Part shown: piece by piece, positions 1 through 64,000 of the stretch | How positions within the stretch are numbered: the stretch's first letter is position 1 | Layout: each line of letters begins with the position of its first letter | NCBI GenBank assembly: GCA_015063085.1 | Contig: SUTD01000003.1 | Span: forward strand, 32,001-96,000 | DNA: 64,000 nucleotides | Reading direction: 5' to 3' | Source: Methanocorpusculum parvum | GTDB lineage: Archaea > Halobacteriota > Methanomicrobia > Methanomicrobiales > Methanocorpusculaceae | Made by a program: the position numbers and the translations under genes | The notes under the pieces: generated by a model | Seen by the model: the letters and a program-made list of their open reading frames with translations, nothing else | Databases searched by the model: none | What the model was told of the DNA's origin: nothing

Positions 1-67
1 AAATATCCGCAACCCATTATAAAGTATGAATTAAGTACTATGCAACCACAAACACACCCTAAACATA

Positions 68-385
68 TTATTTGATAATGAGATTATTGGATAAAAACAA
101 ACCAAGCTCAGCATTAAACACATGTTTTGAATTAGACATTTGCCCAGTGGAATCTGTTGTGCATACATAGAAATTATGATGATTTTCGAATGACTGGGAA
201 AAACCTTCGAGTGAGTCGCCTCTGAACTGATTGTTTGCATCCTCACTTCGTCTTGAGATGTCACCAAAGCAGGCTATTACCAGCACAAATATTTCTCCAT
301 CCAGAAACTTCTCTGCCCATTTGTGATTAACTATTTTCACCAGGTAGTAGGGCTTTTGGTGGTGTGATACAAAATCTTCTGACAC
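68..385 (-). CDS. Hypothetical protein, possibly C-terminally shortened
   Basis: A 105-residue reading frame starts with GTG 27 bp downstream of the preceding glycosyltransferase gene on the same strand. The first 60 residues look like real protein sequence (YYLVKIVNHKWAEKFLDGEI, then FRGDSLEGFSQSF). They recall the start of small uncharacterised proteins that have a conserved KIVN..YAE.F..G opening. That resemblance is from memory, and those relatives are, I believe, clearly longer. The tail is A+T-rich and ends in a short hydrophobic stretch, so the gene may have lost its 3' end. No catalytic motif or membrane segment can be assigned. A degraded remnant is as likely as a working gene. Confidence 0.35.
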   Translation of the reverse strand: MSEDFVSHHQKPYYLVKIVNHKWAEKFLDGEIFVLVIACFGDISRRSEDANNQFRGDSLEGFSQSFENHHNFYVCTTDSTGQMSNSKHVFNAELGLFLSNNLIIK

Positions 386-412
386 CCAATTTTTGAAATA
401 ATATTTTATAGA

Positions 413-1411
413 TTATCTCCTGATACATACCAATATCCTTATCCTATCTTTAACATATGGAACCGATGCATAGATTTTGATGATTCTTTTTCCAATAAAA
501 GCAGGAAGAATACTCAGTATACGAAGACCTGTTCTTCGAATGGCAAACTCTTTTGATGAAGATTGTGCCAAAGCCTGCTTTGCATATCTTTTGTTGCCAG
601 CACCAAGATTGAAGTAGGCAGTAATCAAATTCAGATATTCTTTGGCAAGTAAGATATCAGAGTGGTCTTCACGGTTTTGAAGAGTGGATTCAGAGATACT
701 ATCCAGATATTCAACCGGCGGAAGTTTTTCGATTGGATAGTAGTCAGTGGACATCTTATTGTCTGCGAAGAGATGATATCTTGCATGGACTTCTTTTGTG
801 AATACTATTGGAACGTTGAGAGCAGCTTTAACCCACATCTCAACATCCTCCGCCATGCGTGAATTCGGATTGAAGTATCCTGTTTTGGAGAACATATCCC
901 AATGCAGCACCACACTGCAGGGACAAAATGGCGGGAAACCAGACTTAACATAAATTGAAAACCATGACGGCAAATATCCTTCGAATGATTCAGACAATCC
1001 TTTCACCGGACTTGGTTTTGCGGTAGTGAGAGAAAAGCGTTCATAGGCAGTAGCATAGATTCCAGCTCCTGGATATTTCTGATAGAGATGAATAATTGTT
1101 TCAAGGAAATCCGGATGCCATTCATCATCTGCATCTAAGAAAGCAATAAGTTCACCACTTGCATGGGAAATTGCTTCATTACGAGCAGCAGGAAGACCTT
1201 TTGATTTCTGGTGAATGATTTGGATACGGGAATCTTTTAAGTATGATTCTGCGATTTCAAGACTGCCGTCAGTAGAACCGCCATCAATTATGAGGAGTTC
1301 ATAATCTGTTATTGTCTGGCTGAAAATTGATTGAAGGGAGCGTTCAACCTCATTTACTTTGTTGTAAAGAGGTACGATTACAGTAATTGATGGATATGTG
1401 GATTCAGACAT
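413..1411 (-). CDS. Glycosyltransferase family 2
   Basis: This is a 332-residue GT-A fold glycosyltransferase that probably transfers a sugar from a nucleotide donor to a surface glycan at the cytoplasmic face of the membrane. The N-terminus shows the GT2 core: ITVIVPLYN at residues 9-17, the IIDGGSTDGS nucleotide-binding loop at 41-50, and DADD at 93-96 for the metal and sugar-nucleotide. I chose the ATG at 1411 because residues before it do not fit the family; an in-frame TTG lies 16 codons upstream. Regulatory module copy 1 begins 49 bp upstream, and a second GT2 gene diverges on the other side of it. Donor and acceptor cannot be read from the sequence. Confidence 0.88.
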   Translation of the reverse strand: MSESTYPSITVIVPLYNKVNEVERSLQSIFSQTITDYELLIIDGGSTDGSLEIAESYLKDSRIQIIHQKSKGLPAARNEAISHASGELIAFLDADDEWHPDFLETIIHLYQKYPGAGIYATAYERFSLTTAKPSPVKGLSESFEGYLPSWFSIYVKSGFPPFCPCSVVLHWDMFSKTGYFNPNSRMAEDVEMWVKAALNVPIVFTKEVHARYHLFADNKMSTDYYPIEKLPPVEYLDSISESTLQNREDHSDILLAKEYLNLITAYFNLGAGNKRYAKQALAQSSSKEFAIRRTGLRILSILPAFIGKRIIKIYASVPYVKDRIRILVCIRR

Positions 1412-1460
1412 ATGTAATCTCAAAATCAGAAGAACATGGGTGTTGCAATTATTGCCCAAA

Positions 1461-1645
1461 TCCTTCTATAGTAGGATGTAATTTGTGGGTGGTTTGTTAT
1501 TAATGTTTTGATGATTTTGTTTACTGCCTATTTTTACAAGATTTCTGCCCCACTCATTTTTCATGAAATTTGTGAATATTCAAGATAAAAATTATCATCA
1601 TCACCATGACTACTGACACGATTTTGTAATCCTCCTATAGTAGGA
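1461..1645. promoter_or_regulatory. Divergent regulatory module, copy 1 (palindrome-bounded)
   Basis: This is the first of three related intergenic modules. It is bounded by palindromes at 1461-1476 (TCCTTCTATAGTAGGA) and 1630-1645 (TCCTCCTATAGTAGGA), whose starts are 169 bp apart. The left inner part (GTAATTTGTGGGTGG, then ATTAATGTTTTGATG) is nearly identical to copy 2. The middle is more diverged. The module separates two divergent GT2 genes, so it most likely holds both promoters. The left palindrome is 49 bp from the minus-strand ATG and the right one 66 bp from the plus-strand ATG. The regulatory role is inferred. Confidence 0.75.
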
Positions 1646-1711
1646 TGTAATTTTGGCAGTTTTCAACACCAATCCCAGAATCATTCACTTAATTTCGGAA
1701 GAGCGTGTGAT

Positions 1712-2713
1712 ATGAATCCTTCATCAATCAGCATCATTATCCCCGCATACAATGTGGGAAAATACATTGCAGCGTGCTTAGACTCACTGTACGCACAGAC
1801 TCATCAGAATTTTGAAATCATCGTAGCATACGATGAAAAATCCACTGACAACACCTTAGAGGTTCTGCAGTCTTACGCCGCCGAAAAAGACAATCTTATC
1901 ATCGACATTGGCATTGACAAAGGTTCCGGTGATGCAAGAAACCGCGGATTCAGATTAGCGAAGGGCGACTTCATTCTCTTTGTTGACGGAGATGATGAGG
2001 TAACAACGGATTACCTCTCCACTATGCTTTCTGTTTTTGAACAGCATCCGGAACTCAACGTTGTCCTCTGCAATTATCTGCGGCTGAATGAAGATGAGGT
2101 GCAGGAAGGATTTGAAAAAGCAAATGCATCTGTCAACGAAGTGACACTGATTCCGCGGGATGAAATGCTCTACAAAAAACTCTGGCATGAAGTATCCTCT
2201 GCCCCCTGGTCATACCTCATTCGCCGTGAGTATCTCATGATGAATAATATTGTGTTCCCACCATATTCCCATGCAGATGATTCACTCTTCACCTACAAAC
2301 TGACAGTGAACTCTGAACACATTGGATACTGTTCAAAAATCCTCTATCTCTTCATTCAGCATGACACCTCAATCACCCATGTTCTTCCGGATTACTGGTG
2401 GAGAAAGTATGAACCGTTTGCCCGCGACATGGTTGCGTACTTCTCAGAAAAGGATGCGTCCTTCGCAGTTGACTTTGAGCGGAACATCTATCGTATCTTA
2501 GCATATATGTCTGCCAGACGTCTGTCTTACAAGGATTTCCTTGCAGAGATGAATCACTTTGGTGTGAAGAAGCTTGCAAATATGAAACACAACGACAGAT
2601 TCTTTGTCAAGTGTTCTGCATGGTGCTTCAATGTCTCGAAGCGGCTGTACTGGTGTATGGTTCGTCTGATGAACTCGATGATTAACAAATTCTCACCGCT
2701 CACACAGCGGTAA
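1712..2713 (+). CDS. Glycosyltransferase family 2
   Basis: This is a 333-residue GT-A glycosyltransferase. Visible motifs are ISIIIPAYN (residues 6-14), the loop AYDEKSTDNT (39-48), where the more usual DDGSTD is altered, and DGDD (92-95). The C-terminal half is basic and aromatic, as in many surface-glycan GT2 enzymes. It diverges from the GT2 gene at 413-1411 across regulatory module copy 1. It is followed after 10 bp by the UDP-galactopyranose-mutase-like gene, so the two are probably cotranscribed. The altered first Asp loop may change nucleotide binding or may just be family variation. Confidence 0.88.
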   Translation: MNPSSISIIIPAYNVGKYIAACLDSLYAQTHQNFEIIVAYDEKSTDNTLEVLQSYAAEKDNLIIDIGIDKGSGDARNRGFRLAKGDFILFVDGDDEVTTDYLSTMLSVFEQHPELNVVLCNYLRLNEDEVQEGFEKANASVNEVTLIPRDEMLYKKLWHEVSSAPWSYLIRREYLMMNNIVFPPYSHADDSLFTYKLTVNSEHIGYCSKILYLFIQHDTSITHVLPDYWWRKYEPFARDMVAYFSEKDASFAVDFERNIYRILAYMSARRLSYKDFLAEMNHFGVKKLANMKHNDRFFVKCSAWCFNVSKRLYWCMVRLMNSMINKFSPLTQR

Positions 2714-2723
2714 GGAGGTTTCT

Positions 2724-4037
2724 ATGACAAAATATGCAATTCTTGGCGGAGGGCTTACCGGCGTCACTTTAGCTCGTTTCCTGAAGGAAGCGGGAGATGA
2801 GGTTGTTGTTCTTGAAAAAGAGGAGAGGATTGGCGGACTGTGCAAATCTGAAACACGTAATGGATTTACCTTCGACTGCGGAGGATCACACATTATCTTC
2901 TCGCGTGATACTGAGGTTCTTTCCTTCATGCAGAATGTTCTGGGGGAAAACAAGGACTTTAGAAACCGGAATACCAAAATATTCTACAAAGGACGATATG
3001 TGAAGTACCCATTCGAGAACGGACTTTCCGAGCTTCCAAAGGAAGACTTATTCTTCTGCATCAACGAGTATGTGAAGAACCTTATTGCCGTTGAAAAATG
3101 TGAAGTCTCTGAGCCGCAGAACTTCCGCGACTGGATTTATGCAACGTTTGGAAAAGGCATTGCCGAGTGTTATCTTGTTCCCTACAATGAAAAAATCTGG
3201 AACTATCCAACAGAGAAGATGTCCAAGCACTGGATGGATGGACGTGTGCCGCGGCCGCCGGTGGAGGATATCATCAAATCATCAGTGGGTATTGAGACAG
3301 AAGGCTACACACATCAGTCTGTCTTTGCCTATCCAATCGACGGAGGAATTGAAGAACTTGTTCAGGCGATTGCACGCCCGGTTGTTGACAATATCAAAAC
3401 CGGATTTGCCGTGACGTCTGTTCGTAAGACTGATGCCGGTTGGGAAGTCAGCAACGGCTCTGAGACAATTACTGCAGGCAGAGTTATCTCCACTATCCCG
3501 CTACAGGTTCTGCTTCCAACGTTAGAAGACATTCCAGCTGAAATTCAGGAAGCAGTTCATGCGCTTCGTTATAACTCAATTGCCTGCATCAGTGTGGGAT
3601 TCAAAGGAGATGTTCCAGATATTTCCTGGATGTATGTGCCAGAGGATAAATGGGGAAGATTCAACCGTCTGTCATTCCCATCAAACTTCTCGAAGAATGT
3701 TGCACCTGAGGGGTGTGCTGCAGTTCTTGCGGAGATTACCTACAACGAGGGCGATGATGTTTCTAAGATGTCTGACGATGAGTTGATATCTCACACGATT
3801 GACGGACTTGTTCGGATGGGCATTGTTCCCGTTTCGGAGGATGTCGTGCATGCTGCTGTAGATAAGTTTGAGCATGCGTATGTTGTCTATGATTTAGAGT
3901 ATCTGAAGAATATTGCGAGGGTGAAGGAATTCTTTGGCGGGTATGGTGTAGATTTGGTTGGAAGGTTCTCACAGTTTGAGTATCTAAACATGGATGGGTG
4001 TATCAGATGTGTGATGGAGTTTGTGGAAGAAAGATAA
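2724..4037 (+). CDS. FAD-dependent UDP-galactopyranose mutase-like / amine-oxidoreductase family protein
   Basis: This 437-residue flavoprotein has an N-terminal Rossmann dinucleotide motif (LGGGLTG, residues 7-13, with the acidic ribose-binding end VVVLEKE at 28-33). The GGLC and GGSHIIF segments after it are typical of UDP-galactopyranose mutases and protoporphyrinogen-oxidase-like proteins in glycan clusters. Within a glycan cluster the likely job is interconversion or oxidoreduction of a nucleotide sugar, but the substrate cannot be read. A strong Shine-Dalgarno sequence (AAGGAGG, 2712-2718) sits before the ATG and overlaps the stop of the upstream GT2 gene, so the two genes are translationally linked. 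Confidence 0.75.
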   Translation: MTKYAILGGGLTGVTLARFLKEAGDEVVVLEKEERIGGLCKSETRNGFTFDCGGSHIIFSRDTEVLSFMQNVLGENKDFRNRNTKIFYKGRYVKYPFENGLSELPKEDLFFCINEYVKNLIAVEKCEVSEPQNFRDWIYATFGKGIAECYLVPYNEKIWNYPTEKMSKHWMDGRVPRPPVEDIIKSSVGIETEGYTHQSVFAYPIDGGIEELVQAIARPVVDNIKTGFAVTSVRKTDAGWEVSNGSETITAGRVISTIPLQVLLPTLEDIPAEIQEAVHALRYNSIACISVGFKGDVPDISWMYVPEDKWGRFNRLSFPSNFSKNVAPEGCAAVLAEITYNEGDDVSKMSDDELISHTIDGLVRMGIVPVSEDVVHAAVDKFEHAYVVYDLEYLKNIARVKEFFGGYGVDLVGRFSQFEYLNMDGCIRCVMEFVEER

Positions 4038-4227
4038 GCGGAAATCCAAACCAATGCATGTGATTGGGAATTAGTAATAATGACACCATGTATCAAACTG
4101 TTTTCAAAACATAACACCAAACATTATTTTATTTAGGGTATGTAGCAAAACATCATCATTCAAAGTTAAGATTTATTGGGAGAAGATGACTCTGATTTCA
4201 GAGAATGATGCTGTTAGAATTCATATT

Positions 4228-5199
4228 CTACCCACGATGATATAAGATACGATCTATTATTCCAATACCGCATGTGGGGGATGTTATAAACAAGATTAAA
4301 AATATAACGAGCAAATTAGAGAATTCAAAAATAACATGAATATATTCTTTTGCATCAATCTTTGCATCAACACAATATTTCCGTAAATTTAATAACCTTC
4401 TATTAAATAGAAGACGCATCTTATTTATTCCATTTGTTGCCCTTAGGAGATTATCATTCAATAAGATATTATCATTATAAAGAATCTGATTAAAAGTACC
4501 AATACTCACACCACCAGAACGATATCTAATAAGAGTACGATTACAATAATGAACCTTGATTCCCAGATTATGCAATTCTAACTGTTTTGGATAATCTTCT
4601 AGAAGGACATACTGCTCATCAAAAAGACCATATTCTGTAAATAGATCTTTAGAATATGCTGTGGATGAGCCAATAATATAACCTCCGACTAGCAAATCTA
4701 AATATAGTTTTTGCGCAGAATATCTCTGAAGTTTTCTTTTTTGTAATGGGGTTGGAATTTCACGCAACTTCTTATTGTTAACCTCATTGATTAAAATACT
4801 ACAAAAGAAAATATGGTGTGCACCTGATTTATTAAATTCATTAACTCCATCACTGATACACTCTGAATCAAGAAATACATCATCATGTGCTAAGAAAAAG
4901 ATATACTTACCGTGAGACTCCTGAATCGCTCCATTTACATTCCTAACAGTTCCGATATTATGCTTATTCTTAATTATTCTCCAAGATACGTTCCCATGAT
5001 TATTATTTAATAACGTTTTCTCTACAAACTCATTTGAAAACGTCTTAGACCCATCATCGGTTATAATATATTCAATCTTTGGATATGTCTGCACCAAAAC
5101 TGATTCAATTGCCTCTTTTAGATATTGTGGGTTACTATTGTATGTTGGTGTGATGATAGTGACTAAGGGCAAATTATCTTCAGAACACTCAGTACTCAT
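4228..5199 (-). CDS. Glycosyltransferase family 2 with C-terminal membrane segment
   Basis: This is a 323-residue GT2 enzyme. The N-terminal core has VTIITPTYN (residues 13-21), TDDGSKT (47-53) and the AHDD motif (104-107). A hydrophobic stretch near residues 290-310 (LLVIFLILFIT) suggests C-terminal membrane attachment. I placed the start at 5199 because the GT2 core begins about 12 residues later; longer frames run into the divergent neighbour. The gene is markedly A+T-rich compared with the plus-strand sugar genes beside it, which suggests separate acquisition. Only 40 bp separate it from the divergent ketoisomerase gene, so their promoters must overlap. Confidence 0.85.
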   Translation of the reverse strand: MSTECSEDNLPLVTIITPTYNSNPQYLKEAIESVLVQTYPKIEYIITDDGSKTFSNEFVEKTLLNNNHGNVSWRIIKNKHNIGTVRNVNGAIQESHGKYIFFLAHDDVFLDSECISDGVNEFNKSGAHHIFFCSILINEVNNKKLREIPTPLQKRKLQRYSAQKLYLDLLVGGYIIGSSTAYSKDLFTEYGLFDEQYVLLEDYPKQLELHNLGIKVHYCNRTLIRYRSGGVSIGTFNQILYNDNILLNDNLLRATNGINKMRLLFNRRLLNLRKYCVDAKIDAKEYIHVIFEFSNLLVIFLILFITSPTCGIGIIDRILYHRG

Positions 5200-5239
5200 A
5201 CAATATTTATTACCCCTCATCTCTAATAAATTATCAGAG

Positions 5240-5656
5240 ATGCAAACCCACCTTATCACCATAAACACTGTACCCACCCCAAACATAGGTTCCCTCTCCT
5301 TCTTCGAAGCAGAGCGAGACCTCCCCTTCCCCATCAAACGCATCTACTATATCCATGGTGTCCCAGCAAACACTGAAAGAGGAGCACATGCCCACAAAGA
5401 ACTGAAGCAGTTACTTTTCTGTCCATACGGCTCTGTGAAAATCCTCTTAGACAATGGCAAAGAAAAAACAGAAGTAATTCTTGACGACCCCTCAAAAGGT
5501 CTCATTATCACCCCCTGTATATGGAGAGACATGATTTGGCTTGTTGAGAACTCAGTTCTTTGTGTTGCCGCATCTGATTATTACAATGAAGATGACTATA
5601 TACGCGACTACAGCGAATTTATTACATGGATTAACAGCCATGAATATCGAGTGTAA
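5240..5656 (+). CDS. dTDP-4-dehydro-6-deoxy-glucose 3,4-ketoisomerase, QdtA/FdtA-like (WxcM family)
   Basis: This is a 138-residue single-domain cupin. Residues 47-55 read RGAHAHKEL, which carries the histidine pair (H50, H52) used for catalysis in QdtA/FdtA enzymes. The rest is a typical small jelly roll. Such enzymes move the keto group of dTDP-4-keto-6-deoxyglucose from C4 to C3, making the substrate for a 3-aminotransferase. The next gene, overlapping by 17 bp, is such an aminotransferase, and the substrate supply (RfbA, RfbB) is encoded 7 kb downstream. I chose ATG 5240; earlier in-frame starts would run deep into the divergent glycosyltransferase gene. Whether the product is the 4-axial (fucose-type) or 4-equatorial (quinovose-type) isomer cannot be told. 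Confidence 0.85.
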
Positions 5657-6734
5657 CGTTCTTGACCGCCAGTTCAAAATGTATCAGCAGGAGTACGAAG
5701 AAGCCGCGCTTCGAGCCCTTCGTTCTGGCTGGTATGTTCTGGGAAAAGAAGTCGAGTCCTTTGAAAAAAGCTTCGCAGAGTTTACTGGATCAAAATACTG
5801 TGTTGGTCTGAACTCCGGTCTAGATGCATTAATCCTTGCAGTGCGTGCACTGGGAATTGGCAAAGGTGATGAGGTTATTGTCCCGGCAAATACGTATATC
5901 GCATCGGTTATGGGAATTACGGAGAATGGAGCGACTCCGATTTTCGTAGAACCGGATGAATATTACAACATCGATGTCTGGAAAATTGAGGCGGCAATTA
6001 CGAAAAAGACAAAAGCAATCCTGCCGGTGCATCTCTACGGCCAGTCCTGTGATATGCGCGCGATTCAGAAACTCGCAGAAAAATATCATCTCTATATCAT
6101 TGAAGACTGCGCGCAGTCTCATGGTGCCTGTTTTGACGGACAGATGACAGGAACATTTGGGGACATTGGCTGTTTCAGCTTCTACCCAACTAAAAATCTC
6201 GGAGCATTCGGCGACGGAGGGGCAATTATCACCAATAACGCAGAGCTCGCTGATAAAATCATGACACTGCGCAATTATGGAAGCCGGGTAAAATACCATA
6301 ATGAGGTGGAAGGAGTGAACTCCCGCCTGGATGAGATTCAGGCAGCTCTTCTTTCTGTGAAGCTTCGCCATCTGGATGAGTTGACTGATGAACGCCAATG
6401 GATTGCAGCCTGTTATCTCCGAGAAATTGCCAACCCAAAGATTGTCCTTCCGAAAACTCTTGCGGGTTCGGATCATGTGTATCATCAGTTTGTTGTTCGT
6501 TGCTCTGAGCGTGAAGCGTTCACTCAGTATCTTTTGGAAAAAGGAATCAAGACGATGATTCACTATCCAATTCCCCCCCATCTTGCGGAGAGCTATGCAA
6601 GACTTGGCTATGCAAAAGGAGATTTCCCGATTACAGAAGGGTATGCAGATGAGATTCTGAGTCTGCCGATGTATAATGGGATGACAGAGGAAGAGATTGA
6701 GTATGTGATTGAGATAATCAACTCTTATCCATAG
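5640..6734 (+). CDS. DegT/DnrJ/EryC1/StrS sugar aminotransferase (QdtB/FdtB-like)
   Basis: This is a 364-residue PLP enzyme of fold type I. Residues 28-36 (RSGWYVLGK) and the GLNSGLDAL segment (56-64) are family signatures. The active-site lysine is K185 in [14 protein letters not shown], and the cofactor aspartate lies in [11 protein letters not shown] (153-163). It probably converts dTDP-3-keto-6-deoxyhexose, made by the overlapping upstream ketoisomerase, to the 3-amino sugar, using glutamate as amino donor. The ATG at 5640 gives a 17-bp overlap with the upstream gene and keeps the N-terminal strand. It meets the minus-strand acetyltransferase tail to tail with another 17-bp overlap. Confidence 0.87.
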
Positions 6735-7233
6735 CCTCTTTTTCAGAAGCTAATATTCTATACCATCTTAAACTCTCAAAGTTTCCCTTATGGAATAGGT
6801 GTTCTTTAGACTCTCCTTCAAAAATAAATCCATATTTTTCATAGAATTTTATCGCACGAATATTTTTTGAGAGAACGTTTAGATATACTCGATTTAGTTT
6901 CAGTTTATTGAATGCTATATCAAGAATTGCATTGGTTGCAAATTTGGCATACCCTTTTCCAATAGCATCCATATGTAGAGAAATGGCATATTCAGCATTT
7001 TTGTTCTCAAAATCAATATTCTTTAGGCTCACTGTTCCCATATATCGATCTTCGTCATCTGTTACAGCATAATGCTGACTGCTTGTATTATTTAGTGAGG
7101 CTTCTATGAATGATGTAGTGGTGCTTATATCAATATTGGATGGTTCAAATCGGAAATTATCTGCGATATCTGGATTCTGCATCCATTCAAGCATTCGTTC
7201 AGCATCATTTTTATGTAAATCCCTGATTTTCAT
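6718..7233 (-). CDS. GNAT-family N-acetyltransferase
   Basis: This is a 171-residue RimJ/RimL-like GNAT protein. The acetyl-CoA pyrophosphate-binding region is recognisable in [15 protein letters not shown], where the usual QxxGxG/A loop is reduced to GKGYA. The C-terminal [13 protein letters not shown] motif is typical. Beside an aminosugar ketoisomerase/aminotransferase pair, the likely role is N-acetylation of the dTDP-3-amino-3,6-dideoxyhexose, standing in for the left-handed beta-helix acetyltransferase usual in Qui3NAc/Fuc3NAc pathways. That role is inferred; a protein-acetylating RimJ-like function is the alternative. The left palindrome of regulatory module copy 2 lies 10 bp upstream of the start. 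Confidence 0.78.
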
Positions 7234-7243
7234 CCAATCCCAA

Positions 7244-7427
7244 TCCTACTATAGTAGGATGTAATTTGTGGGTGGTTAGTAATTAATGTTTTGATGGTTT
7301 TGTATATGTCCTATTTTCGTATAATATCACCATCATTTAGATTAATCAAATTTTGAAATTTTCTGGATAAAATTATTATCACCGATCTAAGTTTGTGACA
7401 CGATTTTTGAATCCTACTATAGTAGGA
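7244..7427. promoter_or_regulatory. Divergent regulatory module, copy 2 (perfect palindromes)
   Basis: This is the best-preserved copy. Both borders are the perfect 18-bp palindrome ATCCTACTATAGTAGGAT (16-bp cores at 7244-7259 and 7412-7427, 168 bp apart). A 39-bp block at 7327-7365 is identical to 18384-18422 in copy 3. The module separates the divergent acetyltransferase (ATG 7233) and ATP-grasp gene (ATG 7432). The right palindrome ends four bases before the ATG, so it lies over the 5' end of the transcript or the ribosome landing site. It could be a protein operator pair or an RNA hairpin that hides AGGA. Confidence 0.8.
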
Positions 7428-7431
7428 TATC

Positions 7432-8496
7432 ATGTCAAAGATACTCATTGCAGGTGCTGGCGGCGCTCCTTCTGAAAATGTTATCAAATCACTTTTAGAA
7501 TGTCCAAAAATGGAATATGTCATAGGAATGGGAAGTGAACCATTCGATCTTATTCTTTCCTCAGCTCATCGTAAATACCATGTCCCATATGCAGTAGAAC
7601 CAACGTACAAAGACAGTTTGCTTTCTCTTCTGAATAAAGAAAAACCGGATTTGATTCATTTTCAGAATGATATAGAAATACGTGAGGCGTCAAAAATAAG
7701 GGATGAGATTACAAATACAGGGACAAAAATATTCATGCCACGCCATGAAGTCATCCTGAATTGTGTTGATAAAGGAAAATCATATGAAATTTGGAAGAAG
7801 GCAGGAATAAAAGTCCCAAAAACGACTATTATTAATGATGAAGCTGATTTAAAATTGGCATTTGATGAACTGGGAAATGCTGATGGAACCATATGGCTTC
7901 GTGCAGTTGTTGGTGGCGGCGGGAAAGGAGCACTTCCAACAAATAACTATGATCTTGCGAAAAACTGGATTGACCGGTTTAACGGATGGGGGACATTTAC
8001 AGCAGCAGAACTTCTCTCTCCTGAGACGGTAACATGGCTCTCTATCTGGCACGAAGGGAAACTTATTGTTGCTCAGACGAGAAAAAGAAAAACCTGGAAT
8101 TTTGGAAACAGAACATTATCCGGAATTACTGGCATCACTGGTGTCGGAGAAACTTGTTCTGATGATGTGGTTACGCAAGTGGCGAAAGATGCAATATTGT
8201 CTGTTGATTCACAACCTCATGGAATTTATGGTGTGGATATGACATATGATATGAATGGGTTTCCAAACCCAACTGAAATCAACATTTCACGTTTCTTCAC
8301 AACAGTCTACTTCTTCACGAAAGCTGGATTAAATATGCCAAAAATTTTCAAAGATATCGCCCTCTATGATGAATTCCCGGATTTAAAGAAGAAGATTAAC
8401 CCTCTCCCTGATGGACTGCTTTGGATTCGTGGGATGGATAGAATGCCACTCCTTACGACCATGGATGCAATTAAGAATGAATTATTATATCCATAA
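7432..8496 (+). CDS. ATP-grasp domain protein, carbamoyl-phosphate-synthase-like
   Basis: This is a 354-residue ATP-grasp ligase. The N-terminal Rossmann-like pre-ATP-grasp domain begins ILIAGAGGAPSENVIKSL. The nucleotide loop is the Gly-rich VVGGGGKGALPT, and the metal-binding end is visible in YGVDMTYDMNGFPNPTEIN. Such enzymes join a carboxylate to an amine through an acyl phosphate. In this operon it may attach an amino acid or other acid to a sugar amine, or modify a sugar acid, but the substrate is unknown. It starts four bases after the right palindrome of module copy 2 and is followed closely by an epimerase and a HAD protein. Confidence 0.82.
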   Translation: MSKILIAGAGGAPSENVIKSLLECPKMEYVIGMGSEPFDLILSSAHRKYHVPYAVEPTYKDSLLSLLNKEKPDLIHFQNDIEIREASKIRDEITNTGTKIFMPRHEVILNCVDKGKSYEIWKKAGIKVPKTTIINDEADLKLAFDELGNADGTIWLRAVVGGGGKGALPTNNYDLAKNWIDRFNGWGTFTAAELLSPETVTWLSIWHEGKLIVAQTRKRKTWNFGNRTLSGITGITGVGETCSDDVVTQVAKDAILSVDSQPHGIYGVDMTYDMNGFPNPTEINISRFFTTVYFFTKAGLNMPKIFKDIALYDEFPDLKKKINPLPDGLLWIRGMDRMPLLTTMDAIKNELLYP

Positions 8497-8505
8497 TGTG
8501 TTGAC

Positions 8506-9420
8506 ATGAAGATACTGATAACTGGTGCCACAGGATTTATTGGACAAAATTTCTTGAGATTCATAAGTGAAAACCAATTAGTTAATACTGAGGATATCAT
8601 CTTATTATCAAGCAAACAGATTGAACCTTACACATGTATCCCTCATAATAACTATACGTTCACTAAAGAGGCTTTTATCAATGCTGGCATTTCCAAAATT
8701 GACGTAGTACTTCATATGGGTGCTTTCACTCCCAAGTCCGGTTCTGAAGCGAATGACATTATACGGACCGCAGAAAACATAACAAATACCATTCATTTAC
8801 TGAATAATCTCCCCTCTATTCCAAAGAAAATTATTAACATTAGCACCCTAGATGTTTATGGAACAGAATCCATAATTACTGAGGAAACAATTCCAAACCC
8901 AGTTAGTTTATATGGATTTTCAAAACTCTACTGTGAACAAGTTGTTCAACAACACGCATTACAAAATGGGATTGAGTGCCACACCCTCCGTCTTGGACAC
9001 ATTTACGGACCTGGAGAAGAAGACTATCAAAAGCTGATTCCCGTGACAGTCCGCAAAATTCTCAGGAATGAAGAACCTGTTATATTCACTGACGGGTTAG
9101 AGCTACGTTCATTTATCTACATTACAGACTGTTGCCGCGCCATCTGGAAATCCTTTAATCTAAATGAAGATGTGGGGCCAATAAATATCGTCTCCAATAC
9201 CCCTGCATCTGTGAAAACAATTGTTGAGACACTGATAAGTATCTCCGGAAAATGTCTGGATGTTCAGATATTAAACAAGAATATGCCTGTGAGGAATCTT
9301 GTGTTTAATGCTGATAAAATGTCCCGATATCTCTGCCCAGAAGAAGAGACGTTAACATCCGGATTGGAGAAAGAATATCGGTATATGTGTTCATTACATG
9401 AAAAAGGATTGTTGTCATGA
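8506..9420 (+). CDS. NAD-dependent epimerase/dehydratase (extended SDR)
   Basis: This is a 304-residue extended short-chain dehydrogenase. It shows the NAD-binding motif GATGFIG (residues 7-13), the catalytic Ser/Thr in NISTLDVYG (111-119), and the Tyr-Lys pair Y136/K140 in YGFSK. It probably epimerises, dehydrates or reduces a nucleotide sugar. It starts 9 bp after the ATP-grasp gene and overlaps the HAD gene by four bases (ATGA), so the three form one operon controlled from regulatory module copy 2. The sequence is A+T-rich. The substrate cannot be assigned. Confidence 0.85.
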   Translation: MKILITGATGFIGQNFLRFISENQLVNTEDIILLSSKQIEPYTCIPHNNYTFTKEAFINAGISKIDVVLHMGAFTPKSGSEANDIIRTAENITNTIHLLNNLPSIPKKIINISTLDVYGTESIITEETIPNPVSLYGFSKLYCEQVVQQHALQNGIECHTLRLGHIYGPGEEDYQKLIPVTVRKILRNEEPVIFTDGLELRSFIYITDCCRAIWKSFNLNEDVGPINIVSNTPASVKTIVETLISISGKCLDVQILNKNMPVRNLVFNADKMSRYLCPEEETLTSGLEKEYRYMCSLHEKGLLS

Positions 9421-10052
9421 AAAAATATGACTATCTGTTTATAGACTTAGATGGACCAATTCTTGAGGGTAAATTCCGTCATTACAATTGTTACAAGGAC
9501 ATTATAGGGTGTTATGGCGGAACCCCTCTTGATATAGATGAATATTGGAACCTCATAAGAAATATGGTCAAACGCGATATTGTCCTCAAAAAATCATTTT
9601 TTCAAGGAACATATGATGACTTTCTTACGATGTGGATGGAGAACATTGAGATGCCCGAATACCTTCAGTTTGATTATCTGAAACCAGATGTAGACAAAAC
9701 CCTTAATAACTTTAAGAATTATTTTGAAAAAATCTACCTGGTAACGATGAGAAATAATGATAAAAACCTATTGAGACAATTAAAAGATTTAGCGATAGTA
9801 AACTTCTTTGATGAGATTATTATTTGCCATAGTACTCAGGAAAACCCAAAATACTCTGCATTAAAAGAACTTAGATTCAATAAAGCACTAGTTATTGGTG
9901 ATACCGAGGAAGATACAAAAACAGCAAAACTTCTTGGAGTAAAATGTATCGGTATCACCAATGGTTTACGTGATAAGAATTATTTAGATGCCGATTATTA
10001 TGCTGATGAAATCTGCAATATTGAGATTGACACAATCTGTTCCGAAGACTAA
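9417..10052 (+). CDS. HAD-superfamily hydrolase
   Basis: This 211-residue HAD phosphatase has the nucleophile motif FIDLDGPIL with D10 and D12. Motif III is a late lysine region, and motif IV is VIGDTEEDTKTAK. The insert after motif I is helical, as in small-molecule phosphatases of the beta-phosphoglucomutase type. It overlaps the epimerase by ATGA. In context it may remove a phosphate from a sugar-phosphate intermediate made by the ATP-grasp/epimerase operon. That is an inference from position only. Confidence 0.8.
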   Translation: MKKYDYLFIDLDGPILEGKFRHYNCYKDIIGCYGGTPLDIDEYWNLIRNMVKRDIVLKKSFFQGTYDDFLTMWMENIEMPEYLQFDYLKPDVDKTLNNFKNYFEKIYLVTMRNNDKNLLRQLKDLAIVNFFDEIIICHSTQENPKYSALKELRFNKALVIGDTEEDTKTAKLLGVKCIGITNGLRDKNYLDADYYADEICNIEIDTICSED

Positions 10053-10090
10053 TAATTTGTTGACAAATTTCTCCCCAGTAATCATCAACA

Positions 10091-10097
10091 TTATATG
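10091..10097 (+). promoter_or_regulatory. Probable TATA box for the 10121 gene
   Basis: TTATATG is centred about 27 bp before the GTG at 10121. This is the archaeal spacing for a transcript starting at or next to the start codon, and it supports the GTG start. Confidence 0.45.
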
Positions 10098-10120
10098 TTT
10101 TTGGAAGCTATTCTTTATTT

Positions 10121-12205
10121 GTGACCGAATACTATTACACAATCCACATAAACAAAATACAAAATGACCTTTGGCAGGCATACAGCCCACAGATTCCAAC
10201 ATATAGTGTATCACATATCGATAAAAAATATGCTGCATCTCTTCTTATAGAAGGATTGATATCCATCTTCAATACCTACCTTTCTGAAGATAAACCATTC
10301 CCTCCCGGATTCCAGGAAGATGAAAACTATGTTACTTCATTAAAGGGAAAGAAAGGGATAAACATCCTCACTGTCATTGTGGATGAGGAGGTTGACTATG
10401 GACGTGTCGGCTTATTTCCAACAATGTATGGATTTATAGCATATTATTTCCCGCAGGAAAATTTGTGGAGTAAAAAAGGACTAAAGACCTGCTCGAAAAA
10501 ATATTTGTTTGAAGAACAAAAAGAGGCAGATTCAGAAAACGAAGTAATAATCCTTCCCGCAATATCGCACTACGGATTCAATCTCCCGATTTTATTCCCT
10601 TGTTTGGCGAAAAATATGGAGCAGTCAATTTCTGCTCTCCTTAAAGAAGTAAATCAAAACATCAAAGTAGGAGACACGATAAAAGATCAGGAGGAGATCC
10701 GAATGTTCCTGACGAATGGATTAGAAATAATGTATCAGCATATTCATCAAAAAATCCATAACTATGATATTCGTGCTCTCCTCTCCATTATCATAGGACA
10801 ATACGAACTTCTCGCATATCTCTTTGTCCGTGAATATCAGCAGTTGGAAAAACAAAACTACGCCTCCCTCCCGCATTTGGAAATATTTGTAGACCATTAT
10901 CACAATCGAGACCAGGCAAAAACAGAACTCCATAGGTCGCTACAGCATCTGATTGAGATAATCAGTGCCGAGTCTCCTTCTGGGAATAAAGAATTTGGAA
11001 TCGAAGACTATCTGGAGTTATTAGCAGATGCAGTGTTATTTTCAAAAATACAAAACCTTCGAAATCTCCAAAGAGAGCAACATCATAAAAATCCGGAGAA
11101 CACCTTACATCTGATATTCAAACCAACTGACATCATGATTAACCAGAATGTCGGAGTTGAATGGAATGCATATGGCGGAGAGAGAACTGAAGATATCCTC
11201 CTCATGGGGAATCAGTCATACAAACATTACCGACCAAAAAATCAATCTCTCTCACCAAAAATGCTGGAAGAATTCGATAAAGCATGTCTTGCTGAATTCG
11301 GATTAACCCACTGTGAATTAGAAAAATTCAATGAAGTAATAACCACCATTCAATTACCCCAAGACTTAGCATTTTCCGTCTGTCTCGAATCCGAACTGAT
11401 AAATCAATTATGGGAAAAACACGGGTTGGATAAAGAAAAAGGGGAAGAAGCAATAAATCAATTCTGCCTGACATACCGAAATCAGTGGAACAAAATAGAT
11501 GGTAAGAATATCTATGACATGTATGACATAGACAAACATTACTTCCCATATTCATTCTACTCTCATCCAATAGTGAAAATAAAAGGTTACACAGAAGATA
11601 ATAATGAAATTGTTATCAGTAACAGGAATTGGGCAGTATTTTTCAACGATTTAGGATTGGCCATTCAACATGGAGGGTATGTTGCTCAGTCTCCAGAGCT
11701 GAAAATATGGCAATCAAAATTCCGCAATCTGGATGGAGAAGCTTTCGAAATTTCTGTCGAGAACTGGATGAAAGAACATACAGACTTTATTGTTCATCGT
11801 GGTTTTAATCCGTCCAAGATATTTTCCTTATCCGAAAATATTGGAGATATTGATATAGTATGTATTGATGTGGAAAAAAGCATATTCTACTCAATTGAAT
11901 GTAAAAACTATCCGCCTGTTATTGATAAATCAGGAATAACCTCTACTGTAAATAAATTCTCCAATACCATGGACAGGAAAACACCAGCATCAAAGCATTC
12001 CAAAAGACACAACTGGCTGGTGTCACACAAATCAGAGATAATGCATTATTTCCATCTGAACACCGAGCTGCGAATTGTTTCACTGTACATGACATCACAT
12101 CGCGCCCCACCTACCACCCGCCCAAAAACTGTATTTCCCACTCTCTCATTCTCAGATCTATTAAATGAAAACACAGCATGTTTAGAACGGTGTTGGAATC
12201 AGTAA
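10121..12205 (+). CDS. Large uncharacterised protein with C-terminal PD-(D/E)XK nuclease-like domain
   Basis: This 694-residue protein starts with GTG. I do not recognise the family over the first 530 residues, which are mixed helical and acidic with no membrane segments. The C-terminal part from about residue 539 looks like a restriction-endonuclease fold: E543 in GEAFEISVENW, D578 in GDIDIVCID, and E593-C-K595 in YSIECKNY fit the E...D...ExK arrangement. A nuclease in a glycan cluster is unexpected. It may be a lone defence gene or cargo. It stands alone between the HAD gene and rfbA with its own TATA box. The nuclease fold call is moderate; activity is untested. Confidence 0.6.
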   Translation: MTEYYYTIHINKIQNDLWQAYSPQIPTYSVSHIDKKYAASLLIEGLISIFNTYLSEDKPFPPGFQEDENYVTSLKGKKGINILTVIVDEEVDYGRVGLFPTMYGFIAYYFPQENLWSKKGLKTCSKKYLFEEQKEADSENEVIILPAISHYGFNLPILFPCLAKNMEQSISALLKEVNQNIKVGDTIKDQEEIRMFLTNGLEIMYQHIHQKIHNYDIRALLSIIIGQYELLAYLFVREYQQLEKQNYASLPHLEIFVDHYHNRDQAKTELHRSLQHLIEIISAESPSGNKEFGIEDYLELLADAVLFSKIQNLRNLQREQHHKNPENTLHLIFKPTDIMINQNVGVEWNAYGGERTEDILLMGNQSYKHYRPKNQSLSPKMLEEFDKACLAEFGLTHCELEKFNEVITTIQLPQDLAFSVCLESELINQLWEKHGLDKEKGEEAINQFCLTYRNQWNKIDGKNIYDMYDIDKHYFPYSFYSHPIVKIKGYTEDNNEIVISNRNWAVFFNDLGLAIQHGGYVAQSPELKIWQSKFRNLDGEAFEISVENWMKEHTDFIVHRGFNPSKIFSLSENIGDIDIVCIDVEKSIFYSIECKNYPPVIDKSGITSTVNKFSNTMDRKTPASKHSKRHNWLVSHKSEIMHYFHLNTELRIVSLYMTSHRAPPTTRPKTVFPTLSFSDLLNENTACLERCWNQ

Positions 12206-12260
12206 AGAATTATCACCATATAATTAATTTCACAGCAACACAAACATACATACAAGAAAT

Positions 12261-13142
12261 ATGAAAGGCATTATCCTCGCAGGTGGTCACGGCACTCGTC
12301 TCTATCCAATAACCATTGCTGTGTCAAAACAACTGCTCCCCATCTACGACAAACCGATGGTGTACTACCCACTCTCCACTCTCCTGCTTGCTGGAATCAA
12401 TGAGATTCTCATCATCTCAACACCGGAAGACATTGAGAACTACAAACTGCTCTTAGGTGACGGTTCCAAACTAGGATGCAGATTTACTTACAAAATCCAA
12501 GACGCGCCAAATGGCCTTGCCGAAGCATTCATCCTCGGAGAAGAGTTCATTGGAGACGACAGCGTCTGTCTCATCTTAGGGGACAATGTCTTCTATGGAC
12601 AGGGATTCTCAGACACATTACGCCAGGCAAAGGGGAATCCCGGAGCAACGGTCTTTGGATATCCCGTATCCAATCCATCCGCATTCGGAGTTGTTGAATT
12701 CGACAAGGAAGGACACGTCACATCTATTGAAGAAAAACCTGAGCATCCAAAATCCAAGTTTGCCGTGCCAGGACTGTATTTCTATGACAACGATGTTGTG
12801 GAAATCGCCAAAAACGTTAAGCCGTCCGCACGCGGAGAGATTGAAATCACCTCAGTCAACAATGAATACCTTGCCCGCGGAAAACTCAACGTCGTCTTAA
12901 TGGGCCGCGGAATGGCCTGGCTCGATACCGGAACGCCGAAGAACATGCTCCTTGCAAGCAAGTATGTTGAAATCGTTCAGGAAAGACAGGGATACTATAT
13001 CTCCTGCATCGAGGAGATTGCCTGGAGACGCGGATTCATCAACCTCGAACAGCTCAAAGCCTTAGGGGAAGAACAGAAGCAGACTGCCTATGGTCAGTAC
13101 ATCTTAGAAATTGCAGCAGATGCAGAGAAAGGACTGCTCTGA
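12261..13142 (+). CDS. rfbA: Glucose-1-phosphate thymidylyltransferase RfbA
   Basis: This 293-residue enzyme makes dTDP-glucose from dTTP and glucose 1-phosphate, the first step to dTDP-deoxysugars. The nucleotide-binding signature [10 protein letters not shown] is at residues 6-15, followed by [15 protein letters not shown]. Length and sequence match the short RfbA/RmlA class throughout, including LGDNVFYG and the C-terminal GQYIL segment. RfbB follows after 107 bp. No RfbC or RfbD is visible in the window, which points to a 3-aminosugar product (ketoisomerase and aminotransferase at 5240-6734) and not to rhamnose. Confidence 0.95.
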
Positions 13143-13249
13143 AATGTTAATAATCAACCACTTCCTTTTTAGAATAACTATTGATTAGTGACAACTCGTA
13201 TTAACAAATACAGCAAATATACTCTACAACATTACAGCGGGAAAGAAAA

Positions 13250-14281
13250 ATGAAAACCTACCTTGTCACCGGCGGATGTGGATTTATTGGGTCAAACTTC
13301 ATCCACTACCTCTTCAAAACCTACGATAATGACGTCAAAGTCATCAACCTCGACAAACTCACCTACGCAGGAAAGGAAGAGAACCTCAAAGAAGTTGCGG
13401 GCAGAGAGAACTACCTTTTCATCAAAGGGGACATCTGCGATGAAGAGTGTGTAAACAGCATCTTCAAAACCCATGACGTTGACTACGTTGTCCACTTCGC
13501 AGCGGAAAGCCATGTGGATCGCTCCATCCTCTCATCCAAAGAGTTTGTCATCTCCAATGTCCTCGGAACCACCACGCTTCTTGATGCCGCAAGAAATGCA
13601 TGGCTTATGGAAGGAGACGCCTACAAGGAAGGCAAAAAATACCTCCAGGTATCAACCGATGAAGTCTATGGTTCGCTTGGAGATACAGGATACTTCACAG
13701 AAACCACACCGCTTGACCCGCACAGCCCATACTCCGCATCCAAAGCATCCGCAGACATGATTGTCAAATCTTACATTGACACCCATAAATTCCCTGCAAA
13801 CATCACCCGCTGTTCAAACAACTACGGTCCATATCAGTATCCGGAAAAACTCATCCCACTCTTAATCCAGAACTGCCTGGCACACAAACCACTTCCAGTC
13901 TACGGTGACGGGAAAAACATCCGCGACTGGCTTTACGTCGAAGACCACTGCAGGGCAATTGACCTCGTGCTCCGTGATGCTAAGGTTGGTGAAATCTACA
14001 ATATCGGCGGGCACAATGAAAAGACCAACATTGATATTGTAAAACTTGTTCTGTCCTATCTTCATGATAACTATGATCCAGAAATTACGGAGGATTTGAT
14101 AACCTACGTTGCTGACAGGAAGGGGCATGACAGAAGATACGGGATCAATCCGGAAAAAATTGGCAGGGATTTGGGGTGGAGGCCGGAGATTATGTTTGAT
14201 GAAGGTATTGTGAAGACAATTCAGTGGTATCTAAATAATCAGGAATGGTTATTACAGGTGCAGAAAAAGGTGAAGATGTAA
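13250..14281 (+). CDS. rfbB: dTDP-glucose 4,6-dehydratase RfbB
   Basis: This 343-residue extended SDR converts dTDP-glucose to dTDP-4-keto-6-deoxyglucose. The NAD motif GGCGFIG is at residues 8-14. The catalytic region has STDEVYGS, then the YSASK tyrosine-lysine pair. NNYGPYQYPEKLIP is the usual substrate-binding segment. It follows rfbA and overlaps the next glycosyltransferase start by one base (TAATG). Its product would feed the ketoisomerase at 5240-5656. Confidence 0.95.
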   Translation: MKTYLVTGGCGFIGSNFIHYLFKTYDNDVKVINLDKLTYAGKEENLKEVAGRENYLFIKGDICDEECVNSIFKTHDVDYVVHFAAESHVDRSILSSKEFVISNVLGTTTLLDAARNAWLMEGDAYKEGKKYLQVSTDEVYGSLGDTGYFTETTPLDPHSPYSASKASADMIVKSYIDTHKFPANITRCSNNYGPYQYPEKLIPLLIQNCLAHKPLPVYGDGKNIRDWLYVEDHCRAIDLVLRDAKVGEIYNIGGHNEKTNIDIVKLVLSYLHDNYDPEITEDLITYVADRKGHDRRYGINPEKIGRDLGWRPEIMFDEGIVKTIQWYLNNQEWLLQVQKKVKM

Positions 14282-15516
14282 TGTCAAATGATGCTACGAT
14301 TAATCTCATTATATTGAACGGATTGAATAGTGGTGTTGAAGTCCAAGGAGAAAAATTGTATCCCTCACCCTTCATCGTGGAGAGAATAAATGCATTAAGA
14401 AATGAAGGTATTTTCCCAAAGACGATTATCACACATTTTATATACCCAAAAACAGTTCAATTGGCATACCAAATGATAAACGGGAAACCGCTACATTCTT
14501 CATCATTATATACTAAGGAAATATATGATAAAGAAAATATTCACGTAGTATCTACTAATTGGTCATTAATTGCAACAATATATGTCAAAATTCTTGCAAA
14601 AAAGGCATCTAAGAAAATTCTTAAAGAAATAAATCCCACATCAAATACCCTTCTTCATGTTCATTGGAGCTATCCACACGGATATATAGGCATGCTTGTT
14701 GCAAAAAAACTCGAAATTCCATATATAATTACAACACATGGGGGTGATATTAATGAAGGAGCGGCAACCAGTAGGAGACGGAGGAAATACATCATGACCG
14801 CATTGAATAATGCGAGTCACTGTATTTTTGTCAGTCAAGATTCACTAAACAATGCAATATCCTATGGTTTTAATGGGAATTCTGCATCTGTAATTCCGAA
14901 TGGCGTCGATTTGTCACGTTTTCATCCCATATCTAAAGAACTTTCCTCTGAAAAGACGTCTTTCCATCAAACTAAGAAATACGTTGTTGGGTTTATCGGT
15001 CGCCTTCACCATCATAAACGTGCAGATAAACTACCCGAGATCTTTAAAATGATTATGGCCAACAACTTGGATGTTGAGTTTATTGTTATTGGAACTGGCC
15101 CCATGTCATCTGATATCCAAAATCAATGTACATTAAATAACATTCCAGTAACATTTGTAGACTGGGTGGAACATGGCGATGTTATGTTTTGGATGAATCT
15201 ATTTGATGTGATGATTCTTCCGAGTAGGACGGAGGGGTGGCCATGCGTAATATTAGAAGCATTTTCGTGTGGGGTGCCAATTGTTGCAAGCGATGCTGGT
15301 GGAATTCCTGAAGCAATGGGCGGATTAGGATTGATAGTCCCCTCAGGTAAGGACTTTGAACAGAGGTTTGGAGATGCAGTATCCAAGTGTTTATACTCTC
15401 TAGCCGATATTGATAAACATGCATTAATTGAATATGCAAAAAGATATACTTGGGAATATACAGTGTCAAAGGAGATTGAGATATATCAAGAGCAATTACG
15501 AAATATAGGAGAATAA
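14281..15516 (+). CDS. Glycosyltransferase family 4 (group 1)
   Basis: This is a 411-residue GT-B retaining glycosyltransferase. The C-terminal donor-binding domain shows VGFIGRLHHHKR and the E-x7-E motif in EGWPCVILEAFSCGVPIVAS, with GGIPE after it. The N-terminal domain contains LHVHWSYPHGY and TTHGGDIN, as in family 4 acceptor domains. The ATG overlaps the rfbB stop by one base, so it is the last gene of the rfbAB operon. The body is A+T-richer than rfbAB, so it was probably joined to the operon later. Acceptor and sugar are unknown; it may use the dTDP-deoxysugar made by its neighbours. Confidence 0.88.
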   Translation: MSNDATINLIILNGLNSGVEVQGEKLYPSPFIVERINALRNEGIFPKTIITHFIYPKTVQLAYQMINGKPLHSSSLYTKEIYDKENIHVVSTNWSLIATIYVKILAKKASKKILKEINPTSNTLLHVHWSYPHGYIGMLVAKKLEIPYIITTHGGDINEGAATSRRRRKYIMTALNNASHCIFVSQDSLNNAISYGFNGNSASVIPNGVDLSRFHPISKELSSEKTSFHQTKKYVVGFIGRLHHHKRADKLPEIFKMIMANNLDVEFIVIGTGPMSSDIQNQCTLNNIPVTFVDWVEHGDVMFWMNLFDVMILPSRTEGWPCVILEAFSCGVPIVASDAGGIPEAMGGLGLIVPSGKDFEQRFGDAVSKCLYSLADIDKHALIEYAKRYTWEYTVSKEIEIYQEQLRNIGE

Positions 15517-16296
15517 TGAATAGGCCTAATTGTATAACATCGAGTACTTCTGCCTATATATATCATCTTGTACTACTCATCACCAAAAACCAAAAATATA
15601 GTGAGCTATCTCTGTTAAAGAGAAGAGGAGAGTAAATATTGTATTATATATTTATATATGAGCAACGTCATCGGAGATATCATTAGTTTAAAACAGGACT
15701 TAAACTTTGGAGTTCTGAAAGAACAGTTTATCTTCGTTCAGCTGTGAGGATAAAGATTGAGTCATCTTCGGTTCATCTAGTTCTTCTGGAAAGTGAATGG
15801 ACAGAGAAAGATTCAAGTAAAAGCATCTGACATCATCTATGGATTTGCTATGAGAGAAAACCCAGTCCTTCTGATGTTCATACACATCGACGTCTACGTT
15901 CTGCTTCAGACACATAAAAGGAATTTACTGGATTATTCTAAACATTCTTTAAGATGTTCTATAAAGATATGAATATCCAGTATATTCTTGCTTAGATAAA
16001 GTATCTTCTGAAAAGCTAGAAGATAGAACGATTAGTTCCAGACATATGACACAAATCATCAGAAATACGAGAATTTCGAACAAATGCGTCTTGTCTTATA
16101 TCTCTAGAAGACCAATACCTGAACTTAAATAGGCTGTTATGTAAATGCCACACACCAGAATTACAGATAGTCAATGAACCTTATTTGATGGAACAATCTG
16201 AAATTGATTATACATGGTTATGGGGAAGAACAGGATTGCACATATATATATGTATGTGTGTATATTAAAAAATAGTATAGTAAATATACAATTGGA
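15517..16296. other. Long A+T-rich intergenic region with no convincing gene
   Basis: These 780 bp lie between the convergent GT4 gene and a large membrane-protein gene. I find no gene here. A 29-codon frame from ATG 15658 (MSNVIGDIISLKQDLNFGVL) ends in TGA, and short frames continue around it without family resemblance. A 71-codon minus-strand frame at 15700-15915 has no ribosome site or recognisable motif. The composition is purine-skewed in patches, and there is an alternating TA/TG stretch at about 16238-16264. It may be the decayed remains of a gene or insertion. Confidence 0.5.
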
Positions 16297-18288
16297 CTAA
16301 AGATTCAAATAAACAGCATAGACGCCAAAACCCCCATTCTCATACACATAATGAAGACCAGCATCCACTCCCAGATGCTCATAATCCTCAGGCCCATACC
16401 TATGTAGCATCATATGGGGATAATATGCCTGATAATACTCACGGTCTTTTTCAGTTACAATTACATATTTTTCTCCATCCCTGATATTTTCCACAAGTGA
16501 TGACGCGCCAGTATCATATCCAAAATGATAAGGAAGTCCCTCATCATAAGCAGTATCATCACGACCTGGAAGGGATAAATGGTTATACAGAGCAGTCACA
16601 TACCGCTGCATACCCGTAAAATAGACTCCAGTTGTCGCACTATAATCATACTCAATTAGCGGGAGGAGAGTCTCAGCCCCAGTCAATTCCGTCTGGGTTG
16701 TTTGGTAACCGCCATTTAATGTATTGGGGGATGGATGAAATGCATAAACACTCATGCCACAAACTAAAGAGAGAATAAGAAATATTGAACCTAAGCGTAT
16801 TGCAGTATTCTTTACACCCCCTGCTGTTATCTTTAGATATAGACGATATAACACAAATCCACATGAGAACAGAGCGGCAATGTAAATAGGAGACTTAAAT
16901 CTTCCCCAACCCCCAACAACATCCCCTACAAGAGCAACAAGCATGAGGGGTAACATAGCCATAGCACCAAGATAAACAACCTTCAGGTAGAAATACCGCC
17001 CATCTTTCATATATTTCCATAGGAATATACAACTGGCAATGAATAACATTCCATAGATAAAGATGTTAATTCCAGCAATCTGGAACACGGTATCAATCGA
17101 GTAACCATACTCAACAGCAGTACGTATGGAGGAAACACCCAACAAATCTCCAATAGATGCAAGAATATTATCAATAAAATCTAACTCAACAGTTGGAGGG
17201 ACGATAGTTGAACCAATATCAACAATATTACCATCGACAGGTATGTTTTCACCAGGGATAACTGCGGATGGTGGGGATGAAGGGTTTGTATTTGGATTCT
17301 CTACTGGATCTACGACAGGGGGGAGTGTTGGTTCCTCTTTATTAAAGAAAACACCAAACACCTTGTTGATTCCTGATGTAATTGTTCCAGAAAAGAAATC
17401 CCATTGATGCACAAAAAATCCAAATAACGTTACTGCAAACGGAACACATAACTTCAGGATAGAAGATGCACTAATGTCAGTGTGTTTTATTCTATGGATG
17501 ATGGATATGAACAAGGCAACTGCAGATATGGCAAGAACCATGATTGCAACATGAGGGTGATAGAATACAGTGGACAAGCCAACAATTGTAAGTGGTATAA
17601 AGCAGAGTTTGTTTCCCTTCAGACACAGGACAGTCAAATAGATAAATAAGGGCAACATGACCAAGGTTGGAATTGTCATTCCCACATAATAGAGTTCATA
17701 TGAACTGACAACAATAGCAGAACCCCATGGGAGGAAGGAAGCAATCACAGTGGCAAAGTAAACTTCACCTCTGTTTGGGAAAATGTGTTTTGCAATAATA
17801 TGAATTCCAATTGTGAATATACAGAGAGATATAATTGGGAGAATCTGTAATATGACATCCGCATTGATACCTGAAAGAAGTTGGAATGTCACTGGTTCTG
17901 AATAAATATTCGGATAATAAGTATTTGGTAAGTTACCTGTGGACAGTACAGTATTAATTCTTCCAATATGAGTACCAGTATCACCAGAAATATTCAGTAA
18001 TTTATATCCACGAATAATCTGCAGTGCCATTAATGAGATTGAGGCAAGAGCTAATTGGAGATATCCAAGATAAGGTACAAGACGTGGTGTTTCCGGTTTA
18101 AATGTCGAAATTAATGTGAATGCAATTCCTACTAAATAACAGGATGCCAACCCAATCCAGAAGAGAAGTGGGGTTGACGCATATATGTTTGGTTCATACC
18201 CCAAACATGGTGTCACCCATGATGATAAAAGACCTATTGTTATGAGTATGAGTGATAGTACTGAAAGGATGATATATTGTCTTTTCAT
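16297..18288 (-). CDS. Large polytopic membrane protein, GT-C-like
   Basis: This 663-residue protein has about 12 hydrophobic segments in two blocks (residues ~5-325 and ~415-525). Between them is a Pro/Ser/Asn-rich loop of about 60 residues (PPVVDPVENPNTNPSSPPSA) that is probably outside the cell. The soluble C-terminal domain (about 530-663) contains TGVYFTGMQRYV and several Tyr/His/Gly-rich turns. The layout resembles integral glycosyltransferases of the GT-C superfamily or DUF6541-type proteins that use lipid-linked sugars, but the early acidic motif is not clear. It diverges from a similar 706-residue protein across regulatory module copy 3. The exact role is unknown. Confidence 0.75.
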   Translation of the reverse strand: MKRQYIILSVLSLILITIGLLSSWVTPCLGYEPNIYASTPLLFWIGLASCYLVGIAFTLISTFKPETPRLVPYLGYLQLALASISLMALQIIRGYKLLNISGDTGTHIGRINTVLSTGNLPNTYYPNIYSEPVTFQLLSGINADVILQILPIISLCIFTIGIHIIAKHIFPNRGEVYFATVIASFLPWGSAIVVSSYELYYVGMTIPTLVMLPLFIYLTVLCLKGNKLCFIPLTIVGLSTVFYHPHVAIMVLAISAVALFISIIHRIKHTDISASSILKLCVPFAVTLFGFFVHQWDFFSGTITSGINKVFGVFFNKEEPTLPPVVDPVENPNTNPSSPPSAVIPGENIPVDGNIVDIGSTIVPPTVELDFIDNILASIGDLLGVSSIRTAVEYGYSIDTVFQIAGINIFIYGMLFIASCIFLWKYMKDGRYFYLKVVYLGAMAMLPLMLVALVGDVVGGWGRFKSPIYIAALFSCGFVLYRLYLKITAGGVKNTAIRLGSIFLILSLVCGMSVYAFHPSPNTLNGGYQTTQTELTGAETLLPLIEYDYSATTGVYFTGMQRYVTALYNHLSLPGRDDTAYDEGLPYHFGYDTGASSLVENIRDGEKYVIVTEKDREYYQAYYPHMMLHRYGPEDYEHLGVDAGLHYVYENGGFGVYAVYLNL

Positions 18289-18300
18289 CTTATTCTAACT

Positions 18301-18484
18301 TCCTTCTATAATAGGATTTAATTTGTGGACAGTTCGTAATTAATCTTTTGATGAATCTGTTTACATCCTGTTTTCATAGGATTTCACCATCATTTAGATT
18401 AATCAAATTTTGAAATTTTCTGTATAAATATTATCATCACTGGTCCAGATTCCGACACATTTTTTGAATCCTCTTATAGTAGGA
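18301..18484. promoter_or_regulatory. Divergent regulatory module, copy 3
   Basis: This is the third copy. It is bounded by TCCTTCTATAATAGGA (18301-18316) and TCCTCTTATAGTAGGA (18469-18484), 168 bp apart. The 39-bp block 18384-18422 is identical to copy 2, and ATTAATCTTTTGATG and CGACACATTTTTTGAATCC match the other copies. It separates the two large membrane-protein genes; the left palindrome is 12 bp from the minus-strand ATG and the right one 50 bp from the plus-strand ATG. The palindromes are less perfect than in copy 2. Confidence 0.78.
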
Positions 18485-18534
18485 TTGGTCAGAATCTCTT
18501 TTGATTGTGACGAAAAACCTAGCGGGATACCAGA

Positions 18535-20655
18535 ATGATACAAAAACTTCTCAGAGTAATTCTTAACATATGTTATATTCTTCCGTATGTACTGCTCGCA
18601 GCACCTATTGCAGTGTATCTTTTCCTCCTGTTGAACGGAAACTTTAGCTGGATGTTCAAAGGACTGCCGCTATTCATATCTCTGGTCCTTGTATCAATAA
18701 TTCTGATAATAAACAGGAAATCGATATTCTCTGGTGATTTGAAACTCTGTTCAGAAGTTTATCTGTCAGAAAAATTCTCACCGCAATGGCTTTTGAAGAT
18801 ATTTGGCATTTTATTCTCTGCTGCTTTTGTCTGGATTCTGGTAACAGACACGCGCGATGCGATATTTCTTCTGTTTATCATCGCACTGTATTCTCTCATA
18901 GTATTGCAGATATTTGCAAAAGAATCAGGCAAGCGTTTCACTCCGCTTATTCTTCTTGAACTGATGGCAGTATTTGTTCTCCAGGTATTCTCCACGCTGT
19001 TTACCCATGCATATTACTATGGATGGACTGATGTTCCAGTACATTTAAACTGGATTCAGACGATTGTGGAAAGCGGGCATGTTGAATCCATTCTTGGGCA
19101 GTATACAAACTATTGCCTCTTCCATATTGACTCAGTGATGGCATCGCTGCTTTCCGGTCTTGATACCTATACAACCCTTTATCTTACTGCAACACCGCTT
19201 ATCATTGTATCAACTGTCTTCATCTACCATATTGCAAAGCACTTTACCAAATCATCTCAGTTGCCGCTTCTTGCTTCTTTCTTCTATGTAATGATTCCGG
19301 TTATCATTCAGTATGCTGTTTATCCAATGCCGAGGATGCACTCCACCATTGCTTTCATCATCATTCTTTACGGCATGTTTAGATGGGGTAAGGAGTTTAA
19401 ATTCTCTCATCTCCTTCTAGTGTTGTTTGTTATGCTGTATATGGTACTGGTACACCATGCGCAGTTAATTCCTGTTGCATTGATGATGACGGGGATTTTT
19501 GTTTTCCTCCTTATTTACCGCTACAGATTCACTCTTCTGCAGAAACTTACTCTTGGCTTCTTCTATCTGGTATCAGCAGTTGGTTTGCTGGTTGGTCCAT
19601 ACGGTGCGCCATGGGTTTCCAAATACCTTGAAAAGATTTTACAGAGTGTTCCATCCACACCTGTTATAAACCCATCCAATCCTGGAACTGATATCCCGCA
19701 GGTTGCTGTTCCCTCAACCCCTGTAATCCCCGGTGATGTTCCAGGAAGTGTCGTCGAAGAAGTCATTGAATCCGGCGGCTCTTCCGGAAGTGTTTTCGCT
19801 CAAACTTCTGCGGCTGAATCTCTTGATGCTTGGAATCAAGTTTTAATTGGAGAATTTGGAGTTTCTGCCTGGTTTAGCCTTATCTCAACTGCAATGATGA
19901 TTGTCTTCATCCTCTTTGGGATTTACTATCTTCTGTCTCCAAAGATGATGAATAAGAAAATTGCCGTCTTTGGTATGTTTGGTATTGTTTTGACTCTTGT
20001 CTTTGCCCCACATGTTGCAGAAATTGTTGAATCATGGCTGAGTACGGATTTAGAGTTAGATCGGCTTCGTTTGGTAATGTCACCTGTCTATGCGGTAATT
20101 ATGGCTGTTGGTTGTGCAGTTATTGCAAATCTTGTTTCCTCTATGAAAAATGATAATGGAAGAAAAAGAGGAGTGCCTGTTGCCATCTTGCTCTGCATAG
20201 CATTAATTGTGGCTTCTCCTATCATGGCTGAATCACGTGATAGTACTGCATTTGATGGGCTGATGATTGCTGACACTGATTATTTCACCGAAACTGAAAT
20301 GGTAGCTTTGAATAGTCTGGAAGAATACATTCCTGCTGGTTCATCCATCTATACTGACCAGCCTGTAATGAGATATTATCCAGGTTCAAAGGGATATCTG
20401 AATTATGATATGGCATATTTTTCTTTCAAAAATGGCGGAGACAAACTGTATTCAGAGAATGTGGATGTTCCACACCTTGTAGAATATGTCATTGTTCGTG
20501 ATGATCGATATGAACTGAGTGGTTTGTGGTACGCTGATTCTAATGGAAAAAGTGTGAGAATAACTCCTACGGATGAGAATACGCTAGTTCTATTTGAAAA
20601 TGTAGTTATGATGGCTAAGGTATACTCTAGCGAGAGTATATGGGTAGTTCATTGA
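18535..20655 (+). CDS. Large polytopic membrane protein, GT-C-like
   Basis: This 706-residue protein has about 13 membrane segments. Early ones are at residues ~10-65 and ~85-155, with a YYYGWTDVPVHLNW loop after TM5 carrying the Asp/His residues expected for a lipid-sugar-using enzyme. A Pro/Ser/Val-rich extracytoplasmic linker (about residues 375-425, VPSTPVINPSNPG repeated in varied form) precedes a second membrane block and a C-terminal domain of ~130 residues. The plan matches its divergent partner at 16297-18288, although the two are not close in sequence. A glycan transfer or polymerisation role is plausible from context but unproven. Confidence 0.75.
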   Translation: MIQKLLRVILNICYILPYVLLAAPIAVYLFLLLNGNFSWMFKGLPLFISLVLVSIILIINRKSIFSGDLKLCSEVYLSEKFSPQWLLKIFGILFSAAFVWILVTDTRDAIFLLFIIALYSLIVLQIFAKESGKRFTPLILLELMAVFVLQVFSTLFTHAYYYGWTDVPVHLNWIQTIVESGHVESILGQYTNYCLFHIDSVMASLLSGLDTYTTLYLTATPLIIVSTVFIYHIAKHFTKSSQLPLLASFFYVMIPVIIQYAVYPMPRMHSTIAFIIILYGMFRWGKEFKFSHLLLVLFVMLYMVLVHHAQLIPVALMMTGIFVFLLIYRYRFTLLQKLTLGFFYLVSAVGLLVGPYGAPWVSKYLEKILQSVPSTPVINPSNPGTDIPQVAVPSTPVIPGDVPGSVVEEVIESGGSSGSVFAQTSAAESLDAWNQVLIGEFGVSAWFSLISTAMMIVFILFGIYYLLSPKMMNKKIAVFGMFGIVLTLVFAPHVAEIVESWLSTDLELDRLRLVMSPVYAVIMAVGCAVIANLVSSMKNDNGRKRGVPVAILLCIALIVASPIMAESRDSTAFDGLMIADTDYFTETEMVALNSLEEYIPAGSSIYTDQPVMRYYPGSKGYLNYDMAYFSFKNGGDKLYSENVDVPHLVEYVIVRDDRYELSGLWYADSNGKSVRITPTDENTLVLFENVVMMAKVYSSESIWVVH

Positions 20656-20698
20656 GATATTTCATCCCCATCATTTATTTTCCAACTAATATCATTGA

Positions 20699-20712
20699 GG
20701 GGTACTAACCCC
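20699..20712. terminator. Possible hairpin between convergent genes
   Basis: GGGGT-ACTA-ACCCC can form a perfect 5-bp stem between the 3' ends of two convergent genes. No T-run follows on the plus strand, so a terminator role is uncertain. Confidence 0.25.
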
Positions 20713-20765
20713 ACAAACACTATGAATCGTATCCAGATAGTTATAAGTATAGTATCAGTAGACAA

Positions 20766-21668
20766 TTAGTTTCTCCTTAGATTCTTGTATAGTCTGCCCC
20801 ATAGTTCTTTGCTTTGATGAAGATATACAACACTCATATATCGCAGAATAAAGATTGATTTTATACATGACACATAACGAACAACTCTAAATCCTGTTGA
20901 ATTCCCAAACACTATTCCTGAACAAGAAGAGAAAAGATATTTTGTAAAAATATCATGACAGCCTTCTTTAACAAGATTTGGATGAATATATCCATTTGCG
21001 TTGTGAATTAAAGATGGGAAGAGAGGATTATTAGAATCCAATTTTAATGTGATATATCGATTGTAGTGATTCTGATATTCCTTTAAAGCAAACATATGGA
21101 GTTTAGGGTAACCATGCTCCACAGATAATTTCAACAAATCAATGATACATTTCATATAATCATTTGCTTTTCGGATATCCCAGTTAATTTTCTTGTGTCC
21201 AACTCTGTAACAATATGTTTGAAGTTGGGATGCATAGAATGAACCAACAGTTGTCATCACATTCACAAAAAACGGCAGGTCCTGTCCTCGTAAATAATCA
21301 GGAAATACAATTCCATGATCCATCAACATCCTACGAGAATAGATGAAACGCTGATAGAAAAAAGATATTTGATAATCTGAAAAACTCACCATTCCAGAAG
21401 AGAAAAACACGTATTCATTGGAAGGTGATAATATTCCATCATCCCAACATATGAGTGATCCGCCAGCAATATCAACATGGAATTTTTTCGCAGAATTATA
21501 TAATTCTTCTAAGACGTTTGCAGAAGGATACCAATCATCTGAATCCATAAATGCAATATATTCGCCTCTTGCAATCTGCATCCCTTTATTCCGTGCAGCC
21601 CCACTACCTTTATTTTCCTGTTGTAAAATTCTGATTCTTGAGTCCTGTGAATTCTTCTCTAGTAGGAT
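20766..21668 (-). pseudogene. Headless GT2 glycosyltransferase, silent cassette of a probable inversion switch
   Basis: This reading frame gives 300 residues of GT2 sequence with no start codon for its N-terminal core. From 21668 it reads ILLEKNSQDSRIRILQQENK, SGAARNKG and then FMDSDDWYP, so the DSDD motif is present. The first ~48 residues (the ISVIIPIYN strand and DDGSTD loop) are missing. Upstream of 21668 the frame runs into the neighbour's promoter and hits TGA at about 21719. The first ATG (21581) would give 271 residues lacking half the nucleotide-binding fold. The 5' end, 21613-21668, is an exact inverted copy of 21886-21941. Inversion of the segment between would supply a promoter and 48 codons in frame, giving a normal 348-residue GT2. 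An ordinary truncated pseudogene is the alternative. Confidence 0.8.
21613..21668 (-). repeat. Left arm of 56-bp perfect inverted repeat
   Basis: The reverse complement of this stretch equals 21886-21941 at all 56 positions. It begins (inner edge) with ATCCTACTA, which is half of the 18-bp palindrome found in the three regulatory modules. Both arms are read in the same codon phase of their genes. Confidence 0.95.
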
Positions 21669-21885
21669 AATTGATTTGTAAATAATTTTTGTAAATTTAG
21701 CTATATAGATATAATATCACATCAAATAATTAATACCACACATGAACCCTTTAATCTCAGTAATTATTCCTATATACAATATGTCTGAATATCTCAATCA
21801 ATGTCTCGACAGCATATTGTCCCAATCGCTAAAAGAAATTGAAATAATCTGTGTTGATGATGGTTCGACAGATAATTCTATGGAA
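21669..21885. other. Putative invertible segment carrying the promoter and 5' end of a GT2 gene
   Basis: These 217 bp between the repeat arms hold a promoter-like region, the ATG at 21742 and exactly 48 codons (144 bases) that encode the GT2 N-terminal strand and DDGSTD loop. In the orientation seen here they are joined to the plus-strand body. After inversion they would join the minus-strand body in the correct frame, leaving the plus-strand body headless. No recombinase gene is near; RadA-type homologous recombination or a recombinase elsewhere would be needed. Confidence 0.75.
21710..21717 (+). promoter_or_regulatory. Probable TATA box of the switchable GT2
   Basis: TATAATAT lies about 28 bp upstream of the ATG at 21742, the spacing of a leaderless archaeal transcript. 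It lies inside the segment between the inverted repeats, so it would move with the 5' coding part on inversion. Confidence 0.5.
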
Positions 21886-22857
21886 ATCCTACTAGAGAAG
21901 AATTCACAGGACTCAAGAATCAGAATTTTACAACAGGAAAACAAAGGTGGAGGGGCAGCACGTAACTTAGGATTAAATGTGGCAAAAGGCAAATACCTCT
22001 CTTTTTTAGATTCAGATGATTTCTTTGAACCAGAAATGCTTGAAAGCGCGTACCATACTGCTGAAAAATCTGATGCAGACATAACGATATTCGAATATAA
22101 GATATACAACACAAACACATCACAACACTCAAATAAAAAGCACGGTTTGTCGAATACTGTATTAAACCTCAAACAACCACTATCACACAAAGATATACCT
22201 CAATCCATATTCTCAATAACAAATCCAGCCCCATGGAATAAACTATACAAACATGACTTCATCAAGAGATATAACCTTAGATTTCAAGAAATCAAAAAAA
22301 ACAATGACCTCTACTTTGGGTTTACAACGCTCTACTTTGCAGAAAAAATAGCTATTCTCAACAAACCTCTCTTATCATATAGAACCGGGACTGGAACAAA
22401 TACACAAGCAACAACCTACAAAAATCCCAATGATATTTACTATGCCCTTATAGAAGTACACAAACATCTCTCAAATACACCCTCATGGAATTTAGTCGAA
22501 AAGAGTTTTATCAATGAGGCATTGAATCACTGTATCGGGCAGTTAGACAAACTCAGAGAGAGATATCCACATGCATTTGAGGAGTTAAAGACATTGTTGA
22601 ATACGGAAGGTTATGAGAAACTAGGAATTTCAAAACATCCTAAAGCTGATTTTGAAAAAAAATGGAACTACTGGAGATATCAAGAGTATCTCACATGGAA
22701 AGAAGATGAAGATTCCAATCATATAGAGAAAATTAGGAGGCAGTTGTGTTTGTCAGTATGTCAATTCTATTCTCTGGTTGTTTCTCTGATAAACGTGTTG
22801 AGATTTGACGGAGCGAGGGAAGCAACAAAACAAGTTCTGGATTTCATCCATAAATAA
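21742..22857 (+). CDS. Glycosyltransferase family 2, currently expressed partner of the inversion switch
   Basis: This is a 371-residue GT2 enzyme: ISVIIPIYN at residues 5-13, DDGSTDNS at 39-46, and DSDD at about 92-95. The C-terminal half is A+T-rich, basic and helical. Codons 49-67 are the right repeat arm (21886-21941), shared exactly and in the same frame with the headless GT2 on the other strand. Downstream of the repeat the two proteins differ strongly, so they should differ in acceptor or sugar. It ends 6 bp from the convergent flippase gene. In the alternative orientation this body would lack a promoter and N-terminus. Confidence 0.88.
   Translation: MNPLISVIIPIYNMSEYLNQCLDSILSQSLKEIEIICVDDGSTDNSMEILLEKNSQDSRIRILQQENKGGGAARNLGLNVAKGKYLSFLDSDDFFEPEMLESAYHTAEKSDADITIFEYKIYNTNTSQHSNKKHGLSNTVLNLKQPLSHKDIPQSIFSITNPAPWNKLYKHDFIKRYNLRFQEIKKNNDLYFGFTTLYFAEKIAILNKPLLSYRTGTGTNTQATTYKNPNDIYYALIEVHKHLSNTPSWNLVEKSFINEALNHCIGQLDKLRERYPHAFEELKTLLNTEGYEKLGISKHPKADFEKKWNYWRYQEYLTWKEDEDSNHIEKIRRQLCLSVCQFYSLVVSLINVLRFDGAREATKQVLDFIHK
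21886..21941 (+). repeat. Right arm of 56-bp perfect inverted repeat
   Basis: This is identical to the reverse complement of 21613-21668. It lies inside the GT2 coding sequence and starts at codon 49. Beyond the arm the two genes remain partly similar (KG-GAARN region), while on the inner side similarity stops sharply. Confidence 0.95.
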
Positions 22858-22863
22858 ATAGAA

Positions 22864-24336
22864 TTAACCCCACCCCAAATACTCCCTAACCCTCTTTTCC
22901 TTCAGCACTAACCACCCAACATAAACCACTCCAACCCCAACAGCCGCGACACAAACAACCCACTCCGGTAGCACTCCCGATAAACTCAGACAGAACACCA
23001 ATCCAGCCCCTACCACTGACGCCAGAACAGCCTTTTGCACATTTCGCCAAATCACCGCAAACGAAGCACCAGACCGTCTGACAACCACATACCCCATAAA
23101 CCCATACACAAACACCCCGCTAATCATGAACAGGAATAACCCAAGATACGCATTCCCGACAATACCACCAATCAGCAGAGACAGAAATCGCGTGGAAAGA
23201 TTCAGCACATTGTAGAAGAATCCGAAACCCTGAAACTCCATCACGTAGATTAGCTCGCTCATAATTGAAGCAACAAACCAGATCATTGCCCAAAGAGCAA
23301 GAATCTGCGCAAACACTCCTGCTTCGTACCATTCAGAACCAAACACTAATCCAAACAAATTTCCGCCCACCACTCCAAGTAACAAAAACGGCATGACAGC
23401 AACCATAATAAGAACAGAACATATCTCCTCTGTCAGCTGCGGAAGTGTGCCGTCATGCTTTGCAACAGCCCCGCGCTGCAGAAACACCTGACGAATTGAA
23501 CCGCCGATAAAACTCATCGGCATCTGAATCATCGAGAATCCAAGAGTGTAAAGACCAGCAATAACCGGAGAGAAAAATCCGGACAGCATAAGTACTGGGA
23601 GCTGCCAGGAGATGACATTCATAAGATTCGACCAGGTATCAATCAGCGGAAACTTCCGGTATCGTACCATCTGAGATTTGATATTAGAAAGAGAACAGCT
23701 CTCTTTGAGTATCGCAAAATCTGCACGGAGTCCGCGAATAAGTAAGATGATGGTGCCGAGAGTCTGACCTGCAATCTGTGCAGCGATAAGCGACAGAGCG
23801 TGAATCTGTCCTACAAGACCTAACCCAAGTTTACACCCGCTTCCAGTAATTGACTGCAGTGCCTGAGTTGCTGCTTGCGTTCCAAAACGTTTGTTTCTGG
23901 TGTTCCAGTATCTGAGTGCAAGATATAATCCGTCAATGAAAACCAGAAGCGGAATCAGAAGGACATACGGAGAGAGTTCCGGAGTGTTGAAAATATTTAC
24001 AATCCCCTCTCCAAAGAAAAGGAAAACCGGTATCAACACTGCAGTGAAACAGAGGAGAACACCAATACAGGCAAGAAACACTCCACCTGCTTCCTTCTGA
24101 TTTTTCGGCAGAAGAATTGCAAGCTCATAGCGCATGCAGGAGATTACAGTCAGGATGCTGACAATCGAGATGAAAACAGAAGCAACACCATAAATATCAG
24201 GGCTGAAAATACGAGTGATTATAGGAGTGAGACAGATTCCAACAGCCTGCGCTATGATGGTTCCAGTAACTAATTTTCCCACATCACGACCGAAGGACTT
24301 TTTGTCGTTCTTTTGGCTCTCTACAGAATCACCCAT
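22864..24336 (-). CDS. Polysaccharide flippase, Wzx/oligosaccharide-translocase type (MOP superfamily)
   Basis: This 490-residue protein has about 12-14 hydrophobic segments and little loop sequence. The N-terminal GRDVGKLVTGTIIAQAVGICLTPIITRIFSPDIYG is the usual opening of Wzx-like lipid-linked oligosaccharide flippases, with the R.FSP.-YG turn after TM1. It would turn a lipid-linked glycan from the cytoplasmic to the outer face. The first ~15 residues are soluble and charged. It is the glycan-export gene of the cluster, lies 26 bp upstream of galU on the same strand, and is convergent with the switchable GT2 gene. Confidence 0.88.
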   Translation of the reverse strand: MGDSVESQKNDKKSFGRDVGKLVTGTIIAQAVGICLTPIITRIFSPDIYGVASVFISIVSILTVISCMRYELAILLPKNQKEAGGVFLACIGVLLCFTAVLIPVFLFFGEGIVNIFNTPELSPYVLLIPLLVFIDGLYLALRYWNTRNKRFGTQAATQALQSITGSGCKLGLGLVGQIHALSLIAAQIAGQTLGTIILLIRGLRADFAILKESCSLSNIKSQMVRYRKFPLIDTWSNLMNVISWQLPVLMLSGFFSPVIAGLYTLGFSMIQMPMSFIGGSIRQVFLQRGAVAKHDGTLPQLTEEICSVLIMVAVMPFLLLGVVGGNLFGLVFGSEWYEAGVFAQILALWAMIWFVASIMSELIYVMEFQGFGFFYNVLNLSTRFLSLLIGGIVGNAYLGLFLFMISGVFVYGFMGYVVVRRSGASFAVIWRNVQKAVLASVVGAGLVFCLSLSGVLPEWVVCVAAVGVGVVYVGWLVLKEKRVREYLGWG

Positions 24337-24362
24337 ATCTCACAATTCCTGAAATCAGAATC

Positions 24363-25223
24363 TTAGAATCCTTTCATTGTCTCAACAACCAAATCCCTGT
24401 ACCGCTCATCCATCATCAGGAGTTTCAGGTTTGACACAATCCACGTGTCAATATCACCAATATCATACCGGGTGCTCTTCGCGATGACGCCAAGATAATC
24501 CGTGTACTTACTCAGAGCATCCGTCAGCTGAATCTCGCCTTTTCTTCCCGGCTTCGTATGCTCTAAGATCTCGAAAATCCCAGACGTCAGCACATAACGC
24601 CCCATAGCACCAATGTTTGACGGAGCTTCCTCCGGAGTCGGCTTTTCAATAATATCCAGAATCTGATAAACTCTGTCCTCAATCAGACGACCGTCAATGA
24701 TTCCGTAATCCTTGATTTTGTGTTCCGGAACTACCTCAACTCCGATAACCGGTTGCTGGTACTTGACGAGCATATCTGCAAGCTGTGCCGTGCACGGCTT
24801 TTCCCCTTTGTCCGGCAAACAAATAGTGTCCCCTAAGAGAACCGCAAACGGTTCATCTCCGACATGCTGCTTTGCACAAAGAACTGCATCACCTAAGCCC
24901 CGCTGTTCCTTCTGTCTGATGTAGTGGATATCAGCAAGGTCTGAAAGACGCTCACTTGCTTCCAGGAGTTCAGTGTTTCCAGAGTTTGCCAGATGCAGGT
25001 TCAGTTCAGCTGAGACATCAAAGTGATCTTCAATTGCCCGCTTGTTTCGTCCAGTGATGATTAAGATGTCGTCACAACCCGAGGCAACAGCCTCTTCAAC
25101 CACATACTGGATAACCGGTTTGTCCACAACCGGCACCATCTCTTTGGGCATTGCCTTGGTTATCGGGAAGAAACGAGTGCCGAATCCTGCCGCGGGAATT
25201 ACTGCTTTAGTTACTTTTTCCAT
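24363..25223 (-). CDS. galU: UTP-glucose-1-phosphate uridylyltransferase
   Basis: This 286-residue nucleotidyltransferase makes UDP-glucose. The N-terminus is VIPAAGFGTRFFPITKAMPKEM, with the activating lysine region VDKPVIQYVVEEA. The order of motifs, including LLGDTIC and EKPTPEEAPSN, is that of GalU/HasC. I placed the start at ATG 25223, five bases after the ugd stop; longer frames extend into ugd. With ugd it forms a two-step route to UDP-glucuronate. Confidence 0.93.
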   Translation of the reverse strand: MEKVTKAVIPAAGFGTRFFPITKAMPKEMVPVVDKPVIQYVVEEAVASGCDDILIITGRNKRAIEDHFDVSAELNLHLANSGNTELLEASERLSDLADIHYIRQKEQRGLGDAVLCAKQHVGDEPFAVLLGDTICLPDKGEKPCTAQLADMLVKYQQPVIGVEVVPEHKIKDYGIIDGRLIEDRVYQILDIIEKPTPEEAPSNIGAMGRYVLTSGIFEILEHTKPGRKGEIQLTDALSKYTDYLGVIAKSTRYDIGDIDTWIVSNLKLLMMDERYRDLVVETMKGF

Positions 25224-25228
25224 AGAAC

Positions 25229-26497
25229 TCACCAACAGATTCCTTCCGCATCCGGAATCGATAAGATGTGCCTTCCGTCGATAATTGCACGGTTTTTCAT
25301 CTGGTCGAACTCTTTGTCGAGTTTGGTAAACTCCGACCACTCAGTCATCACAAGGCATCCATCCGCATCAGTTAACGCTTCAGCGGCGGTTATAACGTAC
25401 TCTGCAGTTGGGAACAACTTCTGCATGGAATCAGATGCCATCGGGTCATAACAGACCGGCTTTGCTCCTGCGGAAAGGAGCTTTTCGATGACCGGAATGC
25501 TACGGGACTCGCGGATGTCATCGGTGTTGTCCTTGAAGGCGAGGCCGAGCACAGCGATGCGTTTGCCGGCAAGGGTGCCGATTTTTTCTTCCAGAAGGTC
25601 AATCATTCTGAGCGGCTGGAGGTCGTTTACTTTGAGGACGGCATCCAAGAACACCGGCTCCTGGTTTTCCTTTCTGATGATGTCGGCTAAGGCGGAGACG
25701 TCCTTCGGGAAGCAGCTTCCGCCAAATCCGGCACCGGCGTTCAGGAACTTCGGGGATACACGGGAATCCATACCGACGCCTTTCATGACTTCGTAGACAT
25801 CAACGCCAAGCTTCTTGCAGAGGTTTCCGATTTCGTTAGCGAAGGAGATCTTTGCGGCGAGAAGGGCGTTGGAGGTGTACTTGATCATCTCGGCAGCGGT
25901 CGGTTCGACATCGAGAATCGGGGCTTCGATTCCGGCGTAGAGGTTGTGCATGATTTCCGCTGCCTTAGCGTCTGCCGTTCCAATTACGATTCTGTCCGGG
26001 TTCATGAAATCGAATACGGCTCTTCCTTCGCGCAGGAACTCCGGATTCATGCAACACCCGAATGCAAGGTCAGGGAGTTTCTCACGGATGGTTTTGCAGA
26101 CTACGTTTTTGGTCGTTCCCGGAGGCACCGTGCTTTTCACGACAACAACCGGATACTCAGTGTGTGCTTTGGCAAGTTCGTCTGCGATGTTTTCTGCGGC
26201 CTGTCTGATGTAGGTAAGGTTGGCAGATCCGTCCGGGTTCGGCGGGGTTCCTACTGCTATGAATACGGAGTCTGCGGTCTGGACGGACTCGTACGTGGTG
26301 GATGCAGTCAGATTCTGTCCCACGTGGGCTTTCAGGATGTCCTCTAAGCCTTCCTCGTAGATTGGCGGGACGGCACTGTTGATTGCTACGACTTTCTCCG
26401 GGAAGATTTCCACGATGGTGACATGGTGGTTGAGGGTTGAGAGGCATGCCCCGGTGACAAGGCCGACATACCCTCCGCCGATGATAGTTACGTTCAT
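25229..26497 (-). CDS. ugd: UDP-glucose 6-dehydrogenase
   Basis: This 422-residue enzyme oxidises UDP-glucose to UDP-glucuronate with 2 NAD+. It has the Rossmann motif GGGYVGLVTG (residues 7-16) and VGTPPNPDGSANL. The catalytic cysteine is in GAGFGGSCFPKDV. GLAFKDNTDDIRESRS marks the C-terminal domain. It is followed after 5 bp by galU. The product could serve glycan synthesis or, after further steps, archaeal N-glycan acidic sugars. Codon usage is typical of the core genes here. Confidence 0.94.
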   Translation of the reverse strand: MNVTIIGGGYVGLVTGACLSTLNHHVTIVEIFPEKVVAINSAVPPIYEEGLEDILKAHVGQNLTASTTYESVQTADSVFIAVGTPPNPDGSANLTYIRQAAENIADELAKAHTEYPVVVVKSTVPPGTTKNVVCKTIREKLPDLAFGCCMNPEFLREGRAVFDFMNPDRIVIGTADAKAAEIMHNLYAGIEAPILDVEPTAAEMIKYTSNALLAAKISFANEIGNLCKKLGVDVYEVMKGVGMDSRVSPKFLNAGAGFGGSCFPKDVSALADIIRKENQEPVFLDAVLKVNDLQPLRMIDLLEEKIGTLAGKRIAVLGLAFKDNTDDIRESRSIPVIEKLLSAGAKPVCYDPMASDSMQKLFPTAEYVITAAEALTDADGCLVMTEWSEFTKLDKEFDQMKNRAIIDGRHILSIPDAEGICW

Positions 26498-26948
26498 GAT
26501 GTATCAGAGATGGTGAATAATTGTGTATACATTGGACGTATGATTACTTAATGGTAGGGAGAGTATAATACTGTACGTGCATCAGTTAATTTCAGAGGAG
26601 GCAGTACAAGGTTAAGTTGTTTTGGCAGTACCATCTCATCGTACTTTACAAAACAGACTATTTTTCCCAAAAAATAAAATAAGGACATCATAATAATTAT
26701 ACACCACCTGAGATAGATACATGAAATAATTGACAAAAAAAGAGAACGGATTAATCAAAGTTATCACGGGAATACAGCATCAGGAAAATCATCATTGTAA
26801 AAGACCCAATCAAAGCAAAACTGGATGAGGACGGCATTCTCACCATAAGCCTGTTTGACTTCCTGCTGCATGATGACAGTCTGGACTGGTAAGCATAACC
26901 GATACCTCACACCCCACCTTTATCCCTCCTCCCCGCCAATATATACCC
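26498..26948. other. Intergenic region with a short coding remnant
   Basis: This 451-bp gap lies between divergent genes. The first part is A+T-rich with TATA-like stretches. At about 26751-26889 (plus strand) an open frame with no start codon reads KIIIVKDPIKAKLDEDGILT and ISLFDFLLHDDSLDW before TAA. It looks like the 3' end of a lost gene, but I cannot name the family. Confidence 0.4.
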
Positions 26949-28187
26949 ATGAAGTTTTCACGGGAAATCGAACTTCGCGGTCACATCGTTGACTCAGGAA
27001 TCTTAGCCAAAGTAATGGACTTGGTCGTCGAATACAACGGCGACTTCGACACCGAAGAATTCAGTCTCGGCAGACAAAAGACCGACCCGAGTTACGCAAA
27101 GATGAAAATCGGCGCCGCCTCTGAAGAGCAGCTCAACCAGCTCATCGGCGAGCTGCGCCGTGTCGGAGCTCTCGTTATCGGTGAAGAAGAGGTCTCGCTT
27201 GCAACAGTCAAGAAAGCAAAAGTTGCTCCGGAAGGATTCTACTCCACAACCAACCACCCGACCCACATCCACTTCAACAATACCTGGATTCCCGTTGAAA
27301 ACATGAAGATGGATGCCTTAATCGTCGTCAACAAAAAGGACATGACAGCAAAGTGTCTTGTGCAGGGAAAGCTTCTTCCGGGAGACACGGTTGTCGTCGG
27401 CGAGGAAGGAGTCCGCGTGGATTTCCCAGAACGCCCGCGTGAGATGGGTGTCTTCGAGTTCATGGGAGGAGACGTCTCCTCTGAGCGTCCAAGCCTGACG
27501 CTGATTCGCCGCGTTGCCGCAGAGATTTTGCAGATGAAAAAGAACGGCAAGAAGGTTGCCTTAGTCGGCGGTCCTGCAATTATCCACAGCGGAGCATCTG
27601 ACGCTGTTGCCGCCATGATTCGCGAGGGCTACATCGACCTCCTCTTTGCCGGAAATGCGCTTGCCGTCCATGACCTGGAGCACAACATCTTTGGAACATC
27701 CCTCGGCATGAATCTCAAAACCGGAGAACTCATGACCGGCGGTCACCGTCACCACCTCTATACCATCAACAAAATCATGGAGGCAGGCTCTATCTACGCG
27801 GCTGTTGAATCCGGACTTGTCACAGGAGGCATTATGTATGAGTGTATCAAAAACGATGTCCCGTTCGTTCTCGCCGGCTCAATCAGAGATGACGGGCCGC
27901 TGCCGGATGTAATCCAGAATACTATCGAAGCACAGGATGCCATGCGCAAACACATCGTCGACCCAGACCTCGGCATGATGCTTATGGTGGCAACGCTTCT
28001 TCACTCAATCGCTGTTGGAAATCTTCTGCCGTCTCATGTCAAGACCATCTGTGTTGATATCAACCCGGCATCGGTTACCAAACTCATGGACAGAGGAACC
28101 TCGCAGGCCATCGGAATGGTAAGCGATGCGGGAATCTTCCTGCCGAGCCTGCTTGAGGCACTGCACGAGCTGGAAGCGGAGGAGTAA
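26949..28187 (+). CDS. TIGR00300-family protein, archaeal ornithine cyclodeaminase (LOR/SDH domain)
   Basis: This is a 412-residue two-domain protein. Residues 1-~110 are the LOR/SDH conserved domain (REIELRGHIVDSGILAKVMD), and the remainder is the larger catalytic part with VALVGGPAIIHSGA and GGIMYECIKNDVPFVLAGSIRDDGPLP. Characterised relatives, including the C-terminal part of cyanobacterial arginine dihydrolase and a Methanococcus protein, convert ornithine to proline and ammonia. I take that role from the family. Its stop codon overlaps the start of the aldo/keto reductase (TAATG), so the two are cotranscribed. The N-terminal reading frame is full length. Confidence 0.85.
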   Translation: MKFSREIELRGHIVDSGILAKVMDLVVEYNGDFDTEEFSLGRQKTDPSYAKMKIGAASEEQLNQLIGELRRVGALVIGEEEVSLATVKKAKVAPEGFYSTTNHPTHIHFNNTWIPVENMKMDALIVVNKKDMTAKCLVQGKLLPGDTVVVGEEGVRVDFPERPREMGVFEFMGGDVSSERPSLTLIRRVAAEILQMKKNGKKVALVGGPAIIHSGASDAVAAMIREGYIDLLFAGNALAVHDLEHNIFGTSLGMNLKTGELMTGGHRHHLYTINKIMEAGSIYAAVESGLVTGGIMYECIKNDVPFVLAGSIRDDGPLPDVIQNTIEAQDAMRKHIVDPDLGMMLMVATLLHSIAVGNLLPSHVKTICVDINPASVTKLMDRGTSQAIGMVSDAGIFLPSLLEALHELEAEE

Positions 28188-29308
28188 TGCTTTACCGACC
28201 CTTCAAAGACCTGAGCTTATCTGCGCTTGGATTCGGCGCGATGCGGCTTCCGGTAATCGACGGAGACGAAGCGCGGATTGATGAAGAGGAGACAGACCGT
28301 ATGGTGGAGTATGCCGTGCATGCAGGCATCAACTATTTTGATACCGCATGGGGCTACCACAGCGAAAACTCCGAGACGGTGATGGGGAAGATTCTGAAAA
28401 GCTATCCAAGAGACAGCTTCTATCTTGCAACAAAGTTTCCGGGATATGATGTCAAAAACCTTGAGCGTATGGAGGAGATCTTCTCCCGTCAGATGGAAAA
28501 GCTCCAGACGGATTACTTTGACTTCTATCTGGTCCACAATGTCTGCGAGGTAAACATCGAATACTACCTAAAGCCTGACCTGGTTGATTTCCTGCTGAAG
28601 CAGAAGGAAGCAGGAAAAATCCGGCATCTCGGATTTTCCATACACGGAGATATCACCATCATGCAGCGCTTCCTTGCAGCGTTTGGGGATGTCATGGAGT
28701 TCTGTCAGATTCAGCTCAACTGGTTCGACTGGGATTTCCAGGATGCAAAGGCAAAAGTTGCTCTGCTTCGGGAGTATAACATCCCATTCCTTGTAATGGA
28801 ACCGTTTCGGGGCGGAAAACTCGCATCGCTTCCTGCCGATGCAGAAAGCAGACTCCGCACTCTCCGCCCGGAGGAGACTATTCCTGCATGGTCATTCCGC
28901 TACCTGCAGGGATTTGATGACGTCATGGTGATTCTCTCCGGCATGTCTGATATGCAGCAGCTTGAAGCAAACTGCAAAACCTTTGAGACCTTTGCCCCAA
29001 CCACGCCGACAGAGAATGCAGTCCTTTACGATATCGCAGAGAGCCTCAAAACCGGTGTGCCGTGCACAGCATGCAGGTACTGCACAAAGTCCTGCCCGAT
29101 GGAGCTGGATATTCCGCGGCTGCTTTACCTCTACAACGAGTTCAAATTTACTGACGGCGGCTTCCTCGCAAAGCTTGCCCTCTCGGCTGTGGCAGAGGAT
29201 AAACAGCCGTCAACCTGTATATCCTGCGGAAAGTGTGTTGAGCTTTGCCCGCAGAAAATTGCAGTCCCGGATGTCTTTGCGGAATTTGTCGAAAAACTTG
29301 CAGAGTAA
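28187..29308 (+). CDS. Aldo/keto reductase with C-terminal ferredoxin-like domain
   Basis: This 373-residue protein starts as an aldo/keto reductase barrel: GFGAMRLPV, then YFDTAWGYH, where D and Y belong to the catalytic set. The C-terminal ~95 residues carry two cysteine clusters, CTACRYCTKSCP and CISCGKCVELCP, which should bind two [4Fe-4S] centres. Such fused proteins are common in anaerobes and probably take electrons from ferredoxin-type carriers; the substrate is unknown. It is coupled to the upstream cyclodeaminase gene by a one-base overlap and followed closely by the cation transporter gene. Confidence 0.85.
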   Translation: MLYRPFKDLSLSALGFGAMRLPVIDGDEARIDEEETDRMVEYAVHAGINYFDTAWGYHSENSETVMGKILKSYPRDSFYLATKFPGYDVKNLERMEEIFSRQMEKLQTDYFDFYLVHNVCEVNIEYYLKPDLVDFLLKQKEAGKIRHLGFSIHGDITIMQRFLAAFGDVMEFCQIQLNWFDWDFQDAKAKVALLREYNIPFLVMEPFRGGKLASLPADAESRLRTLRPEETIPAWSFRYLQGFDDVMVILSGMSDMQQLEANCKTFETFAPTTPTENAVLYDIAESLKTGVPCTACRYCTKSCPMELDIPRLLYLYNEFKFTDGGFLAKLALSAVAEDKQPSTCISCGKCVELCPQKIAVPDVFAEFVEKLAE

Positions 29309-29310
29309 CG

Positions 29311-30234
29311 ATGTCTGAAACCGAGAATCAGCGGAAGAAAAATGTCGCACGGCTTTCTATCTGCTCAAACGCATTTCTGACAATCGCAAAAATAGTTACC
29401 GGCATTCTCACCGGCTCGGTGAGTATCATCTCGGAAGGAATACATTCCGGAATGGATTTGCTTGCATCCTTTATCGCATACTTTTCGGTGAAGAAGTCAG
29501 CAGTCCCGCCGGATGCAGATCATGCATTCGGACACGGAAAATATGAAGATGCCTCAGGTCTCATTGAGGCACTCTTAATCGTTCTTGCTGCAGGCATTAT
29601 CATATGGGAAGCCATCTCCAAACTGATTCGCGGAGGAGAAGAAGTCTCGGTTGATCTTCTCTACATTGGTATGATTGTGATGGGACTGTCTGCTCTCATG
29701 AACTTTATCGTCTCGCAGAATCTGATGCGGGTTGCAAAACAGACGGATTCTATCGCACTCGAATCTGATGCATGGCATCTGAGAACTGATGTCCTGACAT
29801 CCGCCGGAGTGTTCGCAGGACTTCTCATTATCCAGATAACCCACCTTACCTGGATTGATTCAGTAATCGCAGTTGTCGTTGCCCTCTTCATTTTACGGGA
29901 GGCCTACACGCTTATCCGCAGGTCATTTGGAAATCTGATGGATGAAAGCCTCAGTGCAGAAGATATTGCAAAAATCGAGGAGATCATTGCCCGCCATGAA
30001 GCCGAGTACACGAACTATCATGGACTAAAGACCAGAAAAGCAGGGCCGGATAAGTTTGCGGAGTTCCATTTAATGATGCCGCGAAAAACTGCATTCATCA
30101 CTGCACACGATATGGTTGCGCACATCAGAGAAGAGATCAGCTCGGAAATTCCGCGGATTACTATTCTCATTCACTTAGACCCGTGTGACGGGCGATGCGG
30201 AAAAGATGCATGTACGTTTGCGTGTAAGAAATAA
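29311..30234 (+). CDS. Cation diffusion facilitator family transporter
   Basis: This 307-residue proton-coupled metal efflux protein has six membrane segments. TM2 shows the HxxxD pair in EGIHSGMDLL, and TM5 shows WHLRTDVLTS, the paired metal site of CDF proteins. GHGKYED is the conserved loop after TM2. The cytoplasmic C-terminal domain ends in a Cys-rich tail (CDGRCGKDACTFACKK), unusual for the family, which may bind metal. The ATG at 29311 lies 3 bp after the upstream stop, so the gene is probably part of the same operon. Confidence 0.88.
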   Translation: MSETENQRKKNVARLSICSNAFLTIAKIVTGILTGSVSIISEGIHSGMDLLASFIAYFSVKKSAVPPDADHAFGHGKYEDASGLIEALLIVLAAGIIIWEAISKLIRGGEEVSVDLLYIGMIVMGLSALMNFIVSQNLMRVAKQTDSIALESDAWHLRTDVLTSAGVFAGLLIIQITHLTWIDSVIAVVVALFILREAYTLIRRSFGNLMDESLSAEDIAKIEEIIARHEAEYTNYHGLKTRKAGPDKFAEFHLMMPRKTAFITAHDMVAHIREEISSEIPRITILIHLDPCDGRCGKDACTFACKK

Positions 30235-30249
30235 AGAGAACAAAAGAGG

Positions 30250-31290
30250 ATGAGAACTGTGGAAAAACCATTGATTAGTGTTATTGTTCCCGTATACAAT
30301 GTGGCCTCTTTTCTTCCAGCGTGTCTTGACTCCATACTCAGCCAGACATATCAGAATCTGGAAATCATCATCGTCGTCTCCACATCGACAGACAACTCTG
30401 AGAGTATCTGTGATGCATATGAACAGAGAGATAACCGTATCACCGTTATACACAGTCCGGTCAACGGTTTGTCGGCTGCAAGAAACAAAGGGATTGAAGC
30501 ATCTCATGGAGAATATCTGAGTTTCATTGACTCGGATGATTTTATCGCGCCGGATTTCATTGACACCCTCTGTGATATTATCGTAAACAGTGACTGCGAC
30601 ATCGCGCAGTGCGAATACTGCAGAATTCCGGAGAACCAGAATACGATTCCTGATATCTACTATTCCAAATCATCATCCCGAATCTCAACATACTCGGGAA
30701 AGGAAATGGTGATGAAGATGAACTCTTCTGATGTCTATATTGTGATGACATGGAATAAGCTGTATCACCGTTCATTGTTCACAAACATCCGCTATCCGTT
30801 TCAGAAAATCATAGAAGATGTGGCAACAACCTATCAGCTCTACTATTCCGCAAAGAAAATCGGACACACAAAAAGACCGCTGTACTTCCACCGAATGAAC
30901 CCGAAGAGCATCATGGGAGTGCCGTTTTCAGAGAAACGACTGGATGTTGTTGAACATGCAGAAGAGATGGTGAGGTTTTTCAAAGACAGGGATGAATATG
31001 AAATGTACGGCACAGCATTAACGTACCAGATAATCATCCTGCACAGCACTCTCCTGCAGACAAAGAAATACCTTCCTGACGCAAAACAGATTCAGAAGAA
31101 GTTGAGAGATGACGGGAAAAAAGCATACTCAGAACTGCTGAAACACAGAACCGCAGGAATTTATTATAAGTCAGCCGCATTTCTGCTGACATATCTGCCG
31201 AACTTCGCAGAGATGCTGCTTATCGTCAGAAGAAAATTTGTCGCAAAAAGATACTCGCGGGGAGCGCTGCGGCCTGCAGAGAAAAAGTGA
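30250..31290 (+). CDS. Glycosyltransferase family 2
   Basis: This is a 346-residue GT2 protein: ISVIVPVYN (residues 9-17), VVSTSTDNS in place of the usual DDGSTD, and DSDDF at about 96-100. It starts 15 bp after the metal transporter gene, away from the main glycan cluster. The altered first Asp loop may affect nucleotide-sugar binding, yet the second motif is intact. It is convergent with echF, 6 bp away. Acceptor and donor are unknown. Confidence 0.87.
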   Translation: MRTVEKPLISVIVPVYNVASFLPACLDSILSQTYQNLEIIIVVSTSTDNSESICDAYEQRDNRITVIHSPVNGLSAARNKGIEASHGEYLSFIDSDDFIAPDFIDTLCDIIVNSDCDIAQCEYCRIPENQNTIPDIYYSKSSSRISTYSGKEMVMKMNSSDVYIVMTWNKLYHRSLFTNIRYPFQKIIEDVATTYQLYYSAKKIGHTKRPLYFHRMNPKSIMGVPFSEKRLDVVEHAEEMVRFFKDRDEYEMYGTALTYQIIILHSTLLQTKKYLPDAKQIQKKLRDDGKKAYSELLKHRTAGIYYKSAAFLLTYLPNFAEMLLIVRRKFVAKRYSRGALRPAEKK

Positions 31291-31296
31291 AGGAAG

Positions 31297-31665
31297 TTAC
31301 TCTTCCTTCTTTGGTCTTTCCGGTTTTACGTACGTAATCACATACTCATCAATTCCGCGCTCGGAAGGCGTTGCCGCGGCAGAGTAGGTGTTTTCCATTG
31401 AGAGGCACTTGAATTTGCACATCTCAATACATCCGCCGCAGATGATGCACTTGAAGCGGTCGATGGTCCAGATTTTGTTTGCACGGTCAACCGTAATCGC
31501 CTGAGATGGACAGCGCTTCATGCAGATAGTACATGAAGTACACTTCGACGGGTCAAAGACAATGTGTCCTCTGGTTGCCTCGAACTTCTTTGCCGGCTCT
31601 GCAGGGAATTTGGTGGTCACCGGTTTGTGGGTGAGCTGTTTGATGATAGTTTTGAGCATCTTCAT
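31297..31665 (-). CDS. echF: Energy-converting hydrogenase Ech subunit F, 2x[4Fe-4S] ferredoxin subunit
   Basis: This is a 122-residue electron-transfer subunit (NuoI-like). Two cysteine clusters, CTSCTICMKRCP and CIICGGCIEMCKF, should hold two [4Fe-4S] centres that pass electrons between ferredoxin and the small subunit. The start is ATG 31665 with a GAGGTGA Shine-Dalgarno sequence; it lies 5 bp after the echE stop. It is the last gene of the six-gene ech operon. Confidence 0.88.
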   Translation of the reverse strand: MKMLKTIIKQLTHKPVTTKFPAEPAKKFEATRGHIVFDPSKCTSCTICMKRCPSQAITVDRANKIWTIDRFKCIICGGCIEMCKFKCLSMENTYSAAATPSERGIDEYVITYVKPERPKKEE

Positions 31666-31670
31666 CGCAA

Positions 31671-32753
31671 TCACCTCTCCATACATCCGATACACGGATC
31701 GATGGTTAAGACAATCTGCGGAACGTCTGCAAGTTCACATCCGGCAAGCATTGCAACAAGGGATGGGACATTGGTTAAGGTCGGCGTTCTAACACGGAAC
31801 TGCGTTAAGTTCTTGGTTCCGTTTCCGCGGATGTAGTGGATGACTTCTCCTCTCGGCTGCTCGGAACGGCTGAAGTATTCTCCATCCGGATTACCCTTCA
31901 CTGCAACAGAGACATCTCCATCCGGAATGTCGGTGATGATTCTGCGGATTAAGTCAACAGACTGGAAGAGTTCCTTGCATCTGACTTCGCATCTTCCGTA
32001 TCCATCGCAGGAGTCTGCGATAATCGGCTTGAAACCTAAGTCCTTGTATGCAAGATAATCGGTCTGACGAACATCCTGCGCAACACCGCTTCCGCGGGCA
32101 ACCGGTCCAACTGCACCTAATGCATATGCATCGGCTGCGGAAAGCTTACCCTTGCCGCAGACTCTCTTCTTTAAGGTGTAATCGTTTAAGAAGACCTTCA
32201 CTAACTCCTGCATCTCGTCCTCGATTGCATCGAGGCGGTTGTCCATTCCGGAGAGGAAATCATTGGATATGTCGCGTCTGACTCCGCCAACCTTACAGAC
32301 ACCCTGGATAACGCGTCCTCCGGTTGTTGCCTCCATTTCGTTTAAGATGGACTCGCGAATCTTCCAGGCATTGTAGAACAGACTTTCAAATCCGAGAGCA
32401 TCTGCAAAGAGGCCGAGCCATAACAGGTGGCTGTGAATACGGGAGTACTCTCCCCAGAGAGTTCTGAGGTAACGTGCTCTATCCGGAATCTCAACACCCA
32501 TCAGACCTTCAATGCCCTGACAGAAGGTGGAAGAGTGAGTGAAACTGCAGATACCGCAGATACGCTCTGCGAGGAACACAAAGTCCGAGTAGTCACGGCG
32601 GTCAACAAGGCTTTCCAGTCCGCGGTGAACGTATCCGATAGACGGGATTGCTTCGACAACACGTTCATCCTCGACCACTAAATCGAGGTGAATCGGCTCC
32701 GGAAGTACCGGATGCTGCGGACCGAATGGAATAACAGTTCTCTTGTTCGTCAT
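31671..32753 (-). CDS. echE: Energy-converting hydrogenase Ech large subunit E, [NiFe] catalytic
   Basis: This 360-residue catalytic subunit is related to NuoD. Both Ni-binding cysteine pairs are present: RICGICSFTH in the N-terminal third and DPCIGCMER at the C-terminus. The complex couples reversible H2/H+ exchange with ferredoxin to ion movement across the membrane. The protein ends soon after the second pair (CMER), so there is no long C-terminal extension for maturation cleavage, as is usual for Ech. It overlaps echD by one base. Confidence 0.92.
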   Translation of the reverse strand: MTNKRTVIPFGPQHPVLPEPIHLDLVVEDERVVEAIPSIGYVHRGLESLVDRRDYSDFVFLAERICGICSFTHSSTFCQGIEGLMGVEIPDRARYLRTLWGEYSRIHSHLLWLGLFADALGFESLFYNAWKIRESILNEMEATTGGRVIQGVCKVGGVRRDISNDFLSGMDNRLDAIEDEMQELVKVFLNDYTLKKRVCGKGKLSAADAYALGAVGPVARGSGVAQDVRQTDYLAYKDLGFKPIIADSCDGYGRCEVRCKELFQSVDLIRRIITDIPDGDVSVAVKGNPDGEYFSRSEQPRGEVIHYIRGNGTKNLTQFRVRTPTLTNVPSLVAMLAGCELADVPQIVLTIDPCIGCMER

Positions 32754-33136
32754 TATGCATCCTCCTTCTTAACTTTGGTTACCGTGGGTTCCGGAATCTC
32801 CTTCTTGAACGGATAGGGGACGGATGTTCTGATGAATGTTCCTTTGAAGTCAATCGTCATTCCGTTGAAGACAAATCCGTAAAGGTCATGGATTTCGTTT
32901 TCGTAGACGAATGCTCCGGAAAAGGATTTGCAGATGGACGGTATCTCAGACTCAGCCGGCATGGTGATGCGGAAGTGTTTGAGGGCTAAATCCTTGTCAA
33001 AGGAGTAAGTTATGTCAAAACCTCCTCCGATTGCCGGAGTGCAGGTCATAACAACCAGGCGGTATCCCTGGTTTTTCATATCGGCTGCGGTCTTTTCGAC
33101 CTCAGAGACGGTAATGTTTGTTACTTCCATATTCAT
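32753..33136 (-). CDS. echD: Energy-converting hydrogenase Ech subunit D, NuoC-like
   Basis: This is a 127-residue peripheral subunit homologous to the NuoC fold. The recognisable core is FSGAFVYENEIHDLYGFVFNG, followed by the short basic C-terminal tail VPYPFKKEIPEP. It contacts the large and small subunits. ATG at 33136 or 33130 is possible. It overlaps echC by four bases, indicating tight translational coupling. Confidence 0.85.
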   Translation of the reverse strand: MNMEVTNITVSEVEKTAADMKNQGYRLVVMTCTPAIGGGFDITYSFDKDLALKHFRITMPAESEIPSICKSFSGAFVYENEIHDLYGFVFNGMTIDFKGTFIRTSVPYPFKKEIPEPTVTKVKKEDA

Positions 33137-33567
33137 TTTTCAGCCTCCATCTTTGCACGCTTTTCTTCGAGGACGCCGATTGCCTTAACAACGCCTTCGA
33201 TTAACGCCTCAGGTCTGACAGAACATCCCGGCACATACACATCGACCGGAATAATCGTATCAACGCCTCCGGAAACATTGTAACATTCGCGGAAGACGCC
33301 TCCGGAGGATGCGCAGATACCGACAGCGACAACAACCTTCGGTTCTGGAATCTGATCGTAGAGGTTCTTTAAAACCTCTTTATTCTGTTCGTTTACGCCG
33401 CCTGTTACAACGAAAATGTCTGCGTGGGCAGGATTTCCGGTGTTGATGATGCCGAAGCGTTCGACATCATACAGCGGAGTTAAGGCTGCGAGAATTTCGA
33501 TATCACAGCCGTTACAGCTTGATGCATTGTAGTGCAGAAGCCAGGGGGATTTTGCGGATGATGTCAT
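33133..33567 (-). CDS. echC: Energy-converting hydrogenase Ech small subunit C, NuoB-like
   Basis: This is a 144-residue [4Fe-4S] subunit. The proximal-cluster cysteines are seen in SSCNGCDIE, then GICASSGGVF and VPGCSVRPEAL, exactly as in NuoB/hydrogenase small subunits of Ech. It passes electrons to the Ni-Fe site of EchE. The start ATG 33567 overlaps the echB stop by one base; earlier starts would run into echB. Confidence 0.9.
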   Translation of the reverse strand: MTSSAKSPWLLHYNASSCNGCDIEILAALTPLYDVERFGIINTGNPAHADIFVVTGGVNEQNKEVLKNLYDQIPEPKVVVAVGICASSGGVFRECYNVSGGVDTIIPVDVYVPGCSVRPEALIEGVVKAIGVLEEKRAKMEAEK

Positions 33568-34436
33568 TATAAGATTCCTCCAAAGAATCCGAGAAGGACG
33601 ATGTTTAAGACACCAAGGATGAGCGTTGCAAGCCATAAGCTCTTGACGGTCATCTGCCAGGTCACACGCGGGAAGATGTTGTCAATCAGGATTTCAAGGA
33701 AGTATCCAACGATTACAACGATGATTCCGATAATCGGACATCCTGCAAAGAAGAGGAAGATCATTCCAAGGAGCAGGATGGTTTCATACCAGTGAGCAAC
33801 TTCGACCTTTGCAAGAGTTTTTCCGGCAAAGGAAGAGGTAACTCCTTTGACTAACTCCTGGTGTGCGTGGTGAGAGGTGGAGATGTCAAACGGAGATTTA
33901 CGAAGCTTTAAGGTGAGCACGGCAAAGAGTGCAAGGAATACTCCCGGCAGATAGCAGATTGCCGGAACTGCAGCACCCATGATTTCAGAAACCATGAAGG
34001 TTCCAGTCACCATGAAGAATCCGACACCGAGCAGAATCAGAATCGGCTCTGCAACCATCACAGATAAGAGTTCACGCTCAGCTCCAATGTGAGAGTATGG
34101 TGCGTTTGCTGCGTATGCTGCGAGGATTAAGAAGGTGTGTGCAAGTGCTAAACAGAAGACAACCAGTAAGAGATTGAGTCCTGCAAAGAACATTGCACCC
34201 GAAACTGCGATTAAGACCAGATACGCAGTGGTGAAAATCATCTCAACCGGATTGGCGAAGACTTTTTCCTTATGCCAGAGCTTGGAGATATCATAGAACG
34301 GCTGAAGTACCGGAGGACCTCTTCTGCTCTGCATGCGGGCGGTTATTATGCGGTCAATTCCGGAAAGCAGACCGCCTAAAAGCGGAGCTGCAATCAGGAA
34401 GATGACTGCTCCAAGGATTGCCAAAATTATGTTCAT
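33567..34436 (-). CDS. echB: Energy-converting hydrogenase Ech subunit B, NuoH-like membrane subunit
   Basis: This 289-residue protein has about eight membrane helices. RRGPPVLQPFYDISKLW in the first loop, the acidic loop EVAHWYETI and DISTSHHAHQE are the conserved NuoH/EchB signatures that link the soluble arm to the ion channel. It overlaps echA by ATGA. Confidence 0.9.
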   Translation of the reverse strand: MNIILAILGAVIFLIAAPLLGGLLSGIDRIITARMQSRRGPPVLQPFYDISKLWHKEKVFANPVEMIFTTAYLVLIAVSGAMFFAGLNLLLVVFCLALAHTFLILAAYAANAPYSHIGAERELLSVMVAEPILILLGVGFFMVTGTFMVSEIMGAAVPAICYLPGVFLALFAVLTLKLRKSPFDISTSHHAHQELVKGVTSSFAGKTLAKVEVAHWYETILLLGMIFLFFAGCPIIGIIVVIVGYFLEILIDNIFPRVTWQMTVKSLWLATLILGVLNIVLLGFFGGIL

Positions 34437-36370
34437 AAGAGTACCCCCATGAATCCAAGGACAAACATTGCAATGATTATGAGTAAAGCAACAATCTGAG
34501 ACGGCTTAAGGAGTTTGGATTCGCCGGTATACTCCTCAAGGTAGTAGTTGGAGGTCTTTGCTTCTTTGTAGACGCCAAGAGAACCTAAGAACTCACCCTC
34601 AGCGTTGACTGCTCTGCCGTTTAAGTACGGTTTAATCTGTCTGCCAGACTTGCTGCCGACTGCTGCTGCAATCACAAGAACTGCTAAGATTACAAACATC
34701 AGTGCGCACATCAGCAGAGTGTCTGCGGCAAAGAGACCGGATGCTCCGGTGTAGAATGCATAGTAGGCTGCTGCATACGGCACGATAATTTCTGCAGTGA
34801 TAATCGGGAAACCTACACAGGCAATTAAAACCAGGATTCCGATGATGATGATTGAAATCTTCTCGGACGGGTTGAGCTTTGTCTCTTCGGTTGCCGGCTT
34901 TGCCATGCGCATGAAAATCTTTCCAAGCCACTTTGTCCAGAAGAAGACGGTAAGGGCACTTCCGAATGCAAGAATTGAGATGAAGATGCATCCAAGCGGT
35001 GCTGCGATGAATGCCTCAATTGCTGCCCACTTGGAAATCAGCATACCAAACGGTGCAAGATACATTCCGGCAATTCCAACAACCATCATGACTGCTAAAA
35101 TCGGCTGGCGGACTAAGAGGGCATCCATGTCCTCGATGTCGCGGCTTCCAATCTTGTGCTCGACTGCTCCGACACAAAGGAAGAGCAGACACTTTGCAAC
35201 TGCGTGGAAAATTGTCAGCAGGATTGCGGCAACAATTGCGGAAGGAGTTCCAATACCGGCACAGGCTGTGATTAAACCAAGGTTTGCAATGGTGGAGTAT
35301 GCAAGAACTTTCTTTGCGTTGCTCTGGGAAATTGCAAGAGCGGATGTTGCAAGGAAGGTGAATGCTCCAACTAATGCGAGTGCAACTCCAACCCATGTCT
35401 GGGCAAAGAGCGGTGCAAACACAATTAAGAGGAAAACACCGGCCTTAACCATGGTGGATGAGTGAAGAAGTGCTGAAACCGGAGTCGGAGCGACCATTGC
35501 GCCGGTAAGCCAGGTGGAAAACGGCATCTGTGCTGCCTTCGTAATTCCGGCGAGAGCGATTAATGCAAGCGGGATAGTAACAAGTCCTACGTTGTCGATT
35601 GCAAGGAGGTTTGGAATCGAAAGCAGGCTTGCCTCAGGATCCATCTGTGCAAGGTAGATGACTGCACCGGTGAATGCGATACCGCCGATTAAGTTCATCC
35701 AGACTGCTCTAAAGGAGTTCGTGATTGCCTCAGAAGTCCTCGAGTATCCAATTAACAGGAAGGAACAAAGTGTCGTAACCTCCCAGAAGGCAAGAAGCAT
35801 CATCAGATGAGACGAGAGGACAATTCCAAACATTGCAGTCAGGAAGAGGAACAGAATCGCAAAGAAGTAGCGGCGTCTGTCCGGAACGTCATGGCTGTGT
35901 GCGGCATAGTCTTTCATGTAGCCTAATGCATAGACACAGATGAGAGATCCGATAATGCCGATGATTAAAACCATCACCAGCGAGAGGTTGGATAAGGTCA
36001 GTACAATTTCTGCCTGCGGGTGAGCGATTCCGGAGAACTCAAGAATCAGCAGGAGAGCAGCCTGTACAATCGCGAGGATGATTGCAAGCGGCTTTTTGTA
36101 TTTTACCGCAAGGCAGAAGATAATGACTGCGACAGCAAACTCAACAATGAATAAGGCTGTCCAAAGCCACGGGATTGCAGCATGCACAACGGTTATTCCG
36201 TTGCTCCATGCAGATACTGCGAGAAAGACCGATGCTCCGATTAAGACAACGGATGCAGCAGTCACAATGATGTTTCTGATGATGTCAGGCTTAAACAGCG
36301 CGAGGAGAGCCGCGGCTGCGATTGGCACCAGCAGAAGCAGGATAATCGTAATCAGTTCCGGCGAATACAT
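34433..36370 (-). CDS. echA: Energy-converting hydrogenase Ech subunit A, NuoL/MrpA-like ion-pumping subunit
   Basis: This is a 645-residue polytopic protein with about 16 hydrophobic helices. The antiporter-like core shows RRYFFAILFLF, LLAFWEVTTLCSFLLIGYS and GITKAAQMPFSTWLTGAMVAPTPVSALLHSSTMVKAGVFLL. The last of these includes the conserved Lys and His residues of proton/sodium-translocating NuoL-type subunits. ATG 36370 is used; an in-frame GTG three codons upstream is also possible. It is the promoter-proximal gene of the ech operon. No maturation genes are next to it. Confidence 0.9.
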   Translation of the reverse strand: MYSPELITIILLLLVPIAAAALLALFKPDIIRNIIVTAASVVLIGASVFLAVSAWSNGITVVHAAIPWLWTALFIVEFAVAVIIFCLAVKYKKPLAIILAIVQAALLLILEFSGIAHPQAEIVLTLSNLSLVMVLIIGIIGSLICVYALGYMKDYAAHSHDVPDRRRYFFAILFLFLTAMFGIVLSSHLMMLLAFWEVTTLCSFLLIGYSRTSEAITNSFRAVWMNLIGGIAFTGAVIYLAQMDPEASLLSIPNLLAIDNVGLVTIPLALIALAGITKAAQMPFSTWLTGAMVAPTPVSALLHSSTMVKAGVFLLIVFAPLFAQTWVGVALALVGAFTFLATSALAISQSNAKKVLAYSTIANLGLITACAGIGTPSAIVAAILLTIFHAVAKCLLFLCVGAVEHKIGSRDIEDMDALLVRQPILAVMMVVGIAGMYLAPFGMLISKWAAIEAFIAAPLGCIFISILAFGSALTVFFWTKWLGKIFMRMAKPATEETKLNPSEKISIIIIGILVLIACVGFPIITAEIIVPYAAAYYAFYTGASGLFAADTLLMCALMFVILAVLVIAAAVGSKSGRQIKPYLNGRAVNAEGEFLGSLGVYKEAKTSNYYLEEYTGESKLLKPSQIVALLIIIAMFVLGFMGVLL

Positions 36371-36443
36371 ATGTATCACTGAGTTATGATATGGTATTTA
36401 TCACTATTAATCATTCCCATTTATCTATGGAGTGAACGGAATT

Positions 36444-37082
36444 TCACCAGGGAAAAAGGAGAGGGAGAAGAGAGAGGACAGAAAGTATTCCGGCAAAAAC
36501 TGTCTGAGAGATCTCTGATTTCGTGATGGAAAACACCGGCTCAAATGTTCCGCCGGAGACATAACCTCTCCTGGCAAGCAGTTTCGCCGAAAGTTCCGCA
36601 CGCCTGAGGGAAAGCACCAGAAGACCGAAAGCAAATGGGGGGAGATGAGAAATCCCGAACCGTTTTCCCTTCTGCCGAAGAGCTAAGCGGAATCCGCGGA
36701 CATCATCGGCAATGAGCGAGGTCTGGAGAATGATGTTTTCACAAGCCATTCCAACATCAAAACCGAACTTTCGTCCAAACAGCCAGACAAAGAAAGACTG
36801 AAACTCTCCTGCAGCATAGGTCTGTCCGAACCAGAAAGCGAGAAGCAGGAGAACAAAAGTTTTTGCTCCGTAATGAATTGCTTCATCGCCAAAGAGGAGG
36901 AGGACAAGAGTTGGAATGGCTGAAATCAGAAATGCCGCAAGAAGTGCCTTTCCCCGCTGTTTCAGGGAAATCCCGGAAAACAGCAGCCACCAGAAAAGAC
37001 CGGCAGCAAATCCTGCAGGTACAAAGAAGACCGAAAGAGAAAGCGCGGTAAGCGAGAGAATGCGAAGTCTTACATCCGACAC
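36444..37082 (-). CDS. ecfT: ECF transporter transmembrane protein EcfT
   Basis: This 212-residue membrane protein has about five helices and the EcfT coupling motif in FRLALRQKGKRFG and SLRRAELSAKLLARRGYVSGG (Ala-Arg-Gly type). It links the two ATPases to the substrate-binding BioY. I chose GTG 37082, which has GGAGGGGGG 6 bases upstream; an ATG at 37106 would add eight residues. It overlaps the end of the adjacent ATPase gene. It is the last gene of the bioY-ATPase-ATPase-ecfT unit. Confidence 0.82.
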   Translation of the reverse strand: MSDVRLRILSLTALSLSVFFVPAGFAAGLFWWLLFSGISLKQRGKALLAAFLISAIPTLVLLLFGDEAIHYGAKTFVLLLLAFWFGQTYAAGEFQSFFVWLFGRKFGFDVGMACENIILQTSLIADDVRGFRLALRQKGKRFGISHLPPFAFGLLVLSLRRAELSAKLLARRGYVSGGTFEPVFSITKSEISQTVFAGILSVLSLLPLLFPW

Positions 37083-37555
37083 GGCTTTCCCCCCTCCATC
37101 TTCCACAAAAACGCATCAGTAATCGGCTCTTCATGCGAAAAAATGATAATTGTCCCTTCGCGATTTTGCAGGAGAGCCGTGAGCTGATTGTGTGCCTCCG
37201 CATCGAGTGATGCATACGGCTCATCTAAAATCAGATACTCGGTGCCTCTCGCAAGAATGCAGGCGAGCAGGAAACGCTTCAGCTCTCCGCGGGAAAGCGT
37301 GTAGGGGTCGCGGGACAAATCAGAAACCGAAGCGAGAACAAACTCCGGTTCAGTGCCGGAAACTCCCCATGATGCGAGCTCTTTTGCAAGCGTTGAGGCA
37401 GTTATGTGATGCTCGATTTCCTGAAACAGCCAGACACACGTACCCGCAGGCGCAGATTCAAAGAGTTTGCGGGCGAAAGTGGTCTTGCCGGAACCCACTC
37501 TGCCGGAGATGAAATGAATCCCTTCTTCGAAGGAGATACCGTCAGCAGAAATCAT
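37070..37555 (-). CDS. ECF transporter ATP-binding protein, small form (second ATPase)
   Basis: This 161-residue ABC ATPase is very short for the family (usually 230-280). All core motifs are visible: Walker A GRVGSGKTTF (residues 18-27), Q-loop FQEIE, signature LSRGELKR, Walker B YLILDEP with D-loop ASLD, and the H-loop IFSHEE. It starts within the end of the first ATPase gene (4-base overlap) and pairs with it to drive BioY transport. The missing C-terminal regulatory part seems a real trimming, since the next gene overlaps in proper order. Confidence 0.82.
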   Translation of the reverse strand: MISADGISFEEGIHFISGRVGSGKTTFARKLFESAPAGTCVWLFQEIEHHITASTLAKELASWGVSGTEPEFVLASVSDLSRDPYTLSRGELKRFLLACILARGTEYLILDEPYASLDAEAHNQLTALLQNREGTIIIFSHEEPITDAFLWKMEGGKPCRM

Positions 37556-38118
37556 AAAACCACCTCGAACCCGTGAGCAAACTGCCGATGCGATGCCCAG
37601 AGAATGTAACGGATGCCGGCATTCCGGAATGCATCCGCGAGTTCTGCAGCGGTTTCTGCATCCAGATGCGAATCTGGCTCATCAAGAACGGAAACGAGCG
37701 GAGAAGATGCAGCAGCGGCCGCACAGGCAGTAAGTACTTTCTCTCCGCCGGAAAGAGTTTTGCAGTTACGCCTGAGAAGATGGGAGATGCCAAAGAGTTC
37801 GGCAGTCTCTTCAGTACATCTTCGAACCTCAGCCGCCGGGACTCCTGCGAAGCGGAGCGTTGATGCAATCTCATCTTCCACGTGGGGGAAAAGCATGTTG
37901 CGGGCAGGAAATTCGCTGACATATCCGATATCAACTTCCCGCGGAAATCTGCCGTCGATACGGATACTTCCTGCCTCCGGGAGAATCAGACCTGCAACGA
38001 GCTGGAGAAAAGTGGTCTTTCCCGAACCGTTTTTCCCGCGAATGAAGGTCAGACCTTCCGGGATGTCAAGAGAATCTATGGAAATTACCCCATGCCGGAG
38101 AGAATTTACCTCAATCAT
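37552..38118 (-). CDS. ECF transporter ATP-binding protein, first ATPase
   Basis: This is a 188-residue ABC ATPase. It has Walker A GKNGSGKTTF, signature LSGGEKVL, Walker B LVSVLDEP with SHLD, and the H-loop WASHRQ. In the Q-loop the usual Gln appears as Glu (VSEFPARNMLF in place of VFQNPDDQLF), which may shift catalysis to one site of the heterodimer. It is also shorter than typical family members. Start ATG 38118 overlaps the bioY stop by 8 bases. Confidence 0.82.
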   Translation of the reverse strand: MIEVNSLRHGVISIDSLDIPEGLTFIRGKNGSGKTTFLQLVAGLILPEAGSIRIDGRFPREVDIGYVSEFPARNMLFPHVEDEIASTLRFAGVPAAEVRRCTEETAELFGISHLLRRNCKTLSGGEKVLTACAAAAASSPLVSVLDEPDSHLDAETAAELADAFRNAGIRYILWASHRQFAHGFEVVL

Positions 38119-38623
38119 GCAGCCTCCGAAGACGGTTGACGGCAAAGACAGCAGCAACAGCCTTTACGATATCTCCAGCAAGATACGGCAGAACGCAGGC
38201 AGTAACTGCTGCAGGAAATGATGCGGATGCAGTCAGCATGAACCAGAGAACTGCTGCGGCATCATAGATAATGACTGCAGAGAGAGCAGCAGTGATGTCT
38301 TTTTTCCGGGAAAACAACAGTCCGGCAAAGAATGCCGCACAGATGAATCCGAGAAGATAACCGCCGGTTGGACCGAGAAGAACTCCAATGCCGGATAAAC
38401 CATTGTGGAAAACCGGAAGCCCGAAAAGACCTGCGGCAACATACAGGAGAAGCGGATATACCGCTTTTTTCTGCATGACTGCTGCTGCAAGGATGACAAA
38501 TAAGGACTGCAGAGTAAACGGAATCGCAAAAACCGGAAGTGAAATCCAGCCGCCTGCGGTAATCAGCGCTGCAAAAAGAGCAGTGAAGAGAATCGTCTTC
38601 GAGCGGGTTTCATCTCCGTACAT
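38111..38623 (-). CDS. bioY: BioY biotin-binding component of ECF transporter
   Basis: This is a 170-residue S-component with six membrane helices. Family features are IPFTLQSLFVILAAA, GPTGGYLLGF in the middle, and PYLAGDIVKAVAA at the end, which bind biotin and contact EcfT. It heads the four-gene operon bioY-ATPase-ATPase-ecfT, a dedicated ECF arrangement. No biotin synthesis gene is near; no BirA-type operator can be seen. Confidence 0.9.
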   Translation of the reverse strand: MYGDETRSKTILFTALFAALITAGGWISLPVFAIPFTLQSLFVILAAAVMQKKAVYPLLLYVAAGLFGLPVFHNGLSGIGVLLGPTGGYLLGFICAAFFAGLLFSRKKDITAALSAVIIYDAAAVLWFMLTASASFPAAVTACVLPYLAGDIVKAVAAVFAVNRLRRLHD

Positions 38624-38647
38624 CGTTTCGGAAAAAGGAGAGAGAAA

Positions 38648-39247
38648 TTATTTCCGGCAGACGATTGCCGCGTGGTCGATGTGATACGGATTGAGCCAGA
38701 CTCCCTTTTCAATCGTTAATCCGGCAACCTCCAGTTCTGCACAGCTCTCCGAAAAGACCTCTTCGGGCGTCTTTCTGATATCAACCGAGCGGGTTTTCAG
38801 CATCAGAATAACCTTCCCGCCTCTCTTTAAAAACGGCAGGTGGCGGATAATAATCGCTGCCTGATTCGGCTGGGCAACATCCTGATAGAGAATGTCAGCC
38901 GGTTCTAAGAGTGCGGCATACTCTTTTGGACGGGTTGCATCACCGAAGATTGGGATGATATTTTTGCGTCTGGATGATACTGCAAGTAAATCCTGCATCG
39001 GACGCGGGGCAAACTCGACAGCATAGACAGTCTCGGTGTAGTCTGCCACATGGGAAACGGTCGTACCATTTGCAGCACCAAGATAGAGAACCACATCATC
39101 CTTTTTCAGGTCGGTTGATTTGTCAAGATACCAGAGAGCAGACAGTTTACTGCGGTATGGATCCCACACTCTGCATCCGTCAAGCATCCGCTCTCCGTAA
39201 ACACCACCGGCTCCATCAGAAACCAGAGTTCCTCCAATGCTTTTCAT
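38648..39247 (-). CDS. flpA: Fibrillarin-like rRNA/tRNA 2'-O-methyltransferase
   Basis: This 199-residue SAM-dependent methyltransferase is the catalytic part of archaeal C/D box RNPs that methylate rRNA and tRNA. The SAM site is YLGAANGTTVSHVAD, with FGDATRP and DILYQDVAQPNQ after it, and the catalytic lysine lies in MLKTRSVD. It overlaps the upstream nop5 gene by four bases, so both are made together. Confidence 0.95.
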   Translation of the reverse strand: MKSIGGTLVSDGAGGVYGERMLDGCRVWDPYRSKLSALWYLDKSTDLKKDDVVLYLGAANGTTVSHVADYTETVYAVEFAPRPMQDLLAVSSRRKNIIPIFGDATRPKEYAALLEPADILYQDVAQPNQAAIIIRHLPFLKRGGKVILMLKTRSVDIRKTPEEVFSESCAELEVAGLTIEKGVWLNPYHIDHAAIVCRK

Positions 39248-40080
39248 GCGGATGCCTCCATGAGTTTGTCGATTTTTTCGTTCGCATCAGCAACGAATGC
39301 CTCGTCAAGTTCTCCGCGGTAGGCATCAAGGCGGCAGGCAATAGCAAGCTTGGCAGACAAGACGCGGGCAAGTTTTCCTCTGACCTCACGCGGGGCGTTG
39401 TGAACTCTGCGGTGCTGGAAGATTAAACCGTGTTTTGGAGAAGGAGTGCCGGCTCTGATATGGGAGAAGAGTGCGGATTCAGCACCTAAAACCTGGATGG
39501 ATGATCCGGGCATCTTTGCCATCAGCGAAAGACTGCCTGCACGGGAAACTAAACGGGCAGCAACAAGCCCGCCGACTAAGGCACTCATATTCGGAATTAC
39601 GGCATCAGCAGTTCTTGATACATCCTTCATGAGGTTGGTTCGAAGGGAAGTCAGCGAAAGAATTTCGCGGGCAACGCTTTTCATGGATGGGTTTTTGGAT
39701 TTGGCAACGGTCTGGATGAACTTTTTTGCGGCTGAGCGGTGGTACTTTCGGGAAGAGTCCGGAGTTGTGGACTGATGCCACTCGGTTAAGCGTTCGGTTA
39801 AGAGGTTGATGACATCATCGAGCTCGTCAAGCATTCGAACCATCTGCAGCATCTCAGTATCTTTTTCCGAGAGCGCTTTGGCGATGCCGTCATTTGCGAG
39901 ATAGACTGCAGCTCCGCGGACAGCCGCAAGATACTCTTCGCGGGATTTTATCAGACCTGCTGCTTCGAGTTCTTTCCAGTCGCAGAGCTGTTTTGGTGCC
40001 GCATCAGTGTTCTGCCTGACGCGAGAGGCAGCCTCTGCTGCGTCAAGAGAGTACGAACCATGTTCCCCATACCATTTCAT
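39244..40080 (-). CDS. nop5: Nop5 (NOP56/58-type) C/D box RNP scaffold
   Basis: This 278-residue protein joins fibrillarin to L7Ae on C/D RNAs. The long helical middle (MLDELDDVINLLTERLTEWH) is the coiled coil, and the C-terminal NOP domain has NMSALVGGLVAARLVSRAGSL and APREVRGKLARVLSAKLAIA. I use ATG 40080; a GTG eight codons upstream is possible. It overlaps flpA by ATGA. The protein lacks the long C-terminal KKE tail of eukaryotic homologues. Confidence 0.93.
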   Translation of the reverse strand: MKWYGEHGSYSLDAAEAASRVRQNTDAAPKQLCDWKELEAAGLIKSREEYLAAVRGAAVYLANDGIAKALSEKDTEMLQMVRMLDELDDVINLLTERLTEWHQSTTPDSSRKYHRSAAKKFIQTVAKSKNPSMKSVAREILSLTSLRTNLMKDVSRTADAVIPNMSALVGGLVAARLVSRAGSLSLMAKMPGSSIQVLGAESALFSHIRAGTPSPKHGLIFQHRRVHNAPREVRGKLARVLSAKLAIACRLDAYRGELDEAFVADANEKIDKLMEASA

Positions 40081-40104
40081 GAAATAGTGTTTGTTGTTTC
40101 TCAC

Positions 40105-40539
40105 AGATTATTGTGCCGCGAGATTGAGCCGGAGAGATGCATTTATATCCTAATACAGACGAATAAATAATTCTGATAAAAGTATCCTGTTGCTTGCAGG
40201 ATATTTGCTGTTTTTTCAAAAATCCGAATATATTTCGGAAAATTTACGAAAAACCGAATCTTTCAAGGGCAGAATTTTTCACTGCCGAACGATATATAGA
40301 TAGATTGGAGGTGAAAGAAAAACCTGAAAGAGTATGAAGAAGAAAAGAAGGAAGCCGTGGAAATTTCCTCTCCCTGAAAATTCCATGATATGCATTGCGC
40401 ACCAGCAGAAACGCAAAATTCCTTCTTCGGGAGAATCGTGAAAATAAATCTGTTTTGAATATGCGGGAAAGAGTTTTGAAGAATTTGAGGTTTTGAGAAA
40501 TCCTCAAAAAATAAATTGGGTTTATTCTGAAATCTCAGC
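40105..40539. other. A+T-rich intergenic region without a convincing gene
   Basis: This 435-bp gap lies between two minus-strand genes. A TATA-like element and the nop5 promoter are expected at its left end. A 35-codon plus-strand frame beginning MKKKRRKPWKFPLPE at about 40334 has GGAGGTG 25 bp upstream, but it lacks supporting evidence. I see no tRNA or C/D box gene with confidence. Confidence 0.45.
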
Positions 40540-42624
40540 TTATAACATAAGAATGACTGGAACGAAAACCAGTGCAATCATAGACATAAGCTTAATCAGA
40601 ATGTTGATGGACGGACCAGAGGTATCCTTGAACGGATCTCCAACAGTGTCACCTACAACTGCTGCCTTGTGAGACTCAGATCCCTTTCCACCGTAGTTAC
40701 CAAGTTCAACGTACTTCTTTGCATTGTCCCATGCTCCGCCTGCGTTTGCCATAGTGATTGCAAGGAGGAAACCGGAGACAAGTGCACCGACTAAGAGACC
40801 GCCGAGTGCAAGCGGGCCTAAGACAAGACCGACTGCGATTGGGACGACGATTGCAAGGACACCCGGTGCAATCATCTTTCTGATTGCAGAGGAGGTACAG
40901 ATCTTAATGGTGGACTCGTAGTCCGGATCTGCAGTTCCTTCCATTAATCCCTTAATGTTCTTGAACTGGTTGCGGACTTCAACGACAACCTTTTCTGCTG
41001 CAGAACCGACTGCGGTCATGGTAAGTGCAGAGAAGAGGAACGGAAGCATACCGCCGATGAGAATACCGATAAAGACGCTGGTGTTTAAGATATCAATTGC
41101 TTCAATGCCGACTGCAAGTGCGTATGCGCTGAAGAGTGCAAGACCAGTGAGTGCTGCAGATCCGATTGCGAATCCCTTACCGATTGCTGCAGTGGTGTTT
41201 CCGACTGCGTCAAGGGTGTCAGTAATCTCACGAACCTTCGGGTCCTGGTGGGACATCTCTGCGATACCGCCTGCGTTGTCTGCGACCGGTCCGTATGCGT
41301 CAACTGCAAGGGAGATACCAAGAGTGGAGAGCATACCAACTGCTGCAATACCGATACCGTACATACCTGCGAACTGGTATGCAATGAAGATTGCAATGGA
41401 GATGATTAAAACCGGCCAGACGGTAGATTCCATACCCTTTGCAAAACCGCTGATAATGTCGGTTGCAGCTCCGGTCTGACAGGACTCTGCGATCTTCTTG
41501 GTCGGCTTGTAGTCGAAGGAAGTGTAGTACTCAGTGATGAGACCGATTAAGAATCCGCCGACAAGACCTGCGATGGTTGCAAACCAGATACCCATACCGA
41601 GGCATCCTGCACCAAGAGTAATCATGGTGAAGTTGCCGTATAAGAGGAAGCTGGTAACTGCGTAGGTTCCAAGGAGGGAGACGATGATAGAAACGATAAG
41701 TCCGGTGTTGAATGCCTTGTGGATTGCAGAGGATTCGTTCTTGGAGGTTCTGACGAACAGAGTTCCAATGATTGCTGCAATGATACCGAATGCTGCGATG
41801 AACATCGGGAGGAGGATAAGGCTGAGTGCGTCAAGAGACTCACCGAAGGTGGATGCTGCAAAGAGTGCACCTGCTGCTCCGAGTGCCATTGCTGCGATGA
41901 TGGAACCGACGTAGGACTCGAATAAGTCTGCGCCCATACCTGCGACATCACCGACGTTGTCACCGACGTTGTCTGCGATAACTGCCGGGTTTCTCGGGTC
42001 ATCTTCCGGAATGCCTGCCTCGACTTTACCGACGAGGTCAGCACCGACATCTGCTGCCTTGGTGAAGATACCGCCGCCGACACGTGCGAAGAGTGCGACA
42101 GAGGATGCACCAAAACCAAAGGATGCCATTGCAGAGACGACTGCGTTGACTGCGGTTAAGTCACCGAATCCGCCGAAGACAAGGACGAGGACGATGAAGA
42201 GTGCAGAAAGACCGAGTAATCCAAGACCGACGACGGACATACCCATGACGGATCCGGATGAGAAGGAAACTTTGACTGCTGCTGCGATACCGCGTTTTGC
42301 TGCGTTGGTGGTTCTAACGTTTGCTTTAGTTGCACTGGTCATACCAATGTATCCTGCGCACATAGAGAGACCTGCACCGATGAGGTAACAGAGTGCGTTG
42401 ATTGGCTCAATGAGCACTGCGAGGATAATGGCAACGACAATTGCGAAAGCTGCGATAGCTTTGTACTGGCTCTTCAGGAAGACGCGTGCGCCAAGGTGAA
42501 TGGCGTCTGCGATCTTGATCATTTTCTGATCTTCCACTTTCTCTCTCTTTACAACAGAGAAGGAGTAAATGGCGAAGAGAAGGCCGATTACGGCACATAC
42601 TGGAACAATATATACTAAGTCCAT
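40540..42624 (-). CDS. hppA: Membrane-bound ion-pumping pyrophosphatase
   Basis: This 694-residue protein with about 16 membrane helices hydrolyses pyrophosphate and pumps Na+ or H+. The substrate loops are [20 protein letters not shown] (residues 183-202) and [12 protein letters not shown] (218-229). The last catalytic loop is [16 protein letters not shown] near the C-terminus. The [19 protein letters not shown] segment carries Ala where K+-independent enzymes have Lys, so this should be the K+-dependent type, often Na+-pumping. The start ATG 42624 has a GGAGG Shine-Dalgarno sequence 11 bases upstream; an ATG six codons earlier lies outside it. Confidence 0.94.
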
Positions 42625-42645
42625 AATGTCGAAAACCTCCATCAA

Positions 42646-42985
42646 ATAATTGACGGCTTCTCCTTATATTAATGGACGGCTGAGATAATAATACTAATCC
42701 ATAATCAGAGAGTGTTTCCCGCAGTTTTTTCCGGGCGGAGATGAGGAGACGGCAGAGTTTGGTATCGAAAACCATTCTTCGAAATTTTTCTGCAAAGAGG
42801 AGAACTGAAAAACCATGCAGCAAAATATCCGGGGTTTGATTTAGCGCGTTTGCGGCAAACATTGCCGCAACCAAAACGAAAAATTCTGCAGATTTGCATA
42901 GATTCAAATAGATTTCCACCCGAATCCCCCTGCCGAAAACTGCTTCGTTCTCTACCTTTATGACAGGACAGGATAATCACTAATC
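42646..42985. other. Divergent intergenic region
   Basis: This 340-bp gap separates the divergent pyrophosphatase and HdeD-like genes. It has A+T-rich stretches suited to promoters (TATTAATGGACG near 42669 for the left gene). No convincing small gene or RNA is seen. Confidence 0.4.
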
Positions 42986-43555
42986 ATGGATTCCTTTGTC
43001 ATTTTCGAAGATACTCCGAGCAGCGGAGTATGGAAGGCAATGATCATCAAGGCAATCATATTCGTTGTCCTTGGAATCTTCTGTCTTGCATTTCCCTTCG
43101 CTGCACTGAACCTGAGTGCATATCTCCTTGCATTCTTCCTTCTGATTATCTCTATCGCCGTAATCTTCTCCGGATTTTCCGCATTCGGTTTCTTTAAGAG
43201 AAACTGGCTGCTGGTAATTTTGGGAATCATCGGCATCGGTCTTGCAATCTACTCATTCATCAGCCCGGCATTTATGATGTCATTTGCCGCAATCCTCATC
43301 GGATTAATGGCCATCATTGCCGGAATCGCCGATATTGTTCTGGCGTTTGGTCATGACGTCTCACTTGGCATGAGAATCTTAACCATTCTTCTTGGCCTCG
43401 TTGAAGGAGCGGTTGGTATCATCTTCCTGCTTAATCCGGGACTCGGTGCTCAGGTATTAGTACTGGTTCTGGGAATTGGCCTTATCATCAGCGCAGTGCT
43501 TTCCGCTGGAGAAGCATATGTCGTAAAAAAAGAATTCAGCAGTGACTTTAACTAA
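42986..43555 (+). CDS. HdeD/DUF308-family membrane protein
   Basis: This is a 189-residue protein of six hydrophobic helices arranged in pairs, with short charged turns, in the style of HdeD-family proteins. Examples are GIFCLAFPFAALNLSAYLLAFF and GIIGIGLAIYSFISPAFMM. In bacteria the family is linked to acid resistance, but the biochemical role is unknown; in methanogens it is common and uncharacterised. It ends in a bidirectional hairpin shared with the convergent gene. Confidence 0.8.
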   Translation: MDSFVIFEDTPSSGVWKAMIIKAIIFVVLGIFCLAFPFAALNLSAYLLAFFLLIISIAVIFSGFSAFGFFKRNWLLVILGIIGIGLAIYSFISPAFMMSFAAILIGLMAIIAGIADIVLAFGHDVSLGMRILTILLGLVEGAVGIIFLLNPGLGAQVLVLVLGIGLIISAVLSAGEAYVVKKEFSSDFN

Positions 43556-43576
43556 AAAAGGGAATTTCCCTTTTTT
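43554..43576. terminator. Bidirectional hairpin terminator
   Basis: A6-GGGAA-T-TTCCC-T7 forms an 11-bp stem with T-runs on both strands. It sits between the 3' ends of convergent genes and overlaps the end of each. Confidence 0.7.
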
Positions 43577-44028
43577 TACTCCGGGCGATGATAAAACTCA
43601 TGTTCATAAATCGCCCGTTTTTCCCCGCCGGATTCATATCCGCAGGTAAAACAGACTGCCCGCATCTCCGACACCTCACGATTTACCGAAGCACACTTTG
43701 CCTCGACAAGAGATAAGCGGTCGCGAAGAGCTTCGTTTTGTGCTTTCAGAGACAGAATCACCGCATGAGTGCGGGAAAATCTCTCGTCAACAGTCTGCTC
43801 AATCGCAGACATTGTTTTCAGAGAACCATACTCAGAGATAATCTGGCATACTGCATCAGTAATACTGTCATCCCCGCGTTCACATTTCATCCGGTTTATG
43901 ATATCAAGAATCATCTGTGATGCATAAAAGGTAATTCTCTGCTTCGCAGAATTCGAATGCCGAACTCTTTTACCGGAAGGATTCTGCGGAATCGATACTT
44001 CATTTATGGCGAGTACATCTTCTCCCAT
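43576..44028 (-). CDS. Hypothetical protein: possible DNA-binding N-terminus, coiled coil, Cys/His C-terminus
   Basis: This is a 150-residue protein I cannot place in a known family. Residues ~28-65 (RITFYASQMILDIINRMKC, then SITDAVCQIISEYG) look like a ribbon-helix-helix type strand-helix-helix. Residues ~75-118 form a coiled coil (LKAQNEALRDRLSLVEAKCA). The end has CFTCGYESGG and EHEFYHRPE, a C-x2-C/H-x4-H arrangement able to bind Zn. It could be a small transcription regulator. The gene faces the HdeD gene and has its own promoter region. Confidence 0.55.
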   Translation of the reverse strand: MGEDVLAINEVSIPQNPSGKRVRHSNSAKQRITFYASQMILDIINRMKCERGDDSITDAVCQIISEYGSLKTMSAIEQTVDERFSRTHAVILSLKAQNEALRDRLSLVEAKCASVNREVSEMRAVCFTCGYESGGEKRAIYEHEFYHRPE

Positions 44029-44262
44029 ACAATTCCCTATAGAAAACCCTGCATAAATTCTTTTTTACACTTAAATAATATGAAAACAACATACAATTTT
44101 GCAGAATATTGACAAAATCCAGGCCGGAAACACACATGTGGATAATTTGTGTATGCGCTGTTTCAGCTGTTGTCAAAAGAGAGACAATTCACTCACGCGG
44201 AAAAGATAGACTACGCTAAGAGAACTGGGTAAAAGGTTTGAAAAAGGGTATTTGGGAGAGAT

Positions 44263-44661
44263 TTATTCTGCTGCCGGTTCTTCGCCGCCGAAGATTTCTG
44301 CAAGGGTCTTCTCACCGTATGCAGTAACCTTTGCGTTGACCTGAACGAAGTCCGGTGCGATTTCAGAGCCGCGCTGGGTCTTTCTTCTTCTCTGACCGTT
44401 GTGGTCGGAGTGGAAACCGAAGCCGTCTGCGAGAAGGAGTCTTCTCTTTCCGTTACCCGGAAGGTCTGCACGTGCCGGAGTTCCGGTCTTGTCAGATCCG
44501 CCGGTGATGGTGATCTTGTATCCTGCAAGTCCGAACGGAGTTCCGTCGATTTCAGTTCCGATAGTCTTTCCGATGATTGCACCTGCTGCTGCGCCGGTTG
44601 CATCAATGTTGTATGCCTTTCCGGTCTGTGGGTCAGAAAGGACGACTTTTAAATCTGCCAT
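44263..44661 (-). CDS. rps6e: 30S ribosomal protein S6e
   Basis: This 132-residue protein of the small subunit has the archaeal/eukaryal S6e opening MADLKVVLSDPQTGKAYNID, then GGSDKTGTPARADLPGNGKR and a basic GQRRRKTQRGS segment. A good Shine-Dalgarno sequence (AGGAGATG) precedes ATG. It follows infB by 71 bp on the same strand, a pairing common in archaea. Confidence 0.95.
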   Translation of the reverse strand: MADLKVVLSDPQTGKAYNIDATGAAAGAIIGKTIGTEIDGTPFGLAGYKITITGGSDKTGTPARADLPGNGKRRLLLADGFGFHSDHNGQRRRKTQRGSEIAPDFVQVNAKVTAYGEKTLAEIFGGEEPAAE

Positions 44662-44732
44662 TATTATTACATCTCCTCGATATCTATTTGTGATTCCGAA
44701 GTACCTATATTATTGGTTCCAACTTATTTATA

Positions 44733-46502
44733 CTACTTTCCCCAGAAGGGTTGGGTTCTGCGGTGTAAAGCAACGTATTCTTCGAGCGCTTCAACCGTTC
44801 CCGCATTGAGGGATTTGAGCATCTCTGTCTCTAAAACTTTGACATGACGCTCCGGAACTGCGACGTATAATACGTCTCCAACGTCAATCTGGCGGCCGAT
44901 TGTAACTCCGTCGATAGAGACTGCAACTTCTGCACCCTCCTTTGCTTCAGAGACGTTTTCCTTGTTCAGCTTAATCTGCTTGACTTCGCCGACAATTTTT
45001 CCCTCGCGCGTCATAACATCAACTCTTGGACGAAGAGTTCCGCCGAGCACGCGCACACCGACAACTGCAGGTCCGCTCTGGCGGAAGACACAGTCCGGAA
45101 GGAGCGTGATTTTTGCCGGGAGGACAACAGTCTCGAAGCGTTTTGCCTCTTTAGCGCGCTCGAGTTCATCGCGCCACTCAATGTAGTCATCGATTAATTT
45201 GTAGATGACGCGGTCCGAGAAAATCTTGACATCGCTATCGCCGTCGTTTACCATTGCCTCTGCATCAGGAAGCATCGGGACGTTGAAGAGCAGAGCCGTC
45301 TTGTAGTTCTCCTCTTTCATGACGCCGATTTCAATTAAGTCACGGCGGGAGAGAGGGCCGACATCAGCCCGCATAATCGGGATGCCCTTCTCTTCGAGTT
45401 CTTTGGAGAGAGCTTCGAGTGCGCCGATGGTATCAGCACGAACAGAGATTCCCACCTCGGAGAATTTGACGTTAATCTCCTGCATCTCATCTTCAATCTT
45501 TGCAAGAACCTCGTCCTTGTTTCCGCGAATCACGCGGATTGGAGATCCGGCAACAACGCCTGCAAGGTTTGGTGCAGTAATCTTCACACCAGCGGCTGCG
45601 ACAACGGATTTTACTCTCTGGAACTTATCCTCGATTAAAATCTCCTTCATCGGTCTCGGCTGAAGCAGTGCTCTGACTTTTGTCGCCATCGCTCCGTCTG
45701 CGGTGGCTATACCAATCTCATCTCCGATGTTGATGATTCCGTCATAAAGAATGACGTCAAGAGTTGTTCCAAGACCTTTCTCTTCCTTGACCTCAAGAAC
45801 GGTTCCAACACCAGGACCTTCGACCGTTGTCTTGAGACCTTCGGTTAAGAATCTCTGGGCAAGACCAATCATGACCATTAAGAGATCTCCGATACCTTCT
45901 CCGGTCATGCTGCTGACCGGAACGATGACGAGGTTTCTCTGGAAATCGGAAACGCGGTCGAAACGCTCGGAGTTGAATCCCATCTCCGCAAGCTTTCCAA
46001 CCAGCTCGTAGACCTTGGTCTCGCAGTCCATCTGAACACGCTCGCTCTGGTTCTTGAAGGTCTTCATGAAGGATGCATTCGGTGTCTGACGCCATCCCGG
46101 AATTTTGTCGAGTTTGGTTGCAGCGATGACAAACGGAGTCTTGCAGTTTCTTAAGATCTGCAGTGCTTCGATTGTCTGCTGCTTGAATCCCTCGTTTACA
46201 TCAACGACGAGAATTGCAATATCAGCAAGTGCCCCTCCGCGTGCGCGAAGGGTTGTGAATGCATGGTGTCCCGGAGTGTCGATGAAAAGCAGTCCCGGCA
46301 CATTGGTTTTGATTTTGCCTAAGTCTCCGTTGAGTTTGACGATGGAGTCAAGCGGAATGAGCGTTGCTCCGATGTGCTGGGTAATAGCTCCCGCTTCACC
46401 TGCAGTTACTTTGGATCCGCGAATACGGTCAAGCAGTGAGGTCTTCCCGTGATCTACGTGACCTAAGACACATACAATCGGTGTTCGTAAATTTTCTGCC
46501 AT
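44733..46502 (-). CDS. infB: Translation initiation factor aIF5B (IF-2)
   Basis: This 589-residue GTPase promotes ribosomal subunit joining. G1 is GHVDHGKT (residues 14-21) and G3 is DTPGHHAF. The G4 position reads ATKLDKIPG, with Thr in place of the Asn of NKxD. Domains II-IV follow with normal length and spacing, so the N-terminal extension of eukaryotic eIF5B is absent. The start ATG is fixed by a short leader. It probably shares a transcript with rps6e. Confidence 0.94.
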   Translation of the reverse strand: MAENLRTPIVCVLGHVDHGKTSLLDRIRGSKVTAGEAGAITQHIGATLIPLDSIVKLNGDLGKIKTNVPGLLFIDTPGHHAFTTLRARGGALADIAILVVDVNEGFKQQTIEALQILRNCKTPFVIAATKLDKIPGWRQTPNASFMKTFKNQSERVQMDCETKVYELVGKLAEMGFNSERFDRVSDFQRNLVIVPVSSMTGEGIGDLLMVMIGLAQRFLTEGLKTTVEGPGVGTVLEVKEEKGLGTTLDVILYDGIINIGDEIGIATADGAMATKVRALLQPRPMKEILIEDKFQRVKSVVAAAGVKITAPNLAGVVAGSPIRVIRGNKDEVLAKIEDEMQEINVKFSEVGISVRADTIGALEALSKELEEKGIPIMRADVGPLSRRDLIEIGVMKEENYKTALLFNVPMLPDAEAMVNDGDSDVKIFSDRVIYKLIDDYIEWRDELERAKEAKRFETVVLPAKITLLPDCVFRQSGPAVVGVRVLGGTLRPRVDVMTREGKIVGEVKQIKLNKENVSEAKEGAEVAVSIDGVTIGRQIDVGDVLYVAVPERHVKVLETEMLKSLNAGTVEALEEYVALHRRTQPFWGK

Positions 46503-46668
46503 GAGTATAATCCCCCTCTTTCCGACAGGAAATCCTGCCGAAGATGAATACTGCGTATATATTGGAGATACTTGGTATTAAAGAGACTGGGGCAGAATAA
46601 GAGATATGTTAATATCTTAGTACGTCATATGTTATAGAGTATTTTGGCGACATGCCGAAATGTATCAT

Positions 46669-46741
46669 GCTAAGGTAGGGTAGCTGGACATCCTTTAAGA
46701 CTGTGGATCTTTAGACCCGGGTTCGACCCCCGGCCTTGGCC
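46669..46741 (+). tRNA. tRNA-His (GTG anticodon)
   Basis: The 7-bp acceptor stem GCTAAGG/CCTTGGC closes a 73-base cloverleaf. Anticodon loop CTGTGGA (46701-46707) gives GTG. The T-arm is CCGGG-TTCGACC-CCCGG. The discriminator is C (46741), as in tRNA-His. The base before position 1 is T, so the G-1 needed for histidylation is not encoded and must be added after transcription (Thg1 type). CCA is not encoded. Confidence 0.9.
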
Positions 46742-46800
46742 TTGTTTTTTCTGAATTTTTATCACAAACATCTTAACTCATGGTTCCCATATAATTCCTC

Positions 46801-47145
46801 ATGGGATTCTTTGATGATTTAAAAGCAACCGCAAAGTCCGAGATGGACGGCGTCAAAAAGAATGTAAAAGAGGCTCAGTTGAAATCCGAGTTGAATGATT
46901 TAAAGCGTGAGGAGACGGAAATCTACGCTGAAATCGGACGTCAGGCAGTATCTGAAGCAGGAGTGCAGAAGTTCGGCGATGCAGGAGCGAAACTTTTAGA
47001 GGTTCAGGAAAAGATTGCCGCAAAAGAGGCCGAAATCTCCGATGTCAAAGGACCGGAAGCTGAACTGGTCTGCCCGAGCTGTAAAACCCCGTACACGGAA
47101 GGAACAAAGTTCTGTTCAAACTGCGGAGCAAAGCTTGGAGAATAA
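46801..47145 (+). CDS. Coiled-coil protein with C-terminal zinc ribbon
   Basis: This 114-residue soluble protein is helical and charged from residue 3 to about 85 (LKREETEIYAEIGRQAVSEA). It ends in a zinc ribbon, CPSC-x11-CSNC (CPSCKTPYTEGTKFCSNCG). Such small proteins are widespread in bacteria and archaea with unknown function. A TATA-like sequence lies upstream and the start ATG is clear. Confidence 0.75.
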   Translation: MGFFDDLKATAKSEMDGVKKNVKEAQLKSELNDLKREETEIYAEIGRQAVSEAGVQKFGDAGAKLLEVQEKIAAKEAEISDVKGPEAELVCPSCKTPYTEGTKFCSNCGAKLGE

Positions 47146-47153
47146 CCTCTTTT

Positions 47154-47636
47154 TTAGAACCAGCGCATCATAACGACAGCATCTTCTCCGTCAGAGTAGT
47201 AGCCGCCAAACACAATTACATCCTCATAATCGAGACGCTCATAGAACCCATGGGCGCTTGTATTGCTTTTCCGAACCTCCAGACTGCAGGCACGGCATCC
47301 TTCGAGGAAGAAATCCCGCTCAACTCTGCGCAGCAGAAGACGGCCTATTCCAAAACCCCGCATCTCCGGTGTTACCGCAATATTACAGACATGCCCGTAT
47401 TTCTCCTCATCAGTCTCCTCAATCGCCCCTGCAGAAAAACCGACAATCCGCCCTTCGGCTTCTGCAACATAAAATGACGTCAGATACAGCGTCATCATCT
47501 CAATCATCGCCTTGTAATCCCAGGGATCATTAAAACAGAGAAGTTCAATCCGATAGATATCCGGAATATCCTCCAAGGTCGCCTTGCGGATTGTACATCC
47601 GGCACGAGTGCCGCCAACGCCACTTACAATTACCAT
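47154..47636 (-). CDS. rimI: Ribosomal-protein-alanine N-acetyltransferase RimI-like
   Basis: This 160-residue GNAT enzyme acetylates N-terminal residues of proteins; in archaea it is the general N-terminal acetyltransferase. The acetyl-CoA loop RGFGIGRLLL follows CNIAVTPEM, and EVRKSNTSAHGFYERLDYE is the typical C-terminal half. It is convergent with the zinc-ribbon gene and divergent from the DUF1015 gene; their starts are 40 bp apart, so their promoters overlap. Confidence 0.85.
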   Translation of the reverse strand: MVIVSGVGGTRAGCTIRKATLEDIPDIYRIELLCFNDPWDYKAMIEMMTLYLTSFYVAEAEGRIVGFSAGAIEETDEEKYGHVCNIAVTPEMRGFGIGRLLLRRVERDFFLEGCRACSLEVRKSNTSAHGFYERLDYEDVIVFGGYYSDGEDAVVMMRWF

Positions 47637-47676
47637 CTGCTATTTTACTATTGAACTCCAAACCAATATATCACAT

Positions 47677-48933
47677 ATGGTTACCATCTATCCATTCAAG
47701 GGACTTCACCCGTCAGACGAGGCATTCAAAACAGTACCGTCCGTACCGTACGATGTTATCGAGCGTGCTGAGGCAGCAGCAGAAATTGCGGAGAATCCAA
47801 ATACCCTTCTCCGCGTCATCAGAACTGATGCTGAACTCGCAGACACCGATCCGTATGACGATGCAATCTATGAGCGGGCAAAAGAGATGTTTGCCAAATT
47901 CAAGGCAGACGGACTGTTTGTCGAGGATGAAAAGGAGGCATACTACATTTACCGTATCACCTTAGGAAAAGAAACCTTCACCGGACTTGTCTCCTGCGTC
48001 TCTGTTGCAGAATACAAAGACGATACCATCAAAAAGCACGAACTTACCCGCTATGAAAAGGAAGAGGACAGAACCCGTCACATCGATGCAGTCTCTGCAC
48101 ACACCGGACAGGTCTTCCTGCTCTACAAAGACGAAAGCGAAGTTTTAGCAACACTCAAAGCACTGGCTGAAGCAAAACAGCCGATTGGAGAGTACACTTC
48201 CAAAGGAGGAAATCTCCACCAGCTCTACAGAATCGATGAGGAAGCAGATGTTGCAAAGATTACCGAAATGTTTTCTGCAATTCCAAACCTCTACATCGCA
48301 GACGGCCACCACCGCGCAAAGTCCTCTGCAAACGTCTACGACAGACGTCTTGCAGAAAACCGTCTTACCGCAGATGCAGAAAAGTTCATGAGTGTGTTAT
48401 TCGCTCATGACTCGGTTACCATTTACGGCTATCACCGCTTAATCCGCGACCTTGCAGGATTAAACGCCGACCAGTTCTTAGCCGACCTTGCACTCCGCTT
48501 CAACATCACCCAGATTAAGAAAGTCGATGTAAAGAAGAATGCAGTTCCGGCAATCGAGCAGGGAGACGACATGCATGTCATCCACCTCTACCTGGAGAGC
48601 AACTGGTATGAACTCACCCGCAAAGCAGACGAAAACGCAGATGCAATCGAGAGACTTGACGTCTCCGTTCTCCAGAATCTGGTCTTAGATGACATGCTGG
48701 CAATCTTCGACCCGAGAGGAGATCCGAGAATCTCTTTTGTCGGCGGAATTGTCCCGCTTGCAGATGTCATCAAAGATGTTGACAACGGAGAATTCGCTGC
48801 CGCATTTATCATGCAGCCGGTAACCGCACAGCAGGTCATCGATGTTGCAGATGCAGGCCTTATTATGCCGCCGAAATCAACCTGGTTCGAGCCGAAACTC
48901 CTCTCCGGAATGGTAATCCACGAGATACAGTAA
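47677..48933 (+). CDS. DUF1015-family protein
   Basis: This 418-residue soluble protein of the DUF1015 family has no assigned reaction. Signature segments are VPSVPYDVI near the N-terminus, HELTRYEKEEDRTRH in the middle, and ADGHHR (residues 208-213). The last looks like a catalytic or metal-binding site. The C-terminal PPKSTWFEPKLLSGMVI is also conserved. The family may relate to sugar or amino-acid kinases or to ParB-like CTPases/serine kinases, but nothing here proves it. It is followed by a hairpin terminator. Confidence 0.85.
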   Translation: MVTIYPFKGLHPSDEAFKTVPSVPYDVIERAEAAAEIAENPNTLLRVIRTDAELADTDPYDDAIYERAKEMFAKFKADGLFVEDEKEAYYIYRITLGKETFTGLVSCVSVAEYKDDTIKKHELTRYEKEEDRTRHIDAVSAHTGQVFLLYKDESEVLATLKALAEAKQPIGEYTSKGGNLHQLYRIDEEADVAKITEMFSAIPNLYIADGHHRAKSSANVYDRRLAENRLTADAEKFMSVLFAHDSVTIYGYHRLIRDLAGLNADQFLADLALRFNITQIKKVDVKKNAVPAIEQGDDMHVIHLYLESNWYELTRKADENADAIERLDVSVLQNLVLDDMLAIFDPRGDPRISFVGGIVPLADVIKDVDNGEFAAAFIMQPVTAQQVIDVADAGLIMPPKSTWFEPKLLSGMVIHEIQ

Positions 48934-48957
48934 ACCGGAAACCCCGGTTTCTTTTTT
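48932..48957 (+). terminator. Hairpin terminator after the DUF1015 gene
   Basis: AAACCGG-AAACC-CCGGTTT overlaps the stop codon and is followed by C and a seven-T run. This is typical of a strong terminator. Confidence 0.6.
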
Positions 48958-48968
48958 TCAAAAAAAAG

Positions 48969-49139
48969 TTATTCAGTGTTCTTGTCTTTGGAAAACAGCC
49001 CGACAACCGACAGCAGAATTCCAACAAAAGAACAGCCAAGTCCTAAGATTTCGAATAATCCTTCCCCGGAGATAGTTCCGACATAGGTCATATTGAATCC
49101 GAAAAGAATCAGAGCTATTCCAAACAGTATTTTCTTCAT
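48969..49139 (-). CDS. Small two-helix membrane protein (56 aa)
   Basis: This is a short gene of 56 residues, MKKILFGIALILFGFNMTYV to SKDKNTE. Two hydrophobic helices (about 3-20 and 30-48) flank a GTISGEG turn, and the tail is polar. ATG 49139 has AAGGAG 8 bases upstream, lying inside the last codons of the GNAT gene, so it is translated with it. I do not recognise a family. Confidence 0.6.
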   Translation of the reverse strand: MKKILFGIALILFGFNMTYVGTISGEGLFEILGLGCSFVGILLSVVGLFSKDKNTE

Positions 49140-49141
49140 AA

Positions 49142-49627
49142 TTATAACTCCTTGTAGAACGGGATAATATCTTCGAAGTGTCCGTCCTTCATGTAAAACC
49201 CGTCTGGAATCACCCCGAGCGGAGTGAATCCAAGTTTTTTGTAGAGATGAACTGCCCGCTCGTTGGTTTTTACAACCGCGTTGAACTGTAGGATTCTAAA
49301 TCCAAGCTCCTTTCCTGCATCAAGTGAATCGCAGACTAACTGCCTGCCAACCCCTTTCCCGCGTACGGCAGAGGAAACAGCATAACTTGCGTTTGCGATA
49401 TGCCCACAGCGTCCGACATTATTTGGGTGGAGAATATAGAGTCCGAGAATTTTTCCATCCTCTTCTGCAACAGCAGTTCTGCTCTGCATTCCGAAAAACT
49501 CAGCAGCAGACAGGCTGTCAAGCGGAATATCCTGCGGAAATGATGTTCCCTCGTTTACAATCTCATTCCAGATTGCCGTCATCGCCGGCAAATCTTCTGC
49601 CGTATAGGGACGAACAATGATACTCAT
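49142..49627 (-). CDS. GNAT-family acetyltransferase, phosphinothricin acetyltransferase-like
   Basis: This is a 161-residue GNAT enzyme. The opening MSIIVRPYTAEDLPAMTAIWNEIVNEGTSFPQD fits the phosphinothricin/methionine-sulfoximine acetyltransferase subgroup. The acetyl-CoA loop is VRGKGVGRQLV, followed by NAVVKTNERAVHLYKKLGF. Its natural substrate is unknown. I set ATG 49627 as start because the preceding 27 codons are not protein-like. The small membrane protein gene follows directly. Confidence 0.8.
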   Translation of the reverse strand: MSIIVRPYTAEDLPAMTAIWNEIVNEGTSFPQDIPLDSLSAAEFFGMQSRTAVAEEDGKILGLYILHPNNVGRCGHIANASYAVSSAVRGKGVGRQLVCDSLDAGKELGFRILQFNAVVKTNERAVHLYKKLGFTPLGVIPDGFYMKDGHFEDIIPFYKEL

Positions 49628-49682
49628 AGAATAATATAGGCAATTCCCAATATTTATTATCTGACAGTTACCATTTGTAGAT

Positions 49683-49844
49683 ATGGGGAATATCTGTCCG
49701 ATAACCAAAGAACGCTGTATGGGAAAAGCCTGTAAATTCTGGCGGGCTGACGCAAAATACGATAAAAAAGCAGATACTATCTACGAGCTCTCAACAGGCG
49801 AATGCTTAGTCATCCGCGTAGCGAACCATCTTCTTGCAAAATAA
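49683..49844 (+). CDS. Small cysteine-containing protein (53 aa)
   Basis: This short frame of 53 residues starts MGNICPITKERCMGKACKFW and ends IRVANHLLAK. Four cysteines (C5, C12, C17, C41) and many lysines suggest a small metal- or Fe-S-binding protein. It is divergent from the GNAT gene (ATG to ATG 55 bp) and convergent with the decarboxylase. I cannot assign a family; the sequence bias and Cys spacing make it more likely real than chance. Confidence 0.5.
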   Translation: MGNICPITKERCMGKACKFWRADAKYDKKADTIYELSTGECLVIRVANHLLAK

Positions 49845-49850
49845 AAGGGA

Positions 49851-51269
49851 TTATTCAATCCCGACAATAATTTCCCCTTCCGCGTTTACGCCGATTACTT
49901 TTTCTCCCGCTTCCCTTAATGCCTTAATGTAGGTGATAACCTCTTCTGTGATTCTCTCACCGGGACAGATGAACGGAATTCCCGGCGGATACGGGATGAT
50001 TGATGAAGCACAGATTCTGCCGGCTCCCTTTTCGAGAGGCACTCTTTCCTTCTTTGACGGAACTGCGCACAGCTCAAAGCGCGCTTCAAGAACTGCAGGC
50101 GGCGTCTGCTTCTTTCCTTCAACCTTTGGTCTGCATTCTGCAATCTCTTTGAGTGCTTCAAGCAGGCGCTCCATGTGCTCTTTGGTGTTGCCGATTCCCG
50201 TCATGCACATCAGAATGTTTCCGGTCGTCAGTTCCGCATAGATTCCCTTCTCCATTAAGAGATGCTCAAGCTCAGCGCCGGAAAGCCCGTAAGCGCTCAT
50301 GTCGAGGTTAATCTTTGTGAAATCAAGCTTCGAATCGCGGATGACTTCGAGGCCTTCAATCTTTTTTGCCTCTTCGTAGAAGTAGACAAGTGCATCATGC
50401 CAGGCGGAAAAGGCCTCCTCTTTGTGGTTTTTGATGATGTCTGCGTTGATGTCCAGAGAACCCATCAGAATATAGGACGGGCTTGTAGACTGAATCATCT
50501 GGAGTTTGTCCTCTAAAACATAGTAATCGAGAGTATCTGAATTGAAGGTGAGTGCCGCACTCTGGGTAAAGGAGGCAAGAGTTTTGTGAATCGAGTTGAC
50601 CGCAACATCTGCTCCCTGCTCTTCGGCAGACTTCGGCATGTCAGTAAATCCGCAGTCGCTGAAAAACTTCAGGTGAGCTCCGTGCGCCTGATCAACGATT
50701 AAGATTTTCCCTCTTGCATGCACAATCTCTGCAATCTTTTTGATGTCAGAACAGATTCCGTAGTAGTTTGGAGACGGCAGGATGACAGCAGATGCATCAG
50801 GATTCTCATCAAGACAGCGGGTGATTTCATCAGCCGTAATCTCTCCTGAGATTCCGTACTCCTCAATCATCTCCGGGTAGGCATAGACCGGCTGGATGTC
50901 TGCTAAGAGCAAAGCATTGTAGATTGCTTTGTGACTGTTTCTTGCCATAACAAGCTTTCCGCCCTTTGGAACGCTTGCCATAATTGCAGCGATTACACCG
51001 CCGGATGTTCCGTTTACAAGCATGTACGCCCGTTTTACTCCGTAGAGTTTCGCATACTCCTCCTGAGCGGCTTTTAAGATTCCCTCAGTCTGGAAAAGAT
51101 TGTCTGCACCGATAATTTCTGTGATGTCGCAGTCCATCATCTTGTCCAGAAACTCGGTATATCCGTATTTGCGGTAAATCGCCGAGCCTTTGTGTCCCGG
51201 CATGTGGAAAGAGACGGTCTTTTTGTCCGCATGGGATGTCAGGAAGTTGATAATCGGGCGTTTCGTCAT
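49851..51269 (-). CDS. Orn/Lys/Arg decarboxylase family protein (PLP fold type I)
   Basis: This 472-residue PLP enzyme decarboxylates a basic amino acid; lysine, ornithine and arginine are all possible. The catalytic lysine is K229 in NSIHKTL, and the cofactor Asp/His lie in IVDQAHGAH (191-199). It is the short form (about 470 residues, without the N-terminal wing domain of the long E. coli type), as in SpeA/Cad-type enzymes of Gram-positives and archaea. It may make polyamine precursors. The gene diverges from the Nif-like operon. Confidence 0.87.
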   Translation of the reverse strand: MTKRPIINFLTSHADKKTVSFHMPGHKGSAIYRKYGYTEFLDKMMDCDITEIIGADNLFQTEGILKAAQEEYAKLYGVKRAYMLVNGTSGGVIAAIMASVPKGGKLVMARNSHKAIYNALLLADIQPVYAYPEMIEEYGISGEITADEITRCLDENPDASAVILPSPNYYGICSDIKKIAEIVHARGKILIVDQAHGAHLKFFSDCGFTDMPKSAEEQGADVAVNSIHKTLASFTQSAALTFNSDTLDYYVLEDKLQMIQSTSPSYILMGSLDINADIIKNHKEEAFSAWHDALVYFYEEAKKIEGLEVIRDSKLDFTKINLDMSAYGLSGAELEHLLMEKGIYAELTTGNILMCMTGIGNTKEHMERLLEALKEIAECRPKVEGKKQTPPAVLEARFELCAVPSKKERVPLEKGAGRICASSIIPYPPGIPFICPGERITEEVITYIKALREAGEKVIGVNAEGEIIVGIE

Positions 51270-51365
51270 TAATTATGATTGGACCTCTCAGGGGATATAC
51301 TATTTGAACAGTCAAATCTGTCTTAACTCAATATTTATCCCATTTAAGGGACAACATATATTCAG

Positions 51366-52172
51366 ATGAGACAGATTGCTCTGTATGGTAAAGGCGGAAT
51401 CGGGAAGTCCACCACATCGGCAAATCTCTCGGCGGCATTTTCTGAGAAGAACTTAAGCGTCATGCAGATTGGATGCGACCCGAAGCATGACAGTACCAGA
51501 ATGCTCATGCATGGAAGATGGATTCCAACAGTCCTGGAGCAGATGTACGAGAAAAAGGACATCAAAGAAGAAGACATCATCTTCGAAGGGTTCGGCGGTG
51601 TACGCTGTGTTGAAGCAGGAGGGCCAGAACCTGGAATCGGCTGTGCGGGACGCGGAATTATCGCGACGTTTCAGCTTTTGGAAAAGATGAAGGCTCTTTT
51701 CGGAGATGTTGTTGTCTACGATGTCTTAGGGGATGTTGTCTGCGGAGGCTTTGCTCTTCCCATGCGCGACGGCTATGCAGAGGAGGTTTACCTGGTAACA
51801 TCCGGAGAGCTGATGAGTCTCTATGCCGCAAACAACATCAGCAAGGCTGTAGCCAGGCTTTCCGGCAGAAGCTCTGCGAAGTGCAAACTCGGCGGCGTCA
51901 TATGCAATGCGAAAAATATGGATAATGAATATGAACTCGTAAATGAGTTTGCAGAGAGAATCGGTTCGAAGCTGATTTGCTATATCCCGAGAAGCAAATC
52001 CGTGCAGGCGGCAGAGGTAAACCGCATGACAGTAATCGAACACGACCCGACATCCGAGCAGGCGGATGTGTATCGGAAGTGTGCGGATTCGATTCTCAAT
52101 AATACCGATTTCAGAATACCAACCCCATTAACCCTTGAAGAGCTGGAAGACCTTGCAAGAAAGTATCTCTGA
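51366..52172 (+). CDS. NifH-like nitrogenase-reductase family ATPase
   Basis: This 268-residue ATP-dependent electron donor is related to NifH, BchL and CfbC. Walker A is GKGGIGKST (residues 8-16), switch regions follow, and the two cluster cysteines C93 (GIGCAGRG) and C126 (VVCGGFA) should bind a [4Fe-4S] cluster between two subunits. It heads a three-gene operon with two NifD/K-like proteins. That partner set does not match NifDK or, as far as I recall, CfbD, so the final substrate is open. Start ATG follows an A+T-rich leader. Confidence 0.88.
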
Positions 52173-53196
52173 AAAACGACTTGGCGGCTGCGCTCTCGGC
52201 GGTTCGCTTGCGGTTACCTCATTCATTCGTGACGGGATAACGATAATCCACTCACCTCAGGGCTGTGCCCATCAGATGTTTTCCGCATATCATGCAATGG
52301 CCGCAGACTCTGATACATTCAGTATTCCAAAGGTTATTGTCTCAAACATCACCAACCGCGAGGTAATCTTTGGAGGCGAAGAAGCACTTTTAGAAGCACT
52401 TGACCGTGCCGACGCAGAAAATCCTGCCCTTATCTCGGTTGTCACCTCCTGCGTTCCGGAAACTATCGGCGATGATGTGGAAGGAGTTTGTGCCTCACAC
52501 TCTGCTGCAGAGAGAATCGTCTACATTCCGGCATCAGGTTTTCTTGGCGGCTCGTCTCAGGACGGAGAAAATATTGCATTAATCCATCTCGCAAAGCTGG
52601 CAGAGCCGGCTGAGACGATTCCAAAAACCGCAGTAATTATCGGAGAGAAGAATCTGGAATCCGAGGTCGAGGAAAATTACGCAGAGGTATGCCGCCTGCT
52701 TGCCCGTCTTGGAATTACCGTTTCCCTTCGCTTCTGCAGAAACATTTCTGCCGCAGATATCAGAAAACTTGGAACTGCTGATTTCTTTATCATTCGCGAT
52801 GAGCGTGTGGAAGAGGCAGGACGCAGTATTGCCGAGCGTTTCAAAAGACCGTATGTTTCATCCTTCCCAAACGGACTTTCCGGCAGTATTCGCTTCCTTC
52901 GTGAGGCGGGTGTGTCCTGCGGAATGTCTGAGACGGAAATCATGGAGGCAGTATCAGCCGAGGAGGCATATCAGGAAGAGCAGCTTTCCATTTTCAGGGA
53001 GCTTTCCGGGATGAAGGTCTCTCTTGGTTTTGAGCCGTTTGCCGGATGTCATGCAGTTGCCCGCGAGGCAATGCAGAGGCTAAACATCTCTGAAGCAGCA
53101 GACGGAATGGAGATTAAACTGCCGTTCTATCTGCCTGTCGGTCTGTCAGGAGTTTTGAAGATGCTGTATCTTTGGCGGAGGGAAAAGAGAAGATGA
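52135..53196 (+). CDS. NifD-like nitrogenase component 1 family protein
   Basis: This protein has about 353 residues counted from TTG 52135; a TTG at 52153 is also possible. Both lie inside the NifH-like gene. Cysteines C19 (GGCALGG), C44 (PQGCAH) and C106 (TSCVPET) are in the positions of the P-cluster or Fe-S cluster ligands of nitrogenase-like proteins. At ~350 residues it is much shorter than NifD (~480). Its partner is the next gene, with ATGA overlap. It probably forms a heterodimer that receives electrons from the NifH-like protein to reduce an unknown substrate. Confidence 0.8.
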
Positions 53197-54284
53197 CGTC
53201 TTGTATGGAAAATCCTGTGATGCCTTGTGCAATGACTGGAGCGTGCGCTGTTCTGTCCGGCTTTTCCGGGCTGTCGGTTGTTGTTCACGGATCTTCCGGA
53301 TGCTATTATTATCCGCGGTCGATTCTTCGGGCACAGCTGTATTCGACCTATCTTTTAGAGTCGGAGATTGTGTTTGGAACGGTTGACCGTCTGCGTGAGG
53401 TTGTATCTTCCCTTGAAGCGGAAGGAAAACCGGTCGCTGTTGTAAATACCTGTATTCCGGCTTTGACAGGCGAGGATTTGGCAAATGCTTTCGAGGGTAC
53501 GAATGCGGTGTTTGTGGACTCTCCGGGTTTTTCCGGAAATGCGGAGGCGGGAGTAAAAGCGGCATACACAGCTTTGGACATTGGAACAGCCGATGTGCCT
53601 GCGGTAAACATTGACGGTGTCTGCGGGCTCGACCTCTTTGCCCGCGGAAATCTGCATGAGGCATTTCGTATGCTCTCGCTTCTTGGAATTCCAATTCGCT
53701 TATCGCTTGCCGCAGATTCGTATTCGAAACTGAAAGAGGGGGCTGCACCGTTTTCCGTATCAGTAAATCCCGCGTGGGATTCCGGAGTTGGCGAGAACCT
53801 TGGTTCTCTCCTGTTTTTGGATATCAGGGATACAATGTCTGCTCTGGAAAAGAGATTCCCCGATGCTGATTATGCGGCACTCGAAGCAGAGTGGCAGAAA
53901 GCGGATGAGACGATGTTTTACTATGCGGATAAGTATCTTCGAAAGTACACTCCGCCGGTTTCGGCAATCGCGGGGCAGGGAAGCTACTGCCGCTTTGCAT
54001 CTGCAATGCTTACCAGATATTTCGGCTCAGACATCGCTGTGTCTCTTCCACGCGAAGAGGTTGTGGATTATACGGAGATTTCCGAGAGGATTTCTTCTGC
54101 CGAGCCTGATTTGATTCTCGGTTCGACCTTTGAGGCATCTGTTTATGATGCGGCATTTTTCGGTATCACCCACCCGGACAGAAGCAGGATTTCGATGTCT
54201 GCCCGTGCGGTATCAGGTGTGGAAGGGGGAATTCTGTTTATGGAAGGGGTTTTAAATGCTCTGATGGATTTCCAGAAACGGTAA
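53193..54284 (+). CDS. NifK-like nitrogenase component 1 family protein
   Basis: This is a 363-residue second component-1 protein. The ligand-type cysteines are C18 (GACAVL), C37 (SSGCYYYP) and C87 (NTCIPALTGED), matching the pattern in the preceding gene. ATG 53193 overlaps its stop by four bases, with GGAGG-like bases upstream. The two proteins are distinct in sequence, as in a NifD/NifK-like pair. No cofactor-assembly genes (NifB/E/N) are in the window. It is convergent with the flavodoxin-ferredoxin gene. Confidence 0.8.
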   Translation: MTSCMENPVMPCAMTGACAVLSGFSGLSVVVHGSSGCYYYPRSILRAQLYSTYLLESEIVFGTVDRLREVVSSLEAEGKPVAVVNTCIPALTGEDLANAFEGTNAVFVDSPGFSGNAEAGVKAAYTALDIGTADVPAVNIDGVCGLDLFARGNLHEAFRMLSLLGIPIRLSLAADSYSKLKEGAAPFSVSVNPAWDSGVGENLGSLLFLDIRDTMSALEKRFPDADYAALEAEWQKADETMFYYADKYLRKYTPPVSAIAGQGSYCRFASAMLTRYFGSDIAVSLPREEVVDYTEISERISSAEPDLILGSTFEASVYDAAFFGITHPDRSRISMSARAVSGVEGGILFMEGVLNALMDFQKR

Positions 54285-55070
54285 TCACTCTCCTTTCTGT
54301 TTTTTCATATCAGCAACAGACGCTGTCGGATGACGATACCGCGGACGAAGCGCTGTTTTCCTTCCCACATTAATTGCCTCTTCCGGACAGAAGTGGAGGC
54401 AGGCAAGGCAGCCTTCGCACTGGTGAAGCCAGACATGTTTTCCGTGATTGCCGATTCTGATGTTGTCTGCCGGACAGACAGAGACACAAATTCCGCACTC
54501 ACTGCAGCGTGGCGAGATGCAGAACTTTTCATCCGATTTGGGAAGGGCTTTGATGAATGGACCGTAGGCAAGCCCCATCAGTTTTCCGGAGAAGCTCATG
54601 GATTCTAAATACTTCCCGCGATTTCTGACCGATTCTGCAATTAAGGCAGCCTTGGTTTGTGCGGCATCATACATCTTTTTCTGTTCCGGAATCTCCGGCG
54701 GGGCAGACAGCGGGATGTAGTTGTCCGGCATCTGAATCCACCACGATGCATCGGCTGCATGTCCTGCAGCAGAAGAGAGCCGTTTTACCTGTGCAGAAGG
54801 AGCGCCCATCCTTCCCCCTTCGGTCGCGACGAAGAACACATATCCTGCATCAGCAAGGCTGATGCTTTTTAAGAACCGGACAACAATCTGCGGCAGACCG
54901 CCGGCATACAGCGGATAGATGATGCCGATAGTGGAATCTTTTGCGATTTTCTGCGGGGCTTTGAGTGCCGCAGGGATTCCGATAAGCTCGGCTCCCGTAT
55001 CTTCAGCAATTTTCCGGGCAACGGCAAGCGAGTTTCCGGTTCCGGTAAAATAGTATATGACAGTATTCAT
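54285..55070 (-). CDS. EFR1-type flavodoxin-ferredoxin fusion
   Basis: This 261-residue protein has an N-terminal flavodoxin-like domain (YYFTGTGNSLAVARKIAED) and two C-terminal [4Fe-4S] clusters (CSECGICVSVCP and CEGCLACLHFCP). It probably ferries electrons between FMN and ferredoxin-type partners. It lies tail to tail with the Nif-like operon and 64 bp after the radical SAM gene, so it could supply reductant to either. Longer starts extend into weak sequence. Confidence 0.83.
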   Translation of the reverse strand: MNTVIYYFTGTGNSLAVARKIAEDTGAELIGIPAALKAPQKIAKDSTIGIIYPLYAGGLPQIVVRFLKSISLADAGYVFFVATEGGRMGAPSAQVKRLSSAAGHAADASWWIQMPDNYIPLSAPPEIPEQKKMYDAAQTKAALIAESVRNRGKYLESMSFSGKLMGLAYGPFIKALPKSDEKFCISPRCSECGICVSVCPADNIRIGNHGKHVWLHQCEGCLACLHFCPEEAINVGRKTALRPRYRHPTASVADMKKQKGE

Positions 55071-55134
55071 GCGTAGAGGTACATTTGAATGCTGAGAAGA
55101 AATGCTTTTTGAAGCGGGTAAAAAAGTGCGGAGA

Positions 55135-56286
55135 TTATTTCTCAATAATCCGCTTAATGAGCGGCATCACCGCAGGCTTTTCCATACGCTTCACGCGGGA
55201 TCTTCTCTGCATCGGAGATGCCGCAGGCGCTTCCATCTCCTTATTCATGCGGGATACAATCTCATCGAATGCTCTCTTGTATGCCGTACAGTGCGGGTCA
55301 ACGCCTTCCAGCTCTCCGCCTGTCGGGGCTATCGCGTTGTACGGACAGCCTCCTCTGCAGTACGTAATGTGAGAACAGTCTTTACAGGCGAAATCCACAT
55401 GTTCTTTGAATGCTGTCATCCGCTTTCCTGCCGGGCTTTCCATAAGCTCTGCAATCGAGGGCTTGTCTTTTACATAGCCCATCACCCACTCGGGCATTCC
55501 GATAAACCGGTAGCACGGGTAAATCGCGCCGTCAGGACCGATCGCAAATGTGGAACCCATACAGTCCGCATACGTACAAACCGCTCCGGAGCGCGTGAAA
55601 ACGCAGCGGCAGAGATCGTTGACGTTCATAATCTCAAAGCTCGGATTCGTGATGGCATAATCAAGAAGCCAGACCAAAAGCTCTCCGTACTCTTCAGGTT
55701 CAAGCGTCCATGCATTTGGATTATCTCCTTTTAAGGACGGAAGTGCCGGGTGGAGCTTCATAACCCATCCCTGGCTCTTGAAGAACTCAACAATATCCTC
55801 TTTGCGTTTCACAGAAGAGTTCGTAAACGTGCAGATGAATCTGACCAGAAGCCCGTGATTTACCGCGATGCGGTACCCTTCCATGCATCGGGTAAAGTAT
55901 TCGTCTCCTCTCTGATAATCCGTTAAATCCTCCGGGCCGTCAATCGATGATCCAAGCGGCACCTTGTACTCGGCTAAAATTTCTGCAATCTCATCATCCA
56001 TTAACCAGAGGTTTGTCTGCATCGCAAACTCCGGATGCATGTGAGCGAGTTCTTTGGAAAGCATTGGAAGTACTTCGCGGTAGAACGAAGCCCCTGCGAG
56101 GAGAGGTTCCCCTCCGTGGAATGTGAAGGTCACATGTTCTTCTTCGACCGGTTTTAACCACTCGACGATGTCGCGGACAGTATCCAGAATCATCTTTGGA
56201 GAGTTCTCATCAGAACTCCAGCAGTACTTACATCTGCCAGGACACCCAAGCGTTGGGATAATCATTACATGGAAGGGATTTTTCAT
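55135..56286 (-). CDS. Radical SAM/SPASM protein, probable peptide-modifying enzyme
   Basis: This is a 383-residue radical SAM enzyme. The [4Fe-4S]-SAM cysteines C15, C19 and C22 lie in GCPGRCKYCW. The HGGEPLLAG strand and SSIDG are typical of the anaerobic sulfatase-maturase group. The C-terminal SPASM region has about 9 cysteines, including CKDCSHITYCRGGCP and DPHC, for two auxiliary clusters. It resembles methanogen families annotated as peptide-modifying (Mhun_1560 type), from memory. No Cys-rich precursor peptide gene is visible next to it. The tail is basic and proline-containing. Confidence 0.82.
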   Translation of the reverse strand: MKNPFHVMIIPTLGCPGRCKYCWSSDENSPKMILDTVRDIVEWLKPVEEEHVTFTFHGGEPLLAGASFYREVLPMLSKELAHMHPEFAMQTNLWLMDDEIAEILAEYKVPLGSSIDGPEDLTDYQRGDEYFTRCMEGYRIAVNHGLLVRFICTFTNSSVKRKEDIVEFFKSQGWVMKLHPALPSLKGDNPNAWTLEPEEYGELLVWLLDYAITNPSFEIMNVNDLCRCVFTRSGAVCTYADCMGSTFAIGPDGAIYPCYRFIGMPEWVMGYVKDKPSIAELMESPAGKRMTAFKEHVDFACKDCSHITYCRGGCPYNAIAPTGGELEGVDPHCTAYKRAFDEIVSRMNKEMEAPAASPMQRRSRVKRMEKPAVMPLIKRIIEK

Positions 56287-56381
56287 GAATAGGAATATAT
56301 TGGGCAGGATGGGTATTCATGATTGTTGTTTGGAGGGTACAAACCCCCATGTTTATTACCCAGGCAGACACATTCTACTAT

Positions 56382-56840
56382 ATGACACCACAGAAGGTTC
56401 TTCTCAAAACCAATATGGGAGACATCACTCTTGAACTTCGCGAAGACATGCCGATTACAGCAGGCAACTTCGCAGAGCTTGTCGGCAAGGGATTCTACAA
56501 CGGAGTTATCTTCCACCGGGTAATTGACGGATTCATGATTCAGGGAGGAGACCCGACCGGAACCGGCAGAGGAGGGCCGGGCTACCAGATTAAAGATGAG
56601 TTCATGCCGGACAACAAAAACAACAAAGGAACCATCTCCATGGCAAATGCAGGTCCGAACACCGGAGGCAGTCAGTTCTTCATCAACTTAGTCAACAACA
56701 ACTATCTCGACAAAGCCCACCCGGCATTCGGACACGTTGTTGAGGGAATGGAAGTTGTCGAAAAGATTGGAAAGGTCAAGACCAACTACAGCGACAGGCC
56801 GTTAGAAGATGTTGTGATTGTTGAAGCAACCCTTCTCTAA
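56382..56840 (+). CDS. Cyclophilin-type peptidyl-prolyl cis-trans isomerase
   Basis: This 152-residue single-domain cytoplasmic foldase has no signal peptide. The active-site region is FHRVIDGFMIQGGDP with the catalytic Arg, and GSQFFIN and HPAFGHVVEGM are also typical. The start ATG 56382 gives the usual N-terminus for a short bacterial/archaeal cyclophilin. It faces away from the radical SAM gene. Confidence 0.93.
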   Translation: MTPQKVLLKTNMGDITLELREDMPITAGNFAELVGKGFYNGVIFHRVIDGFMIQGGDPTGTGRGGPGYQIKDEFMPDNKNNKGTISMANAGPNTGGSQFFINLVNNNYLDKAHPAFGHVVEGMEVVEKIGKVKTNYSDRPLEDVVIVEATLL

Positions 56841-56849
56841 CTTTTTTTT

Positions 56850-57194
56850 ATGAGCAGAACTTTATCCGAAGACGATATTCGTCTCCTGGAAAAATTAGCG
56901 CCTGAGTGTTCAAGCCTTACCTGTACCAAATCCGCTGCAGAGTACCGCTCGATTTTAGCGCCGGTCGCAAATCATTTTGCAAAGGATGCAGAAGACTTTG
57001 AATCCCGCCTGCTCCGCTTAACCGACGAGGAGTTTTCAAAAATCATCTCGATGATTCGCTCAGGCGAGGAAAGTATCGGATGTCTTCCTGTTGAGTGTGC
57101 CGAGATTTTAATCAGCGAAACAATGAAACGCGGAGACATGAATGCCGCAAACGAACTCTACGCCCTCTATGAGATGGGCGGCGGATGCGAATGA
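56850..57194 (+). CDS. Hypothetical protein, helical (114 aa)
   Basis: This 114-residue soluble, mostly helical protein is rich in Glu and Ser. I do not recognise it. Four cysteines (C20, C25, C78, C83) and a Cys near the end are seen, with no clear metal pattern. It follows the cyclophilin gene after 9 bp and overlaps the hydrolase start by four bases (ATGA), so it is cotranscribed. Confidence 0.6.
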   Translation: MSRTLSEDDIRLLEKLAPECSSLTCTKSAAEYRSILAPVANHFAKDAEDFESRLLRLTDEEFSKIISMIRSGEESIGCLPVECAEILISETMKRGDMNAANELYALYEMGGGCE

Positions 57195-57865
57195 TTTCTC
57201 TTGCATACAGAAAAGCAGGGAAGGGAAAGCCCCTCATTCTTCTGCATGGAAACGGAGGAAGCAGTGCCGACTTTGAATCGCAGACTGCATATTTCTCCCG
57301 ATTCTATGAAGTGTTCGCTGTTGATACAAGAGGGCATGGAAACTCAAAAAGAGGAGATGCCCCTCTGTCTTTTTCGCAGTTTGCAAAAGACCTTCTTGCA
57401 TTTTTGGACGAACAGAAAATCGAAAAAGCCGACATTCTCGGATTCTCTGACGGAGCAAATACAGCTCTTCTTTTCGCCGCAGAAAATCCCAAAAGAGTTG
57501 GTAAGCTTATTCTCTGCGGGACATGCACAAACCCGAAAGCCGTAAAACGCTCTGTTCAGTTGCCTATCGAAATCGGATATGCGATAGCCGCCCGCTTTAA
57601 AAATCCAAAAGCACAGAGGAAGGCGGAGATTCTGGGACTGATGGTAACGGATTTTGGAATATCAGAAAACCATCTGAGAAAAATTCAGGCAGAAACCCTC
57701 GTTCTTGCAGGGACGAGAGATATGATTTCTACGGCTCATACGAAAATGATTGCTGAAACAATCCCGAAAGCAAAACTGCTGTTTCTCGAAGGTGATCATT
57801 TCCTGCCGATGAAAAGAGCTGATGCGTTCAACAAAGCTGTTGATGAATTTCTGAAAGAAGAGTAA
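57191..57865 (+). CDS. Alpha/beta hydrolase
   Basis: This is a 224-residue alpha/beta-fold hydrolase. The oxyanion loop is LLHGNGGS, the nucleophile is in GFSDGAN (serine), and a late GDHFLPM gives the catalytic His, with an Asp in GTRDMIS. The substrate is unknown; esters or other small molecules are likely. ATG 57191 overlaps the upstream stop by ATGA. A second hydrolase of the same class is at 62902-63804. Confidence 0.85.
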   Translation: MISLAYRKAGKGKPLILLHGNGGSSADFESQTAYFSRFYEVFAVDTRGHGNSKRGDAPLSFSQFAKDLLAFLDEQKIEKADILGFSDGANTALLFAAENPKRVGKLILCGTCTNPKAVKRSVQLPIEIGYAIAARFKNPKAQRKAEILGLMVTDFGISENHLRKIQAETLVLAGTRDMISTAHTKMIAETIPKAKLLFLEGDHFLPMKRADAFNKAVDEFLKEE

Positions 57866-57917
57866 AAAAGATTGGTTGGAGGTATTTTTATGGATTTAGT
57901 TTCTTTGAGAAGTATTT

Positions 57918-58598
57918 TTACTCTTCGTCAACGAAGGACTGTGCTGCAAAGAAGACAACTGCCTTTCCTTCTGCGTCAACAAGGGTAAGTCCTGCGTCAG
58001 TTACCGTGAATCCTGCAACGGTCTTTAAGGATTCGAAGTATGCATCTTCTGCTTCCATGTTCGGACCGAACATCATGGTTGCTCCAACCTGCTCAAGGGT
58101 TAAGGATTCTCCATCCTGAACGTAGTTTCCGAAGTAGTTGTTAACCGGACCCTTTCCTGCAAAGGTACCGTCTTCGTTGAAGATGATAGTGACACCCTCA
58201 GCGGTTTCCCAGGAACCGACAACGCTCTTTGGTGCTTCGGTGAAGGTAAGTCCGCCGGAGAGGACAAGTTTTCCGTCAGCAAGTTCGAAGGTCTGCTCGC
58301 CTGCAAGTGCTTTGAAGAATGCATCTTCCTTCTCGATTTCCGGACCGAACATCATAGTCACACCCGGAGTTCCGAAGGTAATCTTGTTTCCATCAATGGT
58401 GTACTCTCCAAAGTAACGGTTGACATAGGACTGACCTGCAAAGGTTCCGTCTGCCTTAAGGGAGAGGGTTACGTCTGTTCCGCTGATAATCCATTCTCCG
58501 ACCGGAGTGTCGGAGTTTGCAGCATTGCTGATACATCCTGCTGCTGCAACGATGCCCACAAGGGCAACCGCTAAAACGACAAGTGCTGTCTTTCTCAT
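57918..58598 (-). CDS. Predicted lipoprotein with two META-like repeats
   Basis: This 226-residue protein has a signal peptide (residues 1-21) and a lipobox AAAGC with C22, so it is probably anchored outside the membrane. The rest is two tandem repeats, residues ~32-120 and ~125-215, each with VGSW/VGEW, then T(I/L)-x-F or LSLKADGTFAG, a YFG-Y strand and VTMMFGP/ATMMFGP. This is the META/HslJ-type beta fold. The high similarity of the repeats shows an internal duplication. Its role in the cell envelope is unknown. Confidence 0.75.
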   Translation of the reverse strand: MRKTALVVLAVALVGIVAAAGCISNAANSDTPVGEWIISGTDVTLSLKADGTFAGQSYVNRYFGEYTIDGNKITFGTPGVTMMFGPEIEKEDAFFKALAGEQTFELADGKLVLSGGLTFTEAPKSVVGSWETAEGVTIIFNEDGTFAGKGPVNNYFGNYVQDGESLTLEQVGATMMFGPNMEAEDAYFESLKTVAGFTVTDAGLTLVDAEGKAVVFFAAQSFVDEE

Positions 58599-58864
58599 AC
58601 TACATCATTGTACGTTTGAGCATATATACTTGGTTTAAGTTACGAAAATTTTTGCAGTTATTAATGGATTATTTTTCAAAAATACGCGTTTTTAGAGGTT
58701 TTTGAAAATTTGCAAAACTGAGTGCAGAGTCTCGGCGCGGGAAAAATCAAAGACGAAAAGAGGGACCCGGAGAAATTTTCTGCATGTCAGAGAAAACCAA
58801 AAGAAATTTCTGAAACGACAGCATACGCTCTTGTTTGAAAGTTACAAAAGAAACAAAAAAACAG

Positions 58865-58938
58865 TGGGCACGATGAGATTCGAACTCATGACCTCTCGGT
58901 TATCAGCCGAGCGCACCACCTAGCTATGCTACGCGCCC
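58865..58938 (-). tRNA. tRNA-Ile (GAT anticodon)
   Basis: This is a 74-base cloverleaf on the minus strand: acceptor GGGCGCG/CGTGCCC, and anticodon stem CTCGG/CCGAG with loop CTGATAA giving GAT. The T-arm is ATGAG-TTCGAAT-CTCAT. The discriminator is A, and CCA is not encoded. A plus-strand reading frame across it is not real. Confidence 0.92.
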
Positions 58939-59043
58939 TGTTACCCTATAAGATTGGTTGTTGATATATTTATACTTTTTCAAATCATGCATCACACCAT
59001 GCCGTACATTTAATCCCCTCATATAACAAATATATAAAGAATT

Positions 59044-60828
59044 ATGGCTGAAGAGAGTTCCAAAAAATATCTCCTTGGAAATGACGCAATCGCCCATGCG
59101 TGCCTCGAATCCGGAATTGACTTCGTTTCCGGCTATCCGGGCACCCCGTCATCTGAAGTTATCGACCGCCTCAGAACACAGAAAGACCCCTGGTTCTACC
59201 TTGAATGGTCAGTAAATGAGAAGGTCGCCTTCGAAAACGCGCTCGCCGCAAGCTGGTGCGGACTGCGCTCGATTGTCACCATGAAGCATGTCGGATTAAA
59301 TGTCGCAGCCGACCCGTTAATGACCTCGTCATCCACCGGAACCAAAGGAGGATTTGTCATCCTCTCTGCTGACGATCCCTTTGCACACAGCTCCCAGAAC
59401 GAACAGGACTCGAGAATGTATGCAAAGTTCGCGCAGATTCCCTGTCTTGATCCGTCCTCAGTACAGGAAGCGCATGACTTCATCAAATCCGCATGGGAAC
59501 TCTCCGAAAAGTTCTCTCTTCCGGTTCTCTTCCGCCCGACAACCCGTATCTGCCACTCAAAAAGCGATGTAGAACTTGGAGCACAGACTCCGTCAAACCG
59601 CAAGGGAGCATTCGAGAAAAACCCGAAGCAGTACGTTGTTGTCCCGGCACACACCAGAGTTCTCCACGTCGAGCTTACCAAAAAGCAGGACGCTGTTGCA
59701 AAGCACCTCGTTGATGCCGGATACAACAAAGCAGAAATCCGCGGAAAGAAACTCGTCATCGCAGGCGGTATCTCCGCATCCTACGTTGAAGAGATTCTCG
59801 CAGACGACATCTCCTTCGCAAAGATTGGCGCATACCCGATTGACCGGAAATGGCTCGCTGAAATTGTCGCACAGCACGAAGAAGTTCTCGTTGTCGAAGA
59901 ACTCATGCCGGTAATCGAAGAAGCAGTACTTGCCGCTGCAAACGGTGTTGCCGTTCACGGAAAACTTGACGGCACACTTCCACACGAAGGCGAGTTCTCC
60001 ACTGCCCTGGTTGCCAAAGCCTTAAGCGCTGTCGGTTTTGCAGAAAACACATTCCCTGACGCACCGGCTGCCGCAGAAGTTCCGGCAAGACCGGCAATTC
60101 TTTGTCCCGGCTGTCTGCACCGTTCCGTCTTCTACGCAATGAAGAAGGTCTTCAAAGACGGAATCTTCCCGTCTGACATCGGATGCTATACCTTAGGTCT
60201 CCAGCTTGGCGCAGTCGATACCACCATTTGTATGGGAGCATCCGTTACCGTTGGATCTGGAATTGCCCACTCGGTCGAAGGAGCAGAAGTCGTCTCCACC
60301 ATTGGCGACTCAACCTTCCTCCATACCGGTGTCAACGGATTAATCAACGCAGTCTACAACAACGCAAACCAGACTGTAATCATCCTCGACAACAGAATCA
60401 CCGCAATGACCGGTCACCAGCCGAATCCGAACACCGGAATGACCGCCTGCGGAGTCGAGTCTCCGAAGATTTCCTTAGAAGAACTCGCACGCGCCTGCGG
60501 AGTCAAGTTCGTCGAAGCAGTTGACCCGTATGACTTAACCCACCTCTTAGCCGTCTTAAAGGAGGCAAAAGAGAAGGAAGGCGTGAAAGTCATCATCGCA
60601 AAACAGCCGTGCGTCATCATGAACAAACGCCTTGGAATCAAACGCAGCCGCTATGTCGTAGACGCTGACCGCTGTCTCAAGTGCGGAGCATGCATCAGAT
60701 ACGGATGTCCGGCCTTAGAGACCGATGAGAACGGAGCAGCACGCACCACATCTCTTTGTACCGGATGCGGAGTCTGTGCCGACATCTGTCCTGCAGGGGC
60801 AATCCACAAAGGAGGGGCACGCTCATGA
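59044..60828 (+). CDS. iorA: Indolepyruvate:ferredoxin oxidoreductase alpha subunit
   Basis: This is the 594-residue large subunit. It oxidises aryl-2-keto acids to aryl-acyl-CoA with reduction of ferredoxin, in aromatic amino-acid breakdown or synthesis. The N-terminal part starts YLLGNDAIAHACLESGIDFVSGYPG. The TPP-binding region has TIGDSTFLHTG (GDS motif) and later NAVYNN. The C-terminus has two [4Fe-4S] motifs, CLKCGACIRYGCP and CTGCGVCADICP. The iorB start overlaps its stop (ATGA). TATA-like ATATAAC lies ~23 bp upstream of ATG. Confidence 0.94.
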   Translation: MAEESSKKYLLGNDAIAHACLESGIDFVSGYPGTPSSEVIDRLRTQKDPWFYLEWSVNEKVAFENALAASWCGLRSIVTMKHVGLNVAADPLMTSSSTGTKGGFVILSADDPFAHSSQNEQDSRMYAKFAQIPCLDPSSVQEAHDFIKSAWELSEKFSLPVLFRPTTRICHSKSDVELGAQTPSNRKGAFEKNPKQYVVVPAHTRVLHVELTKKQDAVAKHLVDAGYNKAEIRGKKLVIAGGISASYVEEILADDISFAKIGAYPIDRKWLAEIVAQHEEVLVVEELMPVIEEAVLAAANGVAVHGKLDGTLPHEGEFSTALVAKALSAVGFAENTFPDAPAAAEVPARPAILCPGCLHRSVFYAMKKVFKDGIFPSDIGCYTLGLQLGAVDTTICMGASVTVGSGIAHSVEGAEVVSTIGDSTFLHTGVNGLINAVYNNANQTVIILDNRITAMTGHQPNPNTGMTACGVESPKISLEELARACGVKFVEAVDPYDLTHLLAVLKEAKEKEGVKVIIAKQPCVIMNKRLGIKRSRYVVDADRCLKCGACIRYGCPALETDENGAARTTSLCTGCGVCADICPAGAIHKGGARS

Positions 60829-61409
60829 AGAAAAGTTATGATGTCTTAATCGTTGGAATCGGCGGACAGGGCACTATCCTCGCATCCAACGTCTTAGGTG
60901 ATGCCTGTGTTTTAGAAGGACGCCACGTCAGAGGAGCAGAAACCCATGGAATGTCCCAGAGAGGAGGATCTGTTGAAACCCACATCAGAATCGACGGCAA
61001 GTTCGGTTCGTTAATCGCTCCCGGAACCGCAGACCTCTTAATCGCATTCGATGTCTTAGAGGCTCTTCGCTACCGTCACTTCTTAAAGCCGGCAGGAACG
61101 ATGATTATCAACCGCGAAATGGTTGTTCCAACATCAGTCTACTCCAACAAACTGCCTGTCCCGAAGATGGAAGACATCGAAGCAGAACTCAAAGCCGGAG
61201 GACACAACGTAGTCTTAATCGATGCGACAGAGATTGCAGCGAAGGCCGGAAGCCCGCTTGCTGCAAACATCGTCTTAATGGGTGCAGCATCCCACACTCT
61301 GCCGCTTGCAGTAAAGTCCCTCTCAGAAGCAGTTCGCAGAAACGTTCCGCCAAAGACTGTCGAAATCAACGAGAAGGCATTCAACCTCGGACGCGAGGTT
61401 GCCCTCTAA
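60825..61409 (+). CDS. iorB: Indolepyruvate:ferredoxin oxidoreductase beta subunit
   Basis: This is the 194-residue gamma-type 2-oxoacid oxidoreductase subunit (IorB). The opening YDVLIVGIGGQGTILASNVLGDAC and VRGAETHGMSQRGGSVETHIR are the family signatures. It completes the IorAB enzyme with the upstream gene. A T7 run follows the stop. Confidence 0.94.
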   Translation: MKKSYDVLIVGIGGQGTILASNVLGDACVLEGRHVRGAETHGMSQRGGSVETHIRIDGKFGSLIAPGTADLLIAFDVLEALRYRHFLKPAGTMIINREMVVPTSVYSNKLPVPKMEDIEAELKAGGHNVVLIDATEIAAKAGSPLAANIVLMGAASHTLPLAVKSLSEAVRRNVPPKTVEINEKAFNLGREVAL

Positions 61410-61419
61410 ACTTTTTTTG

Positions 61420-62571
61420 ATGCCTCTAATTTACCTGAACAACGCCGCAACATCCTGGCCGAAACCAGAGCCGGTAAAAGATGTTTTAGCCAAATCTCTT
61501 GAACTTCCGGTGTTCGGCTCCGGCAGAACGACTGGAACACAGGGAACAGACTACATCTCTCTCGGCCGCGAAAAGACGGCAGGACTTTTCAGCACTGAGC
61601 CGGAAAAAATTGTCTTCACGCATAACGCAACCGACTCCCTGAACACACTTATCAACGGCTTTCTTCTGAAAAACAAAGGATGCCATGCGATAACAACAGC
61701 TCTTGACCACAACTCTGTCCTTCGCCCGCTCTTCGAACACAAGAGAGCGGGAAATATCAGCCTTGACATTGCTGATTTCTCAGACGGAAAAGTAAGCCCG
61801 GATGTGATTTCCAAACTCATCAGAAAGGACACGAAGCTTGCGGTGATGAGCCACGCAAGCAATGTTTTAGGTTCGGTTCAGGAAGTGGAGGCAGTCGCAG
61901 AAATTCTTCACGACAAAGGAATCTTCTTCATTGTGGACGGGGCGCAGACGGCAGGGCACATCAATGTTGATGTGGAAAAGATTGGATGCGATGCGTTTGT
62001 GTTTACCGGACACAAAGCACTTCTCGGAGTTGCCGGAACAGGCGGGTTCTACCTCAAAGATGCAGACAGCATCAGACCTACCAGATTCGGCGGTACAGGC
62101 ACTCGCTCTTTAGAGCTGTATCAGCCAAATGAAATGCCGGAAAAGTTCGAGTGCGGAACGCAGAACGTGACAGGCCTTGCAGCTCTCGCGGAAGGCATCT
62201 CGTATGTTGAAAGTCTCGGCATCTCAGAGATTCATGCGAGAGCAAAGCGGCAGAGCGAGTACATCATTGCCCGCATGAAGGAAGCAGAAAATATCACAGT
62301 CCACTATGAAACACCGGAAGTTCCGGTAATCTCGTTCAACATCGGAGGCTTGTCCTGTGAAGATGTCGGATTCATTCTCTCGAGAAAGTACGGCATCGTA
62401 ACGCGTACCGGACTTCACTGTGCTCCGCTGGTTCACGAAAAAATCGACGGCGGCGCAGGCAGTGTGAGAATCAGTCTTTCCTGCTTTACGACTGACGAGG
62501 AATGCAAAACAGCGGCAGACGCAATACTGGAGATAGCAAAAAATGCGGCTTCAAGGATCAATTCAGCATAA
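61420..62571 (+). CDS. Class V aminotransferase, cysteine-desulfurase-like
   Basis: This 383-residue PLP enzyme is related to SufS/CsdA. The PLP lysine is K199 in FTGHKALLG, H is in ALDHNSV, and the sulfur-accepting type Cys is C334 in RTGLHCAPL. It probably removes sulfur or selenium from cysteine-like substrates, but the group includes non-desulfurases. ATG 61420 lies 10 bp after iorB, behind a T-run. The next gene starts inside its last codons. Confidence 0.85.
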   Translation: MPLIYLNNAATSWPKPEPVKDVLAKSLELPVFGSGRTTGTQGTDYISLGREKTAGLFSTEPEKIVFTHNATDSLNTLINGFLLKNKGCHAITTALDHNSVLRPLFEHKRAGNISLDIADFSDGKVSPDVISKLIRKDTKLAVMSHASNVLGSVQEVEAVAEILHDKGIFFIVDGAQTAGHINVDVEKIGCDAFVFTGHKALLGVAGTGGFYLKDADSIRPTRFGGTGTRSLELYQPNEMPEKFECGTQNVTGLAALAEGISYVESLGISEIHARAKRQSEYIIARMKEAENITVHYETPEVPVISFNIGGLSCEDVGFILSRKYGIVTRTGLHCAPLVHEKIDGGAGSVRISLSCFTTDEECKTAADAILEIAKNAASRINSA

Positions 62572-62905
62572 GGCCTGTGCAGACGGCTCGTACATGAAGG
62601 AGTACCAGATAGACGAACCTCTTTCAAAAGAGTTCTTCGAGTATCTGAAATACTTTGGAAGAGTGACCGCGCTCGAAGAGATGGGAGACGGTTACTACAA
62701 TTTTGAAAAGCCGAACTGGTTCTCAATTAAAGGATTTGCCGGAGACCAGACAGTCGAAGTCCGCTTCAAGCGTGAGACGATGGAGATAACAACCGATTTT
62801 CTCTATCTGCTCTTCTCTTCGTTTAAGGAAGGGGCAGACATTGCCCCGCTGAAAGAGAAGGAAAAGTTTCGGCAGAAGCGTATCGCAGAACTTCTTGGAA
62901 TATGA
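62543..62905 (+). CDS. Conserved hypothetical protein (120 aa)
   Basis: This 120-residue protein recalls small methanogen proteins that open M..G.I.H...DGSY....ID and have YLKYFGRVT...LEEMGDGYYNF. The likeness is from memory. ATG 62543 has a GGAG Shine-Dalgarno sequence 9 bases upstream and overlaps the end of the desulfurase-like gene, which favours it over ATG 62594. It is followed by the hydrolase with ATGA overlap. Its function is unknown. Confidence 0.65.
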   Translation: MRLQGSIQHKACADGSYMKEYQIDEPLSKEFFEYLKYFGRVTALEEMGDGYYNFEKPNWFSIKGFAGDQTVEVRFKRETMEITTDFLYLLFSSFKEGADIAPLKEKEKFRQKRIAELLGI

Positions 62906-63804
62906 AAACCGAAAACGGCCTTCACTATTTTGAAGCAGGGAAGGGAAAGCCTCTCGTTCTTCTGCATGCACAAGGGACAGACAGCACAAGTTTTGCAAAT
63001 GTCATACCAAAGCTTGCAAAACACTTCCATATCTATGCAGTTGACTGCTTCGGACACGGGAAAAGTCTGCACAACCCGGAACTCTACACCCTGAAAGCCT
63101 GTGCGGATGCGGTTTCAGACTTCATCTGCGAGGTCGTAAAAGAGAAATGCACCATTCTTGGTCACTCTTCAGGAGGACTTATTGCGGCACAGACTGCTGC
63201 GGAGACGAGTCTCTGCGAACGGCTCATCTTAGAAGATCCGCCGTTTTTCTCCTGCGAGGGGGATAGACGGTTTTCGGCATTCAATTATGTTGACCTGTCA
63301 ACAGTCTGTCACCGTTTCCTGCAAAGCGGAGAAACCGATTTCCCTCTCTATTATTTCGAAAACCAGTATGCATGGAACTTCTTCCCGGAAAGCTCGCGGG
63401 AAACGGTTCGGGAAAAACTGACCGCCTCTGCAAAGAAATTCCGGGCAAACCACCCTGACAAAAATCTGAAAGTTCCCTTCTGGCCTAAATATGCTCTTGC
63501 CGGATTTGTCGGGATGAACAATTACGACCCGAAATTTGGCGAAGCGTTCTACACCGACTCCTTCAATGCCGGAATCTCTCATGCAGAGATTCTGAAAAAG
63601 ATTTCCTGCGAGACAGTGTTTCTCAAAGCAAAGTCAGCCGAGGGCAACGGAATTCTGATGTGTGCTTTGTCAGAAGATGACCTTGCTGAGGTTGCACATC
63701 TTACCAGTTGTTCTGTTGTCAGATTTGACTGCGGACACGGGATTCATGTCGAAAAGAAAAGAGAGTTTCTGAAAGCGGTTATCCCGTCAGCCCCGGTAAA
63801 GTGA
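62902..63804 (+). CDS. Alpha/beta hydrolase
   Basis: This 300-residue alpha/beta hydrolase has the oxyanion-type loop VLLHAQGTDS, nucleophile GHSSGG (serine), and a late His in CGHGIHVEK. A large cap insert after strand 6 (FPLYYFENQYAWNFFPESS) probably shapes the substrate pocket. It is translationally coupled to the preceding small gene. Substrate unknown; it is related in fold to 57191-57865 but longer. Confidence 0.83.
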   Translation: MKTENGLHYFEAGKGKPLVLLHAQGTDSTSFANVIPKLAKHFHIYAVDCFGHGKSLHNPELYTLKACADAVSDFICEVVKEKCTILGHSSGGLIAAQTAAETSLCERLILEDPPFFSCEGDRRFSAFNYVDLSTVCHRFLQSGETDFPLYYFENQYAWNFFPESSRETVREKLTASAKKFRANHPDKNLKVPFWPKYALAGFVGMNNYDPKFGEAFYTDSFNAGISHAEILKKISCETVFLKAKSAEGNGILMCALSEDDLAEVAHLTSCSVVRFDCGHGIHVEKKREFLKAVIPSAPVK

Positions 63805-64000
63805 CACCACATCCCCAATCACAACGATAGCCGGAGCTTTAAATCCAACCTGAACTGCCGCCTCAGGCAGTTTATCTAATGTCACACAGGTCACCCGCTG
63901 GTTCTCACGAAATCCGTTTTCGATTACAGCCACCTTTGTCGAAGAGGACATTCCGTTTTCGATAAGTCTTGATGAAATCTGCGGGATATTCTTGACGCCC
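63787..64000 (-). CDS. cobA: Uroporphyrinogen-III C-methyltransferase, C-terminal part (runs off the window)
   Basis: Only the last 70 residues are in the window. They read GVKNIPQISSRLIENGMSSS, then TKVAVIENGFRENQRVTC and APAIVVIGDVVSLYRG, which matches the end of SUMT/CobA enzymes that use SAM to make precorrin-2. It leads to sirohaem, cobamide and coenzyme F430 in methanogens. It overlaps the 3' end of the hydrolase gene by 18 bp on the opposite strand. Confidence 0.85.
   Translation of the reverse strand, partial: GVKNIPQISSRLIENGMSSSTKVAVIENGFRENQRVTCVTLDKLPEAAVQVGFKAPAIVVIGDVVSLYRG

Follow-up and report, generated by a model that had tools for sequence, protein, structure and literature searches.

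Two divergent glycosyltransferase genes and a shared repeat

Two GT2 glycosyltransferase genes, one with its 5' end and one without, lie divergently in the window (the whole 64-kb stretch of DNA analysed here, on contig C23 of a MAG). The plus-strand gene (21742-22857) is intact; it encodes 371 aa, matches PF00535 with 128 bits and is a complete GT2 having a GT-A nucleotide-binding half with DxD. The minus-strand gene (20766-21668) runs through 300 codons with no internal stop, but it is only a body: its GT2 core is missing the first half, and on its own it has no complete GT-A nucleotide-binding half. A TGA at 21719 marks the upstream end of its open frame, and thereafter the first in-frame ATG, GTG or TTG occurs at 21581. 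The lack of an in-frame start from 21719 to 21581, together with a PF00535 match that begins only at profile position 50, confirmed that this gene is headless, as the earlier note had claimed.

Each of the two genes contains one arm of a perfect 56-bp inverted repeat. The left arm (21613-21668, minus strand) makes up codons 1-18 plus two bases of the headless body, and the right arm (21886-21941, plus strand) begins at codon 49 of the plus gene, counted from its ATG at 21742. The two arms are perfect reverse complements separated by 217 bp, at exactly the coordinates given in the earlier note, and they form the sole perfect inverted repeat of at least 20 bp, at any spacing, in the 64-kb window. 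Through its arm the minus frame reads ILLEKNSQDSRIRILQQE, identical to the plus gene. Beyond the 56-bp arms the likeness goes on as ordinary GT2 homology, the identity outside them being 70% over the first 80 nt and 47% over 200 nt, and a longer imperfect inverted repeat (136-nt arms, 82%) has its outer limits at 21533-22021.

The 217-bp segment between the arms (21669-21885), which is predicted to invert, is made up of a 73-bp leader (21669-21741, plus strand) followed by the plus gene's first 48 codons (21742-21885, plus strand). These 48 codons, hereafter called the head, begin with the ATG and encode a strand-helix-strand unit and the start of helix 2, belonging to the GT-A nucleotide-binding half; they include the VDDGSTD stretch, a nucleotide-binding motif of GT2 enzymes. 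The leader has only 18% G+C and contains a TATA-like box (21702-21711), and it is the putative promoter. The TATA box that had been proposed between the arms is present in the form of TATATAGATA at 21702, but the minus strand there reads TATATAGCTA; because the box is nearly palindromic, the direction of the promoter is not set by the motif alone.

The flanking genes are convergent with the pair on both sides, one facing the minus body (18535-20655, plus strand) and the other the plus gene (22864-24336, minus strand), so that an inversion would affect only the two GT2 ORFs. Judged from their translations, the neighbouring ORFs are read as glycan-biosynthesis genes. The MAG (G000; 1,401,745 bases in 36 contigs, 79.8% complete) comes from a methanogenic archaeon, as CfbC (F430 synthesis) and archaeal aIF-2 were matched above curated cut-offs, and this archaeon is probably a Methanocorpusculum. 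The GT2 pair has a G+C content of 32-36% versus 45% for the window. A search of genome_contigs, which may leave out close relatives of the window's own genome, gave relatives of the plus gene at 31 loci, all bacterial by title, with best-segment identities of 26-55%; twelve of these loci match over 290 or more of its 371 residues. In viral_contigs no relatives of the plus gene were found. Because the pair is G+C-poor and its relatives in genome_contigs are all bacterial, it was probably acquired from bacteria. A second divergent GT2 pair in the window (413-1459 and 1712-2713) has complete heads and no perfect 20-bp inverted repeat.

The product of inversion in silico

The arm lies at a codon boundary and in the same reading phase in both genes, and inverting the 217 bp in silico consequently gave an uninterrupted 348-codon ORF on the minus strand; the intact 348-residue GT2 that the earlier note had anticipated was obtained in this way. 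The predicted chimera matched PF00535 with 126.5 bits from profile position 1, while the body alone scored 58.6 bits from position 50.

The structural model of the plus enzyme (mean pLDDT 85.5, based on an 11-sequence alignment) matched GT-A enzymes, the best Foldseek match in the PDB being 5hea. In this model the head spans strand 1, helix 1, strand 2 and the beginning of helix 2. The arm takes in what is left of helix 2 together with strand 3 (approximately residues 49-67), and the DSDD motif with everything downstream falls in the body. These borders place the exchange point, as modelled, inside the nucleotide-binding fold and ahead of the DxD motif. From what is generally known of GT-A enzymes, the donor sugar or the acceptor would be set by the body. 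The 11-sequence alignment, in which the minus body is included, has 17 invariant columns, among them A73-R74-N75, D90, D92, D93, D189 and R214.

A proposed two-state switch and other explanations

We consider it somewhat better than an even chance (probability about 0.55) that the locus is a two-state DNA-inversion switch, in which one promoter and one nucleotide-binding head serve either of two catalytic bodies. A single promoter and a single 5' coding head, with the start codon, the strand-helix-strand unit and VDDGSTD, would be held between identical inverted arms. The head would be fused to the plus body in the assembled orientation, and after inversion it would be joined in frame to the minus body, leaving the plus body headless. 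Both enzymes would thereby retain one nucleotide-binding half and swap the half containing the DxD motif and the acceptor part, and the two may make different surface glycans. Homologous recombination, or else template switching, at the 56-bp arms could bring about the exchange and would at the same time preserve their identity. We infer that the inversion occurs and that it recurs. The phase-variation switch proposed in the earlier note is partly supported: the anatomy, the core of the chimera, the uniqueness and identity of the arms and the convergent flanking genes agree with it, but no invertase was found at the locus.

The residues encoded by the arm are alike between the two genes at 18 of 18 positions, whereas each of the nine remaining members of the alignment agrees with the plus gene at only 6-11 of the 18. 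Every one of the 18 complete arm codons has synonymous alternatives, and none differs between the arms. Because this identity exceeds that seen with the relatives and there is no synonymous change, protein constraint does not explain it, and it reflects recent copying or exchange between the arms. The identity alone does not say whether such exchange still continues.

The arm sequences have two matches in the 1.40-Mb MAG, namely the arms themselves, and the locus is present as one copy. A collection of the perfect inverted repeats of the MAG (24 bp or longer, gap no wider than 6 kb) gave 18 pairs, drawn from stretches covering all contigs (1,416,262 bases including overlaps, in which pairs straddling a border would be missed). 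The arms of the other 17 pairs had 3-22 matches at E<=1e-3, partial ones counted, compared with only two for the 56-bp arms; a dispersed repeat was considered for the latter and rejected on this count. GxxExxY-like ORFs are flanked by two of these 17 pairs. Such ORFs of 123-126 aa are repeated in the window's genome, in inverted pairs (L203:14858-16943 and L162:5553-8095), and CGAATC-rich repeats are dispersed in it.

A serious possibility, to which we give less credence, is that a single recent rearrangement produced the present pair, with the plus gene intact and the headless one a young pseudogene, and that nothing switches now. Two divergent GT2 genes could have undergone an inverted partial copying or a deletion, accompanied by gene conversion, and identical sequence would result. 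It would fit a layout that is seen in one genome only, with the closest plus-gene relative in the genus being solo, and a MAG (80% complete) in which a dedicated recombinase was not found. On the other hand, the minus body has no stop in its 300 codons, which supports the switch, the 56-bp arms are without a difference, and the minus-side sequence inside the arm is unlike a second head. A very recent event would explain all three features as well, and signs of decay cannot tell whether the switch is still at work or a single event took place very recently.

The search for an invertase gave a negative result, with no recombinase or invertase at the locus or on contig C23, and none of the serine type anywhere in the 80%-complete MAG. 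Three tyrosine recombinases are encoded elsewhere in the MAG, on contigs C14 and C19. With about a fifth of the genome missing, this search is no proof of absence. One of the three, probably XerA, has a score like that of a recombinase shared by most genomes of the genus, and another adjoins a diversity-generating retroelement. A reversible inversion could also be catalysed in trans by one of these enzymes at a site inside the arms, and XerC/D-like recombinases are responsible for such inversions in several mycoplasmas according to PMC3047005. We regard this as improbable, since one of the three is probably XerA, another sits beside the retroelement, and the site used in sister species (TAAGATAATNNNNNATTATCA) has 0 matches in G000 with up to one mismatch allowed. 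As the locus itself yielded no recombinase, the most likely route is an exchange between the arms by template switching or homologous recombination; homologous exchange is our first choice and a tyrosine recombinase acting in trans the second.

An assembly artefact, in which a pair of GT2 loci, or variants from different strains, became connected via a shared stretch of about a 55-base k-mer, is possible but very unlikely: the genome is in 36 contigs, 56 bp is near a common assembly word length and a short-read assembler can confuse paths through such a repeat, but the arm-leader, arm-head and arm-body junctions should all exist in the reads, so that the sole open pairing is the orientation of the 217-bp segment, either orientation of which would give one intact and one headless gene, and the contig, of 114,574 bases, extends far beyond the repeat on both sides.

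Other arrangements were also considered and rejected. A silent cassette or gene-conversion donor does not agree with the 3' ends of the bodies, which are joined only by short chance-like matches; as no repeat joins these ends, simple inversion is the only clean outcome. A diversity-generating retroelement at the locus does not agree with arms that are identical and inverted, as they are not an adenine-specific template/variable repeat. The retroelement elsewhere in the window's genome (L022:7219-10703; G000:C19, about 115.2-118.7 kb) comprises a 665-aa protein and a 377-aa reverse transcriptase, with a 387-aa integrase ORF nearby, and its 124-bp variable/template pair has 24 mismatches, 21 of which fall on a template A; once the first ten bases are set aside, the figure is 20 of 20.

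Relatives, known systems and sister-species cassettes

A search of 25 genomes of the genus gave as the plus gene's nearest relative a solo gene of G020 (43% identity), which has no headless partner. Across the order (232 genomes, E<=1e-14, a threshold that would miss weaker partners), the window's own partner was the sole late-starting one among the matches listed. GT2 domain matches numbered 196 in 136 loci or stretches, many of them overlapping, and 16 of these matches start late: ten come from the window and nine loci that overlap it, four are found where a contig ends, in L129 and in G023:C20 (three copies), and two are in ORFs of L121 and L136. The partner in the window is the only one in this set that was found to be both headless and divergent. 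Contig G023:C20 begins inside a GT2 gene, and no second copy of its first 260 bases was found in that genome. Nor were perfect inverted repeats of at least 22 bp (gap up to 6 kb) found in the 54 loci from the order and from bacteria (L092-L145). L129 and L130, two contigs of one alphaproteobacterial MAG, have an exact 256-bp overlap inside a GT2 relative, with the head on one and the body on the other; either a repeat that has alternative partners or a plain overlap of contigs could account for this.

Reversible DNA inversion is a standard route of surface variation in gut bacteria. Little DNA inversion is on record for archaeal chromosomes, and the interest of the switch lies there. The closest likeness that we can name is bacterial. 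In Ureaplasma parvum, at mba/UU376 and UU172/UU171, either of two adjacent genes is fused by inversion to one 5' region, and UU172 and UU171 are in opposite orientation, with one repeat in the active gene's 5' sequence and the other in the intergenic spacer; PMC3047005, which describes these loci, gives the inversion enzyme as still unknown. The mba/UU172 layout is essentially the same as that of the archaeal GT2 locus, which likewise has opposed genes, one of them without a 5' end, and inverted repeats at in-frame junctions. The Ureaplasma genes differ in encoding bacterial surface proteins whose head is a signal peptide and membrane anchor, whereas the head of the GT2 locus is half of a nucleotide-binding core, its repeat is a perfect 56-bp coding repeat and its host is an archaeon.

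In the sap system of Campylobacter fetus, a promoter-bearing segment inverts between divergent homologous genes sharing 5' sequence, but the genes are S-layer genes and the segment is far larger. The sap inversion is taken up in PMC5634654. The ORF34/36 tail-fibre switch of phiCh1, as outlined in PMC4284463, is an archaeal DNA inversion that swaps parts of two proteins; it differs in belonging to a haloarchaeal virus, in swapping the 3' ends of the genes and in having the recombinase gene within the invertible segment. Recombinase invertons such as fimS and C. difficile Cdi resemble the locus in that a short repeat-bounded segment toggles expression, but they use site-specific recombinases, none of which was found at the GT2 locus.

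An inversion survey of 209 datasets included six from archaea and reported no signs of inversion in those six (PMC5903667), and in the review PMC11868660 an "archaea"-type word occurs once, as a future extension. That no described switch has this layout does not hold in general, given mba/UU172 of Ureaplasma; for archaea, to which the earlier note confined its statement, no chromosomal inversion switch of a glycosyltransferase was among the matches listed from the open-licence literature.

In a sister species (G002), a tyrosine recombinase gene is followed by a 2.4-kb segment (L011:1087-2070 and L016:424-2903; G002:C6:89447-92902) that contains a GT2 gene right after the recombinase and an oppositely oriented 449-aa ORF, and is bounded by 25-bp perfect inverted repeats (30-nt, 93%). 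From its sequence, this segment is likely to be a recombinase-driven invertible GT2 cassette in an archaeon. Homologues of the recombinase at E<=1e-60 are present in three of the 232 genomes (G002, G018 and G019), and the core site, with at most one mismatch, was found in the same three of the 25 genomes of the genus. G002 has two copies of the site in inverted orientation. The single copy of G018 makes up the last 21 bases of a contig (L216; G018:C12:64844-65838) that ends just past a 75%-identical recombinase, with 0 mismatches in 16 specified positions, as expected for an assembly breaking at an invertible site.

These sister-species cassettes are candidate recombinase-driven GT2 invertons, and they support the notion of variable GT2s in the genus, by another mechanism than that proposed for the window. 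With a tyrosine recombinase beside a repeat-flanked GT2 in G002, the genus may vary its GT2s by inversion elsewhere. We put forward only tentatively that the locus is an archaeal chromosomal phase-variation switch of a glycan-building enzyme and that, together with the sister-species cassette, it reflects a genus that varies its surface sugars by inversion. If this is true, methanogens of this genus would vary their surface sugars through DNA inversion, and a methanogen flipping its GT2s would point to pressures on the surface, for example from viruses, predators or host contact. The split inside the catalytic domain would then be a natural experiment in enzyme-half swapping.

In the third of these genomes, G019, the recombinase (46%) has no GT2 neighbour among ORFs of at least 100 aa, and no perfect 16-bp inverted repeat (gap up to 6 kb) was found in the 19 kb around it. 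The single core site of G019 is on a different contig from the recombinase, and near this one-mismatch site (around G019:C1:73265) lies another perfect inverted repeat, 80 bp long, whose arms are 95 bp apart (L226:1081-1335).

Follow-up and report, generated by a model that had tools for sequence, protein, structure and literature searches.

A CfbC-type Fe protein encoded with a two-subunit nitrogenase-like component 1 in Methanomicrobiales: a candidate second tetrapyrrole reductase

The window analyzed here is a stretch of 64,000 nucleotides from a Methanocorpusculum metagenome-assembled genome (MAG; 80% complete, 1.40 Mb; G000 in what follows), whose closest named relatives, likewise MAGs, come from the guts of goat and cattle. 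Between positions 51366 and 54284, the window carries three co-directional, overlapping open reading frames, referred to as H, D, and K:

51366 to 52172, + strand: H, CfbC-type Fe protein of the NifH family, 268 aa, PF00142
52135 to 53196, + strand: D, alpha-type component-1 subunit, 353 aa, TTG start, PF00148
53193 to 54284, + strand: K, beta-type component-1 subunit, 363 aa, ATG start, PF00148

The family assignments lie far past chance, with E values of 3.5e-104 for the match of H to PF00142 and of 1.8e-47 and 1.7e-24 for the matches of D and K, respectively, to PF00148. H carries a P-loop (GKGGIGKS, residues 8-15) and, by reading of its translation, places Cys93 and Cys126 at the positions of the [4Fe-4S] ligands. 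The original prediction, which described a NifH-like ATPase with both cluster cysteines and, in overlapping genes, two component-1 proteins with three cysteines each, is borne out on all of these points, the cysteines of D and K falling in NifDK ligand columns. D overlaps H by 38 bp, and its TTG start is backed by an ATG at the equivalent place in one relative. For K, the ATG at 53193 is preferred over the TTG at 53172 that had been chosen earlier, since it overlaps the stop codon of D as ATGA, lies downstream of a GGAGG motif, and is close to where the K starts of relatives fall. Ratios of dN/dS against three close relatives (H, 0.01-0.04; D, 0.09-0.11; K, approximately 0.06) indicate that all three genes are under strong selection, and the divergent orientation of the upstream neighbor and convergent orientation of the downstream one limit the operon to H, D, and K. 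A gene for an EFR1-family flavodoxin-ferredoxin (54285-55145, - strand) abuts K tail to tail, and a TIGR04083 peptide-modifying radical SAM/SPASM enzyme (648 bits) is encoded at 55135-56286, also on the - strand. Both were considered as operon partners, the EFR1 ferredoxin as a possible electron donor, and both were rejected on account of their opposite strand and of an adjacency that is not conserved.

H scores 421.8 bits against NF033200 (F430_CfbC), passing the curated cut-off of 402, and 382 bits against the NifH model, below the cut-off of 394. The NifH proteins of relatives reach 375-394 bits against NF033200, all below 402, and family-wide the operon H is the sole source of scores above the CfbC cut-off. 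The margin is modest, and elimination is the stronger argument: most non-diazotrophic relatives encode H as their only NifH-type protein and a one-gene CfbD elsewhere, which makes H the only candidate CfbD reductase in many of them. Such is the case in G012, G013, G023, G025, G027, G028, G042, and G043, which are 95-99% complete and carry a canonical CfbD away from H; across such relatives without nif genes, completeness is 94-99%. In G024 (1,804,962 bases), which we take to be M. labreanum Z, H-D-K occupy positions 149-151 kb, approximately 340 kb away from CfbD (493 kb). In six genomes of five genera other than Methanospirillum a cfbA-cfbE-cfbD-cfbB cluster lies about 11-18 kb from H-D-K and, in all six, carries no cfbC of its own. 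Within the order, 207 of 232 Methanomicrobiales genomes encode CfbD and 199 encode CfbC above the respective cut-offs, and in 78 of 80 named loci D is immediately preceded by H, while contig ends truncate the remaining two.

The history of H is less straightforward. In a free tree, the operon H and the CfbC of Methanospirillum are found outside the CfbC of other orders and nearer NifH; forcing all CfbC proteins into one clade carries a penalty of 12.4 log units and only just escapes rejection (AU p 0.057). It is possible that an old CfbC was replaced by another Fe protein, which is now H, but with either a single CfbC clade or such a replacement, the two partners are left with a single reductase. 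Its score above the CfbC cut-off and the lack of any other NifH-type protein in high-quality genomes of relatives with CfbD suggest that H is, in all likelihood, the reductase of CfbD as well as of D/K.

At a threshold of E <= 1e-50, D is present in 200 of the 232 Methanomicrobiales genomes, and it is found only in this order, its profile yielding 318-598 bits inside Methanomicrobiales and at most 156 bits for the next proteins. It is absent from all 12 genomes of Methanospirillum (group g36). In G197 (3,544,738 bases), presumably M. hungatei JF-1, an orthologous H occupies the same locus, between an FprA-kinase pair and a 140-aa gene, without D or K; it scores 419.2 bits against the CfbC model, above the cut-off, and groups with the operon H with a support of 98-99. 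The CfbD of Methanospirillum is encoded approximately 130 kb from H. The retention of H without D/K in this genus indicates that H is needed in their absence, as expected if it serves CfbD. That Methanospirillum lives without D/K could also point to a paralogue that is in decay, or has a regulatory role alone, and persists through its linkage to cfbC without being a reductase in its own right; such a fate is most improbable, however, for proteins with a distribution as wide as that of D, with invariant cysteines in both subunits, and with dN/dS values of 0.06-0.11.

The conserved neighbors of the operon are TrkH, FprA, the kinase, leuBCD, and the 140-aa protein; at the loci compared they provide no clue to a substrate, and the presence of TrkH, FprA, and leuBCD seems to be a matter of inherited synteny. 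The protein of about 140 aa is conserved and encoded next after K in many Methanomicrobiales, or next after cfbC in those devoid of D/K (e.g., L174:8071-8490), and has no match among Pfam or NCBIfam families. In Methanoculleus the D-K operon is split, K being located 2-5 kb from D in the loci read; unrelated genes lie between the two (L067, L088, L112, and others), and K is on the opposite strand in some. A member of this genus, Methanoculleus thermophilus, is genetically tractable (PMC9081873).

The relationship of D and K to other component-1 proteins was addressed with a tree of 77 sequences, among them CfbD, NifDK, NifEN, and Bch proteins and fused archaeal systems. D (support 100/99), K (100/100), and CfbD (100/100) form clades that all stand apart. 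Of the two sides of a deep split that is weakly supported, D is found on that of NifD/NifE and K on that of NifK/NifN; the sister of D is a fused archaeal NifH-NifE (100/99), and that of K is the N partner of the same system (91/70). Model scores agree with this separation, since D and K reach 35.4 and 34.9 bits against the CfbD model TIGR03282 (cut-off 268.4) and 85 and 39 bits against the NifE model (cut-off 505). Both remain below the cut-offs of the NifE/NifN models and of those for DPOR and COR, and outside the Bch/Chl subunits in the tree, and D is below the cut-off of every NCBIfam equivalog. The possibility that D, the second gene, is CfbD is thus ruled out by score and tree. CfbD itself is described as the sole homodimer (PMC11423573, PMC12176620); it is the product of one gene and bears Ser at the C62/C70 position, whereas D/K are the products of two genes and offer six cysteines. 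By sequence, then, D and K are a distinct predicted two-subunit component 1, separate from CfbD, NifDK, NifEN, and the Bch proteins, and they may be taken as one heteromer in view of their paired alpha and beta clades, their common sister system, and the retention of K near D in Methanoculleus.

These results divide the original proposal of a wholly distinct system. Its view of a component 1 with two subunits unlike the one-gene CfbD holds, as does the phylogeny it had called for, in which D and K occupy clades of their own; H, by contrast, is identified as CfbC both by the curated model and through elimination. The proposal had also named the chance that the first two genes are CfbC and CfbD, which is correct for the first and not for the second (35 bits against 268). 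As for the separate cfbCD that might lie elsewhere, CfbD is indeed encoded elsewhere in relatives and was not recovered in G000, where H is the sole PF00142 protein.

The cysteines of D at P-cluster positions (Cys19, Cys44, and Cys106) are invariant in 51 aligned sequences, and those of K (Cys12, 37, and 87, counted from the ATG at 53193, or 19, 44, and 94 from the TTG at 53172) in 47. They fall in the NifD C62/C88/C154 and NifK C70/C95/C153 columns, and no D or K among those compared has a residue other than Cys at any of the six NifDK P-cluster positions, of which NifN lacks two. At the positions of the FeMo-cofactor ligands alphaC275 and alphaH442, on the other hand, all D and K are unconserved or gapped, a difference from NifDK that is accompanied by a length smaller by about 100 or more residues than that of NifDK or NifEN subunits. 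AlphaFold models (pLDDT 90.5 for D and 92.4 for K) show a fold of D that resembles NifD, MarD, NifE, and BchB with TM values of 0.61-0.71, while the best match of K is BchB of DPOR (3aer; TM 0.81, a likeness of fold only). DPOR (BchLNB/ChlLNB) and COR (BchXYZ) resemble D/K in possessing a two-subunit component 1 without FeMo-cofactor ligands; BchB, however, has Asp at the second Cys position and BchZ lacks two Cys, whereas D/K have all six, are approximately 60-150 residues shorter, and do not group with the Bch proteins.

NifE is both the best family match and the best solved-sequence match of D, and methanogens use [8Fe-9S-C] clusters in the activation of methyl-coenzyme M reductase (MCR), for which they need NifB (PMC12176620). 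It could thus be imagined that D/K form a NifEN-like scaffold whose task, together with H, is the storage or maturation of an Fe-S cluster (the L-cluster made by NifB, for instance) destined for the MCR activation complex or another target. This role is unlikely, since the NifE cofactor-binding Cys (the alphaC275 equivalent) is gone from both D and K, and the two proteins are approximately 100 residues shorter than NifE/N. Moreover, MCR activation is universal in methanogens, and D is confined to a single order and missing from Methanospirillum.

The Group IV Nfl systems MarHDK (methylthio-alkane reductase) and IsrHDK (isethionate reductase), which, with CfbD and MCR activation, are treated in PMC11423573, PMC12552129, and PMC12176620, evoke another possibility, namely that H is the reductase native to an H-D-K system that acts on a non-tetrapyrrole such as a sulfur compound, its CfbC role being secondary. 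The gene order HDK is that of the operon, Mar has complete P-cluster cysteines, as D/K do, and acts on methylthio-alkanes (PMC12552129), and the free tree, with H closer to NifH than canonical CfbC, is consistent with such an origin. Mar and Isr, however, travel with a radical-SAM B gene as BHDK sets (PMC11423573), while neither a conserved radical-SAM neighbor, at the loci compared, nor a sulfur gene accompanies H-D-K; Mar carries an [Fe8S9C] active-site cluster (PMC12552129), and D/K are devoid of its known ligands. With the closest relatives of D/K residing in corrinoid-type operons, a non-tetrapyrrole substrate also appears improbable.

Those relatives, the fused NifH-NifE and NifN-like proteins, are likewise without FeMo-cofactor ligands. 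Archaeal nitrogenase-like proteins that include fused H-E forms were reported by Dos Santos 2012 (PMC3464626), along with Mlab_1039/1040 of M. labreanum. The operons of the sister systems encode a periplasmic binding protein, a BtuC-like FecCD permease and its ATPase, CbiK, and CobN pieces, and in one case also CbiZ. H-D-K differ from them in consisting of three separate genes, in a K subunit with three Cys where the N subunit has Asp, Cys, and Pro, and in not being placed beside a BtuC-like importer and corrinoid genes.

Gene content, family placement, the single-reductase distribution, cysteine sites, missing cofactor ligands, and fold are direct observations, and the reading that seems best suited to them, with a probability of roughly one half, is that D/K form a CfbC-driven D2K2 tetrapyrrole reductase, H being common to CfbD and D/K. 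H would function as an ATP-driven dimer with one [4Fe-4S] cluster, and its electrons would pass either to the one-gene CfbD, encoded elsewhere, for F430 synthesis, or to a D2K2 heterotetramer of the products of the next two genes, whose D-K interface is predicted to hold a P-cluster-type cluster on six cysteines. Because D/K are without ligands for a FeMo-type or L-cluster cofactor, an organic substrate would be reduced in an open cavity, as in DPOR, COR, and CfbD, and this substrate would most likely be a tetrapyrrole, either a compound of the F430 pathway or a corrinoid; ATP-driven tetrapyrrole reduction is also the chemistry of CfbC/CfbD. The corrinoid-type operons of relatives and the missing ligands favor a tetrapyrrole, as do the resemblance of K to BchB in fold and the probable sharing of CfbC, by analogy rather than from D/K themselves: the six-Cys NifDK and MarDK carry complex clusters, so that the argument leans on the relatives and on the missing ligands.

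Methane cannot be formed without F430 synthesis, in which CfbC has CfbD as its known partner. If the sole CfbC also drives D/K, a large order of methanogens would possess a further ATP-dependent reduction in its cofactor metabolism, with a single Fe protein for two partners, one a homodimer and the other a heterotetramer. The presence in D/K of full P-cluster ligands without active-site cofactor ligands also bears on the relationship between nitrogenases and tetrapyrrole reductases. A search of mostly open-access literature returned no report of a CfbC operon with a two-subunit component 1, of a CfbC with two partners, or of cfbC in Methanomicrobiales. The bolder form of the proposal, in which CfbC-D-K are an order-specific second tetrapyrrole reductase with an undescribed F430-type or corrinoid product and a shared Fe protein, and possibly the only component 1 of the gut lineage, is doubtful, although conceivable.

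The gut lineage raises the question of a closer link to F430 synthesis. Neither CfbD, CfbE, nor any PF00148 protein other than D/K was found in the assemblies G000, G031, G032, and G033 (MAGs, 69-92% complete), and in G000 (80% complete) no PF00142 protein other than H was found either; McrA is present in G000, G031, and G032. A related genome, G030, carries cfbE-D-B at L161:8708-12219, and a contig of G032 (L233:13666-17100) is unbroken across that site without them. D/K, which have the cfbC gene in common with the CfbD step, might on these grounds be an auxiliary or alternative for that step (reduction of Ni-sirohydrochlorin a,c-diamide) and replace CfbD in this lineage. This is quite unlikely, since most other genomes of the order hold both CfbD and D/K, and since cfbE is gone together with cfbD, in genomes that are all MAGs; with the whole cluster missing, the absence of CfbD is no evidence for its replacement by D/K, which was not accepted. 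The cfbE-cfbD genes of G000 and its close relatives may have been lost, relocated, or missed in binning. In G030, the block L161:7330-17827 (G030:C14), which includes cfbE-D-B and a second hemD-like gene, is approximately 75% identical to relatives where alignable and has a sharp edge to 99% identical DNA, a pattern that suggests import by recombination from another Methanocorpusculum lineage.

Mlab_1039/1040 form a nitrogenase-like HDK-type cluster within the same genus as the window. This ABC-transporter-linked cluster of Dos Santos 2012 was considered as a counterpart of the operon and ruled out as a different locus, being located at about 1.05 Mb, with H-D-K at 149 kb, and having fewer cysteines and a patchy distribution. 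The nitrogenase-like H/D/K-type cluster that M. labreanum carries in addition to H-D-K, which is divergent and has reduced cysteines, is found at L158:6430-9566 (G024:C1, ~1.05 Mb) and is probably this one (Mlab_1039-1041); in G039, a stop codon interrupts the H frame of the corresponding cluster. An additional component-1-type gene of about 460 aa occurs at L172:7306-8700 and L167:5142-6533, and in G070 a gene of this type and size lies approximately 2.3 kb downstream of cfbD.
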